Shown here one piece after another: positions 1 to 37,560 of a stretch of 37,560 nucleotides of DNA. The position numbers and the translations under genes are program-made. Position 1 is the first letter of the stretch, and every line of letters begins with the position of its first letter. The stretch spans positions 1 through 37,560 of the forward strand of contig CACZGM010000027.1 in assembly GCA_902780695.1 (NCBI GenBank). Reading direction: 5' to 3'. This DNA comes from an uncultured Ruminococcus sp. (GTDB taxonomy: Bacteria > Bacillota > Clostridia > Oscillospirales > Ruminococcaceae). The notes under the pieces were generated by a model. The model made no database searches and had not been told where the DNA came from. It was given only the letters and a program-made list of their open reading frames with translations.

Positions 1-333
1 CTCTGCCCCTGTGACCCCGCAAGCCCCCTTTGGAAAAGTGGGCTTGACACCCCAAACAAATGCAGTATTACAGAGTGTACAGCTATTGGTCGCTCTGTGG
101 GAAATGAATGGGGGTTGGAGATAATTCAATGAGATTAACTATCCGAGGCGCTGCGTCCGCCCATAGAAGAATGTAGCTACGCATTTCGGAGCGGGGCGTC
201 CGCCGCTTAGCGAAGATTACACTTCTTTAATAACAAATTACCGCACAGAGTGTTGAGCTGTGCGGTATCTTTTTCCCATATATAGAAGAGAATAACTAAC
301 CGAGGTGGCGCACCTGTCGATAGAAGAATGTCG
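1..333. other. Intergenic stretch at the window start
   Basis: No convincing gene is present. The first 60 bases are GC-rich repeat-like sequence containing CTCTGCCCC, which resembles the palindromic repeats at the far end of the window. The rest holds the two 157-bp-spaced repeats and one hairpin terminator at 238-275. Confidence 0.5.
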
Positions 334-362
334 CTACGCATTACGCCGCGGGGCGTTCCCCG
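132..362. repeat. Two copies of an intergenic repeat, 157 bp apart
   Basis: Two similar blocks lie at about 132-205 and 289-362. Each has a TAACTA-like lead, CCGAGG, then exactly 21 bp later TAGAAGAATGT followed by GCTACGCATT and a GC-rich palindromic tail around GGGGCG. On the minus strand both copies encode a similar short peptide end (A-P-x-R-N-A, then TAG). The second copy supplies the last codons and the stop of the VWA gene. No other copy was seen in the window. Confidence 0.7.
238..275 (+). terminator. Rho-independent terminator
   Basis: The arms CCGCACAG (241-248) and CTGTGCGG (258-265) are perfect and are followed by TATCTTTTTCCC. The T run places it on the plus strand, so it would end a transcript entering from upstream. 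Read on the minus strand it is a weaker stop for the VWA gene. Confidence 0.55.
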
Positions 363-1023
363 CTCGGCTCATGAGGTCGGCTTCGATCTCTTCAGCCCAG
401 TCGCGGTCTATGGCACACCCGCAGCGCATTGCGCTCATCGGTGCCGCGAGCGCTTCAAATACCTTCTTCGTGCCTTTGCCGTCCGCACGGTAGTTCGCAG
501 TACGCTCTGCCCCTATGCCGACCTTCGACGCTACCGATACCGCGTCTATGTTTGCGCCGATGAACAGGAACTCCCAGCCGTCCTTCTCCTTGCGCTTCTC
601 TATCAGCTTCTTTATCTTGTCATAGTCGAAGCGGTGACTCGCATTCTCCATTCCGTCGGTCGTGATTATAAACATCGTATGCTCGGGAACGTCCTCGGGA
701 CGCGCGTATTTGTGAATATTGCGGATATGCTTCACGCTGTCGCCTATCGCGTCAAGAAGCGCCGTGCAGCCGCAGGGCGTGTAGTCGCTGTCCGTCATGG
801 GCTTTATTTCCGCTATGTCCGCCCTGTCATGCACCACAGTGCTGCTGTCGCTGAACAGTACGGTCGATACATAAGCCTTTCCTTTCTCCTTCTTCTGCTT
901 TTCGATCATGGAATTGAATCCCCCGATAGTGTCCGCTTCAAGTCCGCTCATCGAACCGCTTTTGTCAAGAATGAATACGAGCTCCGTAATGCCGTTTGAT
1001 ACCTTTTTTGTGTTCTCTTTCAT
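334..1023 (-). CDS. VWA-domain protein with intact MIDAS
   Basis: A 229-residue von Willebrand factor A protein. The metal-ion-dependent adhesion site is complete: D20-x-S22-x-S24 in DKSGSMSG, T87 in GCTALLDAIG, and D123 in TTDGMENAS. No signal peptide or membrane helix is visible, so it is probably cytoplasmic. Cytoplasmic VWA proteins of this size often act as metal-dependent protein-binding modules, but the partner is unknown here. A strong AAGGAGG site precedes the ATG at 1023. The gene appears monocistronic, isolated from the zapA operon by a terminator at 1172-1219. The last roughly ten residues (ending NAPRRNA) lie inside a copy of the local intergenic repeat, so the native C-terminus may have been replaced. 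Confidence 0.85.
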   Translation of the reverse strand: MKENTKKVSNGITELVFILDKSGSMSGLEADTIGGFNSMIEKQKKEKGKAYVSTVLFSDSSTVVHDRADIAEIKPMTDSDYTPCGCTALLDAIGDSVKHIRNIHKYARPEDVPEHTMFIITTDGMENASHRFDYDKIKKLIEKRKEKDGWEFLFIGANIDAVSVASKVGIGAERTANYRADGKGTKKVFEALAAPMSAMRCGCAIDRDWAEEIEADLMSRAGNAPRRNA

Positions 1024-1171
1024 TGTTTTTTCCTCCTTAAATGTGATATCGTGATTCTTCGGTAAGCCTTTTCCTTACCCTGTAACTGTATGATATCATA
1101 TTTGAGGGAGATTATGGTCGCCTTTCGGGCGACATATTTCAGAAGACCGAAACGCAAAACAGAACCGTAAT

Positions 1172-1219
1172 AAAAAAAGTGTGCTGCCCGGACAAGATCC
1201 GGGTAACACACTGCTTTTT
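1172..1219 (-). terminator. Bidirectional terminator of the zapA-U32 operon
   Basis: The stem pairs AGTGTG (1178-1183) with CACACT (1207-1212), with an inner CCCGG/CCGGG stem. A T7 tract follows on the minus strand (AAAAAAA at 1172-1178) and another on the plus strand. It lies about 50 bp beyond the U32 stop codon. Confidence 0.8.
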
Positions 1220-1267
1220 TTATCGGTTATTTTTCCGTGAGAGCGGATAAATGATCTTCACAGATCG

Positions 1268-2521
1268 TCAAACGCTGCGGGAATCCGTTCGGTGAGCCTG
1301 CAAAAACATCTCATCAAGACGGGCAAGTATATCGCGGCGCAGAGCGTTCACTGCCGATGCGGAAAGCATAAGCCCGCTGCCGGGGTCGATATCCGCTTTG
1401 CCGAGCTCATAGACCGTACCGCCTGTTTTTGCAAGCCGTGCCGCTATCTCTTCCGCGGTTATCGGACGGTTGACAGCTATTTCCGGTACAGTCTCCGTCA
1501 CGCAGAAGATCTCGTTTCCCTCGCACGTCACCCGTGCCGATACCGGCTGCCCCGCTTTCAATGCAACGCACACATCGAACGTGTGACGCTTATAAGGCTT
1601 GTCGTACAGCTTTTTAAGCTCCGCGAGAGCGCCGGACATCGCTTCGACATCGTCTTTCGTGCGTGTTCCCTGCATATTGCGCAGTGTGCCGTCATAATAC
1701 GACCCGGTGAAGCCGCTGCGCGAGAATACCGCACGCAGTGTTCCGATATCGGGCTTTTTCCCGTCAAGCACATTCCTGCACGCCGTGACCGCCGCCGCCA
1801 CATATTCCGGACGTTTCATGCGTCCCTCTATCTTAGCCGAGGTCACACCTGCCGCGTCAAGCTCTTTGAGATGCTCTATGACGGACAGGTCTTTCAGCGA
1901 TAGGACGCTGTGCCTGTCACCGTAAGAAAAATCAAGTCTGCAGGGCTGTGCGCAGAGCCCCCGATTGCCGCTTCTGCCGCCGTACATCGCGCTCATGAGG
2001 CACTGTCCGCTCACGCAGACACACAGTGCGCCGTGAACAAAGACCTCCGTCTCGATATCGACATTCTTCACCACGCGCTCGATCTCACCGAACGACATCT
2101 CGCGGGCGAGGACAACTCTTGAAAATCCGTGCCTGCGTGCGAATTCCGCGCCGGCAGCCGATGTTACGGTCATCTGGGTGGAGGCGTGCAGGCGCAGCGA
2201 CGGCGCAGCGCCGCGAATGACCCGCGCCGCACCGAGATCCTGCACTATAACGCCGTCCGCACCGGCTTTTTCGATGCCCGCTGCCGTTGCTGCAAGCGCG
2301 GTAAGCTCGTCGTCAAACACGAGCGTGTTCATTGTGACATACACCTTCACACCTGAGATGTGACATTCCCGCACAGCACGGGCAAGCGCGTCGATATCAA
2401 AATTCTTCGCGTTTCTCCGCGCGGAGAAGGACGTGACGCCGAGATATACGGCATCTGCGCCGGAATTGAGAGCGGCGGGAAGGGAATCCTCACCGCCGCA
2501 TGGAGCCAGTATTTCTATCAT
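1268..2521 (-). CDS. U32-family protein (peptidase/RNA hydroxylase-like)
   Basis: A 417-residue U32-family protein. The family signature spans residues 159-195 and runs from EVFVHGALC to GLCAQPCR, with cysteines C167, C169, C174, C190 and C194. Characterised relatives (RlhA, TrhP, UbiU) bind a 4Fe-4S cluster through such cysteines and hydroxylate RNA or ubiquinone precursors, so the 'peptidase' label is historical. The N-terminal half is a TIM-barrel-like region. After about residue 310 a DUF3656-like domain begins and then stops. Many clostridial homologues continue for 200-300 more residues, so this is a short form. The ATG overlaps the zapA stop by 4 bp (ATGA), implying translational coupling. 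Substrate is not predictable from sequence. Confidence 0.85.
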   Translation of the reverse strand: MIEILAPCGGEDSLPAALNSGADAVYLGVTSFSARRNAKNFDIDALARAVRECHISGVKVYVTMNTLVFDDELTALAATAAGIEKAGADGVIVQDLGAARVIRGAAPSLRLHASTQMTVTSAAGAEFARRHGFSRVVLAREMSFGEIERVVKNVDIETEVFVHGALCVCVSGQCLMSAMYGGRSGNRGLCAQPCRLDFSYGDRHSVLSLKDLSVIEHLKELDAAGVTSAKIEGRMKRPEYVAAAVTACRNVLDGKKPDIGTLRAVFSRSGFTGSYYDGTLRNMQGTRTKDDVEAMSGALAELKKLYDKPYKRHTFDVCVALKAGQPVSARVTCEGNEIFCVTETVPEIAVNRPITAEEIAARLAKTGGTVYELGKADIDPGSGLMLSASAVNALRRDILARLDEMFLQAHRTDSRSV

Positions 2522-3660
2522 TTTACCGTTTCAGCCGTTTTGGCGGGCTGTTCCTGTCCAGAATTTTCAGACTCGAACGTGGTCTGGACGTACTTTCCGC
2601 CGAGCTTTTCCTCGTTCTTCATATTGAGAATGGATTTCAGCCGTTCTACCTGCTGCTGGAGCTCGATGATCTCCTCTTCCTTCTTTGCTATGCTTAAGCC
2701 GTAGGAATTCTCGTAGTTCTTCAATATGTTGCGCAGCTTGTTGTTCTCGTCCTCTTTCTGCTCGGATTTCAGACGCACCGCCTGTTCCGTTTCGGCGAGC
2801 AGAGCACGGAGCTTGTCGATCTCGGAGCTCCTGCCCTCAAGCTGCTTTATGGTCTTTTCGTACTCCGCGACCTTCTTCAGGGCTTCGCTCTCGCTTACGG
2901 CAGAAGTTCCCGCTTCCTTGAGCTTTTCTATCTCCTCGTTGGCGATAGCAAGCTCGATTTCGAGGTCTTCCTTCTCGGCTTTGAGCTTCTTTACCGCTTC
3001 CTCATTCACGGAAACGGAACCGTCGTCATCTACGGCAATGGAGTTTATCTCCATTTTCGTGATCTTGCCGTTGAGCTCTGCGATCTGCTTGTTCGCGGCT
3101 TCGAGCCTGTCGCGTGAAACTTCGAGCTCATTGCGGAGCGCTTCGTTCGCGGCGACCTCGGTGAACTTCTCGGTATTGAGCTTGGAGATTATCTTATTTG
3201 CGGAAGCCAGTGCGGATTTCGTGTCATTGAGTGCGCTTTCGCTCTCTTTGTACGCACCGGCGGTCTGCTCCTGCTTCTGTGTGATATCCTTAAGGCGCGA
3301 TTCAAGCTCACGGTCTCTTGCCAGAAGAGCGTTGTACTGCTTTTTCATCTCGGCTTCGCGCTCGTTATGTGCGGTTATCTGCTTTGAAAGCGTCTCCGTA
3401 CGTTTTTCCAGTATATCGGCCTTGGCACTCAGTTCGTCGATAAGCGCCTGATCCGCTTCGCTCCTCTTTTCGCTTAAAGAGTCTCCCATAATAAGGAGCG
3501 CCGCGTATGCGGTGACCTCCGCCTCGCTGACATTTCCCATTTTTGCGGTCAGATACTTTATCTGTTCCTCAAACAGCTTCGCGAAATCGAGCACCTCGTC
3601 GGGCTTGTCGGTTTTTAAATAATATCCTCTTCCGTTTACCTGAACTCTGAGCTTGTCCAT
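2518..3660 (-). CDS. zapA: ZapA-like cell division protein with long coiled coil
   Basis: Residues 1-85 form a ZapA domain (MDKLRVQVNGRGYYLKTD, then the DFAKLFEEQIKYL helix and EAEVTAYAALLIMGDSL). ZapA binds and bundles FtsZ filaments at the division ring. Unlike typical 80-110 residue ZapA proteins, this one is 380 residues, with an almost continuous Glu/Lys/Ala-rich coiled coil from about 85 to 350 and a polar tail. I chose the ATG at 3660 because the ZapA fold begins there and GAAAGG lies upstream; an in-frame ATG at 3678 and a longer frame up to 3858 are less likely. It is first in a two-gene operon with the overlapping U32 gene, an arrangement known in Clostridia. The extended rod could scaffold other divisome proteins; that is inference. 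Confidence 0.85.
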   Translation of the reverse strand: MDKLRVQVNGRGYYLKTDKPDEVLDFAKLFEEQIKYLTAKMGNVSEAEVTAYAALLIMGDSLSEKRSEADQALIDELSAKADILEKRTETLSKQITAHNEREAEMKKQYNALLARDRELESRLKDITQKQEQTAGAYKESESALNDTKSALASANKIISKLNTEKFTEVAANEALRNELEVSRDRLEAANKQIAELNGKITKMEINSIAVDDDGSVSVNEEAVKKLKAEKEDLEIELAIANEEIEKLKEAGTSAVSESEALKKVAEYEKTIKQLEGRSSEIDKLRALLAETEQAVRLKSEQKEDENNKLRNILKNYENSYGLSIAKKEEEIIELQQQVERLKSILNMKNEEKLGGKYVQTTFESENSGQEQPAKTAETVK

Positions 3661-3726
3661 AATATATGAGCCTTTCATGTGGATTTCCTGCCCGCTTCTG
3701 ACCGGCGGACATATTTTTACAGATAT

Positions 3727-3755
3727 ATTATACAACATAATCACAAAAAAGAAAA
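3727..3755 (-). promoter_or_regulatory. Candidate promoter of zapA
   Basis: A perfect TATAAT (as ATTATA at 3727-3732) preceded by TG lies about 70 bp upstream of the zapA start. The -35 at the 17-bp position is poor (TTTTCT), inside an A/T-rich tract. Confidence 0.5.
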
Positions 3756-3793
3756 GGGGTTTTGTAATTTTTTTTCGGATTTTCAAAAATTTC

Positions 3794-3822
3794 TTGAAAA
3801 ATCGTGCGAAATATAGTATAAT
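3794..3822 (+). promoter_or_regulatory. Promoter of the thioesterase-lysA-trmB operon
   Basis: TTGAAA (3794-3799), a 17-bp spacer and TATAAT (3817-3822). The leader to the first ATG at 3924 is about 95 nt. Confidence 0.8.
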
Positions 3823-3923
3823 GGTCTTGATATTTTCATTGGCGGAAAGCAGGAGCATATCTTACGCGCTGTCAGGCGGGAAAGGTATAAACGATCTCCG
3901 CATTTCCCGAAAGGAGCACACCC

Positions 3924-4313
3924 ATGCTTGAAACAGGGATCAAAGGGCATCAGACCGAGACTGTGACCGAAGAAAAGACCGCCGCCGCTGTCGGGAGCGG
4001 GTCACTTCGCGTTTACGCAACACCCGCGATGATCGCGCTTATGGAAAAGACCGCTCTCGCTTCCGTGGCAGGAGAGCTGGAAGAGGGTATGACCACGGTG
4101 GGTACGAAGCTCGACGTTGCGCACACGAGCGCTTCTCCCGAAGGAAGCACTATAACCTGCGAGAGCGTGCTCACAGAGATCGACCGCCGCCGGCTCGTAT
4201 TCACCGTCACCGCTTACGACGACGCGGGCGAGATCGGAAAAGGCACCCACGAGCGGTTTATCGTGGACTGCGCGAAATTTATGGACAAAACGGCTGCAAA
4301 GCTGAATAAATAA
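3924..4313 (+). CDS. FlK-like hotdog-fold acyl-CoA thioesterase
   Basis: A 129-residue single-domain hotdog protein related to fluoroacetyl-CoA thioesterase FlK. The candidate catalytic residues T33 (in YATPAM), E41 (in ALMEKTA) and H67 (in VAHTSASPEG) keep exactly the spacing of FlK T42, E50 and H76. GTHERF near residue 109 is also family-typical. The phenylalanine lid that gives FlK its fluorine selectivity (F33/F36) is not evident at the matching positions, so a general acyl-CoA hydrolase that detoxifies or recycles a short acyl-CoA is more likely; this is inference. CGAAAGGAG precedes the ATG by about 9 nt. It is the first gene of a tightly packed six-gene operon. Confidence 0.85.
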   Translation: MLETGIKGHQTETVTEEKTAAAVGSGSLRVYATPAMIALMEKTALASVAGELEEGMTTVGTKLDVAHTSASPEGSTITCESVLTEIDRRRLVFTVTAYDDAGEIGKGTHERFIVDCAKFMDKTAAKLNK

Positions 4314-4330
4314 GCGAAAGGACAAGCGAG

Positions 4331-5140
4331 ATGAATATAAAGACATTTTATCTGAACAACGAAAAAACCGTGCTTATGAAAGCATATCTTCTCGGACAGG
4401 TGGAGAGCATCGAATGGTGCAGGAAGCGTCCCGCGATACTGATACTGCCCGGCGGCGGATATGAATACACTTCCGAGCGCGAAGCCGAGCCTGTGGCTAT
4501 GCGCTATGCAGCCGAGGGCTACAATGCCTTCGTGCTTTACTACACCTGCAACGCACGGTATCCGGCAGCATTTGCAGACGCAGCCTATGCCCTGTACAAG
4601 ATAAGGATGAGAGCGGACGAGTTCGGTATAGACCCGCAGAAAATAGCGGTATGGGGAGCAAGCGCCGGCGGTCACCTTGCGGGCTGTCTCGCTACAATGT
4701 GGAATGACTCCGCGATCCTCGAAAAGCTCGGCTGCGAACCGCAGGATATACGTCCGAACGCTGCTGTTCTGTGCTATCCCGTTATCAGCGGCATAACAAA
4801 TCCGCACAAGGGCTCCTTTGAAGTGCTGCTCGGCAAGAACGCGTCGCACAGCGAGCTTTCACGCCTTTCCCTCGAAAACCGCGTTACACCGAAAACACCG
4901 CCCGTCTTCCTCTGGTGTACGGCGAACGACGACTGCGTTCCCGCGCACAACAGCCTTGTAATGGCTAAAGCCTGCGTTTCCAACAAAGTGCCTGTTGAAC
5001 TGCATATGTTCGACGAGGGACCGCACGGGCTCTCGACCTGTGACAAGGTGACTGGCTGGAATGACTATTTCTACCGCGACAGCTGCAAGGAATGGATACG
5101 GCTCTCGATAGCATTCCTCGCAAAGTACATGAATGTGTGA
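4331..5140 (+). CDS. Alpha/beta-hydrolase esterase (BD-FAE/acetyl-esterase type)
   Basis: A 269-residue serine hydrolase without a signal peptide. Visible features are the oxyanion-hole motif PGGGY (residues 40-44), the nucleophile elbow GASAGG with S111, the acid D200 or D201 in TANDDCVP, and the base H232 in GPHGLS. The pattern fits the cytoplasmic acetyl-xylan/feruloyl-esterase-like branch of the family, which removes acetyl groups from imported oligosaccharides or small esters; the actual substrate is unknown. It starts 17 bp after the thioesterase stop, with AAAGGA upstream. Confidence 0.85.
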   Translation: MNIKTFYLNNEKTVLMKAYLLGQVESIEWCRKRPAILILPGGGYEYTSEREAEPVAMRYAAEGYNAFVLYYTCNARYPAAFADAAYALYKIRMRADEFGIDPQKIAVWGASAGGHLAGCLATMWNDSAILEKLGCEPQDIRPNAAVLCYPVISGITNPHKGSFEVLLGKNASHSELSRLSLENRVTPKTPPVFLWCTANDDCVPAHNSLVMAKACVSNKVPVELHMFDEGPHGLSTCDKVTGWNDYFYRDSCKEWIRLSIAFLAKYMNV

Positions 5141-5143
5141 ATT

Positions 5144-5353
5144 ATGATGAATATAGTAAAATGCCCGAAATGCAGCTCCGACGATATCATAAAAGGCGAC
5201 CTGCTGAGTCCCGGCGGTGTTGTATTCGCTCCGGAATGTCAGACCGAACCCATACGGATATTCTCGGGAATGACGGCGCTTGCCTGCCGCAACTGCGGGA
5301 CTGTATTCGGGTTTGAACTTACGGATAAGCCGGAAAAGCTCACCAGTAGATAA
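5144..5353 (+). CDS. Small zinc-ribbon protein
   Basis: A 69-residue protein with two CxxC knuckles: CPKC at residues 8-11 and CRNC near 48-51. Together they would bind one zinc ion. The start is one of two adjacent ATGs (5144 and 5147), directly after the esterase stop at 5140. No clear Shine-Dalgarno is present, so translation probably depends on coupling. No specific function can be assigned. Related tiny zinc ribbons are common in Clostridia and are usually annotated as hypothetical. Confidence 0.7.
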   Translation: MMNIVKCPKCSSDDIIKGDLLSPGGVVFAPECQTEPIRIFSGMTALACRNCGTVFGFELTDKPEKLTSR

Positions 5354-5387
5354 AATTTTTTCAACCAACAGGAAAGGACAGACAACC

Positions 5388-6659
5388 ATGGCAAAGAAGA
5401 TACCGTTTATCACAAAAGAAAAGGCGCTTGAAATAAAAGCGCAGATCCCCACACCCTTTCATATTTACGACGAAAAGGGCATCAGAGCGACTGCAAGAGC
5501 ACTCAACGAGGCATTTGCGTGGAACAAGGGCTTCAAGGAGTATTTCGCCGTTAAAGCTACCCCTAACCCCTTCGTAATGAAGATACTTATGGAGGAAGGC
5601 TGCGGCTTCGACTGTGCTTCACTCACCGAGCTTATGCTCTCCGACAAGGTAGGCGCAAAGGGACATGACATTATGTTCAGCTCAAACGAGACCCCGGACT
5701 GCGACTACGAGCTCGCTTACAAGCTCGGCGCGATCATCAACCTCGACGACTTCACGCACATCGACATTCTCGACAAGCTCACCGGCATACCGGAGACTAT
5801 CTGCTGCCGCTACAACCCCGGCGGAGAATTCAAGACCAGCGAGACCGGCAATGTCATGGACACGCCGAAGGATGCGAAGTACGGCTTCACACACGACCAG
5901 CTCATAGAGGGCTACAAGATACTCCGCGACAAGGGCGCGAAGGTATTCGGTATGCATTCCTTCCTTGCGAGCAACACGCTCACAAACGACTACTACCCCG
6001 TTCTCGCGGGAATACTTTTCAGAACTGCCGTTGAGATCAAGGAAAAGACCGGCGTAAAGATAAGCTTCATAGACCTGTCCGGCGGTGTCGGGATCGCTTA
6101 CCGTCCCGAGCAGACCGAGAACGACATCAAGATCATCGGCGAGGGCGTAAGAAAGGCGTATGAGGAGATCCTCGTACCCGCGGGTCTCGGCAATATCACG
6201 CTCTGCACCGAGCTCGGACGTTTCATGCTTGCCCCGAACGGAATGCTTATCACAACGGCTATCCGCGAAAAGCACATCTATAAGGAATACATCGGTGTTG
6301 ATGCGTGTGCCGCAAACCTCATGCGTCCCGCTATCTACGGCGCTTACCACCATGTGACCGTTCTCGGCAAGGAGAACGCCCCCTGCGATCACGTTTACGA
6401 CATAGTAGGCGGACTCTGCGAGAACTGCGACAAGTTTGCAAAGGACAGAGAGCTCCCGAAGATAGATATGGGCGATATCATCGCTATTCACGACGCGGGC
6501 GCTCACGGCTTCTCAATGGGTTACAACTATAACGGCAAGCTGCGCTCGGCGGAGGTGCTGCTCAAAGAGGACGGCTCTTACAAGCTGATACGCCGCGCCG
6601 AGACACCGAAGGATTACTTCCGCACCTTCGATTTCAGCGAATACAGCTTTGAGGACTGA
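5388..6659 (+). CDS. lysA: Diaminopimelate decarboxylase
   Basis: A fold-type III PLP enzyme of 423 residues, matching LysA: meso-diaminopimelate to L-lysine plus CO2, the last step of lysine synthesis. K56 in YFAVKAT is the PLP Schiff-base lysine. SGGVG (231-235) and ELGR (275-278) are the phosphate-binding segments, and C344 in GGLCENCD is the catalytic cysteine supplied across the dimer. DAGAHGFSMGYNYNG (369-383) is the usual C-terminal motif. The ATG at 5388 is chosen because GGAAAGGA lies 10 nt upstream; the open frame extends further 5' but that part overlaps the zinc-ribbon gene. Other decarboxylases of this fold are possible but less likely. Confidence 0.88.
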   Translation: MAKKIPFITKEKALEIKAQIPTPFHIYDEKGIRATARALNEAFAWNKGFKEYFAVKATPNPFVMKILMEEGCGFDCASLTELMLSDKVGAKGHDIMFSSNETPDCDYELAYKLGAIINLDDFTHIDILDKLTGIPETICCRYNPGGEFKTSETGNVMDTPKDAKYGFTHDQLIEGYKILRDKGAKVFGMHSFLASNTLTNDYYPVLAGILFRTAVEIKEKTGVKISFIDLSGGVGIAYRPEQTENDIKIIGEGVRKAYEEILVPAGLGNITLCTELGRFMLAPNGMLITTAIREKHIYKEYIGVDACAANLMRPAIYGAYHHVTVLGKENAPCDHVYDIVGGLCENCDKFAKDRELPKIDMGDIIAIHDAGAHGFSMGYNYNGKLRSAEVLLKEDGSYKLIRRAETPKDYFRTFDFSEYSFED

Positions 6660-6664
6660 TCGCC

Positions 6665-7174
6665 GTGACGTTCGATTACTGCCCGAAATGCGGGGAAAAG
6701 CTGCTGCCTGAGCAGATCGGCGACGAGGGCAGCGTTCCGTTCTGCAAAAAATGCAGCCGCCCGTTCTTCCCTTTCTCTTACCCGTGCGTTATCTGCCTTT
6801 GCGTAAGCGAAAACGACGAGGTACTGCTGATAAAGCAGAGCTACGGCATTATCCGCTATGTCTGCGTTGCGGGATACATAAAGTCCGGAGAGAGTGCCGA
6901 GGAAGCCGCGGAACGTGAGATCGCGGAGGAGACCGGGCTTGAAATGACCGGCTGCCGTTTCCTTTACAGCAAATTCTACGCCAAGCACGACAACCTTATG
7001 CTCGCATTCGTTTGCAGGGTGAAAAAGGCGGAGCCTCGAATTTCCGGGGAACTGAGCGAAGCCCGCTGGTTTTCGCCCGAGGAAGCCGAAAAGGCACTGT
7101 TCGAGGGTGCATACGGGATAGATATGCTGCACAAATGGCGCGATCTGCGTGACAGGGGGATCCTTGATATATGA
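6665..7174 (+). CDS. Nudix hydrolase with N-terminal zinc ribbon (NudC-like)
   Basis: 169 residues. A four-cysteine zinc ribbon (C6, C9, C27, C30) is followed by a complete Nudix box at residues 70-92 (G-x5-E-x7-R-E-x2-E-E-x-G). This order resembles the C-terminal half of NAD pyrophosphatase NudC, but the NudC N-terminal domain is missing, so substrate (NADH, ADP-ribose or another nucleoside diphosphate) is uncertain. The start codon is GTG at 6665, only 5 bp after the lysA stop. The likely binding site (GAGG) lies inside the last lysA codons. Its stop overlaps the trmB start by 4 bp (ATGA). Confidence 0.82.
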   Translation: MTFDYCPKCGEKLLPEQIGDEGSVPFCKKCSRPFFPFSYPCVICLCVSENDEVLLIKQSYGIIRYVCVAGYIKSGESAEEAAEREIAEETGLEMTGCRFLYSKFYAKHDNLMLAFVCRVKKAEPRISGELSEARWFSPEEAEKALFEGAYGIDMLHKWRDLRDRGILDI

Positions 7175-7836
7175 GAATGAGAAAAAAGAAGTACCTTGAC
7201 GAGCGCCTTGAAGCCTGCGAAAGTGTTTGTCTCGGCTGGATACCCGACCCTGTCCACGCAAACGGGAAAGTCTGCATAACGGATAAAGCTGCCGTTTTCG
7301 GCAGAGAAGCCCCGCTGCACCTTGAAATAGGCTGCGGAAAGGGGAAATTCGCAAATACGCTGGCTGCGCGGGAGCCCGGCATCGACTTTATTGCCGTTGA
7401 GCAGACGCCGAATGTTATCGTAGCTGCTATGGAGCATACCAAGGAGCTGGGACTGCCCAATCTGCGCTATTTTATGGGAAAGGCGGAGTACCTGCGGAAC
7501 GTGCTTGCGCCGGACAGCGTTGAGCGGATATATCTGAATTTCAGCTGTCCTTTCCCGAAAACGAAGTATGCCAAGCACCGGCTGACGCACAAGCGGTTTC
7601 TCGACATCTACCGGGATATACTTGCTGACGGCGGCAAGATAATACAGAAGACCGACAACCGCGATTTCTTTGAGTTCTCGCTTGAGAGCTTCCGCGAAAA
7701 CGGCTTTGAGCTTGCCTTCGTCACGGAAGACCTGCATAACAGCGGCATAACCGGGAATATTATTACGGAATACGAACAGCGTTTTCTGTCGCAGGGACTG
7801 CCTATTTATTACCTTGAAGCGGTAAACTCAAAATAA
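7171..7836 (+). CDS. trmB: tRNA (guanine-46-N7)-methyltransferase
   Basis: A 221-residue class I SAM-dependent methyltransferase. EIGCGKGKF (52-60) binds SAM, EQTPN (77-81) follows, and the late TrmB motif is present near 122-140 with the KYAKHRLTH extension. TrmB makes m7G46 in many tRNA variable loops. The catalytic-region motif reads FSCPFPK: the normally conserved D-P-W is C126-P127-F128. This may be a lineage variant or an altered enzyme. The start overlaps the Nudix stop (ATGA). Last gene of the operon; no clear terminator follows before the next promoter. Confidence 0.85.
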   Translation: MRMRKKKYLDERLEACESVCLGWIPDPVHANGKVCITDKAAVFGREAPLHLEIGCGKGKFANTLAAREPGIDFIAVEQTPNVIVAAMEHTKELGLPNLRYFMGKAEYLRNVLAPDSVERIYLNFSCPFPKTKYAKHRLTHKRFLDIYRDILADGGKIIQKTDNRDFFEFSLESFRENGFELAFVTEDLHNSGITGNIITEYEQRFLSQGLPIYYLEAVNSK

Positions 7837-7863
7837 AATTTAGTAAAAAATGCATAGAAACCC

Positions 7864-7892
7864 TTTACAAATCAAAAAAAATATTGTATAAT
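7864..7892 (+). promoter_or_regulatory. Promoter of the membrane-anchored helical protein
   Basis: TTTACA (7864-7869), a 17-bp spacer and TATAAT (7887-7892), about 65 bp upstream of the chosen ATG at 7959. Confidence 0.75.
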
Positions 7893-7958
7893 ACTATTAG
7901 CGTAATTTTGGACTCCTCAACCGAGGTGTCTCTTATAAAACCGAAAGGAATGATAACA

Positions 7959-8675
7959 ATGGGCAAATTAACCGCACTTATCAGCATTGCCGCTCTTGCG
8001 GGCATCGGATTCTATGTAGCCAAGAAGGTCATAGAAAAGCGCAGCGCGGAGGAAGAAGAACGCGCACAGCACGTTTATGAGGACGATTCCGAGCTTTTCG
8101 TTGAGGAAAAGCACTCCACACCGAAAGAGAAGCTCCAGAAGGCTTCCCTGTTCGCTGTCGGCGCTATAAAGACCGGCACCGAGAAGTTCAAGGAAGGTAT
8201 AGACGATATCATCAACAATGATATGATATCCAAGGGCGAGGCTACAGTTGCGGAGACCAAGGAAAAGGCTGTCGAGACCAAGGACAAGGCTCTTAATTTT
8301 GCGAAGTCAACCGGTGAGAACATCAAGGGAGGCTTCGAGAGCCTCAAGAACAAGGTGACCGGCAAGGCTGAGGATATTGCCGACGAGACCGGCGCTTCCG
8401 ATCTTGCGGAAGCTATCGAGAAGGACGTTGACGAGCTTACAGAAAAGGCAGTTGACATGGCAGAGGCTATAAAGGATCCTGAGCCTATCATCGAACAGGC
8501 TGTTGACACAGTTCAGAACACAGTTGACGAAATAGCTCACGAGACCGAGGAAAAGATCGAAGAAGCAAAGGACGAGATCTCCGAAGCTGCTGACGATATC
8601 AACAGCATCTCTATCGGCAGCAACGATTCCGAGTCCGTAGAGACATTCGATTTCAGCAATCCCGAACAGCTCTGA
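7959..8675 (+). CDS. Membrane-anchored amphipathic helical (YtxH/LEA-like) protein
   Basis: A 238-residue protein with one N-terminal membrane helix (MGKLTALISIAALAGIGFYVA), then a basic stop-transfer segment. The remaining soluble part is rich in Lys, Glu and Ala, with recurring 11-residue-like segments such as ATVAETKEKAVETKDKALNFA and ending in an acidic tail. This composition is typical of YtxH-like and apolipoprotein/LEA-like stress proteins that lie along membranes or act as linkers to the envelope. No enzyme motif is seen. GAAAGGA lies 9 nt before the ATG at 7959; an upstream in-frame ATG at 7884 overlaps the -10 box and is rejected. A terminator follows. Confidence 0.7.
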   Translation: MGKLTALISIAALAGIGFYVAKKVIEKRSAEEEERAQHVYEDDSELFVEEKHSTPKEKLQKASLFAVGAIKTGTEKFKEGIDDIINNDMISKGEATVAETKEKAVETKDKALNFAKSTGENIKGGFESLKNKVTGKAEDIADETGASDLAEAIEKDVDELTEKAVDMAEAIKDPEPIIEQAVDTVQNTVDEIAHETEEKIEEAKDEISEAADDINSISIGSNDSESVETFDFSNPEQL

Positions 8676-8699
8676 TCACGTAACACGATACAATGATCA

Positions 8700-8730
8700 A
8701 ACCGGACAGTTGATACTGCCCGGTTTTGTT
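8700..8730 (+). terminator. Rho-independent terminator
   Basis: AACCGG (8700-8705) pairs with CCGGTT (8720-8725), with an inner CAG/CTG stem, followed by TTTTG. It sits between two convergent genes and may act in both directions. Confidence 0.7.
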
Positions 8731-8733
8731 GTA

Positions 8734-9213
8734 TTATATTGCTCCTCCGCCGCCTACCCATGAGTCACCCCAGATGTTTTCATATTCGTGATCCAGTTCG
8801 TAGTAACCTATCTGCTCCGGACGGAAGCTGTCCGGGTCGGAAGCGTAGATGAACACCGTACCGTATTCTCTTTCTGCCATTCGATATTCGACATAATCGC
8901 AACCGTTCACCTGAAGAACGTAAATCTCCGGCTCGTGGAAAAACAGCATATCGCTGTATTCGCCTTCAAGATACTCGTAATAATAGTCGCATTCCCCTTT
9001 TTCTATCAGATAATCGGAGAATTCACTGAAACGATCATAATTCTCCGTTATATCGCTCAGATAACTTCTGTATGCACCGTCACAGTAGCTTTTGTATTTC
9101 GCATATTCCGATGCACGGTATATCAAAAAAAGAATAAACGGCAAAAAACATATAAACAGTAAAGTGAACAGAACGATAACCGTTCTGCGCGCGGTCTTTT
9201 TTGATACTACCAT
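8734..9213 (-). CDS. Hypothetical single-pass membrane protein
   Basis: 159 residues, no recognised family. The N-terminus is basic (KKTARR) and followed by one long hydrophobic helix at about 10-34. The rest is very rich in Tyr, Asp and Glu and is probably extracytoplasmic if the positive-inside rule holds. It ends in DSWVGGGGAI. The ATG at 9213 is preferred, with AGGTGAG just upstream; an in-frame GTG at 9222 is possible. Confidence 0.6.
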   Translation of the reverse strand: MVVSKKTARRTVIVLFTLLFICFLPFILFLIYRASEYAKYKSYCDGAYRSYLSDITENYDRFSEFSDYLIEKGECDYYYEYLEGEYSDMLFFHEPEIYVLQVNGCDYVEYRMAEREYGTVFIYASDPDSFRPEQIGYYELDHEYENIWGDSWVGGGGAI

Positions 9214-9235
9214 AAAACTCACCTACCTTGACAGA

Positions 9236-9264
9236 ATTATAGCACAGGGAGCCGGCAAATGCAA
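9236..9264 (-). promoter_or_regulatory. Promoter of the 8734-9213 gene
   Basis: On the minus strand: TTGCAT (as ATGCAA, 9259-9264), a 17-bp spacer and TATAAT (as ATTATA, 9236-9241). Just upstream, 9265-9301 contains three TTACAA-like repeats (as GGTTACAA and TTTACAAA) that could be a binding array. Confidence 0.65.
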
Positions 9265-9300
9265 TTACAAAGCGGTTACAATCTGTTTACAAATGGTTAC

Positions 9301-9334
9301 AAAAAAACACGGCGGAGATACTTCCCCGCCGTGT
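9301..9334 (-). terminator. Terminator of the DUF378 gene
   Basis: ACACGGCGG and CCGCCGTGT form a perfect 9-bp stem followed, on the minus strand, by a seven-T run (A7 at 9301-9307). It begins only a few bases beyond the TAA stop. Confidence 0.85.
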
Positions 9335-9339
9335 CTTCG

Positions 9340-9555
9340 TTACGCTTCCGTTTCAAGCAGCTCGTTGTGCTTGAAGAACAAAGAAATGCTCCACAAAGCG
9401 GAGAGAGCTACGAGAACATACACGATCCTGCTTATTATGCTTTCAGAGCCGCCGCAGATCCACGCCACAAGGTCAAAGCGGAAAAGTCCCACAAGACCCC
9501 AGTTTATACCGCCTACAACAAGCAGAAAAAGCGCTATTCTATCAATTATTCTCAT
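9340..9555 (-). CDS. DUF378 family small membrane protein
   Basis: 71 residues. MRIIDRIALFLLVVGGINWGLVGLF is the hallmark start of DUF378 (YuzA-like) proteins, followed by a second hydrophobic helix (SRIVYVLVALSALWSISLFF). Two membrane spans with a short loop are predicted. The function of the family is unknown. AAAGGA lies about 10 nt before the ATG at 9555, which marks the true start; the frame stays open upstream to 9648 but that part has no family similarity. Monocistronic, with its own terminator. Confidence 0.8.
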   Translation of the reverse strand: MRIIDRIALFLLVVGGINWGLVGLFRFDLVAWICGGSESIISRIVYVLVALSALWSISLFFKHNELLETEA

Positions 9556-9718
9556 ATTACCGTGTTCCTTTGCCTGTTTTGCCGCCATGCACTTAAGTAC
9601 AAATAAGCGGCTGTGATTATTATGCTCTGTGTTCCGATACATATTCATTTAAAATGTACAATTTTCTTTGTTGAAATATGTAAATTCAATAAAAATCCGT
9701 AAAATGTTGAAAAAGCCC

Positions 9719-9747
9719 TTGACAAAACCCGGGCAATGTATTATAAT
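9719..9747 (+). promoter_or_regulatory. Promoter of the four-tRNA operon
   Basis: Consensus TTGACA (9719-9724), a 17-bp spacer and TATAAT (9742-9747). The first tRNA begins 22 bp downstream, as expected for a strong stable-RNA promoter. Confidence 0.9.
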
Positions 9748-9768
9748 GTAATAGTCGCTTGAAGATGT

Positions 9769-9844
9769 GGGAGTTTAGCTCAGCTGGGAGAGCATCTGCC
9801 TTACAAGCAGAGGGTCACAGGTTCGAGCCCTGTAACTCCCACCA
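9769..9844 (+). tRNA. tRNA-Val (anticodon TAC)
   Basis: A 76-nt cloverleaf. The acceptor arms GGGAGTT and AACTCCC pair, the anticodon loop is CTTACAA and the T-loop is TTCGAGC. CCA is encoded. Confidence 0.95.
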
Positions 9845-9866
9845 AACAAGTGATTTTTTTCTAAAC

Positions 9867-9943
9867 GGCCCGGTAGTTCAGCTGGTTAGAACGCTAGCCT
9901 GTCACGCTAGAGGTCATGGGTTCGAGCCCCATTCGGGTCGCCA
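9867..9943 (+). tRNA. tRNA-Asp (anticodon GTC)
   Basis: A 77-nt cloverleaf. The acceptor GGCCCGG pairs with TCGGGTC, including G-T wobbles, and the anticodon loop is CTGTCAC. CCA is encoded. Confidence 0.95.
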
Positions 9944-9977
9944 GCGCATTACCTGCGCATATAAGATGTCTTCCGGT

Positions 9978-10053
9978 GCGGATTTAGCTCATCTGGTAGA
10001 GCGCCACCTTGCCAAGGTGGAGGTAGCGAGTTCGAGCCTCGTAATCCGCTCCA
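9978..10053 (+). tRNA. tRNA-Gly (anticodon GCC)
   Basis: A 76-nt cloverleaf. The acceptor GCGGATT pairs with AATCCGC, the anticodon stem CCACC/GGTGG encloses loop TTGCCAA, and CCA is encoded. Confidence 0.95.
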
Positions 10054-10126
10054 CAGCCCTTGCAAAAGCGGGGGCAATGCTTTTATTTTTGTAAAAATGT
10101 TCGCGTTCTACAAAAGTAAAAGCTAC

Positions 10127-10200
10127 GGCGCTATAGCCAAGTGGTAAGGCGTGGGTCTGCAACACCCTGATCCCCAGTTCAAATCTGGGTGGCGCCTCCA
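10127..10200 (+). tRNA. tRNA-Cys (anticodon GCA)
   Basis: A 74-nt cloverleaf. The acceptor GGCGCTA pairs with TGGCGCC, the anticodon loop is CTGCAAC and CCA is encoded. The base pair at 27-43 is T-T, a small irregularity. The CCA is followed with no gap by the 22-bp trailer also found after tRNA-Tyr. Confidence 0.95.
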
Positions 10201-10222
10201 GGCGCGGAGTCCGCGCTGACAA
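10201..10222 (+). repeat. tRNA 3' trailer element, copy 1
   Basis: 22 bp directly after the tRNA-Cys CCA. It contains the palindrome GCGCGGAGTCCGCGC and ends TGACAA. It is identical to 28077-28098 and 27973-27994 on the minus strand behind tRNA-Tyr. Confidence 0.85.
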
Positions 10223-10257
10223 ACCGCCCACAGTTTCATCTGTGGGCGGTTTTTTTG
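10222..10257 (+). terminator. Terminator of the four-tRNA operon
   Basis: ACCGCCCACAG and CTGTGGGCGGT form a perfect 11-bp stem followed by TTTTTTTG. Confidence 0.92.
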
Positions 10258-10390
10258 TCGTATCACAAACTATATCAGAAGATTTGAAACTCTTGTGCGG
10301 AAACGCCCCGCCGCGAATCCGCCTATGGTTTTCCGTAAACGGGCTATTATTCTGCCTATGATTCAATTTATCAATAGATCCGATACTTAC

Positions 10391-10433
10391 AAGCCACCCG
10401 CCTATGGGTTTTCCATAGACGGGTGGCTTTTTT
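10391..10433 (+). terminator. Second strong hairpin terminator
   Basis: AAGCCACCCG and CGGGTGGCTT are the outer arms, with an inner CTATGG/CCATAG stem, followed by TTTTTT. No gene on this strand lies between it and the tRNA terminator, so it may be a back-up stop or belong to an unrecognised small transcript in 10258-10390. Confidence 0.75.
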
Positions 10434-10492
10434 GACAGGCAGAGAAAACCTGGTTCCGGTTTTCCGTTTCTGTGTTTAGTGACATTACATTG

Positions 10493-11866
10493 CTATTCCG
10501 AATCCTCCGCGGCCTCCGAAACCTCCCTGTCCGCCGAAGCCGTCTGACCGTTGACGGTGACGGTTCCGCCGTTCAGCTGTCCTGTACCGTCATAATCGAA
10601 CGCGGACTGCCCGGTCACATTGACTGTACCGCCGTTTACATAGATATTGCCGTTCGCGTCTATACCGTCGGTGTCGCCCTGACCCATTGTTACCGTAAGC
10701 TCACCGCCGTTTATCTCCACTGTCGGAGTTGTTATTGCTGTACTCTTGCGTGCAGCGTTTATGCCGTCGTCCGACGCGGAAACTGTCACCGCGCCGCCGT
10801 TTATCTGCACATAGGACGCTTCGAGACCCTCAGATGCCTTGACACTGAACGTACCGCCGTCTATCTGGAGTATCGTTGTCGCCTGAATACCGTCATCAGA
10901 TGCTGTTATATTGAACTTGCCGTCTGAAATATATATCCAGCCCACTGATCCGTCATCGTCATTCTCACAGTGCAGAGCGTCTTTCTTACTGTTTATCGTG
11001 AACGTACCGCCGCATATTCTTATCGAATCATTGGCTTCAATGCTGTCCTCTGCGGAAGTAATGCTGTATGTGCCGCCGGTGACTTTGATATCGTCCTTGC
11101 CTGCGATACCGTTGCCGTATGCAGATGTGATCTTAAGCGTTCCCGTACCGTTCAGCACAAGATCATCCTTTGAGAAGATCACCGCGTCGGTGTTGGTATC
11201 GCCGTCAGCCGTGAACTTTCCGGTCACGGAAAGCGTGCTTGTTTTGTCAGAAGTCGTTACAAAGCATTTATCCGCAGAAACAACATATATCGCTGGGAAA
11301 TCATCGTTTGTGATGCTCACGCCGTCAAGCACGAGCTGCACCTTTGCGGAACTGTCGGCGTCAACTTTTATCGTGCAGTTCTTTGCGCTGCCCTTGATGA
11401 CATAAATGCCCTCTTCGGTTATATTGATCGTCTTGCCGTCTGCGACTGTTAAGGTCACGGCTTTGCTTGTATCCGCTGTCTGTTTAAGGTCACGCGCCGA
11501 AAACAGATCTGATGTGTCGATCGCGGAACTTCCCATAGTTACATTTATCACAGTGTCGGAGCTTATCACCGAGCTTGACCCGGTATTCTGTCCGCCGGAT
11601 ACGCCCGCTCCGGCATTATTGAAATTACCGAAGCCGCCGGAGAAGCCGTTGTTGAAATTACCGTATCTGCCGCGTCCGCCAAAGCCGCGCATCACCTGTT
11701 CCGCTGCTGCACTCTCGTCTGTCACCGATGCAGCGTCACCTGCCGCCGCGGTCAGATCGTCCGCGTAAACCGCGCTTTTTCCCGCTTCCGTATTTGCCGC
11801 ACAGCCTGTGAATGCCATACATATTGCCGATGAAAGTATTATTGCAGTTAATGTTGTCTTTTTCAT
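10493..11866 (-). CDS. DUF4353 carbohydrate/calcium-binding beta-helix lipoprotein, C-terminus frameshifted
   Basis: 457 residues. A lipoprotein signal (MKKTTLTAIILSSAICMAF, lipobox FTGC with C21) predicts export and lipid anchoring. Residues 60-95 are Gly/Phe/Asn-rich (RGFGGRGRYGNF). From about 105 to 440 runs a repeating beta-helix of the DUF4353 (Cthe_2159-like) family, with rungs such as INGGTVTVSASDDGINA. Cthe_2159 binds cellulose-like sugars and calcium, so cell-surface polysaccharide binding is plausible here. The current frame ends in a non-homologous QTASADREVSEAAEDSE. Shifting by one base at about 10542-10546 gives GFGGQGGFGGRGGFGIAM and a TAA at 10485-10487, which looks like the authentic tail. 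AAAAGGAG lies 6 nt upstream of the ATG. It is divergent from, and probably controlled by, the adjacent two-component system. Confidence 0.85.
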   Translation of the reverse strand: MKKTTLTAIILSSAICMAFTGCAANTEAGKSAVYADDLTAAAGDAASVTDESAAAEQVMRGFGGRGRYGNFNNGFSGGFGNFNNAGAGVSGGQNTGSSSVISSDTVINVTMGSSAIDTSDLFSARDLKQTADTSKAVTLTVADGKTINITEEGIYVIKGSAKNCTIKVDADSSAKVQLVLDGVSITNDDFPAIYVVSADKCFVTTSDKTSTLSVTGKFTADGDTNTDAVIFSKDDLVLNGTGTLKITSAYGNGIAGKDDIKVTGGTYSITSAEDSIEANDSIRICGGTFTINSKKDALHCENDDDGSVGWIYISDGKFNITASDDGIQATTILQIDGGTFSVKASEGLEASYVQINGGAVTVSASDDGINAARKSTAITTPTVEINGGELTVTMGQGDTDGIDANGNIYVNGGTVNVTGQSAFDYDGTGQLNGGTVTVNGQTASADREVSEAAEDSE

Positions 11867-11920
11867 TTCGTACTCCTTTTCCGGCCGGATAATACCGGCG
11901 CTTTGCGTTTCTTTGACTGT

Positions 11921-11953
11921 ATTATAACCTGCGAACCTTAAATGTAACTTAAA
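11921..11953 (-). promoter_or_regulatory. Promoter and operator of the DUF4353 gene
   Basis: On the minus strand: TTTAAGTTACA (11943-11953), TTTAAGGTT (11934-11942), a 7-bp gap (11927-11933), then TATAAT (11921-11926). The two TTTAAG cores are 11 bp apart in direct orientation, as expected for an OmpR-family dimer, and they occupy the place of the -35 box. The same order and spacing occurs before the response-regulator gene. Confidence 0.75.
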
Positions 11954-12001
11954 CCGAATGTGGAAATTTTGTGAAAAGATATTATGACAGCCGCAATATA
12001 A

Positions 12002-12034
12002 CTTAAGGTATATTTAAGGTTGATACGATATAAT
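12002..12034 (+). promoter_or_regulatory. Promoter and operator of the two-component system
   Basis: CTTAAGGTATA (12002-12012), TTTAAGGTT (12013-12021), a 7-bp gap (12022-12028), then TATAAT (12029-12034). It matches the divergent DUF4353 promoter element for element, with no separate -35 consensus. This predicts positive autoregulation by the adjacent regulator. Confidence 0.75.
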
Positions 12035-12062
12035 ACAGGAAAACAGGAAATGGGGTGCTTTA

Positions 12063-12740
12063 ATGAAAATTCTGATAGTTGAGGATGAAAAACGTCTTGC
12101 CGACGCGCTCGTGCAGATATTCACAAAGAACAAAATGACCGCCGGTGCTTCATACAACGGCATCGACGGACTTGACAACGCGCTTTCGGGGATATACGAC
12201 GTTATAGTGCTTGACATAATGCTCCCGGGAATGAACGGTATAGATGTGCTTCGTGAACTGCGCAGGGAGGGCATAAAAACGCCCGTGATACTGCTCACGG
12301 CAAAGGACGAGGTGTCTGATAAAGTCAAAGGTCTTGACAGCGGAGCGGACGATTATCTCACAAAGCCGTTCGCAACCGAGGAGCTCCTCGCGAGAGTACG
12401 CGCTCTCGGCAGACGCAGCACCTCGGAGCTTGTCTGCGACGACACTGTCTCATACAGCGACCTGTCACTGGAGCTTGCAACATACACGCTTTCCTGCAAT
12501 TCCTGCTCTGTAAAGCTCGGGCTGAAAGAATTTTCGATAATGGAAATGCTGATGAGAAACGGCGAAAGGGTACTGACAAAGGAAAACCTTATCGTAAAGA
12601 TATGGGGCTATGACTCCGACGCCGAATACAACAATGTTGAAGTGTATATCTCATTTCTGCGGAAGAAGATCGGATTTTTAAAATCGAATGTGTCGATAAA
12701 GACGCTGCGCGGTGTCGGCTACAGCCTTGAAGCGAGGTGA
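12063..12740 (+). CDS. OmpR/PhoB-family response regulator
   Basis: 225 residues. Receiver domain 1-115: acidic D8, phospho-acceptor D51 in VIVLDIMLPG, T79 and K101 in LTKPF. A winged-helix DNA-binding domain occupies about 130-223, ending with the typical TLRGVGYSLEAR. It would be phosphorylated by the kinase encoded next and bind direct repeats. Its own promoter and the divergent DUF4353 promoter carry identical direct-repeat sites. The kinase ATG lies 5 bp beyond the stop. Confidence 0.93.
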   Translation: MKILIVEDEKRLADALVQIFTKNKMTAGASYNGIDGLDNALSGIYDVIVLDIMLPGMNGIDVLRELRREGIKTPVILLTAKDEVSDKVKGLDSGADDYLTKPFATEELLARVRALGRRSTSELVCDDTVSYSDLSLELATYTLSCNSCSVKLGLKEFSIMEMLMRNGERVLTKENLIVKIWGYDSDAEYNNVEVYISFLRKKIGFLKSNVSIKTLRGVGYSLEAR

Positions 12741-12745
12741 CGGTT

Positions 12746-14059
12746 ATGATAAAAAAACTGCGGATACGCATAACGGCGGTCATTATGGCAGGCCTTACAC
12801 TGCTGATCGCGGCGGTCGTTATCGGTATATACATCTTTATGCAGCGCTCGGAAGCAGAGGAAACGGACAAAGCCGTCGATTCCGCACTCAGCGCGGTGAC
12901 CCGTGAGGAAACGGACAAGCGGGGCGAAGAGAAGAAACCGGTGCCGCCCGAAGCTGCAGATCCGTCAAAACGTGACCCGTCCGCTTCTCCCGGAGCTGTC
13001 AGACAGCCTGCAAAGCGTCAGTCGTCGCGAAACTGGATATCCGTTCTTCTGTCATCGGAAGGAAAAGTAAAAGAGATCGCGTACAGCAGTTCCTACAACA
13101 GACCCGACAATGAGGACGAGATAGGCGGGACTGCCGAGACCATAGCCGCGCAGAACAGCGAAAACGGGTATATCCGCCTTTACGATGTACCATACAGATA
13201 TTTCATAAAACAATCCGGCGGCAGGACGCGGGTCATCTTCATCGACCGCACCAATCAGATCGAGACAATGGGACGGCTTATGATAGTGCTTATATTTGTC
13301 GGTATAGGCGCACTTGTGGTTCTTTTCCCGATAAGCGTTATGATCTCCGGCTGGATAGTGAAGCCTATTTCCCGTGCGTGGAGCAGTCAGAAGGAGTTTT
13401 TCGCGAACGCTTCTCATGAGCTTAAAACGCCGCTTACGGTCATTTCCGCAAACATAGATGTTATAACCTCCGAACCGGACAAGACCGTATCGGAGCAGAG
13501 CAAATGGTTTGAATACATTAAATCCGAGACCGGTAAAATGTCGAAGCTGATAAATCAGATGCTCTATCTGTCAAAGGACGACAGAGAGGAAACGAAGCTG
13601 ATGATGTCGCAGTTCAGCGCTTCCGAAGCAATAGAGGGAGTATGTCTTGCGACCGAGGCGCTGGCGTTCGAGAAAGGACATACCCTTGTGACGGAGATAG
13701 AACCGGATATTTCATGCACAGGAGATAAAGAGATGATCGAGCGGCTCGCGAATATACTGATCGACAACGCGATACGTCATTCTGTCGGCAGCGAAGATGT
13801 AAAAGTGGAACTGCACCGCAGGAAGAACCGCAATATCCTTACCGTGACGAATAAGGGTGAATATATCCCGCCTGAGGAGCTTTCACGGCTGTTTGACCGC
13901 TTCTACCGCACCGACAAATCCCGTACATCATCGACGGGCGGATTCGGGCTGGGTCTGTCAATCGCAAAAGCTATCGCCGACAAGCACAGGGGAACACTTA
14001 CCGCCGTGTCCTCGCCGGAGGGACTCACATCATTCACATTCACATGGCGGGATCAATAA
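12746..14059 (+). CDS. Membrane sensor histidine kinase
   Basis: 437 residues. TM1 at about 11-32, an extracytoplasmic domain of about 130 residues that is charged and Pro-rich at first, and TM2 at about 167-190. The dimerisation/phosphoacceptor helix has NASHELKTPL with H214. The ATP-binding domain has NILIDNAIRHS (N box) and GGFGLGLSIAK (G box). The linker between TM2 and the H-box is very short (about 20 residues), leaving no full HAMP domain. GAGGTGA precedes the ATG at 12746, while an in-frame GTG at 12737 overlaps the regulator stop. The sensed signal is unknown; co-regulation with a surface beta-helix protein suggests an envelope, cation or polysaccharide cue. Confidence 0.92.
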   Translation: MIKKLRIRITAVIMAGLTLLIAAVVIGIYIFMQRSEAEETDKAVDSALSAVTREETDKRGEEKKPVPPEAADPSKRDPSASPGAVRQPAKRQSSRNWISVLLSSEGKVKEIAYSSSYNRPDNEDEIGGTAETIAAQNSENGYIRLYDVPYRYFIKQSGGRTRVIFIDRTNQIETMGRLMIVLIFVGIGALVVLFPISVMISGWIVKPISRAWSSQKEFFANASHELKTPLTVISANIDVITSEPDKTVSEQSKWFEYIKSETGKMSKLINQMLYLSKDDREETKLMMSQFSASEAIEGVCLATEALAFEKGHTLVTEIEPDISCTGDKEMIERLANILIDNAIRHSVGSEDVKVELHRRKNRNILTVTNKGEYIPPEELSRLFDRFYRTDKSRTSSTGGFGLGLSIAKAIADKHRGTLTAVSSPEGLTSFTFTWRDQ

Positions 14060-14111
14060 ATGCTATACCGCACTGTTCACGCGCCATGTTCTGCCCCGTA
14101 TTGTATGTACA

Positions 14112-14152
14112 GCCACAAACAGCTGCGTTTGTTACACTCAGCTGTTTGTGGC
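14112..14152 (+). terminator. Terminator of the two-component operon
   Basis: GCCACAAACAGCTG (14112-14125) and CAGCTGTTTGTGGC (14139-14152) form a perfect 14-bp stem with a 13-nt loop. The following T-rich stretch is interrupted by C. Confidence 0.8.
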
Positions 14153-14163
14153 CTCTTCTTCTA

Positions 14164-14192
14164 TTGCTTTTTTCATCTTTATATGTTATAAT
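14164..14192 (+). promoter_or_regulatory. Promoter of the phosphopantetheinyl transferase gene
   Basis: TTGCTT (14164-14169), a 17-bp spacer and TATAAT (14187-14192). Confidence 0.7.
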
Positions 14193-14244
14193 AACTGCAT
14201 AAAACCACAAAGAAATGATACCGGAAACAGAGGAATATACTGCT

Positions 14245-14874
14245 ATGAGCGAACCGATCACAGTGCCTGTGTATGCAATGCATACGGAATATATCCGGCA
14301 GACCGAGCATATATTTCCGGAACACCTGATGCCGGAGCGGATGAAAAAAGCTGCAAGATTCCGGTTTGAGCGGGACCGCCTGCTCTGCATAGGTGCGGGA
14401 ATGCTGATGCTGCGTGCGCTCGGGATACCCGATGAATCCGTTCTGAACTACGGGCCTTACGGAAAACCATACGCGCCCGGATATCCGGAATTCAGCCTGT
14501 CACACAGCGGAGACTGGGTCATTATTGCTGTCGCGCCGGATACGGTCGGCGCCGATCTCGAAAAACCGGACAGCGCTCATCTGAGTATTGCCGACAGTGT
14601 ATTCACCCCCGCCGAACTTGACTGGATGAAAGCGGATCCGGTCACCCGCTTCTTCCGGCTCTGGACTCTGAAGGAAAGCGTGATGAAGGCGACCGGTCTG
14701 GGAATGGATCTGGAGCCCGCCTCTTTTGATATAATGCCGTTCACCCGAAGTGAACCGGTACTGCTGGACGGACGGAGCTGGTACGCCGCCTCCGGCCGGC
14801 TGGAGGATTATACATTCAGCGTATGCGCCGCCTGTCCGGTGACCCCTTCACTGCATATCATCGGTTCTCAATGA
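14245..14874 (+). CDS. 4'-phosphopantetheinyl transferase (Sfp-like)
   Basis: 209 residues. The superfamily motifs are present: SLSHSGD (84-90), GADLEKP with Mg-binding D104 and E106, and WTLKESVMKATG with W140, K143 and E144. Such enzymes move the phosphopantetheine arm of CoA to a carrier-protein serine, in fatty-acid or secondary metabolism. The Sfp-like size and the WxxKES motif separate it from the shorter AcpS type. The ATG at 14245 with AGAGGA upstream is preferred over an in-frame ATG at 14215 that lacks a good binding site. It stands alone under its own promoter. No carrier protein is encoded in the window; the condensation-domain-like gene at 24 kb is a possible but unproven functional relative. 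Confidence 0.87.
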   Translation: MSEPITVPVYAMHTEYIRQTEHIFPEHLMPERMKKAARFRFERDRLLCIGAGMLMLRALGIPDESVLNYGPYGKPYAPGYPEFSLSHSGDWVIIAVAPDTVGADLEKPDSAHLSIADSVFTPAELDWMKADPVTRFFRLWTLKESVMKATGLGMDLEPASFDIMPFTRSEPVLLDGRSWYAASGRLEDYTFSVCAACPVTPSLHIIGSQ

Positions 14875-14907
14875 CTGAACAAATGTATAGAGTGCAAGTT
14901 CTGCGCC

Positions 14908-14935
14908 AAGAGTGCAGGAAGTGCGCTCTTTTTTG
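14908..14935 (+). terminator. Terminator after the phosphopantetheinyl transferase
   Basis: AAGAGTGC and GCGCTCTT pair with one mismatch around a short loop, followed by TTTTTTG. Confidence 0.6.
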
Positions 14936-15140
14936 TTTTTCCTCTTGTTTTTTTGAGAGATATGTGTTAAAAATAAAAAAATGTTACATGATTCAAACTG
15001 TCATTTCTTATCATTGATTGTTTTTTCAAGACTTTTTTATTATTTTGCACCAAAATCAAGACGCAAATTTGAATCGGGGATATAATATGATGCATAAAGG
15101 CTCGTTACGGCTCTGACAAGGTACGATTTGACAAAAACTC

Positions 15141-15169
15141 TTGAAATGTAAGAGTTTTCGTGCTATAAT
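15141..15169 (+). promoter_or_regulatory. Promoter of the SpoIIE-HATPase gene
   Basis: TTGAAA (15141-15146), a 17-bp spacer and an extended -10, TGCTATAAT (15161-15169). Confidence 0.75.
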
Positions 15170-15290
15170 ACTCATATGAATCCGTGAAGCCCGGTCAAGG
15201 ACAAATCGCCTTACAAGACCGGAAAAGCATCTGACTGCGCAATAGTTGCACGCTTTTTGTGCGGTATAGCCTATACCGAATTAAAATAAT

Positions 15291-17276
15291 ATGAAAATCA
15301 AAGCATCAATTCTGACACGTATCGCGCTGCTTCTCCTGACTTCAATCATACTCTCGTCAGCGGCAGTGCTTATTTTCAGCTACAACTATATAATGAAAAC
15401 TGCCGAAGTACAGAGTCACGACATATCCACCGTGGCTGCCGCTGCCGCTCTGATCGCGATAGAATCGGGAGAGGGTCTTGATGCCATGTATTACGACGAA
15501 GAATTCCGCGAGCAGGTGCGTCAGTCATTTCGTTCTATATGCAAAAAAGCTACCCTCAGGTATCTGTATCTTTATACGGTCGGCGATGACGGATACAGGC
15601 ATTACATAATATGCGCAGCAGATAGCGACGAGGACGATGAGCGGGTAAAGATAGATTTCGGATTAGACTCCATACACCGGACATCGCTTTATCAGGCTGA
15701 GAAAAATGTTCTGAACGGAAACACAGAAAATAATTATGAGATAATCATTAACGAATACGGGTGGGTATGTACTACCATCACACCCATTTATGACAGCGAA
15801 AACAGGATCATTGCCCTGATCGGCGCAGACGACTCGATAGAAGATGTCCGCAGAATCGCGACGCGCAACCTGGTAAATATACTGCTGTTCGGTTTCCTGA
15901 TCTTCTCCCTCACCTTTGTAGTTGCTCTTATGCTTATAAGGTATTCCGTAACGCGCCCGATAATTGCACTGTCGCAGCAGATGAGAAACTTTGCCGCCGA
16001 CAGGAAGGTAATCACCGGTACCCGAAAGCGAAAAACGATATACCGTGATGAGGTCACCGACATTGAGAATGCCTTTGAAAAGATGACCATAGATATCAAC
16101 AGCTATGTAAGCGATATAGAGACCCTGACAAGGGAGCGTTTCTATACCCAGACACAGCTTGATGTGGCAATGAAGATCCAGAGCGGTATCGTTCCGCGGG
16201 AATACGCGCTGTCAGACGACAGGTTTGATGTATTCGGGTGCATGATCGCCGCGAAGTCTGTCGGCGGGGATTTCTACGATATCTTCCGTCTTGATAACGG
16301 ACATCTGGCTGTCATTGTGGGCGATATTTCGGATAAAGGTATTTCCGCGGCTATGTTCATGGCAATGGTAAAAACAAACATAAGGGAGAAACTGAAAGCG
16401 GGACGCAGGCTTGCAGAAACCCTCAATCTTGTCAACAATGAGCTGTGTGTTTCAAACCCCGGAAATATGTTCGCGACTGTTTTTGCGCTGACGCTCGATC
16501 CGGAAACCGGTATCGTCACTTATGCGAACGCGGGTCACGAACCTCCTCTGCTTCCGGGAAAGGATCCTTCATATCTCCGGATAAGGCAGAATATCGCCAT
16601 AGGGCTTTTTGAGGACTCGGATATCGTTGAAGAAAAGCTCGTACTGCATGACGGGGAGGGCATCTTACTTTATACGGACGGCATAACCGAGGCGATAAAC
16701 ACCGATAAGCAGCAGTACGGCAGTGACAGACTAAAAGAAGCGGTTCTCCGCAGATATATGGAGGCTCCCCACTGCTATGACGCAAAGGCGCTTGCAGATG
16801 ACGTTATCGCCGATGTCGGCGCTTTCACCGGCGAAGCAGAGCAGTTTGACGATATCACCTGTCTCGCGGTCATCTATAAAGACCCCGGATATGATACAAC
16901 GATGCTTACTCCCGACCTCAGCTCCTTTGAGACAGTAAAAAACACCATACTGTCATGTCTGGGTGAAAGCAACCATACAAAGAACATTATCCTCGCCTGC
17001 GATGAGATCTTCGCAAATATCGTGGATTATTCGGGCGCAGACAGTATCAGCTTCGGCAGTAAACTCTGCGGGAACACATGGATGATCACATATACCGACA
17101 ACGGCACAGAGTTTGATCCGGTAAGTGCCAAGCTGGATGATCCGGAATTTGAAAAAATGGATCAGGGCGGAATGGGCGTGATATTTGCGCGCAGGAAATC
17201 AAAAGAAATGATCTACAGCCGCATCAACGGCAGAAACGTGCTGACAATGGTATTTGACACGGGCAAGATCAGATGA
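15291..17276 (+). CDS. Sensor-HAMP-SpoIIE phosphatase fused to an RsbW-like HATPase
   Basis: 661 residues. TM1 at about 8-32; an extracytoplasmic sensor (Cache-like) to about 190; TM2 at about 195-217; a HAMP segment (RYSVTRPIIALSQQM onward). The PP2C/SpoIIE domain spans about 290-510: GGDFYD and GDISDKG are metal-binding aspartate motifs, with NAGHEPPLL and LYTDGITEA. The final roughly 130 residues form an RsbW/SpoIIAB-type ATPase fold (CDEIFANIVDYS, YTDNGTEFDP, GGMGVIFA). Proteins of this type signal through dephosphorylation, and possibly phosphorylation, of STAS-domain antagonists in partner-switching systems. No STAS protein or sigma factor is encoded nearby. No Shine-Dalgarno is visible before the ATG and a hairpin adjoins it, so translation may be controlled. 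Confidence 0.88.
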   Translation: MKIKASILTRIALLLLTSIILSSAAVLIFSYNYIMKTAEVQSHDISTVAAAAALIAIESGEGLDAMYYDEEFREQVRQSFRSICKKATLRYLYLYTVGDDGYRHYIICAADSDEDDERVKIDFGLDSIHRTSLYQAEKNVLNGNTENNYEIIINEYGWVCTTITPIYDSENRIIALIGADDSIEDVRRIATRNLVNILLFGFLIFSLTFVVALMLIRYSVTRPIIALSQQMRNFAADRKVITGTRKRKTIYRDEVTDIENAFEKMTIDINSYVSDIETLTRERFYTQTQLDVAMKIQSGIVPREYALSDDRFDVFGCMIAAKSVGGDFYDIFRLDNGHLAVIVGDISDKGISAAMFMAMVKTNIREKLKAGRRLAETLNLVNNELCVSNPGNMFATVFALTLDPETGIVTYANAGHEPPLLPGKDPSYLRIRQNIAIGLFEDSDIVEEKLVLHDGEGILLYTDGITEAINTDKQQYGSDRLKEAVLRRYMEAPHCYDAKALADDVIADVGAFTGEAEQFDDITCLAVIYKDPGYDTTMLTPDLSSFETVKNTILSCLGESNHTKNIILACDEIFANIVDYSGADSISFGSKLCGNTWMITYTDNGTEFDPVSAKLDDPEFEKMDQGGMGVIFARRKSKEMIYSRINGRNVLTMVFDTGKIR

Positions 17277-17314
17277 TGTCCGGGAAAGGATTTCCGCAAA
17301 TACGATATTCCGAT

Positions 17315-17351
17315 AAAAAACCGGCTGTCTGCTAAAACTGCAGACGGCCGG
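17315..17351 (-). terminator. Terminator of the AbrB-glycosyltransferase operon
   Basis: CCGGCTGTCTGC (17321-17332) and GCAGACGGCCGG (17340-17351) pair with one wobble. On the minus strand the stem is followed by a six-T run (A6 at 17315-17320). It may also stop the SpoIIE transcript. Confidence 0.8.
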
Positions 17352-17449
17352 TGTGCTTATATATCCTTACAGTGACGCCGTTTTCCGGAGCGTTATTTTA
17401 GGCAGATATGCCCAATATCCTGTCCGGCAGATACGCGGACAACGCATAT

Positions 17450-18838
17450 CTACCGGATCGTTTTCTTTATCAGCTGTTTGTAGCGAATGTTCTGATAAAG
17501 ATTTTTTATCGGAGCGGAAAGCAGAACCGCCGCGGCAATATATATCCACAGGAATCCGATATCGATGAACCGGAACAGTACAAATGCCGCACCGATCACG
17601 ATAATATTGTAAAGGATCTGCTCCGCGATCACCGACCTGTTCAGCTTTTTTATCACGTCTTTTCCGTCCGTGGGATTAGGCGCATTCTCGATGTGATCCG
17701 CTGCGCCCTTCGCTCCCGGACAGCTCCGGAAATCTTTGCAGCACTCCTCCGCCGCCTTTGCGTAAGCGCTGCTGCCGAGTATCTTCAATACCGCTGCCCT
17801 TATACCCTCGGTGCTGTCATCCTTCAGCAGCTCACCCGCACCGATCTCCGTCACGCGTCTTGCGACTGCCTGCTGCTCGTTCGTCTGCGGATACAGCACC
17901 ATGGGAGCCGCCATATACAGGCTCTCGGACACGCTGTTCATGCCGCAGTGCGTGATAAAAACGCTCGTCTTTGAAAGAACGTCAAGCTGATCGACATAGG
18001 GAAATACCTTAACATTGCCGGGCAGCTCACCAAGCCGGCTCTGATCCATAGCCTTACCGCAGGAAATGATCACATCGACCGGCTCGTTCTTCAGCGCTTC
18101 GATACACTTGCCGTAGAAGTCCGGGCGGTCATTGATAACAGTTCCCATTGAGATGTAAACAAGCGGGCGCTGCTGTTTATCCGGCTGCTTATCGGAGAAC
18201 ACCGAGGGTCCCACAAATGCGTAAAGATCGGAAAAACTCTCGGAACAGGGCTGAAATTTCTTTGAAGTGTAAACAACAGAATCCGTGGAGTTGTCGCTCT
18301 GCACAAGGGACAGGAATCCCTTCGCTTCAAAGCCGAAGTCTTTCAGCTTCCTGAATTCCTTCTGCACCTTAGGCAGCCCGAAAATAAGCCCTGCAATCTC
18401 CTTCGGGCTGTTCTTCATGTACTGTGACGACATCTGATTGAACGCGAACGTGCTTGTCGATACGACCAGCGGAACGTGATATTTCCACGCGCTGAGCTTT
18501 CCCCAGAAGCAGGCGGAATCGGAGTACACAACATCGGGGCTGAACGATCTGAACTCGCTGTCAAGGAAGTCGGTCATACCGATAGTTATGCGGATATCCT
18601 GAATTGACATCTCGGTAGTCGAGACATTTTTCATATTTTCCTCTTCCTGTTTGCTCAGAGCGGGCAGAAAGCGGTCGCAGGAAATGTATTCCGCGCCTGT
18701 CGGAACTATTTTCTCCCTGAATTCGTCAAACGAATAGAACCTGACCGTGTCTCCGCGTGAAACAAGCTCCTTCACAACGGGCAGTATCGGGTTTGTATGC
18801 CCGTGTGCGGGAATACAAAATACAGCAATTTTCTTCAT
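17450..18838 (-). CDS. GT1-family glycosyltransferase with C-terminal membrane hairpin
   Basis: 462 residues. A GT-B glycosyltransferase of the macrolide/UDP-glucuronosyl type. The N-terminal acceptor-binding half starts MKKIAVFCIPAHGHTNP; the nucleotide-sugar half holds THCGMNSVSESLYMAAPMV and PQTNEQQAVARRV. Such enzymes move a sugar from a UDP/TDP donor to lipids, sterols or macrolides. About 60 extra C-terminal residues carry two predicted membrane helices (about 408-424 and 427-442) and a basic tail, which is not usual for soluble GT1 enzymes and points to a membrane-embedded acceptor such as a lipid. The ATG overlaps the AbrB stop by 4 bp. Confidence 0.88.
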   Translation of the reverse strand: MKKIAVFCIPAHGHTNPILPVVKELVSRGDTVRFYSFDEFREKIVPTGAEYISCDRFLPALSKQEEENMKNVSTTEMSIQDIRITIGMTDFLDSEFRSFSPDVVYSDSACFWGKLSAWKYHVPLVVSTSTFAFNQMSSQYMKNSPKEIAGLIFGLPKVQKEFRKLKDFGFEAKGFLSLVQSDNSTDSVVYTSKKFQPCSESFSDLYAFVGPSVFSDKQPDKQQRPLVYISMGTVINDRPDFYGKCIEALKNEPVDVIISCGKAMDQSRLGELPGNVKVFPYVDQLDVLSKTSVFITHCGMNSVSESLYMAAPMVLYPQTNEQQAVARRVTEIGAGELLKDDSTEGIRAAVLKILGSSAYAKAAEECCKDFRSCPGAKGAADHIENAPNPTDGKDVIKKLNRSVIAEQILYNIIVIGAAFVLFRFIDIGFLWIYIAAAVLLSAPIKNLYQNIRYKQLIKKTIR

Positions 18839-19050
18839 CTGTCTTCATCCTCCGCCGGCATAGCCACATCAAAAAGATGATTGAACGTGTTCTTCGGCGG
18901 GATAGCGATACCGCGCTTTTCATCACCGAGAAGTATGATCGTATCACCCGGCTTTATGCCGAATAAGTCACGCGCCTGTTTAGGTATAACGATCTGTCCC
19001 TTTTCACCGACCGTAGCGGTCCACACATATTTTCCTTTTAGTGTTCCCAT
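18835..19050 (-). CDS. AbrB/SpoVT-type transcriptional regulator
   Basis: 71 residues. The swapped-hairpin AbrB fold is evident at residues 10-50 (WTATVGEKGQIVIPKQARD, then FGIKPGDTIILLGD). AbrB-type proteins bind A/T-rich DNA as transition-state or growth regulators; MazE-type antitoxins share the fold, but no toxin gene is adjacent. TAGGAG lies 9 nt before the ATG. It is translationally coupled to the glycosyltransferase, so it likely controls its own operon. An imperfect inverted repeat (AAGTATG...TATAACTT) at about 19065-19084, between promoter and start, is a possible operator. Confidence 0.85.
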   Translation of the reverse strand: MGTLKGKYVWTATVGEKGQIVIPKQARDLFGIKPGDTIILLGDEKRGIAIPPKNTFNHLFDVAMPAEDEDR

Positions 19051-19085
19051 GGCAACTTCTCCTACAAGTATGATTTGTATAACTT

Positions 19086-19114
19086 ATTATACCGCATTTA
19101 TTTCTGTTTGTCAA
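19086..19114 (-). promoter_or_regulatory. Promoter of the AbrB-glycosyltransferase operon
   Basis: On the minus strand: TTGACA (as TGTCAA, 19109-19114), a 17-bp spacer and TATAAT (as ATTATA, 19086-19091). This is a full consensus promoter. Confidence 0.85.
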
Positions 19115-19521
19115 GAGCTTTTTCCATATTTTACAGATAAATTGTGCAAACTGTTATATCATATCACATCTGAAAAATCAATAATTTTATATGCGGTTTA
19201 GTTTCTCAAACCAATATTTTTTACGATAAGAGACGGCGATTTCCGGGTATGGCTGTTTGCCGGGTCTGTGCGCACTGTACAGCCGAAGGCAAAAGCGAGA
19301 AAGTCTGACCGTTTACGCAAGCCCTGCCGGAAAAATTACTTTTTGACAGATACAGAGCCTTTACAACGGCCCTTATGTATGATATAATAAATATGTAAGC
19401 TGTAAAACAAACTTACGGCGGAGACCTTCCCCGATGTCAGACATCGGGAAGGAATATTCACACCGGAATATAAATTTGTGATAAGATCGGTATCACAAAT
19501 ACAAACACACAGAGGTGCAAC
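19115..19521 (+). other. Intergenic region and leader before the Gfo/Idh/MocA gene
   Basis: No gene seen. 19115-19359 is mostly A/T-rich and featureless. A promoter lies at 19360-19388. The leader has a hairpin at about 19424-19453 (CTTCCCCGATGT and ACATCGGGAAGG) without a T run. A perfect inverted repeat follows, ATTTGTGATA (19474-19483) and TATCACAAAT (19491-19500), immediately before the binding site AGAGGTG. Confidence 0.65.
19360..19388 (+). promoter_or_regulatory. Promoter of the Gfo/Idh/MocA gene
   Basis: TTTACA (19360-19365), a 17-bp spacer and TATAAT (19383-19388). Confidence 0.75.
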
Positions 19522-20496
19522 ATGAACATAGGTATTTTAGGTGCAGGCAATATCGCGGTATCAATGGCAAGAACGGTCAGTGGAATGAAAGATACGGAAT
19601 GTTACGCGATAGCGTCCAGAACTCTCGCAAAAGCGGAGAAATTTGCCGCGGATCATGGTTTCAGAAAAGCATACGGCAGTTATGAGGAGCTCGTCAGAGA
19701 CAGCAATGTCGATCTCGTTTACATAGCCACACCTCACTCGGAACATTACGAAAATGCACTGCTGTGCATAAACAACGGCAAGCCTGTTCTTTGTGAGAAA
19801 GCATTCACGGTAAACGCAGGAGAGGCTGAAAAGCTGAAAAAGGCGGCTGCCGAAAAGAAGGTATTTGTCACCGAGGCAATGTGGACGAGATATATGCCTT
19901 CACGGAAGCTGATAGACGATCTTCTTGCCGGCGGCATCATCGGGAAAGTTGATACGCTTACAGCAAATCTTTCGTATGTCATACATCAGAACAAGCGTCT
20001 TACAGACCCTGCACTTGCGGGCGGCGCGCTGCTTGATGTTGGAGTGTATGGGATAAACTTTGCTCTTATGCACTTCGGTAAGGATATAGAGCGCATAGAT
20101 TCATCGGCAGTAATGACAGACACAGGCGTTGACGGCAGAGAGTCAATAACCGTGCGGTACAGGGACGGACGCATTGCCGTGCTCACTCACGGGATGTTCT
20201 CGCGTTCCGACAGGAAAGGCATATTCTACGGAGACAAGGGATATATCGTAGTTGAGAATATCAATGACCCTTACGAGATAAATGTATATGATACAAATGA
20301 TGTGCTGATAAAGCACATTGATGTTCCCGAACAGATAACCGGTTATGAGTATCAGGTATATGAAAGCCTTGACTGCATAAAAAAGGGACTGACCGAAAGC
20401 ATATCCATGCCTCTCGACGAATCCATATTCATGATGAAAATTATGGACAGTATAAGAAAAGACTGGGGGCTCGTTTACCCGAAAGAAAGACAATGA
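19522..20496 (+). CDS. Gfo/Idh/MocA-family oxidoreductase
   Basis: 324 residues. The N-terminal Rossmann domain begins with GILGAGNIA (residues 4-12) for NAD(P) binding. YIATPHSEHY and CEKAFTV follow; the Lys of the EK motif is the family catalytic/binding residue (EKP in most members, EKA here). The C-terminal dimerisation domain has GGALLDVGVYGINFA. The closest subtype by pattern is the dihydrodiol-dehydrogenase-like group, acting on sugars or small cyclic alcohols; the substrate is unknown. AGAGGTG precedes the ATG. The leader carries two strong inverted repeats, which suggests regulation. A terminator follows. Confidence 0.87.
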   Translation: MNIGILGAGNIAVSMARTVSGMKDTECYAIASRTLAKAEKFAADHGFRKAYGSYEELVRDSNVDLVYIATPHSEHYENALLCINNGKPVLCEKAFTVNAGEAEKLKKAAAEKKVFVTEAMWTRYMPSRKLIDDLLAGGIIGKVDTLTANLSYVIHQNKRLTDPALAGGALLDVGVYGINFALMHFGKDIERIDSSAVMTDTGVDGRESITVRYRDGRIAVLTHGMFSRSDRKGIFYGDKGYIVVENINDPYEINVYDTNDVLIKHIDVPEQITGYEYQVYESLDCIKKGLTESISMPLDESIFMMKIMDSIRKDWGLVYPKERQ

Positions 20497-20544
20497 CCGC
20501 AGAATGTGCGGGAAAATGCCGCGCTTGATCCGTTTATTTAAAAT

Positions 20545-20587
20545 TAACCGGGCTTCCCGTTATGAGAAACCCGGTTATTGTTTTGTT
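20545..20587 (+). terminator. Terminator after the Gfo/Idh/MocA gene
   Basis: TAACCGGG (20545-20552) and CCCGGTTA (20570-20577) pair, followed by TTGTTTTGTTTT. Confidence 0.8.
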
Positions 20588-20656
20588 TTATCGGAAATGC
20601 TCTGTGGGAAGATAACAAGACGCTGTCATTATATGTGCCGTTATCTGTTTCTTCTA

Positions 20657-22753
20657 TCAGCTTCTCTGCTCACCGATAAGCACAGCCGTTGAACGCGCAC
20701 CGAGAGTTATACCCGATGTATCGTCAAGCATTATCTCTTTTCCCGCGTCTGTCGATACGCCGTAGGCTTCAAACGCGAGCCGCCATTCACAGCCCTCGGG
20801 AATTACAGGCAGTTCAAAACGATGCTCCTCCCAGTGCGTATTCACCGCGACATAGATGAAGCAGTCCCGTTTCGTGCCGTATTTCTCATGATCTTCGGCA
20901 TACATATACGCGAAGCAAAGCCCCGGACTCGTCTCGTCAATATCCCATGAGTTCGTACCGTGGAACGACAGCTCTGGATAGCCTGTACCGTTGTATCCGG
21001 AATCGTATGAAGCGGCGGTAAGTACAGGGTGCGTCTTTCGCAGTGAAATGAGCCGTCTTGCATAGTCGAACAGGTCCTTGTTCTTTTTGAGATACGTCCA
21101 GTCGAGCCACGATATCTCGTTGTCCTGGCAATAGGCGTTGTTGTTGCCCCACTGCGTATTGGCAAATTCGTCGCCGGACAGCAGCATAGGTATCCCTCTG
21201 CTTGTAAGCAGTATCGTGAGCATATTCTTCATCTGCCGGAAACGCAGAGCGTTTATCTCCGGATCATCGGTCTCGCCTTCCGTACCGCAGTTCCAGCTGC
21301 AATTGTCGCTGCAGCCGTCGCGGTTATCCTCTCCGTTCGCCTCGTTGTGCTTTTCGTTGTACGAAACGAGGTCATAAAGCGTGAAGCCGTCATGGCAGGT
21401 GACAAAATTTATTGAAGCCACGGGACCGCGGTCTCCGTACATATCGTCCGAACCGCGTATGCGCCGGTACAGCTCCGGAGCACATTCTGCGCCGCCCTTT
21501 ATGAACCGGCGCAGACAGTCACGGTACTTTCCGTTCCATTCCGACCAGCGTCCGAAGGCGGGAAAACTCCCGACCTGGTACAATCCGCCCGCGTCCCATG
21601 CTTCAGCGATAAGTATGCTCTTTCCGAGCACCGCGTCATGCGCTATGCTGTCCAGCAAAGGCGGATTGATCATCGGCGTTCCGTCCTCGTCCCGCGAAAG
21701 TATCGACGCAAGATCGAACCTGAACCCGTCAACGTGGTATGCCGATACCCAGTACCGCAGACAGTCAAGCACAACGTTGCGCACCACGGGATTGTTGCAG
21801 TTCATCGTGTTGCCGCAGCCGCTGAAATTCAGGTAATGTCCGTCGGGTGTGAGCAGATAGTATGTGCGGTTGTCTATGCCGCGGTAGGAGATATACGGAC
21901 CTTTCTCGTTCCCTTCGGCGGTATGGTTGAACACAACATCGAGAATGACTTCAATGCCGTTCTTATGCAGTGTTCTTATCATGCTTTTCAGCTCGTCGGC
22001 TTCCATTCCGAAAGAGGCTGTCGCGGCATATCCGGCTTTCGGAGCAAAGAAATCCACCGTGGAATAGCCCCAGTAATTCAGCAGTCTTCCGCTGTCCGTT
22101 TCCCGCGAGTTCTCAAATTCGTCGAATTCGAAGATCGGCATAAGCTCTATGCAGTTCACGCCCAGCTTCTTGAGATAAGGTATCTTCTCCTTGACACCGG
22201 TGTAAGTACCGTTGTATCTCACACCGCTGTTGCTGTTCTCGGTAAACGAGCGGATATGCATTTCGTAGATGATGAGCTCGTTCTGCGCTATCTCAGGCTG
22301 CTTGTCGCCCTCCCAGTCGTAATCCTCGCGGATTATCTGCCCGCGGTGACGGAACTGCCTTGAATAGTCCGGTTCCCTGCCCCAGACCGACTGTCCGGAT
22401 ACCGACTTTGCGTACGGGTCGAGCAGCACCCTGTTCCTGTCAAAGCACAGTCCCCTTTCGGGCGCGTACTCCCCGTCAAAGCGATAGCCGTACTCTGTGG
22501 TCTCGATCTGCAAGCCGAACACCATCATCGTATAGACATTGCCTATGCGGAATTCATCGTGGAAAGGTATCTCTGCAAAGGGCTCCTCCTGCCCGTGATG
22601 ATAAAGTACGAGCGTGCAGCCGGTCGCTTCCTTTGAAAAGATGCTGAAATTAACGCCGTCCTCGATTATGAACGCGCCGAACGGAAATACACGCCCCATG
22701 CAGTACTCAATATTGCCTGTTTTGTGTGTCGGAAAGTTATCTATAAGTTTCAT
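20657..22753 (-). CDS. glgX: Glycogen debranching enzyme (GH13, GlgX/isoamylase type)
   Basis: 698 residues, normal for the GlgX/isoamylase group. An N-terminal CBM48-like domain (about 20-110) precedes the GH13 barrel: LDVVFNH (271-277), nucleophile D347 in DGFRFDLAS, acid/base E384 in LIAEAWDAGG and transition-state D455 in TCHDGF. GDEFANTQWGNNNAYCQD is characteristic of the family. It hydrolyses alpha-1,6 branches of glycogen or limit dextrins in the cytoplasm. The gene is monocistronic, with no other glycogen genes nearby. It starts with ATG after a weak GGGGTG. Its roughly 300-nt leader is almost entirely a repeat element with long inverted ends. Confidence 0.92.
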   Translation of the reverse strand: MKLIDNFPTHKTGNIEYCMGRVFPFGAFIIEDGVNFSIFSKEATGCTLVLYHHGQEEPFAEIPFHDEFRIGNVYTMMVFGLQIETTEYGYRFDGEYAPERGLCFDRNRVLLDPYAKSVSGQSVWGREPDYSRQFRHRGQIIREDYDWEGDKQPEIAQNELIIYEMHIRSFTENSNSGVRYNGTYTGVKEKIPYLKKLGVNCIELMPIFEFDEFENSRETDSGRLLNYWGYSTVDFFAPKAGYAATASFGMEADELKSMIRTLHKNGIEVILDVVFNHTAEGNEKGPYISYRGIDNRTYYLLTPDGHYLNFSGCGNTMNCNNPVVRNVVLDCLRYWVSAYHVDGFRFDLASILSRDEDGTPMINPPLLDSIAHDAVLGKSILIAEAWDAGGLYQVGSFPAFGRWSEWNGKYRDCLRRFIKGGAECAPELYRRIRGSDDMYGDRGPVASINFVTCHDGFTLYDLVSYNEKHNEANGEDNRDGCSDNCSWNCGTEGETDDPEINALRFRQMKNMLTILLTSRGIPMLLSGDEFANTQWGNNNAYCQDNEISWLDWTYLKKNKDLFDYARRLISLRKTHPVLTAASYDSGYNGTGYPELSFHGTNSWDIDETSPGLCFAYMYAEDHEKYGTKRDCFIYVAVNTHWEEHRFELPVIPEGCEWRLAFEAYGVSTDAGKEIMLDDTSGITLGARSTAVLIGEQRS

Positions 22754-22837
22754 ACGGTCACCCCGCTTATCTGTGCCAATCGTCCTGCCGTGCTGTTGTT
22801 CCGGTGCTCTGTAAGCAGTAACGATACATTGACTTTA

Positions 22838-23055
22838 GGCTATACCGCACAAAGAGCGTGCGTAGATTACGCAGTCAGATTTTTCGTCAGATTGGCTAAA
22901 TTGGACGCAGGTGTCTCCCCGGACGCGGGGAGGTGGCGGCTTGCCGCCAGAGGGGCTGACCGACAGACATTGCTGGCGCAAGTCAAGGATAATTTAGTCA
23001 AGATGACGGAATAATATGCAAGCAAGCTGCGTGCGCCTATTTGCGCGGTATTGCC
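22838..23055 (-). mobile_element. 218-bp element with inverted ends (MITE-like) forming the glgX leader
   Basis: The left end GGCTATACCGCACAAAGAG and the right end (reverse complement GGCAATACCGCGCAAATAG) match at 16 of 19 positions and extend to about 30 bp with a gap. TTTA flanks both sides (22834-22837 and 23056-23059), as in a target duplication. The interior holds two GC palindromes (CTCCCC/GGGGAG, TGGCGGC/GCCGCCA) and a 22-bp segment (22947-22968) also found at 37373-37394. No ORF is present. Related end sequences occur in the leaders of the SpoIIE and GGDEF-like genes. In all three cases the GGTATWGCC end is nearest the start codon, so a structured leader RNA is an alternative reading. 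Confidence 0.6.
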
Positions 23056-23058
23056 TTT

Positions 23059-23087
23059 ATTATATCAAACATCAAACTATTATTCAA
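23059..23087 (-). promoter_or_regulatory. Promoter of glgX, abutting the element end
   Basis: On the minus strand: TTGAAT (as ATTCAA, 23082-23087), a 17-bp spacer and TATAAT (as ATTATA, 23059-23064). The predicted start falls within the first bases of the 218-bp element, so the element is transcribed as the leader. Confidence 0.7.
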
Positions 23088-23183
23088 TAGTAATTTAAGG
23101 GAAAATAAACGCGATAAATTGTAGGTTATAACCAATTGTGCTCCGTTCACCGCCCGCACCGGGCGTACAGGTCCGGCTGAAAG

Positions 23184-23212
23184 TTGACAACCGGTGCTGC
23201 CCGTGGTATAAT
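23184..23212 (+). promoter_or_regulatory. Promoter of the SDR-acyltransferase pair
   Basis: TTGACA (23184-23189), a 17-bp spacer and TATAAT (23207-23212). Confidence 0.85.
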
Positions 23213-23319
23213 ACAAAAGGTCTTATACTCCGACAAATATATATCGGAATGCCGTAAAAAACGCGCTGGCGGAGTGAGGAATTATTGTTTAGCTACGGAA
23301 GGGAAAGGCGGTACTTTAT

Positions 23320-24081
23320 ATGGCAGCAATTGCGGTAATAACCGGAGCTACCGGCGGTCTCGGACAGGAATTCGTTCGCTGTGTACTCAAAGAAAACATA
23401 GACGAGATATGGGCGGTCGCGAGGAACGAAAAAAGGCTGAATGCGCTCAAAGAGAAATTCGGTGACGCAATACGCCCGGTAAGGTGCGACCTCGCAAACA
23501 GCAGCGATCTTGCGGATCTTTTCGCTCTGACAGAATCGGAAAAACCCGATATAAGGCTGCTGATAAACAACGCGGGTATCGGTAAAATGGGCAGCAGCGC
23601 AGAGTTCCCCGACAGCGATGTCGTTCAGGAGATCGACATAAACTGCAAGGCGGTATGTCTGCTGTGCAGTCACGCGATACCGTTCATGAAGCCGGGTTCA
23701 CGCATACTTAACATTTCATCCGCATCATCTTTCCAGCCTGTGCCGTATATAAATCTCTACGCAGCGAGCAAGGCTTTTGTGCGTTCCTATACCCGCGCGC
23801 TGAATGTGGAGCTGAGATCAAAGGGTATAACCTGCACCGCGGTCTGTCCCGGCTGGATAGACACGGAAATGCTCTCGAAGGAGTACAACGGCAGGCCTGT
23901 AAAATTTCCTGGTCTTGTCACCCCCGACCGTGTAGCGGTGAAGGCGCTGCGCGATTCCGCCAAAGGCAGGGATATGTCGGTCTGCACTTTATTCGTCAAG
24001 TACGAGCATTATCTGAGCAAGGTGCTCCCTCACAAATGGCTGATGAAAATATGGATAAACGGGATAAAGGATTATGTATAG
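23320..24081 (+). CDS. Short-chain dehydrogenase/reductase (classical SDR)
   Basis: 253 residues. The cofactor motif is TGATGGLG (8-15), followed by NNAG (83-86), serine(s) at 133-137, and the catalytic YxxxK with Y147 and K151. PGWIDTEM follows. The pattern is of the DltE/YqjQ-like SDRs that reduce carbonyl groups using NAD(P)H. The substrate is not predictable. It overlaps the next gene, a condensation-domain-like acyltransferase, by 8 bp, so the two probably act together. GGGAAAGG lies about 11 nt before the ATG. Confidence 0.87.
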   Translation: MAAIAVITGATGGLGQEFVRCVLKENIDEIWAVARNEKRLNALKEKFGDAIRPVRCDLANSSDLADLFALTESEKPDIRLLINNAGIGKMGSSAEFPDSDVVQEIDINCKAVCLLCSHAIPFMKPGSRILNISSASSFQPVPYINLYAASKAFVRSYTRALNVELRSKGITCTAVCPGWIDTEMLSKEYNGRPVKFPGLVTPDRVAVKALRDSAKGRDMSVCTLFVKYEHYLSKVLPHKWLMKIWINGIKDYV

Positions 24082-25270
24082 AATAGAGACCGAGCGCGGT
24101 GATCTTTTCGATGTGAATATGATGATAGCGATGCAGGTCACGGTGACCGGCAAAGCGTCGGAACAGGAACTGACCGAGGCATTCCGCAGTGCCGCCGGCT
24201 CTTTTGAGATACTGAACTGCAAAGTCGTTATCGACGAAAACGGCGGTGCGTTCTACGATAAAAACGACGAACCCGCAAGCAGTATATGCTTCCGCGATTT
24301 CGGGCTTGAAGCGCTCATAACAGAGCAGGAGCGCATACGCTTCCATCTCGAAAACGGAGAATTTCTGCGCTGCTTCGTATCGCTCGCAGACAGCGGCAAG
24401 ATGAAAATGTGCTTTCTGATGCACCACCTCGGCGGTGACGGCAAATCTCTCTGCTATTTCATCGAGGCATTTCTGAAATGTCTGAACGGCGAAAAATGCG
24501 AATACCGCAGAGCTGTATTTCTTACCGGAGAAACGCTGCCGGATGTAAAGCTGCCGTTCTGGGCTTCATGGCTGATAAAGAGCTATAACCGGAAATGGCG
24601 GAAAGAACGCAGGGTATTCGGGTTTGACGACATGGACGCGGCTTACAGAAAATTCTGGCAGACGCATAAGACCGCGGTGAGGAATGAGATCACCGAAAGC
24701 GCGGAACTCCGCAGAAAGCTGAACGAATGCAAGGCGGGCGGCATCGGATTCACGTCATACACTATCGCGGAAATGGTGCGGGATATCCCGCGGGAACAGG
24801 ACGTCGGACTCGCGGTCGACGGAAGGCTCGACGGCAACAGGACAATGAGCAATCAGGCAACGGGGATATCCGTAAAATACAGATATAACAGGAGCAGAAC
24901 GCTCTTGCAGAATGCAGCGGCAATCGACGGAATGATGAAGAAGAAGCTGCGGAACATCGGATATAAATACTTCGTTCTGCGGTTCATGAGCGGATTTGAC
25001 TCCACGCTCACCGATGCCGTAAACCTCGAATTTGCGGGGTATTTCCACAGTGAGACCTCTGCTAAGCTCGCACGGCTGCTCGGCTACGGACAGAACACAA
25101 AGGATATCAGCATAACCAATCTCACGCGGCTCGACATTCCGGCGGAATACGGGAAATACGCTGTTACCGATCTGATATTTGTCCCGCCCGTTGTGTCATA
25201 CGGGAAGAACATAATCGGTATGGTGACAGTCGGAGATCACCTTAACACGACATACCACAGTTATCTGTAA
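24074..25270 (+). CDS. Stand-alone condensation-domain-like acyltransferase
   Basis: 398 residues. The active-site motif HHxxxDG is present as HHLGGDG (H117, H118, D122, G123) after LMHHL, in the fold of condensation domains, PapA and alcohol/wax-ester acyltransferases. The second half (about 200-398) has the expected chloramphenicol-acetyltransferase-like halves, without a carrier or adenylation domain. Such free-standing proteins esterify or amidate an alcohol or amine using acyl-CoA or an acyl carrier. The 8-bp overlap with the SDR gene suggests one pathway, for example reduction followed by acylation of a lipid or small metabolite; this is inference. Confidence 0.75.
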   Translation: MYRIETERGDLFDVNMMIAMQVTVTGKASEQELTEAFRSAAGSFEILNCKVVIDENGGAFYDKNDEPASSICFRDFGLEALITEQERIRFHLENGEFLRCFVSLADSGKMKMCFLMHHLGGDGKSLCYFIEAFLKCLNGEKCEYRRAVFLTGETLPDVKLPFWASWLIKSYNRKWRKERRVFGFDDMDAAYRKFWQTHKTAVRNEITESAELRRKLNECKAGGIGFTSYTIAEMVRDIPREQDVGLAVDGRLDGNRTMSNQATGISVKYRYNRSRTLLQNAAAIDGMMKKKLRNIGYKYFVLRFMSGFDSTLTDAVNLEFAGYFHSETSAKLARLLGYGQNTKDISITNLTRLDIPAEYGKYAVTDLIFVPPVVSYGKNIIGMVTVGDHLNTTYHSYL

Positions 25271-25362
25271 TTTGTATTTTTTCGGTACACAATAAAACTG
25301 CCTGAACAGAAACAATATTTCAGTCAAAAGGAATAATACTTGACATTTACGAGGTCAGACGA

Positions 25363-26394
25363 ATGAAAAGAAAGATCATCTTTTTCCTGCTTGTGCTTTC
25401 GGCGCTTACGGTACTTGCGGGCTGCGCCGGTATTTCATACGATATGACAGCCCGTGACCGCGCACAGCGATACATAAAGGAAAAATACGGATTCAGCGCG
25501 GAGATAACGAATGTTTATCTTGCCGAAAACAGCTGGCTGGAGTTCAACTGGGAAGCCCCGGCTTTTGCGAAGATCGGAATGAAGCATGACGGAAAAGAGT
25601 TCGAGGTGCTGGTGACGATAAGGGAGAATGACCCTTCCGCATCATGCGACAATTACGAAGCCGACATCATCAGCGCGGATATAGGGAGTTATGTGAAGTC
25701 ACGGCTCAGGTACGATGATATTGCTTTACGTATCGACTATGGCAACGGCTACGGAAGATGTATGCTGCCGATAGATATACGCTCCGCCGAAGATCTGAAA
25801 AAGTCCGACAAAGATAAGATAATTTCGGTTTACACACATGGGCTGGATAACGAAAGCGTTGACAGCATCAACACTTCGGCTTACGGTAAGAACACGCGGT
25901 TCGGTATAGTTGAGTGGAGAGAAAGCGAGCTGCCCGAGGTGCCTTACGGAATGGTGAACGGATTTCCCGCAGACTGCGGCTGGGCTGTATCGGCGATACA
26001 TTTTACCAATAGCGACGGTATGTGGGAACACACCGGGTATGACCGTATCACGATCGACAATGTCTGCCTTGTGATGCCGGCAGAATGCGGAGCCACAATG
26101 GAGAAAACAGACGGACCCGGAGAGCCGGACGATGTTCCCGTAACAGACTGGTACCGGATACACGTTGCGGGCAAAGGCAGCGGTGCGGTGTACGCGGCGG
26201 TCGGAGCAAAACCGGACGACGAGTACTGCATAGAATACGTTTATAACGGCAAGGCCTACTATGAACGCATACCGCACACAGACGCAGAAAACGCCGAATA
26301 CGAGCTTTATTCTCACAGACAAAGCACCGACCGAGAGTACGAATATATCTTCAGGATCGTCAAGCGCGATTTCTACAAAGACATGGAAACATAA
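25363..26394 (+). CDS. Predicted lipoprotein of unknown function
   Basis: 343 residues. The signal MKRKIIFFLLVLSALTVLAGC with lipobox LAGC (C21) predicts a lipid-anchored surface protein. The mature part shows no recognised family and is rich in aromatic and acidic residues. Residues about 25-90 (RAQRYIKEKYGFSAEI) resemble the small DUF-like domain common in Clostridia lipoproteins in which YI-x-KYG helices precede a beta sheet; this is weak. GAGGTCAG is near the ATG. The TAA stop lies in the 4-bp AATA duplication of a miniature element inserted directly behind it, which separates the gene from its terminator at 26562-26594. Confidence 0.7.
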   Translation: MKRKIIFFLLVLSALTVLAGCAGISYDMTARDRAQRYIKEKYGFSAEITNVYLAENSWLEFNWEAPAFAKIGMKHDGKEFEVLVTIRENDPSASCDNYEADIISADIGSYVKSRLRYDDIALRIDYGNGYGRCMLPIDIRSAEDLKKSDKDKIISVYTHGLDNESVDSINTSAYGKNTRFGIVEWRESELPEVPYGMVNGFPADCGWAVSAIHFTNSDGMWEHTGYDRITIDNVCLVMPAECGATMEKTDGPGEPDDVPVTDWYRIHVAGKGSGAVYAAVGAKPDDEYCIEYVYNGKAYYERIPHTDAENAEYELYSHRQSTDREYEYIFRIVKRDFYKDMET

Positions 26395-26396
26395 TA

Positions 26397-26553
26397 GGGT
26401 ACCTCTAAAAACCGCTTTGAAAAGAGAAAATGAGATAGCTGCGTCGGATACAAGGAAAGCCTCCTAACCGGGCTGGCGCCCGGTTAGGAGGTTTGACGCA
26501 GTAGACGGCGTGGATAGCTCTTTTTCTCTCAAATTGGGTTTTTAGAGGTTCCC
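26397..26553. mobile_element. 157-bp MITE-like element at a stop codon
   Basis: The terminal inverted repeats are 17 bp: GGGTACCTCTAAAAACC (26397-26413) and, as reverse complement, GGGAACCTCTAAAAACC (26537-26553), differing at one base. AATA flanks both sides (26393-26396 and 26554-26557). Secondary arms include AGAGAAAA / TTTTTCTCT. The centre is a perfect 14-bp palindrome, CCTCCTAACCGGGC (26460-26473) and GCCCGGTTAGGAGG (26478-26491). No ORF is present, so a transposase would have to act in trans. Confidence 0.8.
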
Positions 26554-26561
26554 AATAATAT

Positions 26562-26594
26562 AACGCTGAAATCTGTCGGTTTCAGCGTTTTTTC
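26562..26594 (+). terminator. Terminator, probably of the lipoprotein gene
   Basis: AACGCTGAAA and TTTCAGCGTT form a 10-bp stem followed by TTTTTTC. It was probably closer to the lipoprotein stop codon before the 157-bp element inserted. Confidence 0.85.
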
Positions 26595-26624
26595 ATGCGG
26601 CATTTTCTGAATTTATTCCAGATG

Positions 26625-26657
26625 CTAAAGATTATTTTAAGAAATCCGTGTTATTAT
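26625..26657 (+). promoter_or_regulatory. Candidate promoter with degenerate TCS operator
   Basis: CTAAAGATTAT (26625-26635), TTTAAGAAA (26636-26644), a 7-bp gap, then TATTAT (26652-26657). The arrangement copies the promoters at 11921-11953 and 12002-12034, but the repeats are less similar. TATAAA at 26655-26660 is an alternative -10. Confidence 0.4.
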
Positions 26658-26716
26658 AAATACATCAAAGCAACCCCCTACAACAAAAATCAGAAAAAGA
26701 AAGGAACGTGATCATT

Positions 26717-27391
26717 ATGAAAAGATCAGTAAAAACCGCAGCTTGTATTTGTGCTTTGATTATGGCTGCAACATCGGTTTCCGCCGTCACCGCTTACGCC
26801 GACAGCACCTCACAGACCTCTGCAGCTGCTCAGGCGGACACACAGAAGCAGAAAGCAAAGAATGTAAAGATCGGCAAAGTTACCGCCGTAAACGGCAGCG
26901 AGATAACTCTCGCACTCGGCGGATATGCAAAACCGGATAAGCCCGCCGACGATACGGCAGCCGGTGACAGTACAGCGGCAGCGAAAAAGGAAAAACCCGA
27001 AAAGCAGCAGAAAGCGAAGCCTTCCGACAGTGCGGCAAGCGGCTCGGATACATCTGCCGACAGCGCTTCCGGCACAGCAAAGGCGAAGTCCGGGGGCAGG
27101 CGCGGCGGCAGGCATAAAGGCGGCAAGTCCGGAGAATTCACCGAAAACGGCAGCACCCTGACCATAACCCTTACCGACAGTATTTCCCTCAAAAAGAGCG
27201 GTAAGGCTGTGACAGCTGCCGACATCAGCGCCGGTGATATTCTTACGCTCAGATACAACGGCAGCGGTGAGCTTGTCGGTATAAATGTATCGGGTGAAAA
27301 AACGGAAAAAGCCAAGCCCGAAAGCAGCACCAAAACCAAGGGTGTGCGCAGGGACAGGAAAGCGGATACAGAGCAGGCTGTTACCGCGTAA
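26717..27391 (+). CDS. Secreted low-complexity protein (possible DUF5666-like halves)
   Basis: 224 residues. A signal peptide (MKRSVKTAACICALIMAATSVSA, probable cleavage after AYA at about 31). The N-terminal piece NVKIGKVTAVNGSEITLALGG and the C-terminal piece TLTITLTD...ADISAGDILTLRYNGSGELVGINV look like the two halves of one small beta barrel, DUF5666-like. They are separated by about 80 residues of Lys/Ser/Ala/Asp-rich linker with a basic GGRRGGRHKGGKSG stretch. The function is unknown. The ATG at 26717 follows AAAGGAA; a GTG at 26708 is too close to that site. It may belong to the regulon of the TCS at 12 kb. Confidence 0.65.
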   Translation: MKRSVKTAACICALIMAATSVSAVTAYADSTSQTSAAAQADTQKQKAKNVKIGKVTAVNGSEITLALGGYAKPDKPADDTAAGDSTAAAKKEKPEKQQKAKPSDSAASGSDTSADSASGTAKAKSGGRRGGRHKGGKSGEFTENGSTLTITLTDSISLKKSGKAVTAADISAGDILTLRYNGSGELVGINVSGEKTEKAKPESSTKTKGVRRDRKADTEQAVTA

Positions 27392-27423
27392 CGCAGATTC
27401 TGCCTATTACTGATAAACACCAT

Positions 27424-27475
27424 TGAAAATGAACCTCCGGCACCGACAGATCACGGTTCCGGAGGTTCATTTTCA
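27424..27475 (+). terminator. Strong hairpin, terminator of the 26.7-kb gene
   Basis: TGAAAATGAACCTCCGG (27424-27440) and CCGGAGGTTCATTTTCA (27459-27475) are perfect 17-bp arms. The 3' arm ends in TTTT rather than being followed by a long T run. Confidence 0.75.
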
Positions 27476-27540
27476 GTATTATTGCGAAATTCGCCGAGCC
27501 GCGCAAGCGAACATGACAGCGGTTCTCCCATAATGACGGT

Positions 27541-27800
27541 TCAGCGCTCTATATCAAGATAATCAGCAAGACCCGCAGACGACATAAAACAGTTCATGAC
27601 GATGAACTTTTTCTCAATAAGACCGGGATATCCGGGAGCATACTTCTTAACATAATCCCTGAGGTGGTCGATACAGAACTTTACGTTATCGGCGTGCGGA
27701 GCTTTCCTACGGTCTGATTGCCGGATGCAGCGGACATTCCGGCACCAATCATGCAGTGACAGAGGCACTTGTCGAGTGTTCCGCCGGTTATACCGGATGA
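27541..27800 (-). pseudogene. Possible decayed coding remnant
   Basis: On the minus strand the last 50 codons before a TGA at 27541 read like a genuine protein end (HLRDYVKKYAPGYPGLIEKKFIVMN). Upstream, protein-like sequence continues in a different frame (GTLDKCLCHCMIGAGMSAASGN) until an in-frame stop. No start codon or binding site was found. I do not recognise the family. This could be a frameshifted remnant, or coincidence. Confidence 0.25.
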
Positions 27801-27852
27801 TCCGGCTTTTCGTCACTTTCTTCCGATCGGGTTTTAATGAATAATGAATAAT

Positions 27853-27893
27853 ACAGCAAAACAGCACCGACGATGTCGGTGCTGTTTTGCTGT
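27853..27893 (-). terminator. Long palindromic hairpin, distal terminator of the tRNA operon
   Basis: Arms of 19 bp (27853-27871 and 27875-27893) are perfect around a 3-nt loop. The core CAGCACCGAC/GTCGGTGCTG is followed by TTTTGC on either strand. Confidence 0.6.
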
Positions 27894-28098
27894 GATTGCG
27901 TTACAGAAAGTATATCCGTACTCCGGGCTGCGAGGCAGAAAAATATCCCGCCTCGGAAAACTCGAGACGGGATTGTCAGCGCGGACTCCGCGCCTGTGAT
28001 TGCGTTACAGAAAGTATATCCGTACTCCGGACAGCGAGGCAGAAAAATATCCCGCCTCGGAAAACTCGAGACGGGATTGTCAGCGCGGACTCCGCGCC
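27891..28098 (-). repeat. Tandem duplication of a 104-bp tRNA trailer and terminator unit
   Basis: Units 27891-27994 and 27995-28098 differ at about three positions. On the minus strand each begins with the 22-bp trailer (27973-27994 and 28077-28098) and contains a terminator, ATCCCG(T)CTCG and CGAGGCGGGAT followed by ATTTTT. The second unit abuts the tRNA-Tyr CCA exactly. Confidence 0.9.
28049..28077 (-). terminator. Proximal terminator of the tRNA-Thr/Tyr operon
   Basis: ATCCCGCCTCG (28049-28059) and CGAGACGGGAT (28067-28077) pair with one wobble, and an A-rich tract on the plus strand gives ATTTTTC on the minus strand. An identical copy lies 104 bp further on, at 27945-27973. Confidence 0.8.
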
Positions 28099-28184
28099 TG
28101 GTGGAAGCGGGTGGATTCGGACCACCGAAGCAAAGATGCAACAGATTTACAGTCTGCCCCCTTTGGCCACTCGGGAACGCTTCC
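28099..28184 (-). tRNA. tRNA-Tyr (anticodon GTA)
   Basis: An 86-nt class II tRNA with a long variable arm. The acceptor GGAAGCG pairs with CGCTTCC, the anticodon loop is CTGTAAA, and CCA is encoded. The 22-bp trailer begins at the next base. Confidence 0.94.
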
Positions 28185-28292
28185 TCATATAAAGTTTCCG
28201 TTACCGGAAACATTCCTGCCTTGCGGCAGTGCAAAATATATCAAAATGCGGCATTGGCCGCATATCGACGATATTTTGTTCGTGCAAAGCAC

Positions 28293-28368
28293 TGGAGCTG
28301 GTGGACGGACTCGAACCCCCGACCTGCTGATTACAAATCAGCTGCTCTACCAACTGAGCTACACCAGC
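28293..28368 (-). tRNA. tRNA-Thr (anticodon TGT)
   Basis: A 76-nt cloverleaf. The acceptor GCTGGTG pairs with CACCAGC, the anticodon loop is TTTGTAA, the T-loop is TTCGAGT, and CCA is encoded. It is upstream of tRNA-Tyr in the same transcript, and the 108-nt spacer holds two small hairpins. Confidence 0.94.
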
Positions 28369-28408
28369 ATAAAACACCGGACAAAGCCGACGTTCAAACT
28401 GCTTGATT

Positions 28409-28437
28409 ATTATATCACGACAGCTTCGGTTTGTCAA
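28409..28437 (-). promoter_or_regulatory. Promoter of the tRNA-Thr/Tyr operon
   Basis: On the minus strand: TTGACA (as TGTCAA, 28432-28437), a 17-bp spacer and TATAAT (as ATTATA, 28409-28414). Confidence 0.88.
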
Positions 28438-28542
28438 GTGTTTTTTTAAAATTTTTTCAAATAATTTTTCGGCTGCATCCGGATATTGCTTATAAACGCC
28501 CTTCCCTGTCAGCCGGAAGCCGTACATTTAAGCCTTTTGCCG

Positions 28543-29166
28543 TCAGAAAATCTGTCCGGGCAGCTTCAGCTTTTCTTTGGGCGGGAAGTCTTTGTCAAAC
28601 TCCTCAACGTCCTTATCATCGACGTAATACCCTGCCGGGGTCTGATACACGCCTGTAACGCCGCCGAGATATCCCGGTATAAGCTCCCTGCACAGGAAGA
28701 AAGAAGCGTCCGCGTCCTCCGGCAGATCGTGATATCTTATACCGAACCTGCTTGAGTAATCGAACCCGCTTTTTCCGTAGAAGCCTATATTACCCTCGAA
28801 AAGCACAGCGCCGAAGCCCATTGCAGCTGCCTTTTCAAGCGAGAAATCAAGCAGTATCTTGCCGAATCCTCTGCGTTTGAGGTCATTGGCTATACATATC
28901 GGTCCCATTGTCAGAACGTCGATCACTCTGCCGTCGTCGGCGTTTATGATCGTTTTCATGAACATATTCTGTCCTATAAGCCTGCCGTCCTGCTCCATTA
29001 CAAAATCGAGCTCCTTTACAAAAGCCGGGTCATCACGCAGAACGTGGATAACGTAATGTTCCGAGCATCCGGGGCGGTAAACGTTCCAGAATGATTCTCT
29101 GATCAGATCCTCGACGGCTCTGTGATCTTCGGGTCTTTCTTCTCTTATGATATAATTTCTCTCCAT
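28543..29166 (-). CDS. GNAT-family N-acetyltransferase
   Basis: 207 residues. The GNAT fold is visible: an N-terminal IIREERPEDHRAVEDLIRESF helix pair, the central beta strand VIDVLTMGPICIANDLKRRGFGKILLDFSLEKA with acetyl-CoA loop RRGFGK (Q/R-x-x-G-x-G/A), and FYGKSGF. The long C-terminal tail (about 150-207) resembles the extended GNATs that acetylate small amines. The substrate is unknown. GGGAG precedes the ATG at 29166. The gene is monocistronic. 29170-29299 holds a GC-rich palindromic stretch and no gene. Confidence 0.85.
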   Translation of the reverse strand: MERNYIIREERPEDHRAVEDLIRESFWNVYRPGCSEHYVIHVLRDDPAFVKELDFVMEQDGRLIGQNMFMKTIINADDGRVIDVLTMGPICIANDLKRRGFGKILLDFSLEKAAAMGFGAVLFEGNIGFYGKSGFDYSSRFGIRYHDLPEDADASFFLCRELIPGYLGGVTGVYQTPAGYYVDDKDVEEFDKDFPPKEKLKLPGQIF

Positions 29167-29299
29167 TTTTTCTCCCTTTCATTTTTATCAGCACCCGGCA
29201 AAAACTATCAGTCGGGTGCATCGTCACGCTGCCGCGGTGCAGGGCGCGCAGCCCTGCCGCCGTCCGCGCAGGACAAAGCGCGCAAGCGCAGGTGAAATC

Positions 29300-30691
29300 T
29301 CACTGCCCCGGTTTGGCAAGATTCTTAAGCCAGCGCTCCTTTTTGAGCCACAGATGAAATACCACCACCTTGATAAGATCGAGCAGCTTTACGCACAGAT
29401 ACAGCATGACAGGTCCGATATCGGTCATAAAACCGAGAATGAACACCATGGGCAGCATTACGACTATCGTTATCACGGAGTCGGTGTACGCGCCCATTTC
29501 GGTATCTCCGCCCGCTCTCGAAACAGCGATCTGCGCGTTCATATATACCCATACCGGCATAAAGAAAGCCATGAGTATCACCATATCACGGCATATATTG
29601 ACTGCGCTTTCGCTGAGCTTTCCGAATATCAACGGTATTACGAGCGTCAGTGCGAACCCGAATATCATCATGATAAAGCCGAATACCGCAGAACCCGAGA
29701 GCAGCCACGTCTTTTCCCTGCGAGCCTTTTCCAGCTCACCCATGCCGAGCGTTTTTCCGAGTATGACACCCGTTGCGGAGTAAATTCCGCCGAATGCCAC
29801 GAACACAAGATTTGCGATGGAGAAGCTCGAAGCCATGCCCGAAACAACGTCCGCACCGCCTCTTCCGTTGTATATCGCTGTCGTTATCGTCTCCGACAGT
29901 ATCCACACCATTTCGCAGAACAGAACAAGCGATCCCTTTTTCAGCATGGTGAGGAACAGCTTGCCGTCCACCTTGAAAAAGCGGCTCAGTTTCACCGCGA
30001 AATCGGGCTTTTTCCGTATGTATATCACCGCAAATATCACAAATTCCAGCACTCTCGCAATAATGCTCGCTATCGCCGCGCCCTCAACTCCCAGCGCGGG
30101 ACAGCCGAGGTTGCCGTATATCAGCAGCCAGTTGAAAAGCGTATTTGTCGCCGTTGCCGCTATCGTCACGGCAAGCGGTATCCTTACCTGTCCGATATCA
30201 CGCAGCGAGCTCGCTATGCACATCGAGCAGGTCATGGGTATGCCCATGAAAAACATTATATGAATATACTTCACGCCCTCATCGAGTATGGCGTCGGCCT
30301 GGGTATTGCCGATAAGCATCAGCGACAGGACCTCGCGCGGGAATATCGCGCATACAAACAGGAACGGCACGAACGCCGCAAACCCCATCACGAGCTTGAA
30401 ACGAAATGCCTGCTGCATACCGTCCGGGTCATCTGCGCCGAAATACTGCGTCATGAAGATACCGCCCGCCATGCAGATAGCGTTGATGTACACCGTGAAC
30501 ACGAAAAGCACCTGTCCGGCTACATTTACGCCCGACATGGGTATATCACCGAGTCCCGATACCATAAAATTGTCGATAAGCGAGACAAGGCTCTGTATCA
30601 GCTGCTGGAGCATTATCGGCACAGCTATCGCAAGCGCTTTTCCGTAGAATCTGCGCGGTCCGAACAGCTTCTTTTGTTCTGTTGTTTCCAT
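29300..30691 (-). CDS. MATE-family multidrug/Na+ antiporter
   Basis: 463 residues with twelve predicted membrane helices in two homologous halves. Typical MATE motifs are the N-terminal IAVPIMLQQLIQSLVSLIDNFMVSGLG and, in repeat form, VFVAFGGIYSATGVILGKTLG. It would export cationic drugs or metabolites in exchange for Na+ or H+ across the cytoplasmic membrane. The ATG is 2 bp beyond the stop of the CAT-like gene, with only a weak binding site, so its translation is probably coupled to that gene. The pairing of a drug-modifying enzyme and an exporter suggests a detoxification role; this is inference. Confidence 0.9.
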   Translation of the reverse strand: METTEQKKLFGPRRFYGKALAIAVPIMLQQLIQSLVSLIDNFMVSGLGDIPMSGVNVAGQVLFVFTVYINAICMAGGIFMTQYFGADDPDGMQQAFRFKLVMGFAAFVPFLFVCAIFPREVLSLMLIGNTQADAILDEGVKYIHIMFFMGIPMTCSMCIASSLRDIGQVRIPLAVTIAATATNTLFNWLLIYGNLGCPALGVEGAAIASIIARVLEFVIFAVIYIRKKPDFAVKLSRFFKVDGKLFLTMLKKGSLVLFCEMVWILSETITTAIYNGRGGADVVSGMASSFSIANLVFVAFGGIYSATGVILGKTLGMGELEKARREKTWLLSGSAVFGFIMMIFGFALTLVIPLIFGKLSESAVNICRDMVILMAFFMPVWVYMNAQIAVSRAGGDTEMGAYTDSVITIVVMLPMVFILGFMTDIGPVMLYLCVKLLDLIKVVVFHLWLKKERWLKNLAKPGQ

Positions 30692-30693
30692 AA

Positions 30694-31350
30694 TTATTTT
30701 TCTTTATCTGTAAATTCCTTTATCTCTTGTTCAAGCAGACGGTACACATTCGCTATCAGAAAACCGTCCGCGACCGCGTGATTCAGCCGTACCGTAAGCG
30801 GCATCATCAGCCTGCCGTTTTCCTCGCGGTATCTTCCCCAGCTGATTATCGGCAGGAAATACAGGTAACCGTCCGGAAGCTCGACATTAAGGCTGTCATA
30901 CGAAAGCCACGAAATATAGGACGCATCGAACCAGTTCGGGTGATTTGCCGCGTCAAGCAGATACTCTCTTGTCTGCTTTGCCCGTTCGAGATCGCTGAGA
31001 GCGCAGCGGTAAAAGGTGCCGTAATCTTCGTAATACAGCGAATAAACGGGCGTGCAGGTCTCGGTATCCTCATGGAAAACGTACTGTGTCGGATTTATCA
31101 CATCATAGCATATCAGCTCATCGGACTGCCAAAGGTACGCCATTCTGTAATCATCGCGTGAATTGAGAGTTTTTGTCAGCAGGTAGAGAAAATCTATATA
31201 AAACTTCGTCCCGCACTGTTTTGCGGAGTTCACAAGCTCCGTCACATCTATCCGTGCGGTCATCGACACAGAGCATTTGCAGTCTTCGGTGAAGTGGCGG
31301 TAAACGCCTTTCCGGTAATACGTCTGCTTGTCTATGATTTTATGATCCAT
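30694..31350 (-). CDS. Chloramphenicol acetyltransferase (CatA)-like protein
   Basis: 218 residues, the length of classical CAT. The active-site segment RLNHAVADGF contains catalytic H191 and structural D195 (CAT H195 and D199), with one change from the usual HH pair to NH. Conserved YFLPIISWGRY and FYIDFLYLL segments fit. CAT enzymes form trimers and acetylate chloramphenicol from acetyl-CoA, but CatA-like proteins with other or unknown substrates are common in Clostridia, so resistance is not assured. GAGGTG lies 5 nt before the ATG. A short inverted repeat GTCCGT/ACGGAC at 31384-31401 is a possible operator. Confidence 0.82.
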   Translation of the reverse strand: MDHKIIDKQTYYRKGVYRHFTEDCKCSVSMTARIDVTELVNSAKQCGTKFYIDFLYLLTKTLNSRDDYRMAYLWQSDELICYDVINPTQYVFHEDTETCTPVYSLYYEDYGTFYRCALSDLERAKQTREYLLDAANHPNWFDASYISWLSYDSLNVELPDGYLYFLPIISWGRYREENGRLMMPLTVRLNHAVADGFLIANVYRLLEQEIKEFTDKEK

Positions 31351-31473
31351 AATTTCACCTCATGAATGATCAATAATTGCAGTGTCCGTAATATGACGGA
31401 CGATCCCGGATCATTACCCGATGGGAAAGAATTGCGGAACAGCGGCATGATTCAGAACATAGTGTATTAAGGC

Positions 31474-31515
31474 AAACTGACGGCTGAACATAAACCGGTC
31501 AGCCGTCAGTTTTTA
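31474..31515 (-). terminator. Bidirectional terminator
   Basis: AAACTGACGGCTGA and TCAGCCGTCAGTTT form a perfect 14-bp stem, followed on the plus strand by TTTT. On the minus strand it ends the redox operon 20 bp beyond the stop. Confidence 0.8.
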
Positions 31516-31534
31516 TGCTGATTTATCTGCTGTT

Positions 31535-33067
31535 TCACTTTTCCGCCGCTTCGGCATAGAGCGATTCAAGCAGCGCCTTATCCACGGACTTGCGCTTGTT
31601 GTAGATGACGATGCCGTTTCTGTCAAGCACAATCGTCTGCGGCATTGAGGACGTACCGCCCACGGCGTTCCATACCGTCTTGTCCTCGGTATCGACCGCG
31701 AACGGCATGGTAAATCCGGAATTTGCGACCCATTCTGCGGGGTCGTCGTCAAGTATGCAGTTGTGTACGGCTACCATTGCGATATCGTCGCGGTGCGCTT
31801 CGTAAAGCTCGTTGAACAGCGGGAGCTCCTGAACGCACGGACCGCAGTATGTCGCCCACAGGTTGATAACCACCGGCTTGCCCTTAGCGGCGCTTACAGA
31901 GAATTTCTCTCCGCCGAGACACTCTATCTCAAAGTCCGCAAGTCTGTTTCCTTCCTCAAAACCGACGGGGATTACGACTTCCTCGTCCGCCTGCGGCTGC
32001 TCCTGCGTTACGGCAGGCTGCGCGGGCTGTACCGGCGGCTCCGGCTTTTTCAGCGACGGGTCAAGGAAATTGAACCATACCAGCGCGAACGCGAGACCGG
32101 CAAGCGCGATCCCCCAGAGCGTTCCTGCGATGATCTTTCTCTTCTTCTCCGCGCCGGGCTTGTCACCGGCACAGCCGCCCTCCGGCGCTTTCAGAGTGAT
32201 GCTTCCCGCCTTTATGGAGATAGCTTTCTGCGCACAGACCTCCATACATTTGCCGCAGTTGATGCACTCATGGTCGCCGACGCGTCTTACTTCCATCTGA
32301 CAGTTCCTTACACAGGCTCCGCAGCCGTTGCAGCGGTTCTTGTCCACCTTAACGCCTATGATGTTGAACCTGTTGAACAGACCGTATATCGCGCCGAGCG
32401 GGCAGATAAAGCGGCAGAAAGCGCGGAAGCAGAATATGCACGCAACGCCTATTATCAGCATTATCACGAATTTGCGCGTGAAGAGAATGTTCAGCATACC
32501 GAAGTCGTCCGCGTTGTTCGGATTTGCGAGGAGCATCATCGCACCCTCGGAGGTACCCGCCGGACAGATGTATTTGCAGAAGCCCGGTATCGTGGTCCCG
32601 TGCATTATGCCGTACCACAGCGTGATGCCGAAAACGAACACCGCCGTGATTATGTATTTGAGATACGAAAGCGCACGGGTCACCCTGCCCTTGGGTATTT
32701 TCGGGGTCGGTATCTTATGCAGGAGCTCCTGTATAAGACCGAGAGGGCAGAGAAAGCCGCAGATCGTTCTTCCGAAAATGATGCCGTAAAGCAACAGTAT
32801 TCCGAACACATAGAATCCCGCAGTCTTTCCCGAATAAGCAAGAGCGTTCTGGAGCGCTCCCAGCGGGCAGGAACCTACCGCACCGGGGCAGGAATAGCAA
32901 TTGAAGCCCGGTACGCAGGCGTATTTTGAATTCCCTGTAAAGATCTCGCCGTTGATGAAGCCCTTGATATGAGCGTTATACAGAAGTGCAGCATAGACCT
33001 GTATCAGCCGTCTTTTGGAGGGGCGCATGGTTTTTAAGGTTTCTTTATTGTTATCCAAGTCCGACAC
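31535..33067 (-). CDS. Membrane polyferredoxin fused to a TlpA-like thioredoxin
   Basis: 510 residues. Residues 50-245 form a NapH/NosR-like membrane module with about four to six helices and cysteine motifs (CYSCPGAVGSCPLG, CGFLCPLG, CKYICPAG, CRFICPLG). A ferredoxin domain with two 4Fe-4S motifs (CNGCGACVRNC and CINCGKCMEVC) lies at about 253-292. A further membrane helix (about 322-342) leads to a Pro/Gln-rich linker and a TlpA/ResA thioredoxin domain with W404-ATY-C408-GPC411. The layout would take electrons from cytoplasmic carriers through Fe-S clusters to an extracytoplasmic dithiol, replacing CcdA/DsbD. The start at 33067 overlaps the upstream CXXC gene by 17 bp. Confidence 0.87.
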   Translation of the reverse strand: MSDLDNNKETLKTMRPSKRRLIQVYAALLYNAHIKGFINGEIFTGNSKYACVPGFNCYSCPGAVGSCPLGALQNALAYSGKTAGFYVFGILLLYGIIFGRTICGFLCPLGLIQELLHKIPTPKIPKGRVTRALSYLKYIITAVFVFGITLWYGIMHGTTIPGFCKYICPAGTSEGAMMLLANPNNADDFGMLNILFTRKFVIMLIIGVACIFCFRAFCRFICPLGAIYGLFNRFNIIGVKVDKNRCNGCGACVRNCQMEVRRVGDHECINCGKCMEVCAQKAISIKAGSITLKAPEGGCAGDKPGAEKKRKIIAGTLWGIALAGLAFALVWFNFLDPSLKKPEPPVQPAQPAVTQEQPQADEEVVIPVGFEEGNRLADFEIECLGGEKFSVSAAKGKPVVINLWATYCGPCVQELPLFNELYEAHRDDIAMVAVHNCILDDDPAEWVANSGFTMPFAVDTEDKTVWNAVGGTSSMPQTIVLDRNGIVIYNKRKSVDKALLESLYAEAAEK

Positions 33068-33824
33068 ACTCCGTACATATAGTTATTGCCTTTGACAGTA
33101 CGGCTTTCGCGCTGCCGTTGTTTATCCCGAGTATAATGAACGTCACAGCAAGCACCAGCACAACACAGCGGACGGCGATGACAGCTTTCCCGTGTGACTT
33201 CGGCGCCTCGTGCCCGTTTTCACCCTTTTCGCAGTTCCGGGCATATTCTGTTTCTTTCCGTATGCTCTTGTCCCGCAGGATAAAGGCAATGCTGAGTATG
33301 CCTATCCCAACGGCAGCCCACGGCACCACGAACAGCACCATAGCGGCAAGCACCGCTTCAAGCCCTTTCGGGTCGGACTGCGCGAAGTTGTTCGAGTTAG
33401 TCATGTACAGGACTATCGGAACCATTGCCAGAGCGAACCCTGTCCAGCCGCCGACGAGCAGCTTTTTCTGCTTCGAGCGTTCGGCTTTCATCTCCGCGGA
33501 AGGCTCCTTAACGCGTGCCACCATAAGGTCGCGCGTGTATTCGGCATCGGTGTACGGCTTGTTCCTGTTCTTAACGCCAAGACAGGCCGCGACAACAGTT
33601 ACTGTCACCGCAAGCACGAGTACCGGCAGTCCTTTCAGTATCGCATCGGCGGCTATCTCCTGCGAATATATCACCGCTCTCGGATCGGCTGCTCTTGCCG
33701 CGGTCCCGGATGTATAGATATTTATCGCCTGCACCGCCATAACTGCCGCATACGTTATACAGAGTACGGACTGAATGATCTTAATGACCGTCCCGCGGTC
33801 GGTCTTTGCTTTCGTTTTTTCCAC
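33051..33824 (-). CDS. CD1871A-family CXXC membrane protein with extended N-terminus
   Basis: 257 residues. The last 45 residues (a hydrophobic helix VRCVVLVLAVTFIILGINNG, then ICTECVGLG with CTEC) match the small CD1871A-family CXXC proteins of Clostridia. These are usually about 50 residues; here roughly 200 residues with about four membrane helices are fused in front. Established neighbourhoods place such CXXC proteins beside 4Fe-4S and TlpA genes, as here. The CxxC pair near the membrane is a plausible redox partner of the polyferredoxin-thioredoxin protein. The start codon is GTG at 33824 with GAGGTG upstream. First gene of a two-gene operon. Confidence 0.78.
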   Translation of the reverse strand: MEKTKAKTDRGTVIKIIQSVLCITYAAVMAVQAINIYTSGTAARAADPRAVIYSQEIAADAILKGLPVLVLAVTVTVVAACLGVKNRNKPYTDAEYTRDLMVARVKEPSAEMKAERSKQKKLLVGGWTGFALAMVPIVLYMTNSNNFAQSDPKGLEAVLAAMVLFVVPWAAVGIGILSIAFILRDKSIRKETEYARNCEKGENGHEAPKSHGKAVIAVRCVVLVLAVTFIILGINNGSAKAVLSKAITICTECVGLG

Positions 33825-33868
33825 GGTATCACCTCGTAGAACTGTTTGGGTTTCCGTTTGCCGTGTAT

Positions 33869-33897
33869 ATTATAACATAGTTTAAATATAAAGTAAA
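33869..33897 (-). promoter_or_regulatory. Promoter of the redox operon
   Basis: On the minus strand: TTTACT (as AGTAAA, 33892-33897), a 17-bp spacer and TATAAT (as ATTATA, 33869-33874). Confidence 0.7.
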
Positions 33898-33967
33898 TAA
33901 CTATTTTGTAAATCCAGCCGATTTTTGTGATTTTCTGCGGTCAGTGTTTTCTTTCCGTCGATTCCCG

Positions 33968-34717
33968 TCATTTCAGCTCATTCCTTTTCGGCGTGCAAAG
34001 GAGAACGTACAACAGATAAAGTACTGCAAGAGCGATACGGATGCAGATATTGAGCATCTGTCCGCCCTGCTCGCTGCCGGCGATGTCGGTAAGCAGCTGT
34101 GCCGAACCGAATCCCGACAGCACATTGTTGAGCGAGTGGAACACGATGCAGGGTACAAGACTGCCTGTTCTGATAAAGATGAACACAAGCAGGAATCCCA
34201 CTGCGACAGCGTAGATTATCTGCAGGATATTGCTGAAAAGATCATAGCCGTTGAACAGGTTCACGATATGCCCGATCCCGAATGTCACGGCGGAAACTAT
34301 TATCGCTGCGGTCATGTTGTTCTTTGCCATTCCGCGGAACAGGAACCCGCGGAAGATCATCTCCTCAAGGAAGCCGACAAACAGCATGAAGACCGTGTGT
34401 ATCACGAGCGGCACGGAATCGTACTGCGGCGCGAATCCGAATATAATACCCACCGACGCGGTCAGCAGAAGCGGGATATAGAAAAGCATCTTTCCGGCGG
34501 AAACTTCCGGTTTGCAGAGACCGAAGTACTCTTTCAGCCCGTTCTTAGCGACGAACACGGCAAGCACGGCGGCGAGCGCGATGTCGAATACGGCTTCAAA
34601 AACGAACGGTATGCCGATAAGCTCCGAGAGATTCATCATAAGCGACGAACCGACGACGTAGATCACTATGATAATTATTGCAAATGTGACTTCATTTTTA
34701 TCGAACAGCTTTTTCAT
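33968..34717 (-). CDS. CPBP-family intramembrane metalloprotease
   Basis: 249 residues with about seven to eight membrane helices. The Abi/CPBP motifs are EEMIFRG (E118, E119, R123), FGIGH (H150), and FHSLNNV (H193). The family includes the CAAX prenyl protease Rce1 and bacterial bacteriocin-immunity and maturation proteins. It has only a 1-bp gap after the TetR regulator gene, so the two are co-expressed. Its target is unknown. Regulation by a TetR family repressor suggests induction by a small ligand. Confidence 0.85.
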   Translation of the reverse strand: MKKLFDKNEVTFAIIIIVIYVVGSSLMMNLSELIGIPFVFEAVFDIALAAVLAVFVAKNGLKEYFGLCKPEVSAGKMLFYIPLLLTASVGIIFGFAPQYDSVPLVIHTVFMLFVGFLEEMIFRGFLFRGMAKNNMTAAIIVSAVTFGIGHIVNLFNGYDLFSNILQIIYAVAVGFLLVFIFIRTGSLVPCIVFHSLNNVLSGFGSAQLLTDIAGSEQGGQMLNICIRIALAVLYLLYVLLCTPKRNELK

Positions 34718-34718
34718 A

Positions 34719-35288
34719 TCAGTTACCTCTCTTTACGGCTCCGACAGCACCGGTGAATATATTTTCGAGCAGCTTTATAAAATATCCCTCGTCGTATTCG
34801 AGCGAATTGTTCGCAAGCAGGCTTGCTGCGCCGTGAACACAGATAAAAAGCAGCGCAAAGACCTCTTTCGCCTGCTGCATCGTAAGTTCCGCGGCTTCGC
34901 AGAGCGGCTGGAGGATAACATCGAGACTGTCCGCTTCGAGCAGCTCTTTAAAGCTCTCGTTACGGAATTTTCCGGACTGGAACAGGAAAACGAACAGGGG
35001 CTTTTCCTCGTTTGCGAATCGGATATAACGCAGTCCTATCGACATCAGCGGATTCGGCGCGTTTTCGTCCGGTGTCATTATGAACCCGGTGTGCAGCTCG
35101 TCCGCCGCCGCGTAAACGTCGGCTTTCAGATTATCAACAGACTTGTAATGATACATCACCGGCTGTGTGGAGCAGCCGAGCTCCGCGGCGACTCTGCGGA
35201 CGCTGAGACTTTCGTCACCCTCTGTACGGACTATCTGCAGCCCCGCTTCTATTATCATTTCCTTGGTGATCTTCGCCTTGGGCGGCAT
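34719..35288 (-). CDS. TetR/AcrR-family transcriptional regulator
   Basis: 189 residues. The N-terminal helix-turn-helix (about 8-54) has ITKEMIIEAGLQIVRTEGDESLSVRRVAAELGCSTQPVMYHY, the standard TetR pattern. The C-terminal ligand-binding part is all-helical. AAGGAGG lies 7 nt before the ATG. It precedes the CPBP gene and is likely autoregulated: two boxes of TAACGYTTGTTA lie between its promoter and its start. Confidence 0.9.
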   Translation of the reverse strand: MPPKAKITKEMIIEAGLQIVRTEGDESLSVRRVAAELGCSTQPVMYHYKSVDNLKADVYAAADELHTGFIMTPDENAPNPLMSIGLRYIRFANEEKPLFVFLFQSGKFRNESFKELLEADSLDVILQPLCEAAELTMQQAKEVFALLFICVHGAASLLANNSLEYDEGYFIKLLENIFTGAVGAVKRGN

Positions 35289-35305
35289 AATGACCCCTCC
35301 TTATG

Positions 35306-35331
35306 TAACGCTTGTTATATAACGTTTGTTA
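35306..35331 (-). promoter_or_regulatory. Two tandem TetR operator boxes
   Basis: TAACGCTTGTTA (35306-35317) and TAACGTTTGTTA (35320-35331), each a TAAC-N4-GTTA palindrome, 14 bp apart and just downstream of the -10 box. This is a typical repressor-blocking position. Confidence 0.75.
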
Positions 35332-35359
35332 TTATACCACCTGAAATTCATTCTGTCAA
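35331..35359 (-). promoter_or_regulatory. Promoter of the TetR-CPBP operon
   Basis: On the minus strand: TTGACA (as TGTCAA, 35354-35359), a 17-bp spacer and TATAAT (as ATTATA, 35331-35336). It overlaps the second operator box by one base. Confidence 0.88.
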
Positions 35360-35413
35360 GAGATTTTAATAAAATTCCACATTTTTTGTTCCGGGATTTT
35401 ATTATTAAATATA

Positions 35414-35442
35414 TTGACAAATTTGTTCTGTGATATTATAAT
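35414..35442 (+). promoter_or_regulatory. Promoter of the GGDEF-like gene
   Basis: TTGACA (35414-35419), a 17-bp spacer and TATAAT (35437-35442). Confidence 0.85.
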
Positions 35443-35477
35443 ATAGAAGTGACTTACTGAGGTTCGCATTACATACA

Positions 35478-35587
35478 GGCTGTACAGGGCAAAGGACATT
35501 ATGACGGTATTGCCTGCAATGTGAGCAGATACGAAGAGTCACGGCTATACGGCACAAAGGACGTGTGTCTATCTGGGCGGTATTGCC
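35478..35587 (+). promoter_or_regulatory. Tandem hairpin motif in the leader of the GGDEF-like gene
   Basis: Two related units: 35478-35514 and 35543-35587. Each starts GGCTRTAC, contains CAAAGGAC and ends CGGTATTGCC, so the ends can pair with one central mismatch. They resemble the ends of the 218-bp element at 22838-23055. They could be a regulatory RNA or degraded elements. Confidence 0.5.
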
Positions 35588-35619
35588 TCAATATTTCTGA
35601 AAGATAAAAGGTGACAACA

Positions 35620-37284
35620 ATGCTTGAACAACTGATATCCGCAGCGATCATGATATTATCGCTGCTTGCCGGAGCTGCCGCGGTATTCGCAAGATCGACC
35701 GGCACAAAAACATGGGCTGCCGCAGCATATTGCAGCTCTTTCGTTTACGCCGCGCTGAACTTTCTGGCGCCCCAGTTCGGTGACAGCGCCGTATTGCCCG
35801 TTACTGCACTTTCGATGATATCCCTCGCGGTAGCAGGACTTTCATTCGTGTTCGCAGTGACCGAAGTAAGCGGCGTGCTCGTACCCAAGCCGTTCAAATT
35901 CGCGGCAGCGGGTGTGACCGGCATTTTCGCGCTGTTCATGATGACAATGCACATTCACGGAATGGCAATAAACAGTGCGGTATATTACATAATGGTCGGT
36001 CTCATGGCTGTCCTGACCGCCGCCGTTCCGGTATATGCGCTCTCCGCAATGTCCCGTAAGCTCGTCAAGGAGTCCCCGGCTGTGAAAGCGATCGCGGTGA
36101 TCGCGCTGCTTCTCGTTATCTGCGTAGCTATCGGCGGTTTTGTTCCGGGTCTCGGAATACTCACGGCGATCGCCGTTCTCGTATCGGACATCGTCCTGCT
36201 CTTCATGCTCAAAAAGCTCGACATCGCGGATATCCTCGAATTCGGCAAGAGCTGCGGTATCGACAGCACCAATGACGGCGTTATAATCCTCGACAGCAAG
36301 AAGAACTACCTCTTCGCGAACAGGACCGCAAAGAGCGTGTTCCTCGAACTCTCGGAATCTGACCGCGGAAAGCTCAGCGAATTCGTTTCTACCGTTACCG
36401 ACTCTGACTCCATAAAGCGCGGAGACCGTGTATTCTCGCTCAAAAAGACAAGCTACACCGACTACCGCGGAAGCTGTGACTGTATCATTGTCATGATACG
36501 CGATATTACCGAGCAGGAGCTCCGCAACACCAGACTTACCGAAGAAGCCGCTATCGACAGCATCACGGGTCTTTACAACCGCACAAAGCTTATTGATCTT
36601 CTCACAGAGGCCTGCAATTCGGAGAGCGGTACGCTTCTCAATATCAGTTTCGACGGTTTCAAGAGCATCAACAACCTCTACGGTCACGAGGAAGCCAATA
36701 AGCTCATCGCGGCATTCGGTACGCTGCTCAAAAACAACACAAATTCCGACGATATCAAGGGAAAGCTCGGCGGCGAGATATTCTCCGTGTTCCTCAGAAA
36801 CTGCACCAGCGAAGGCGTTATCGCACATCTCACAATGAGACTTGAGGAACAGATAACCGACGCTATGAAAAAGCAGCTCGGCGATACTTCAAGCATTTCC
36901 GTAGGTGTTTCGATAGGTGCCGTGACCGTTCCGGACAACGGCAGAGATTACGAGACTCTTGCCGCTTTCGCGGACGAGGAACTCGACAAGATCAAGGAGA
37001 GCGGCGGCCACGGCTATTCGCTGCGTTCCGGCGGAAGCAAATCGGGATATTCGGAGAGCGACTTCGTTGAGCTTACACCCGATTCCGCAAGTGACGGCGA
37101 AAAGCCCGCAGAAAGCCCCGCCAAACCTGCCGAGCCTATTGAAGAGCTTAACGAGATAGAGATCGAGTATCTTGACAGAAAGCCCGCCGAAAGCACGGCA
37201 GCGGCAGAAGAGAGTATATCTCTCGATGAGCTTATCATAGAGACTCCCGCAAATAACGATACAGACACAACATCCGAAGAATGA
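35620..37284 (+). CDS. Membrane protein with PAS-like region and degenerate GGDEF domain
   Basis: 554 residues. Residues 1-198 hold about six to seven membrane helices. A PAS-like segment (about 212-300, DGVIILDSKKNYLFANRTAKSVF) follows. A GGDEF-type domain spans about 300-455: DSITGLYNRTKL is canonical, but the active-site loop reads GGEIF (384-388) and the substrate region FDGFKSINNLYGH lacks the usual second Asp. Diguanylate cyclase activity is therefore doubtful; it may be a GTP sensor or a pseudoenzyme. An acidic Pro/Glu/Ser tail of about 100 residues ends the protein. The ATG at 35620 with AAAGGTG upstream is chosen over a GTG at 35611. A strong terminator follows. Confidence 0.82.
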   Translation: MLEQLISAAIMILSLLAGAAAVFARSTGTKTWAAAAYCSSFVYAALNFLAPQFGDSAVLPVTALSMISLAVAGLSFVFAVTEVSGVLVPKPFKFAAAGVTGIFALFMMTMHIHGMAINSAVYYIMVGLMAVLTAAVPVYALSAMSRKLVKESPAVKAIAVIALLLVICVAIGGFVPGLGILTAIAVLVSDIVLLFMLKKLDIADILEFGKSCGIDSTNDGVIILDSKKNYLFANRTAKSVFLELSESDRGKLSEFVSTVTDSDSIKRGDRVFSLKKTSYTDYRGSCDCIIVMIRDITEQELRNTRLTEEAAIDSITGLYNRTKLIDLLTEACNSESGTLLNISFDGFKSINNLYGHEEANKLIAAFGTLLKNNTNSDDIKGKLGGEIFSVFLRNCTSEGVIAHLTMRLEEQITDAMKKQLGDTSSISVGVSIGAVTVPDNGRDYETLAAFADEELDKIKESGGHGYSLRSGGSKSGYSESDFVELTPDSASDGEKPAESPAKPAEPIEELNEIEIEYLDRKPAESTAAAEESISLDELIIETPANNDTDTTSEE

Positions 37285-37285
37285 T

Positions 37286-37316
37286 AATACCCCCGCCGCC
37301 GGCGGGGGTTATTGTT
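37286..37316 (+). terminator. Terminator of the GGDEF-like gene
   Basis: AATACCCCCGCC and GGCGGGGGTTATT form the stem, followed by GTTTGTT. It directly follows the stop codon. Confidence 0.85.
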
Positions 37317-37325
37317 TGTTAAGAA

Positions 37326-37560
37326 AAGAGAGACTTTAAGAGATTTGAGAGATTTGAGAGAAGGGGCTCTGAGTCTGTCGGTCAGCCCCTCTGGTACGTT
37401 GCTGTTCAATATTCTCTGCTATACCTTCTGCCTTCGGCTGATGGGGCTCTGCCCCAATCCTCGCCGGAGCGTTGCCCCGGACTCGACCAAGGCTCCGCCT
37501 TGGATCCAAGGACGCGTTTAACGAGAGACTTTTAGAGATTTTCAGAGAAGGGGCTCTGCC
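37326..37560. repeat. Palindromic intergenic repeats at the window end
   Basis: No gene is seen. GAGAGACTTT...AGAGATTT...GAGAAGGGGCTCTG occurs twice (37327-37371 and 37523-37558). Between them are GGGGCTCTGCCCC, AAGGCTCCGCCTT and a 22-bp segment (37373-37394) shared with the interior of the element at 22838-23055. CTCTGCCCC also opens the window. These look like REP-type dispersed repeats. Confidence 0.65.

Follow-up and report, generated by a model that had tools for sequence, protein, structure and literature searches.

A conserved direct-repeat module, putatively a CiaR-like operator, at the divergent promoters of a two-component system and a PF14262 lipoprotein gene in an uncultured Ruminococcus sp.

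The window, i.e., the whole stretch of 37,560 nt analysed here from an uncultured Ruminococcus sp., harbours a lipoprotein gene and a regulator-kinase operon facing away from each other, two candidate operator-promoters between them, and a weaker related site further downstream:

10493..11866, minus strand: secreted lipoprotein of family PF14262 (Cthe_2159, formerly DUF4353), 254.6 bits (cut-off 25.8)
11921..11953, minus strand: candidate operator-promoter of the lipoprotein gene (TTTAAG 11953-11948, N5, TTTAAG 11942-11937, N10, TATAAT 11926-11921)
12002..12034, plus strand: candidate operator-promoter of the regulator-kinase operon (CTTAAG 12002-12007, N5, TTTAAG 12013-12018, N10, TATAAT 12029-12034)
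12063..12740, plus strand: OmpR-family response regulator (Response_reg and Trans_reg_C; recognition helix NVEVYISFLRKKI)
12737..14059, plus strand: sensor histidine kinase (HisKA and HATPase_c)
26625..26657, plus strand: weaker related site CTAAAG-N5-TTTAAG-N10-TATTAT (1 mismatch), before the secreted gene at 26708
26708..27391, plus strand: small secreted Lys/Ala-rich protein, likelier start ATG at 26717

The lipoprotein has solved relatives (4peu/4phb, E 8.3e-26), and its family is presumably a right-handed β-helix binding plant polysaccharide. A short G+C-rich hairpin (11884-11899) is present in the lipoprotein mRNA leader, adjoining the ribosome-binding site. Combining a receiver with Trans_reg_C and standing beside a HisKA/HATPase kinase, the regulator forms with the latter a two-component system of the OmpR/PhoB family; overlap of the two reading frames suggests their co-transcription. 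About 140 residues of the kinase seemingly lie between two membrane segments, as judged by eye. In NCBIfam, the matches listed for regulator and kinase stay below the cut-offs, and the lipoprotein has no match.

Both divergent promoters share the module NTTAAG-N5-TTTAAG-N10-TATAAT, which reads TTTAAG-ttaca-TTTAAG-gttcgcaggt-TATAAT on the minus strand (11953-11921) and CTTAAG-gtata-TTTAAG-gttgatacga-TATAAT on the plus strand (12002-12034). As a previous reading of the sequence alone had claimed, the cores recur every 11 bp in one orientation at both sites, and the module in the form given there (YTTAAGKTAYA, TTTAAGGTT, 7 bp, TATAAT) fits both exactly. With as many as three mismatches allowed, the window contains no match beyond these two, and none arises in 100 dinucleotide shuffles of it. 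The genome-wide scan proposed with that reading has been run: the exact module (second hexamer TANNNT) occurs in only two copies in the 3.29-Mb own genome, both at 11921-12034, and the reversed control pattern has 0 matches. By a second score, which uses a word fitted later to the regulator family and a cut of 16 points, the two sites reach 17 and 18 points. In 40 dinucleotide-shuffled versions of the window, read on both strands, 2 matches have at least 16 points and 0 have at least 17. Two more 16-point matches in the real window (14160 and 21950) are taken as chance. For the module itself, a chance origin is rejected by both sets of shuffles. That the likeness of the two promoters reflects a recent DNA duplication or chance, devoid of regulatory meaning, might be considered in view of their closeness (48 bp, core to core); it is extremely improbable, as the spacers and flanks of the two sites differ, the chance expectation of the module is zero, and the module recurs in distant genomes.

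Conservation was analysed for 81 regulator promoters, i.e., that of the window and those of the best 80 from a longer list of named relatives (93–49 % identity). Among these best 80, the nearest relative (93 %) belongs to an uncultured Clostridia bacterium, others to Oscillospiraceae or Ruminococcus assemblies. A sequence-free test, which looked for a direct repeat of 7 bases preceding a -10, detected the period of 11 in 45 of the 81 promoters versus 3–5 in three shuffles, while each of the 16 other periods tried (8 to 24) was found in 2–13 promoters. With the word TTYAAK, picked after the sites had been seen, the module is present in 60/81 promoters versus 0–5 in ten shuffles (kinship ignored in both counts) and falls below the cut in 21/81. 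The gap to the -10 among these 60 modules is 9 bp in 47, 10 bp in 11 and 8 bp in 2 cases. Regulator relatives (57–60 %) are also carried by the Treponema-labelled loci L121, L123, L128, L132, L133, L134 and L141, the regulator promoters of which are without the module (5/7) or marginal (2/7), perhaps owing to transfer with rewiring or to misbinned contigs.

Orthologs of the window regulator (at least 81 % identity) are present in 7 of 60 genus genomes, own included. Conservation at orthologous loci, on which the sequence-only reading had been made to depend, is indeed found: the 10-bp-spaced operator precedes the regulator in six of the seven (G000, G011, G061, G074, G081, G083). In G082, no 10-bp-spaced operator precedes the regulator itself, which stands after the remnant of a broken β-helix gene bearing a 9-bp-spaced site; in this locus (L263, contig 13 of G082), N- and C-terminal pieces of a β-helix gene of the type found on own contig 113 (see below) lie directly before the regulator, with their own 9-bp-spaced site. 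The lipoprotein ortholog of G011 (L268) is located away from the regulator and has kept the 10-bp-spaced operator. In G061 (L266), a different, β-helix-like gene is divergent to the regulator and has a 9-bp-spaced operator. Between operator-promoter and regulator of G011 lies a repeat element of ~150 bp which by eye resembles window positions 26398-26556. The latter represent a MITE-like repeat element of ~159 bp bounded by imperfect terminal inverted repeats, for which a search yielded 43 matches in the own genome, many of them partial.

Relatives fall into a set with mostly TTTAAG and a set with mostly TTCAAT as half-site, and their recognition helices differ accordingly (NVEVYISFLRKKL versus NVEVYMSFTRKKL). 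Where helix residue 9 is T, A or S, the first half-site is of the form C..T in 15 promoters and not in 1; with any other residue it is of this form in 1 promoter and not in 43 (60 promoters in total). Half-site and recognition helix thus co-vary (Fisher 5e-12, with kinship ignored and the TTCAAT rows mostly from one clade). In the tree of relatives, the branch of row L092 is abnormally long, and the label 'nosite' of L072 stems only from its promoter being unscored there. The co-variation over 60 promoters also offers naturally occurring data on DNA reading by OmpR-type regulators.

The repeats are proposed to replace the -35 box. A promoter scanner found no sigma-70-type pair at the plus site and, at the minus site, a pair of 10/12 (GTTACA-16 bp-TATAAT), the GTTACA of which lies inside the operator spacer. 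This fair sigma-70-type pair, together with the fact that CiaR represses some promoters, could be taken to mean that the repeats form a repressor site or part of an unusual sigma-factor promoter rather than the site of a two-component activator. Such an explanation is very unlikely, given half-sites repeated at one helical turn, their fixed distance to TATAAT and their co-variation with the recognition helix; moreover, alternative sigma factors as a rule do without TATAAT. An activator site of the two-component system remains the preferred interpretation.

PF14262 is present in 46 of the 60 genus genomes. For the larger PF14262 genes, 49 upstream regions from 38 genomes besides the own were analysed (omitting, e.g., G025, at a contig start, and G078), with a family regulator called at E up to 1e-45 and an operator at 16 points or more. 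Among genomes with a family regulator the operator occurs in 15/18, among those without in 0/20 (Fisher 5e-8, kinship ignored); antisense matches occur in 1 of the 49 regions. The three misses are G007 (573 bases readable), G013 (one point under the cut) and G033. Once own contigs 7, 43 and 20 and the small genes are added (61 regions), 24 coding-strand matches, one of them a regulator promoter (L206), compare with 1 antisense and 1 shuffled match.

A weight matrix derived from the regulator promoters yielded 115 matches in 0.89 Mb, 62 of them labelled regulator promoters; after shuffling, 30 of the 90 regulator loci gave 2 matches. Several unlabelled matches are regulator promoters with a longer frame start and were excluded from the targets. 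Further matches precede genes for VTC (L088, L109, L130, L135, L137, L139, L147), PF14262 (L080, L143, L145), HtrA (L142, L161, L076), HlyD-type (L129, L153) and FtsX-type proteins (L140, L150, L155). A VTC, DUF4956 or PF14262 gene is located near the regulator in 16/90 loci (14/80 named, 2/10 unnamed), the stretches being unequal in length and without base rate.

The three best places with 9 bp to TATAAT in the own genome (0, 1 and 1 mismatches) are:

contig 7: 9-bp-spaced site upstream of a PF14262 protein
contig 43: 9-bp-spaced site upstream of a VTC-DUF4956-PF14262 operon
contig 113: 9-bp-spaced site upstream of a β-helix-like lipoprotein

In L068 (own contig 7, before the PF14262 gene), four TTTTAA-type half-sites stand in a row, 11–12 bp apart, before the -10, which perhaps represents a higher-order binding array. 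The fold of the contig-113 lipoprotein rests mainly on its 40 % identity over 298 columns to the β-helix part of L083 (Beta_helix match of 22.4 bits, under the cut-off of 25.9), because its structure model is weak (mean pLDDT 53.5) and all its PDB matches fall short of E 0.001, even though β-helix proteins make up most of the best ones. A fourth, small PF14262 gene (contig 20) and nine relatives have the operator in 0/10 regions.

With 10 bp to the -10 and one mismatch, two places were found in the own genome, contig 50:14686, which is probably chance, and 26625-26657 of the window. Looser matching gives mostly background, with 46 matches of the 10-bp pattern versus 98 of its reversed control when two mismatches are allowed, and 22 versus 50 for the 9-bp pattern when three are allowed. 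Only own-genome matches with 0–1 mismatch were therefore used, namely 4 (10-bp) and 3 (9-bp).

The site at 26625-26657 scores under the 16-point cut in the window. Similar sites are located downstream of the regulator in G011, G061, G074, G081 and G082, each before a frame of 234–246 residues, and in G083 without an assigned frame. The protein of 26708..27391 has no Pfam family; its likeness was checked by alignment for two loci, with 50 % identity to L084:8090-8827 and 35 % to the N-terminal part of L083:6829-8352. In the latter, a 26708-type protein and a contig-113-type β-helix are joined in 508 residues, with an operator present; this fusion suggests that the separate 26708-type and contig-113-type proteins act together.

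The own genome encodes a paralogous regulator on contig 39 (48 % identity to the window regulator). Spacing alone does not separate the two, because genomes without a window ortholog have 9- or 10-bp-spaced sites: G002, G066 and G071, which possess the paralog and lack the window regulator, have 9-bp-spaced sites at PF14262/VTC or β-helix genes, and G014, G019, G026, G028 and G032 have 10-bp-spaced sites at their own regulator and PF14262 genes. Both observations would fit a contig-39 paralog reading the window sites or most of the regulon, with the window regulator either left with the 10-bp-spaced sites only or sharing. This is judged rather unlikely, since such an operator is absent from the own promoters of the contig-39 paralog and of the paralogs of G002, G011, G061, G066, G074, G081 and G082 (by eye), and since the window sites adjoin the window regulator and are conserved with it. 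The window regulator is the most likely reader of the adjacent 10-bp-spaced sites; those spaced by 9 bp may be read by the paralog, the window regulator or both. Tentatively, and with some doubt, one may speculate that the CiaR-like family is a dedicated Clostridia switch of a widespread surface apparatus (a polyphosphate-polymerase-like VTC protein, a membrane protein of DUF4956 and secreted β-helix proteins, those of PF14262 among them), with the targets of the paralogs split by 10- versus 9-bp spacing and half-site flanks and with helix residues 6 and 9 reading the half-site base. Against a split by spacing stands the genus branch without window ortholog that has 10-bp-spaced sites at PF14262 genes.

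The module is real and conserved, and very probably functional as judged from these sequence comparisons. It is likely that the regulator (12063-12740) binds pairs of TTTAAG and activates its own operon and the PF14262 lipoprotein gene, and probably also the 26708 gene. Once phosphorylated, the regulator would dimerise head to tail on two TTTAAG half-sites with a period of 11 bp, standing in for a -35 box, and RNA polymerase would be recruited to the TATAAT 10 bp downstream. Activation of its own regulator-kinase operon would result in positive feedback, and that of the divergent PF14262 gene in coupled expression of a surface β-helix lipoprotein; the related 9-bp-spaced sites (at other β-helix genes and the VTC-DUF4956-PF14262 genes) are predicted to belong to the same regulator family, i.e., to the window regulator or the contig-39 paralog. 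We infer binding, dependence on phosphorylation, and activation rather than repression. The prediction of a positively autoregulated system with a surface β-helix protein as main output is borne out as far as an operator is present at the own promoter. The positive sign is suggested by the place of the operator and by analogy to CiaR, and the output has to be amended, as it appears wider than one protein and the paralog may own the 9-bp-spaced sites. Since the same repeats front the system's own genes and the neighbouring surface-protein gene and recur in relatives, the system probably activates its own expression jointly with that of a set of surface proteins.

In these bacteria, genes for PF14262, VTC and DUF4956 proteins are common and their role is largely uncharacterised; searches of open-access literature found no paper that names a regulator for the PF14262/VTC/DUF4956/β-helix surface genes. 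With an operator that is conserved and recognisable, the regulon can be listed from sequence, its regulator named and the function of the surface genes tested.

PhoB operators consist of half-sites in the same orientation with a period of 11 bp. The window half-sites resemble such PhoB/OmpR-type operators in period, orientation and location at the -35 place, and differ in half-site sequence.

The promoters of the streptococcal CiaR regulon, as given in passages of PMC3091779, follow the consensus NTTAAG-N5-TTTAAG, searched with ten bases to TATAAT. The window module has the operator word, N5 and ten bases to TATAAT in common with these passages; as in CiaRH, the regulator's own promoter carries a site. 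The system appears CiaR-like in operator and geometry. The window helix NVEVYISFLRKKI is identical to that of CiaR (VVEVYVSKVRKKL) in 8 of 13 positions, versus 5 of 13 for three generic OmpR-type rows. HtrA genes with a site beside the relatives L142, L161 and L076 tie the family to CiaRH. In contrast, the own HtrA-like gene (contig 73) has no site of at least 15 points, which is among the reasons why the window system is not assigned to CiaRH. Small RNAs behind the two exact sites, the only exact copies genome-wide, are not seen because both precede reading frames. The targets found here, genes for β-helix, PF14262 and VTC-DUF4956 proteins, differ as well.

For BAS0540-BAS0541, a CiaRH-like Bacillus system, gel shifts described in parts of PMC4938410 demonstrated binding to TTTAAG-N5-TTTAAG, own promoter included. 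Operator word and site at the own promoter agree with the window, in contrast to the targets named in these parts (YflT, FtsA, CAAX protease, efflux subunit). VTC/DUF4956/CotH clusters have been described, in the passages available, as accessory to pel loci, with VTC and CotH in NELoc-2 of C. perfringens. The VTC-DUF4956-PF14262 operon on own contig 43 is similar to them; unlike in the present case, the literature passages on these clusters name no OmpR-type regulator.
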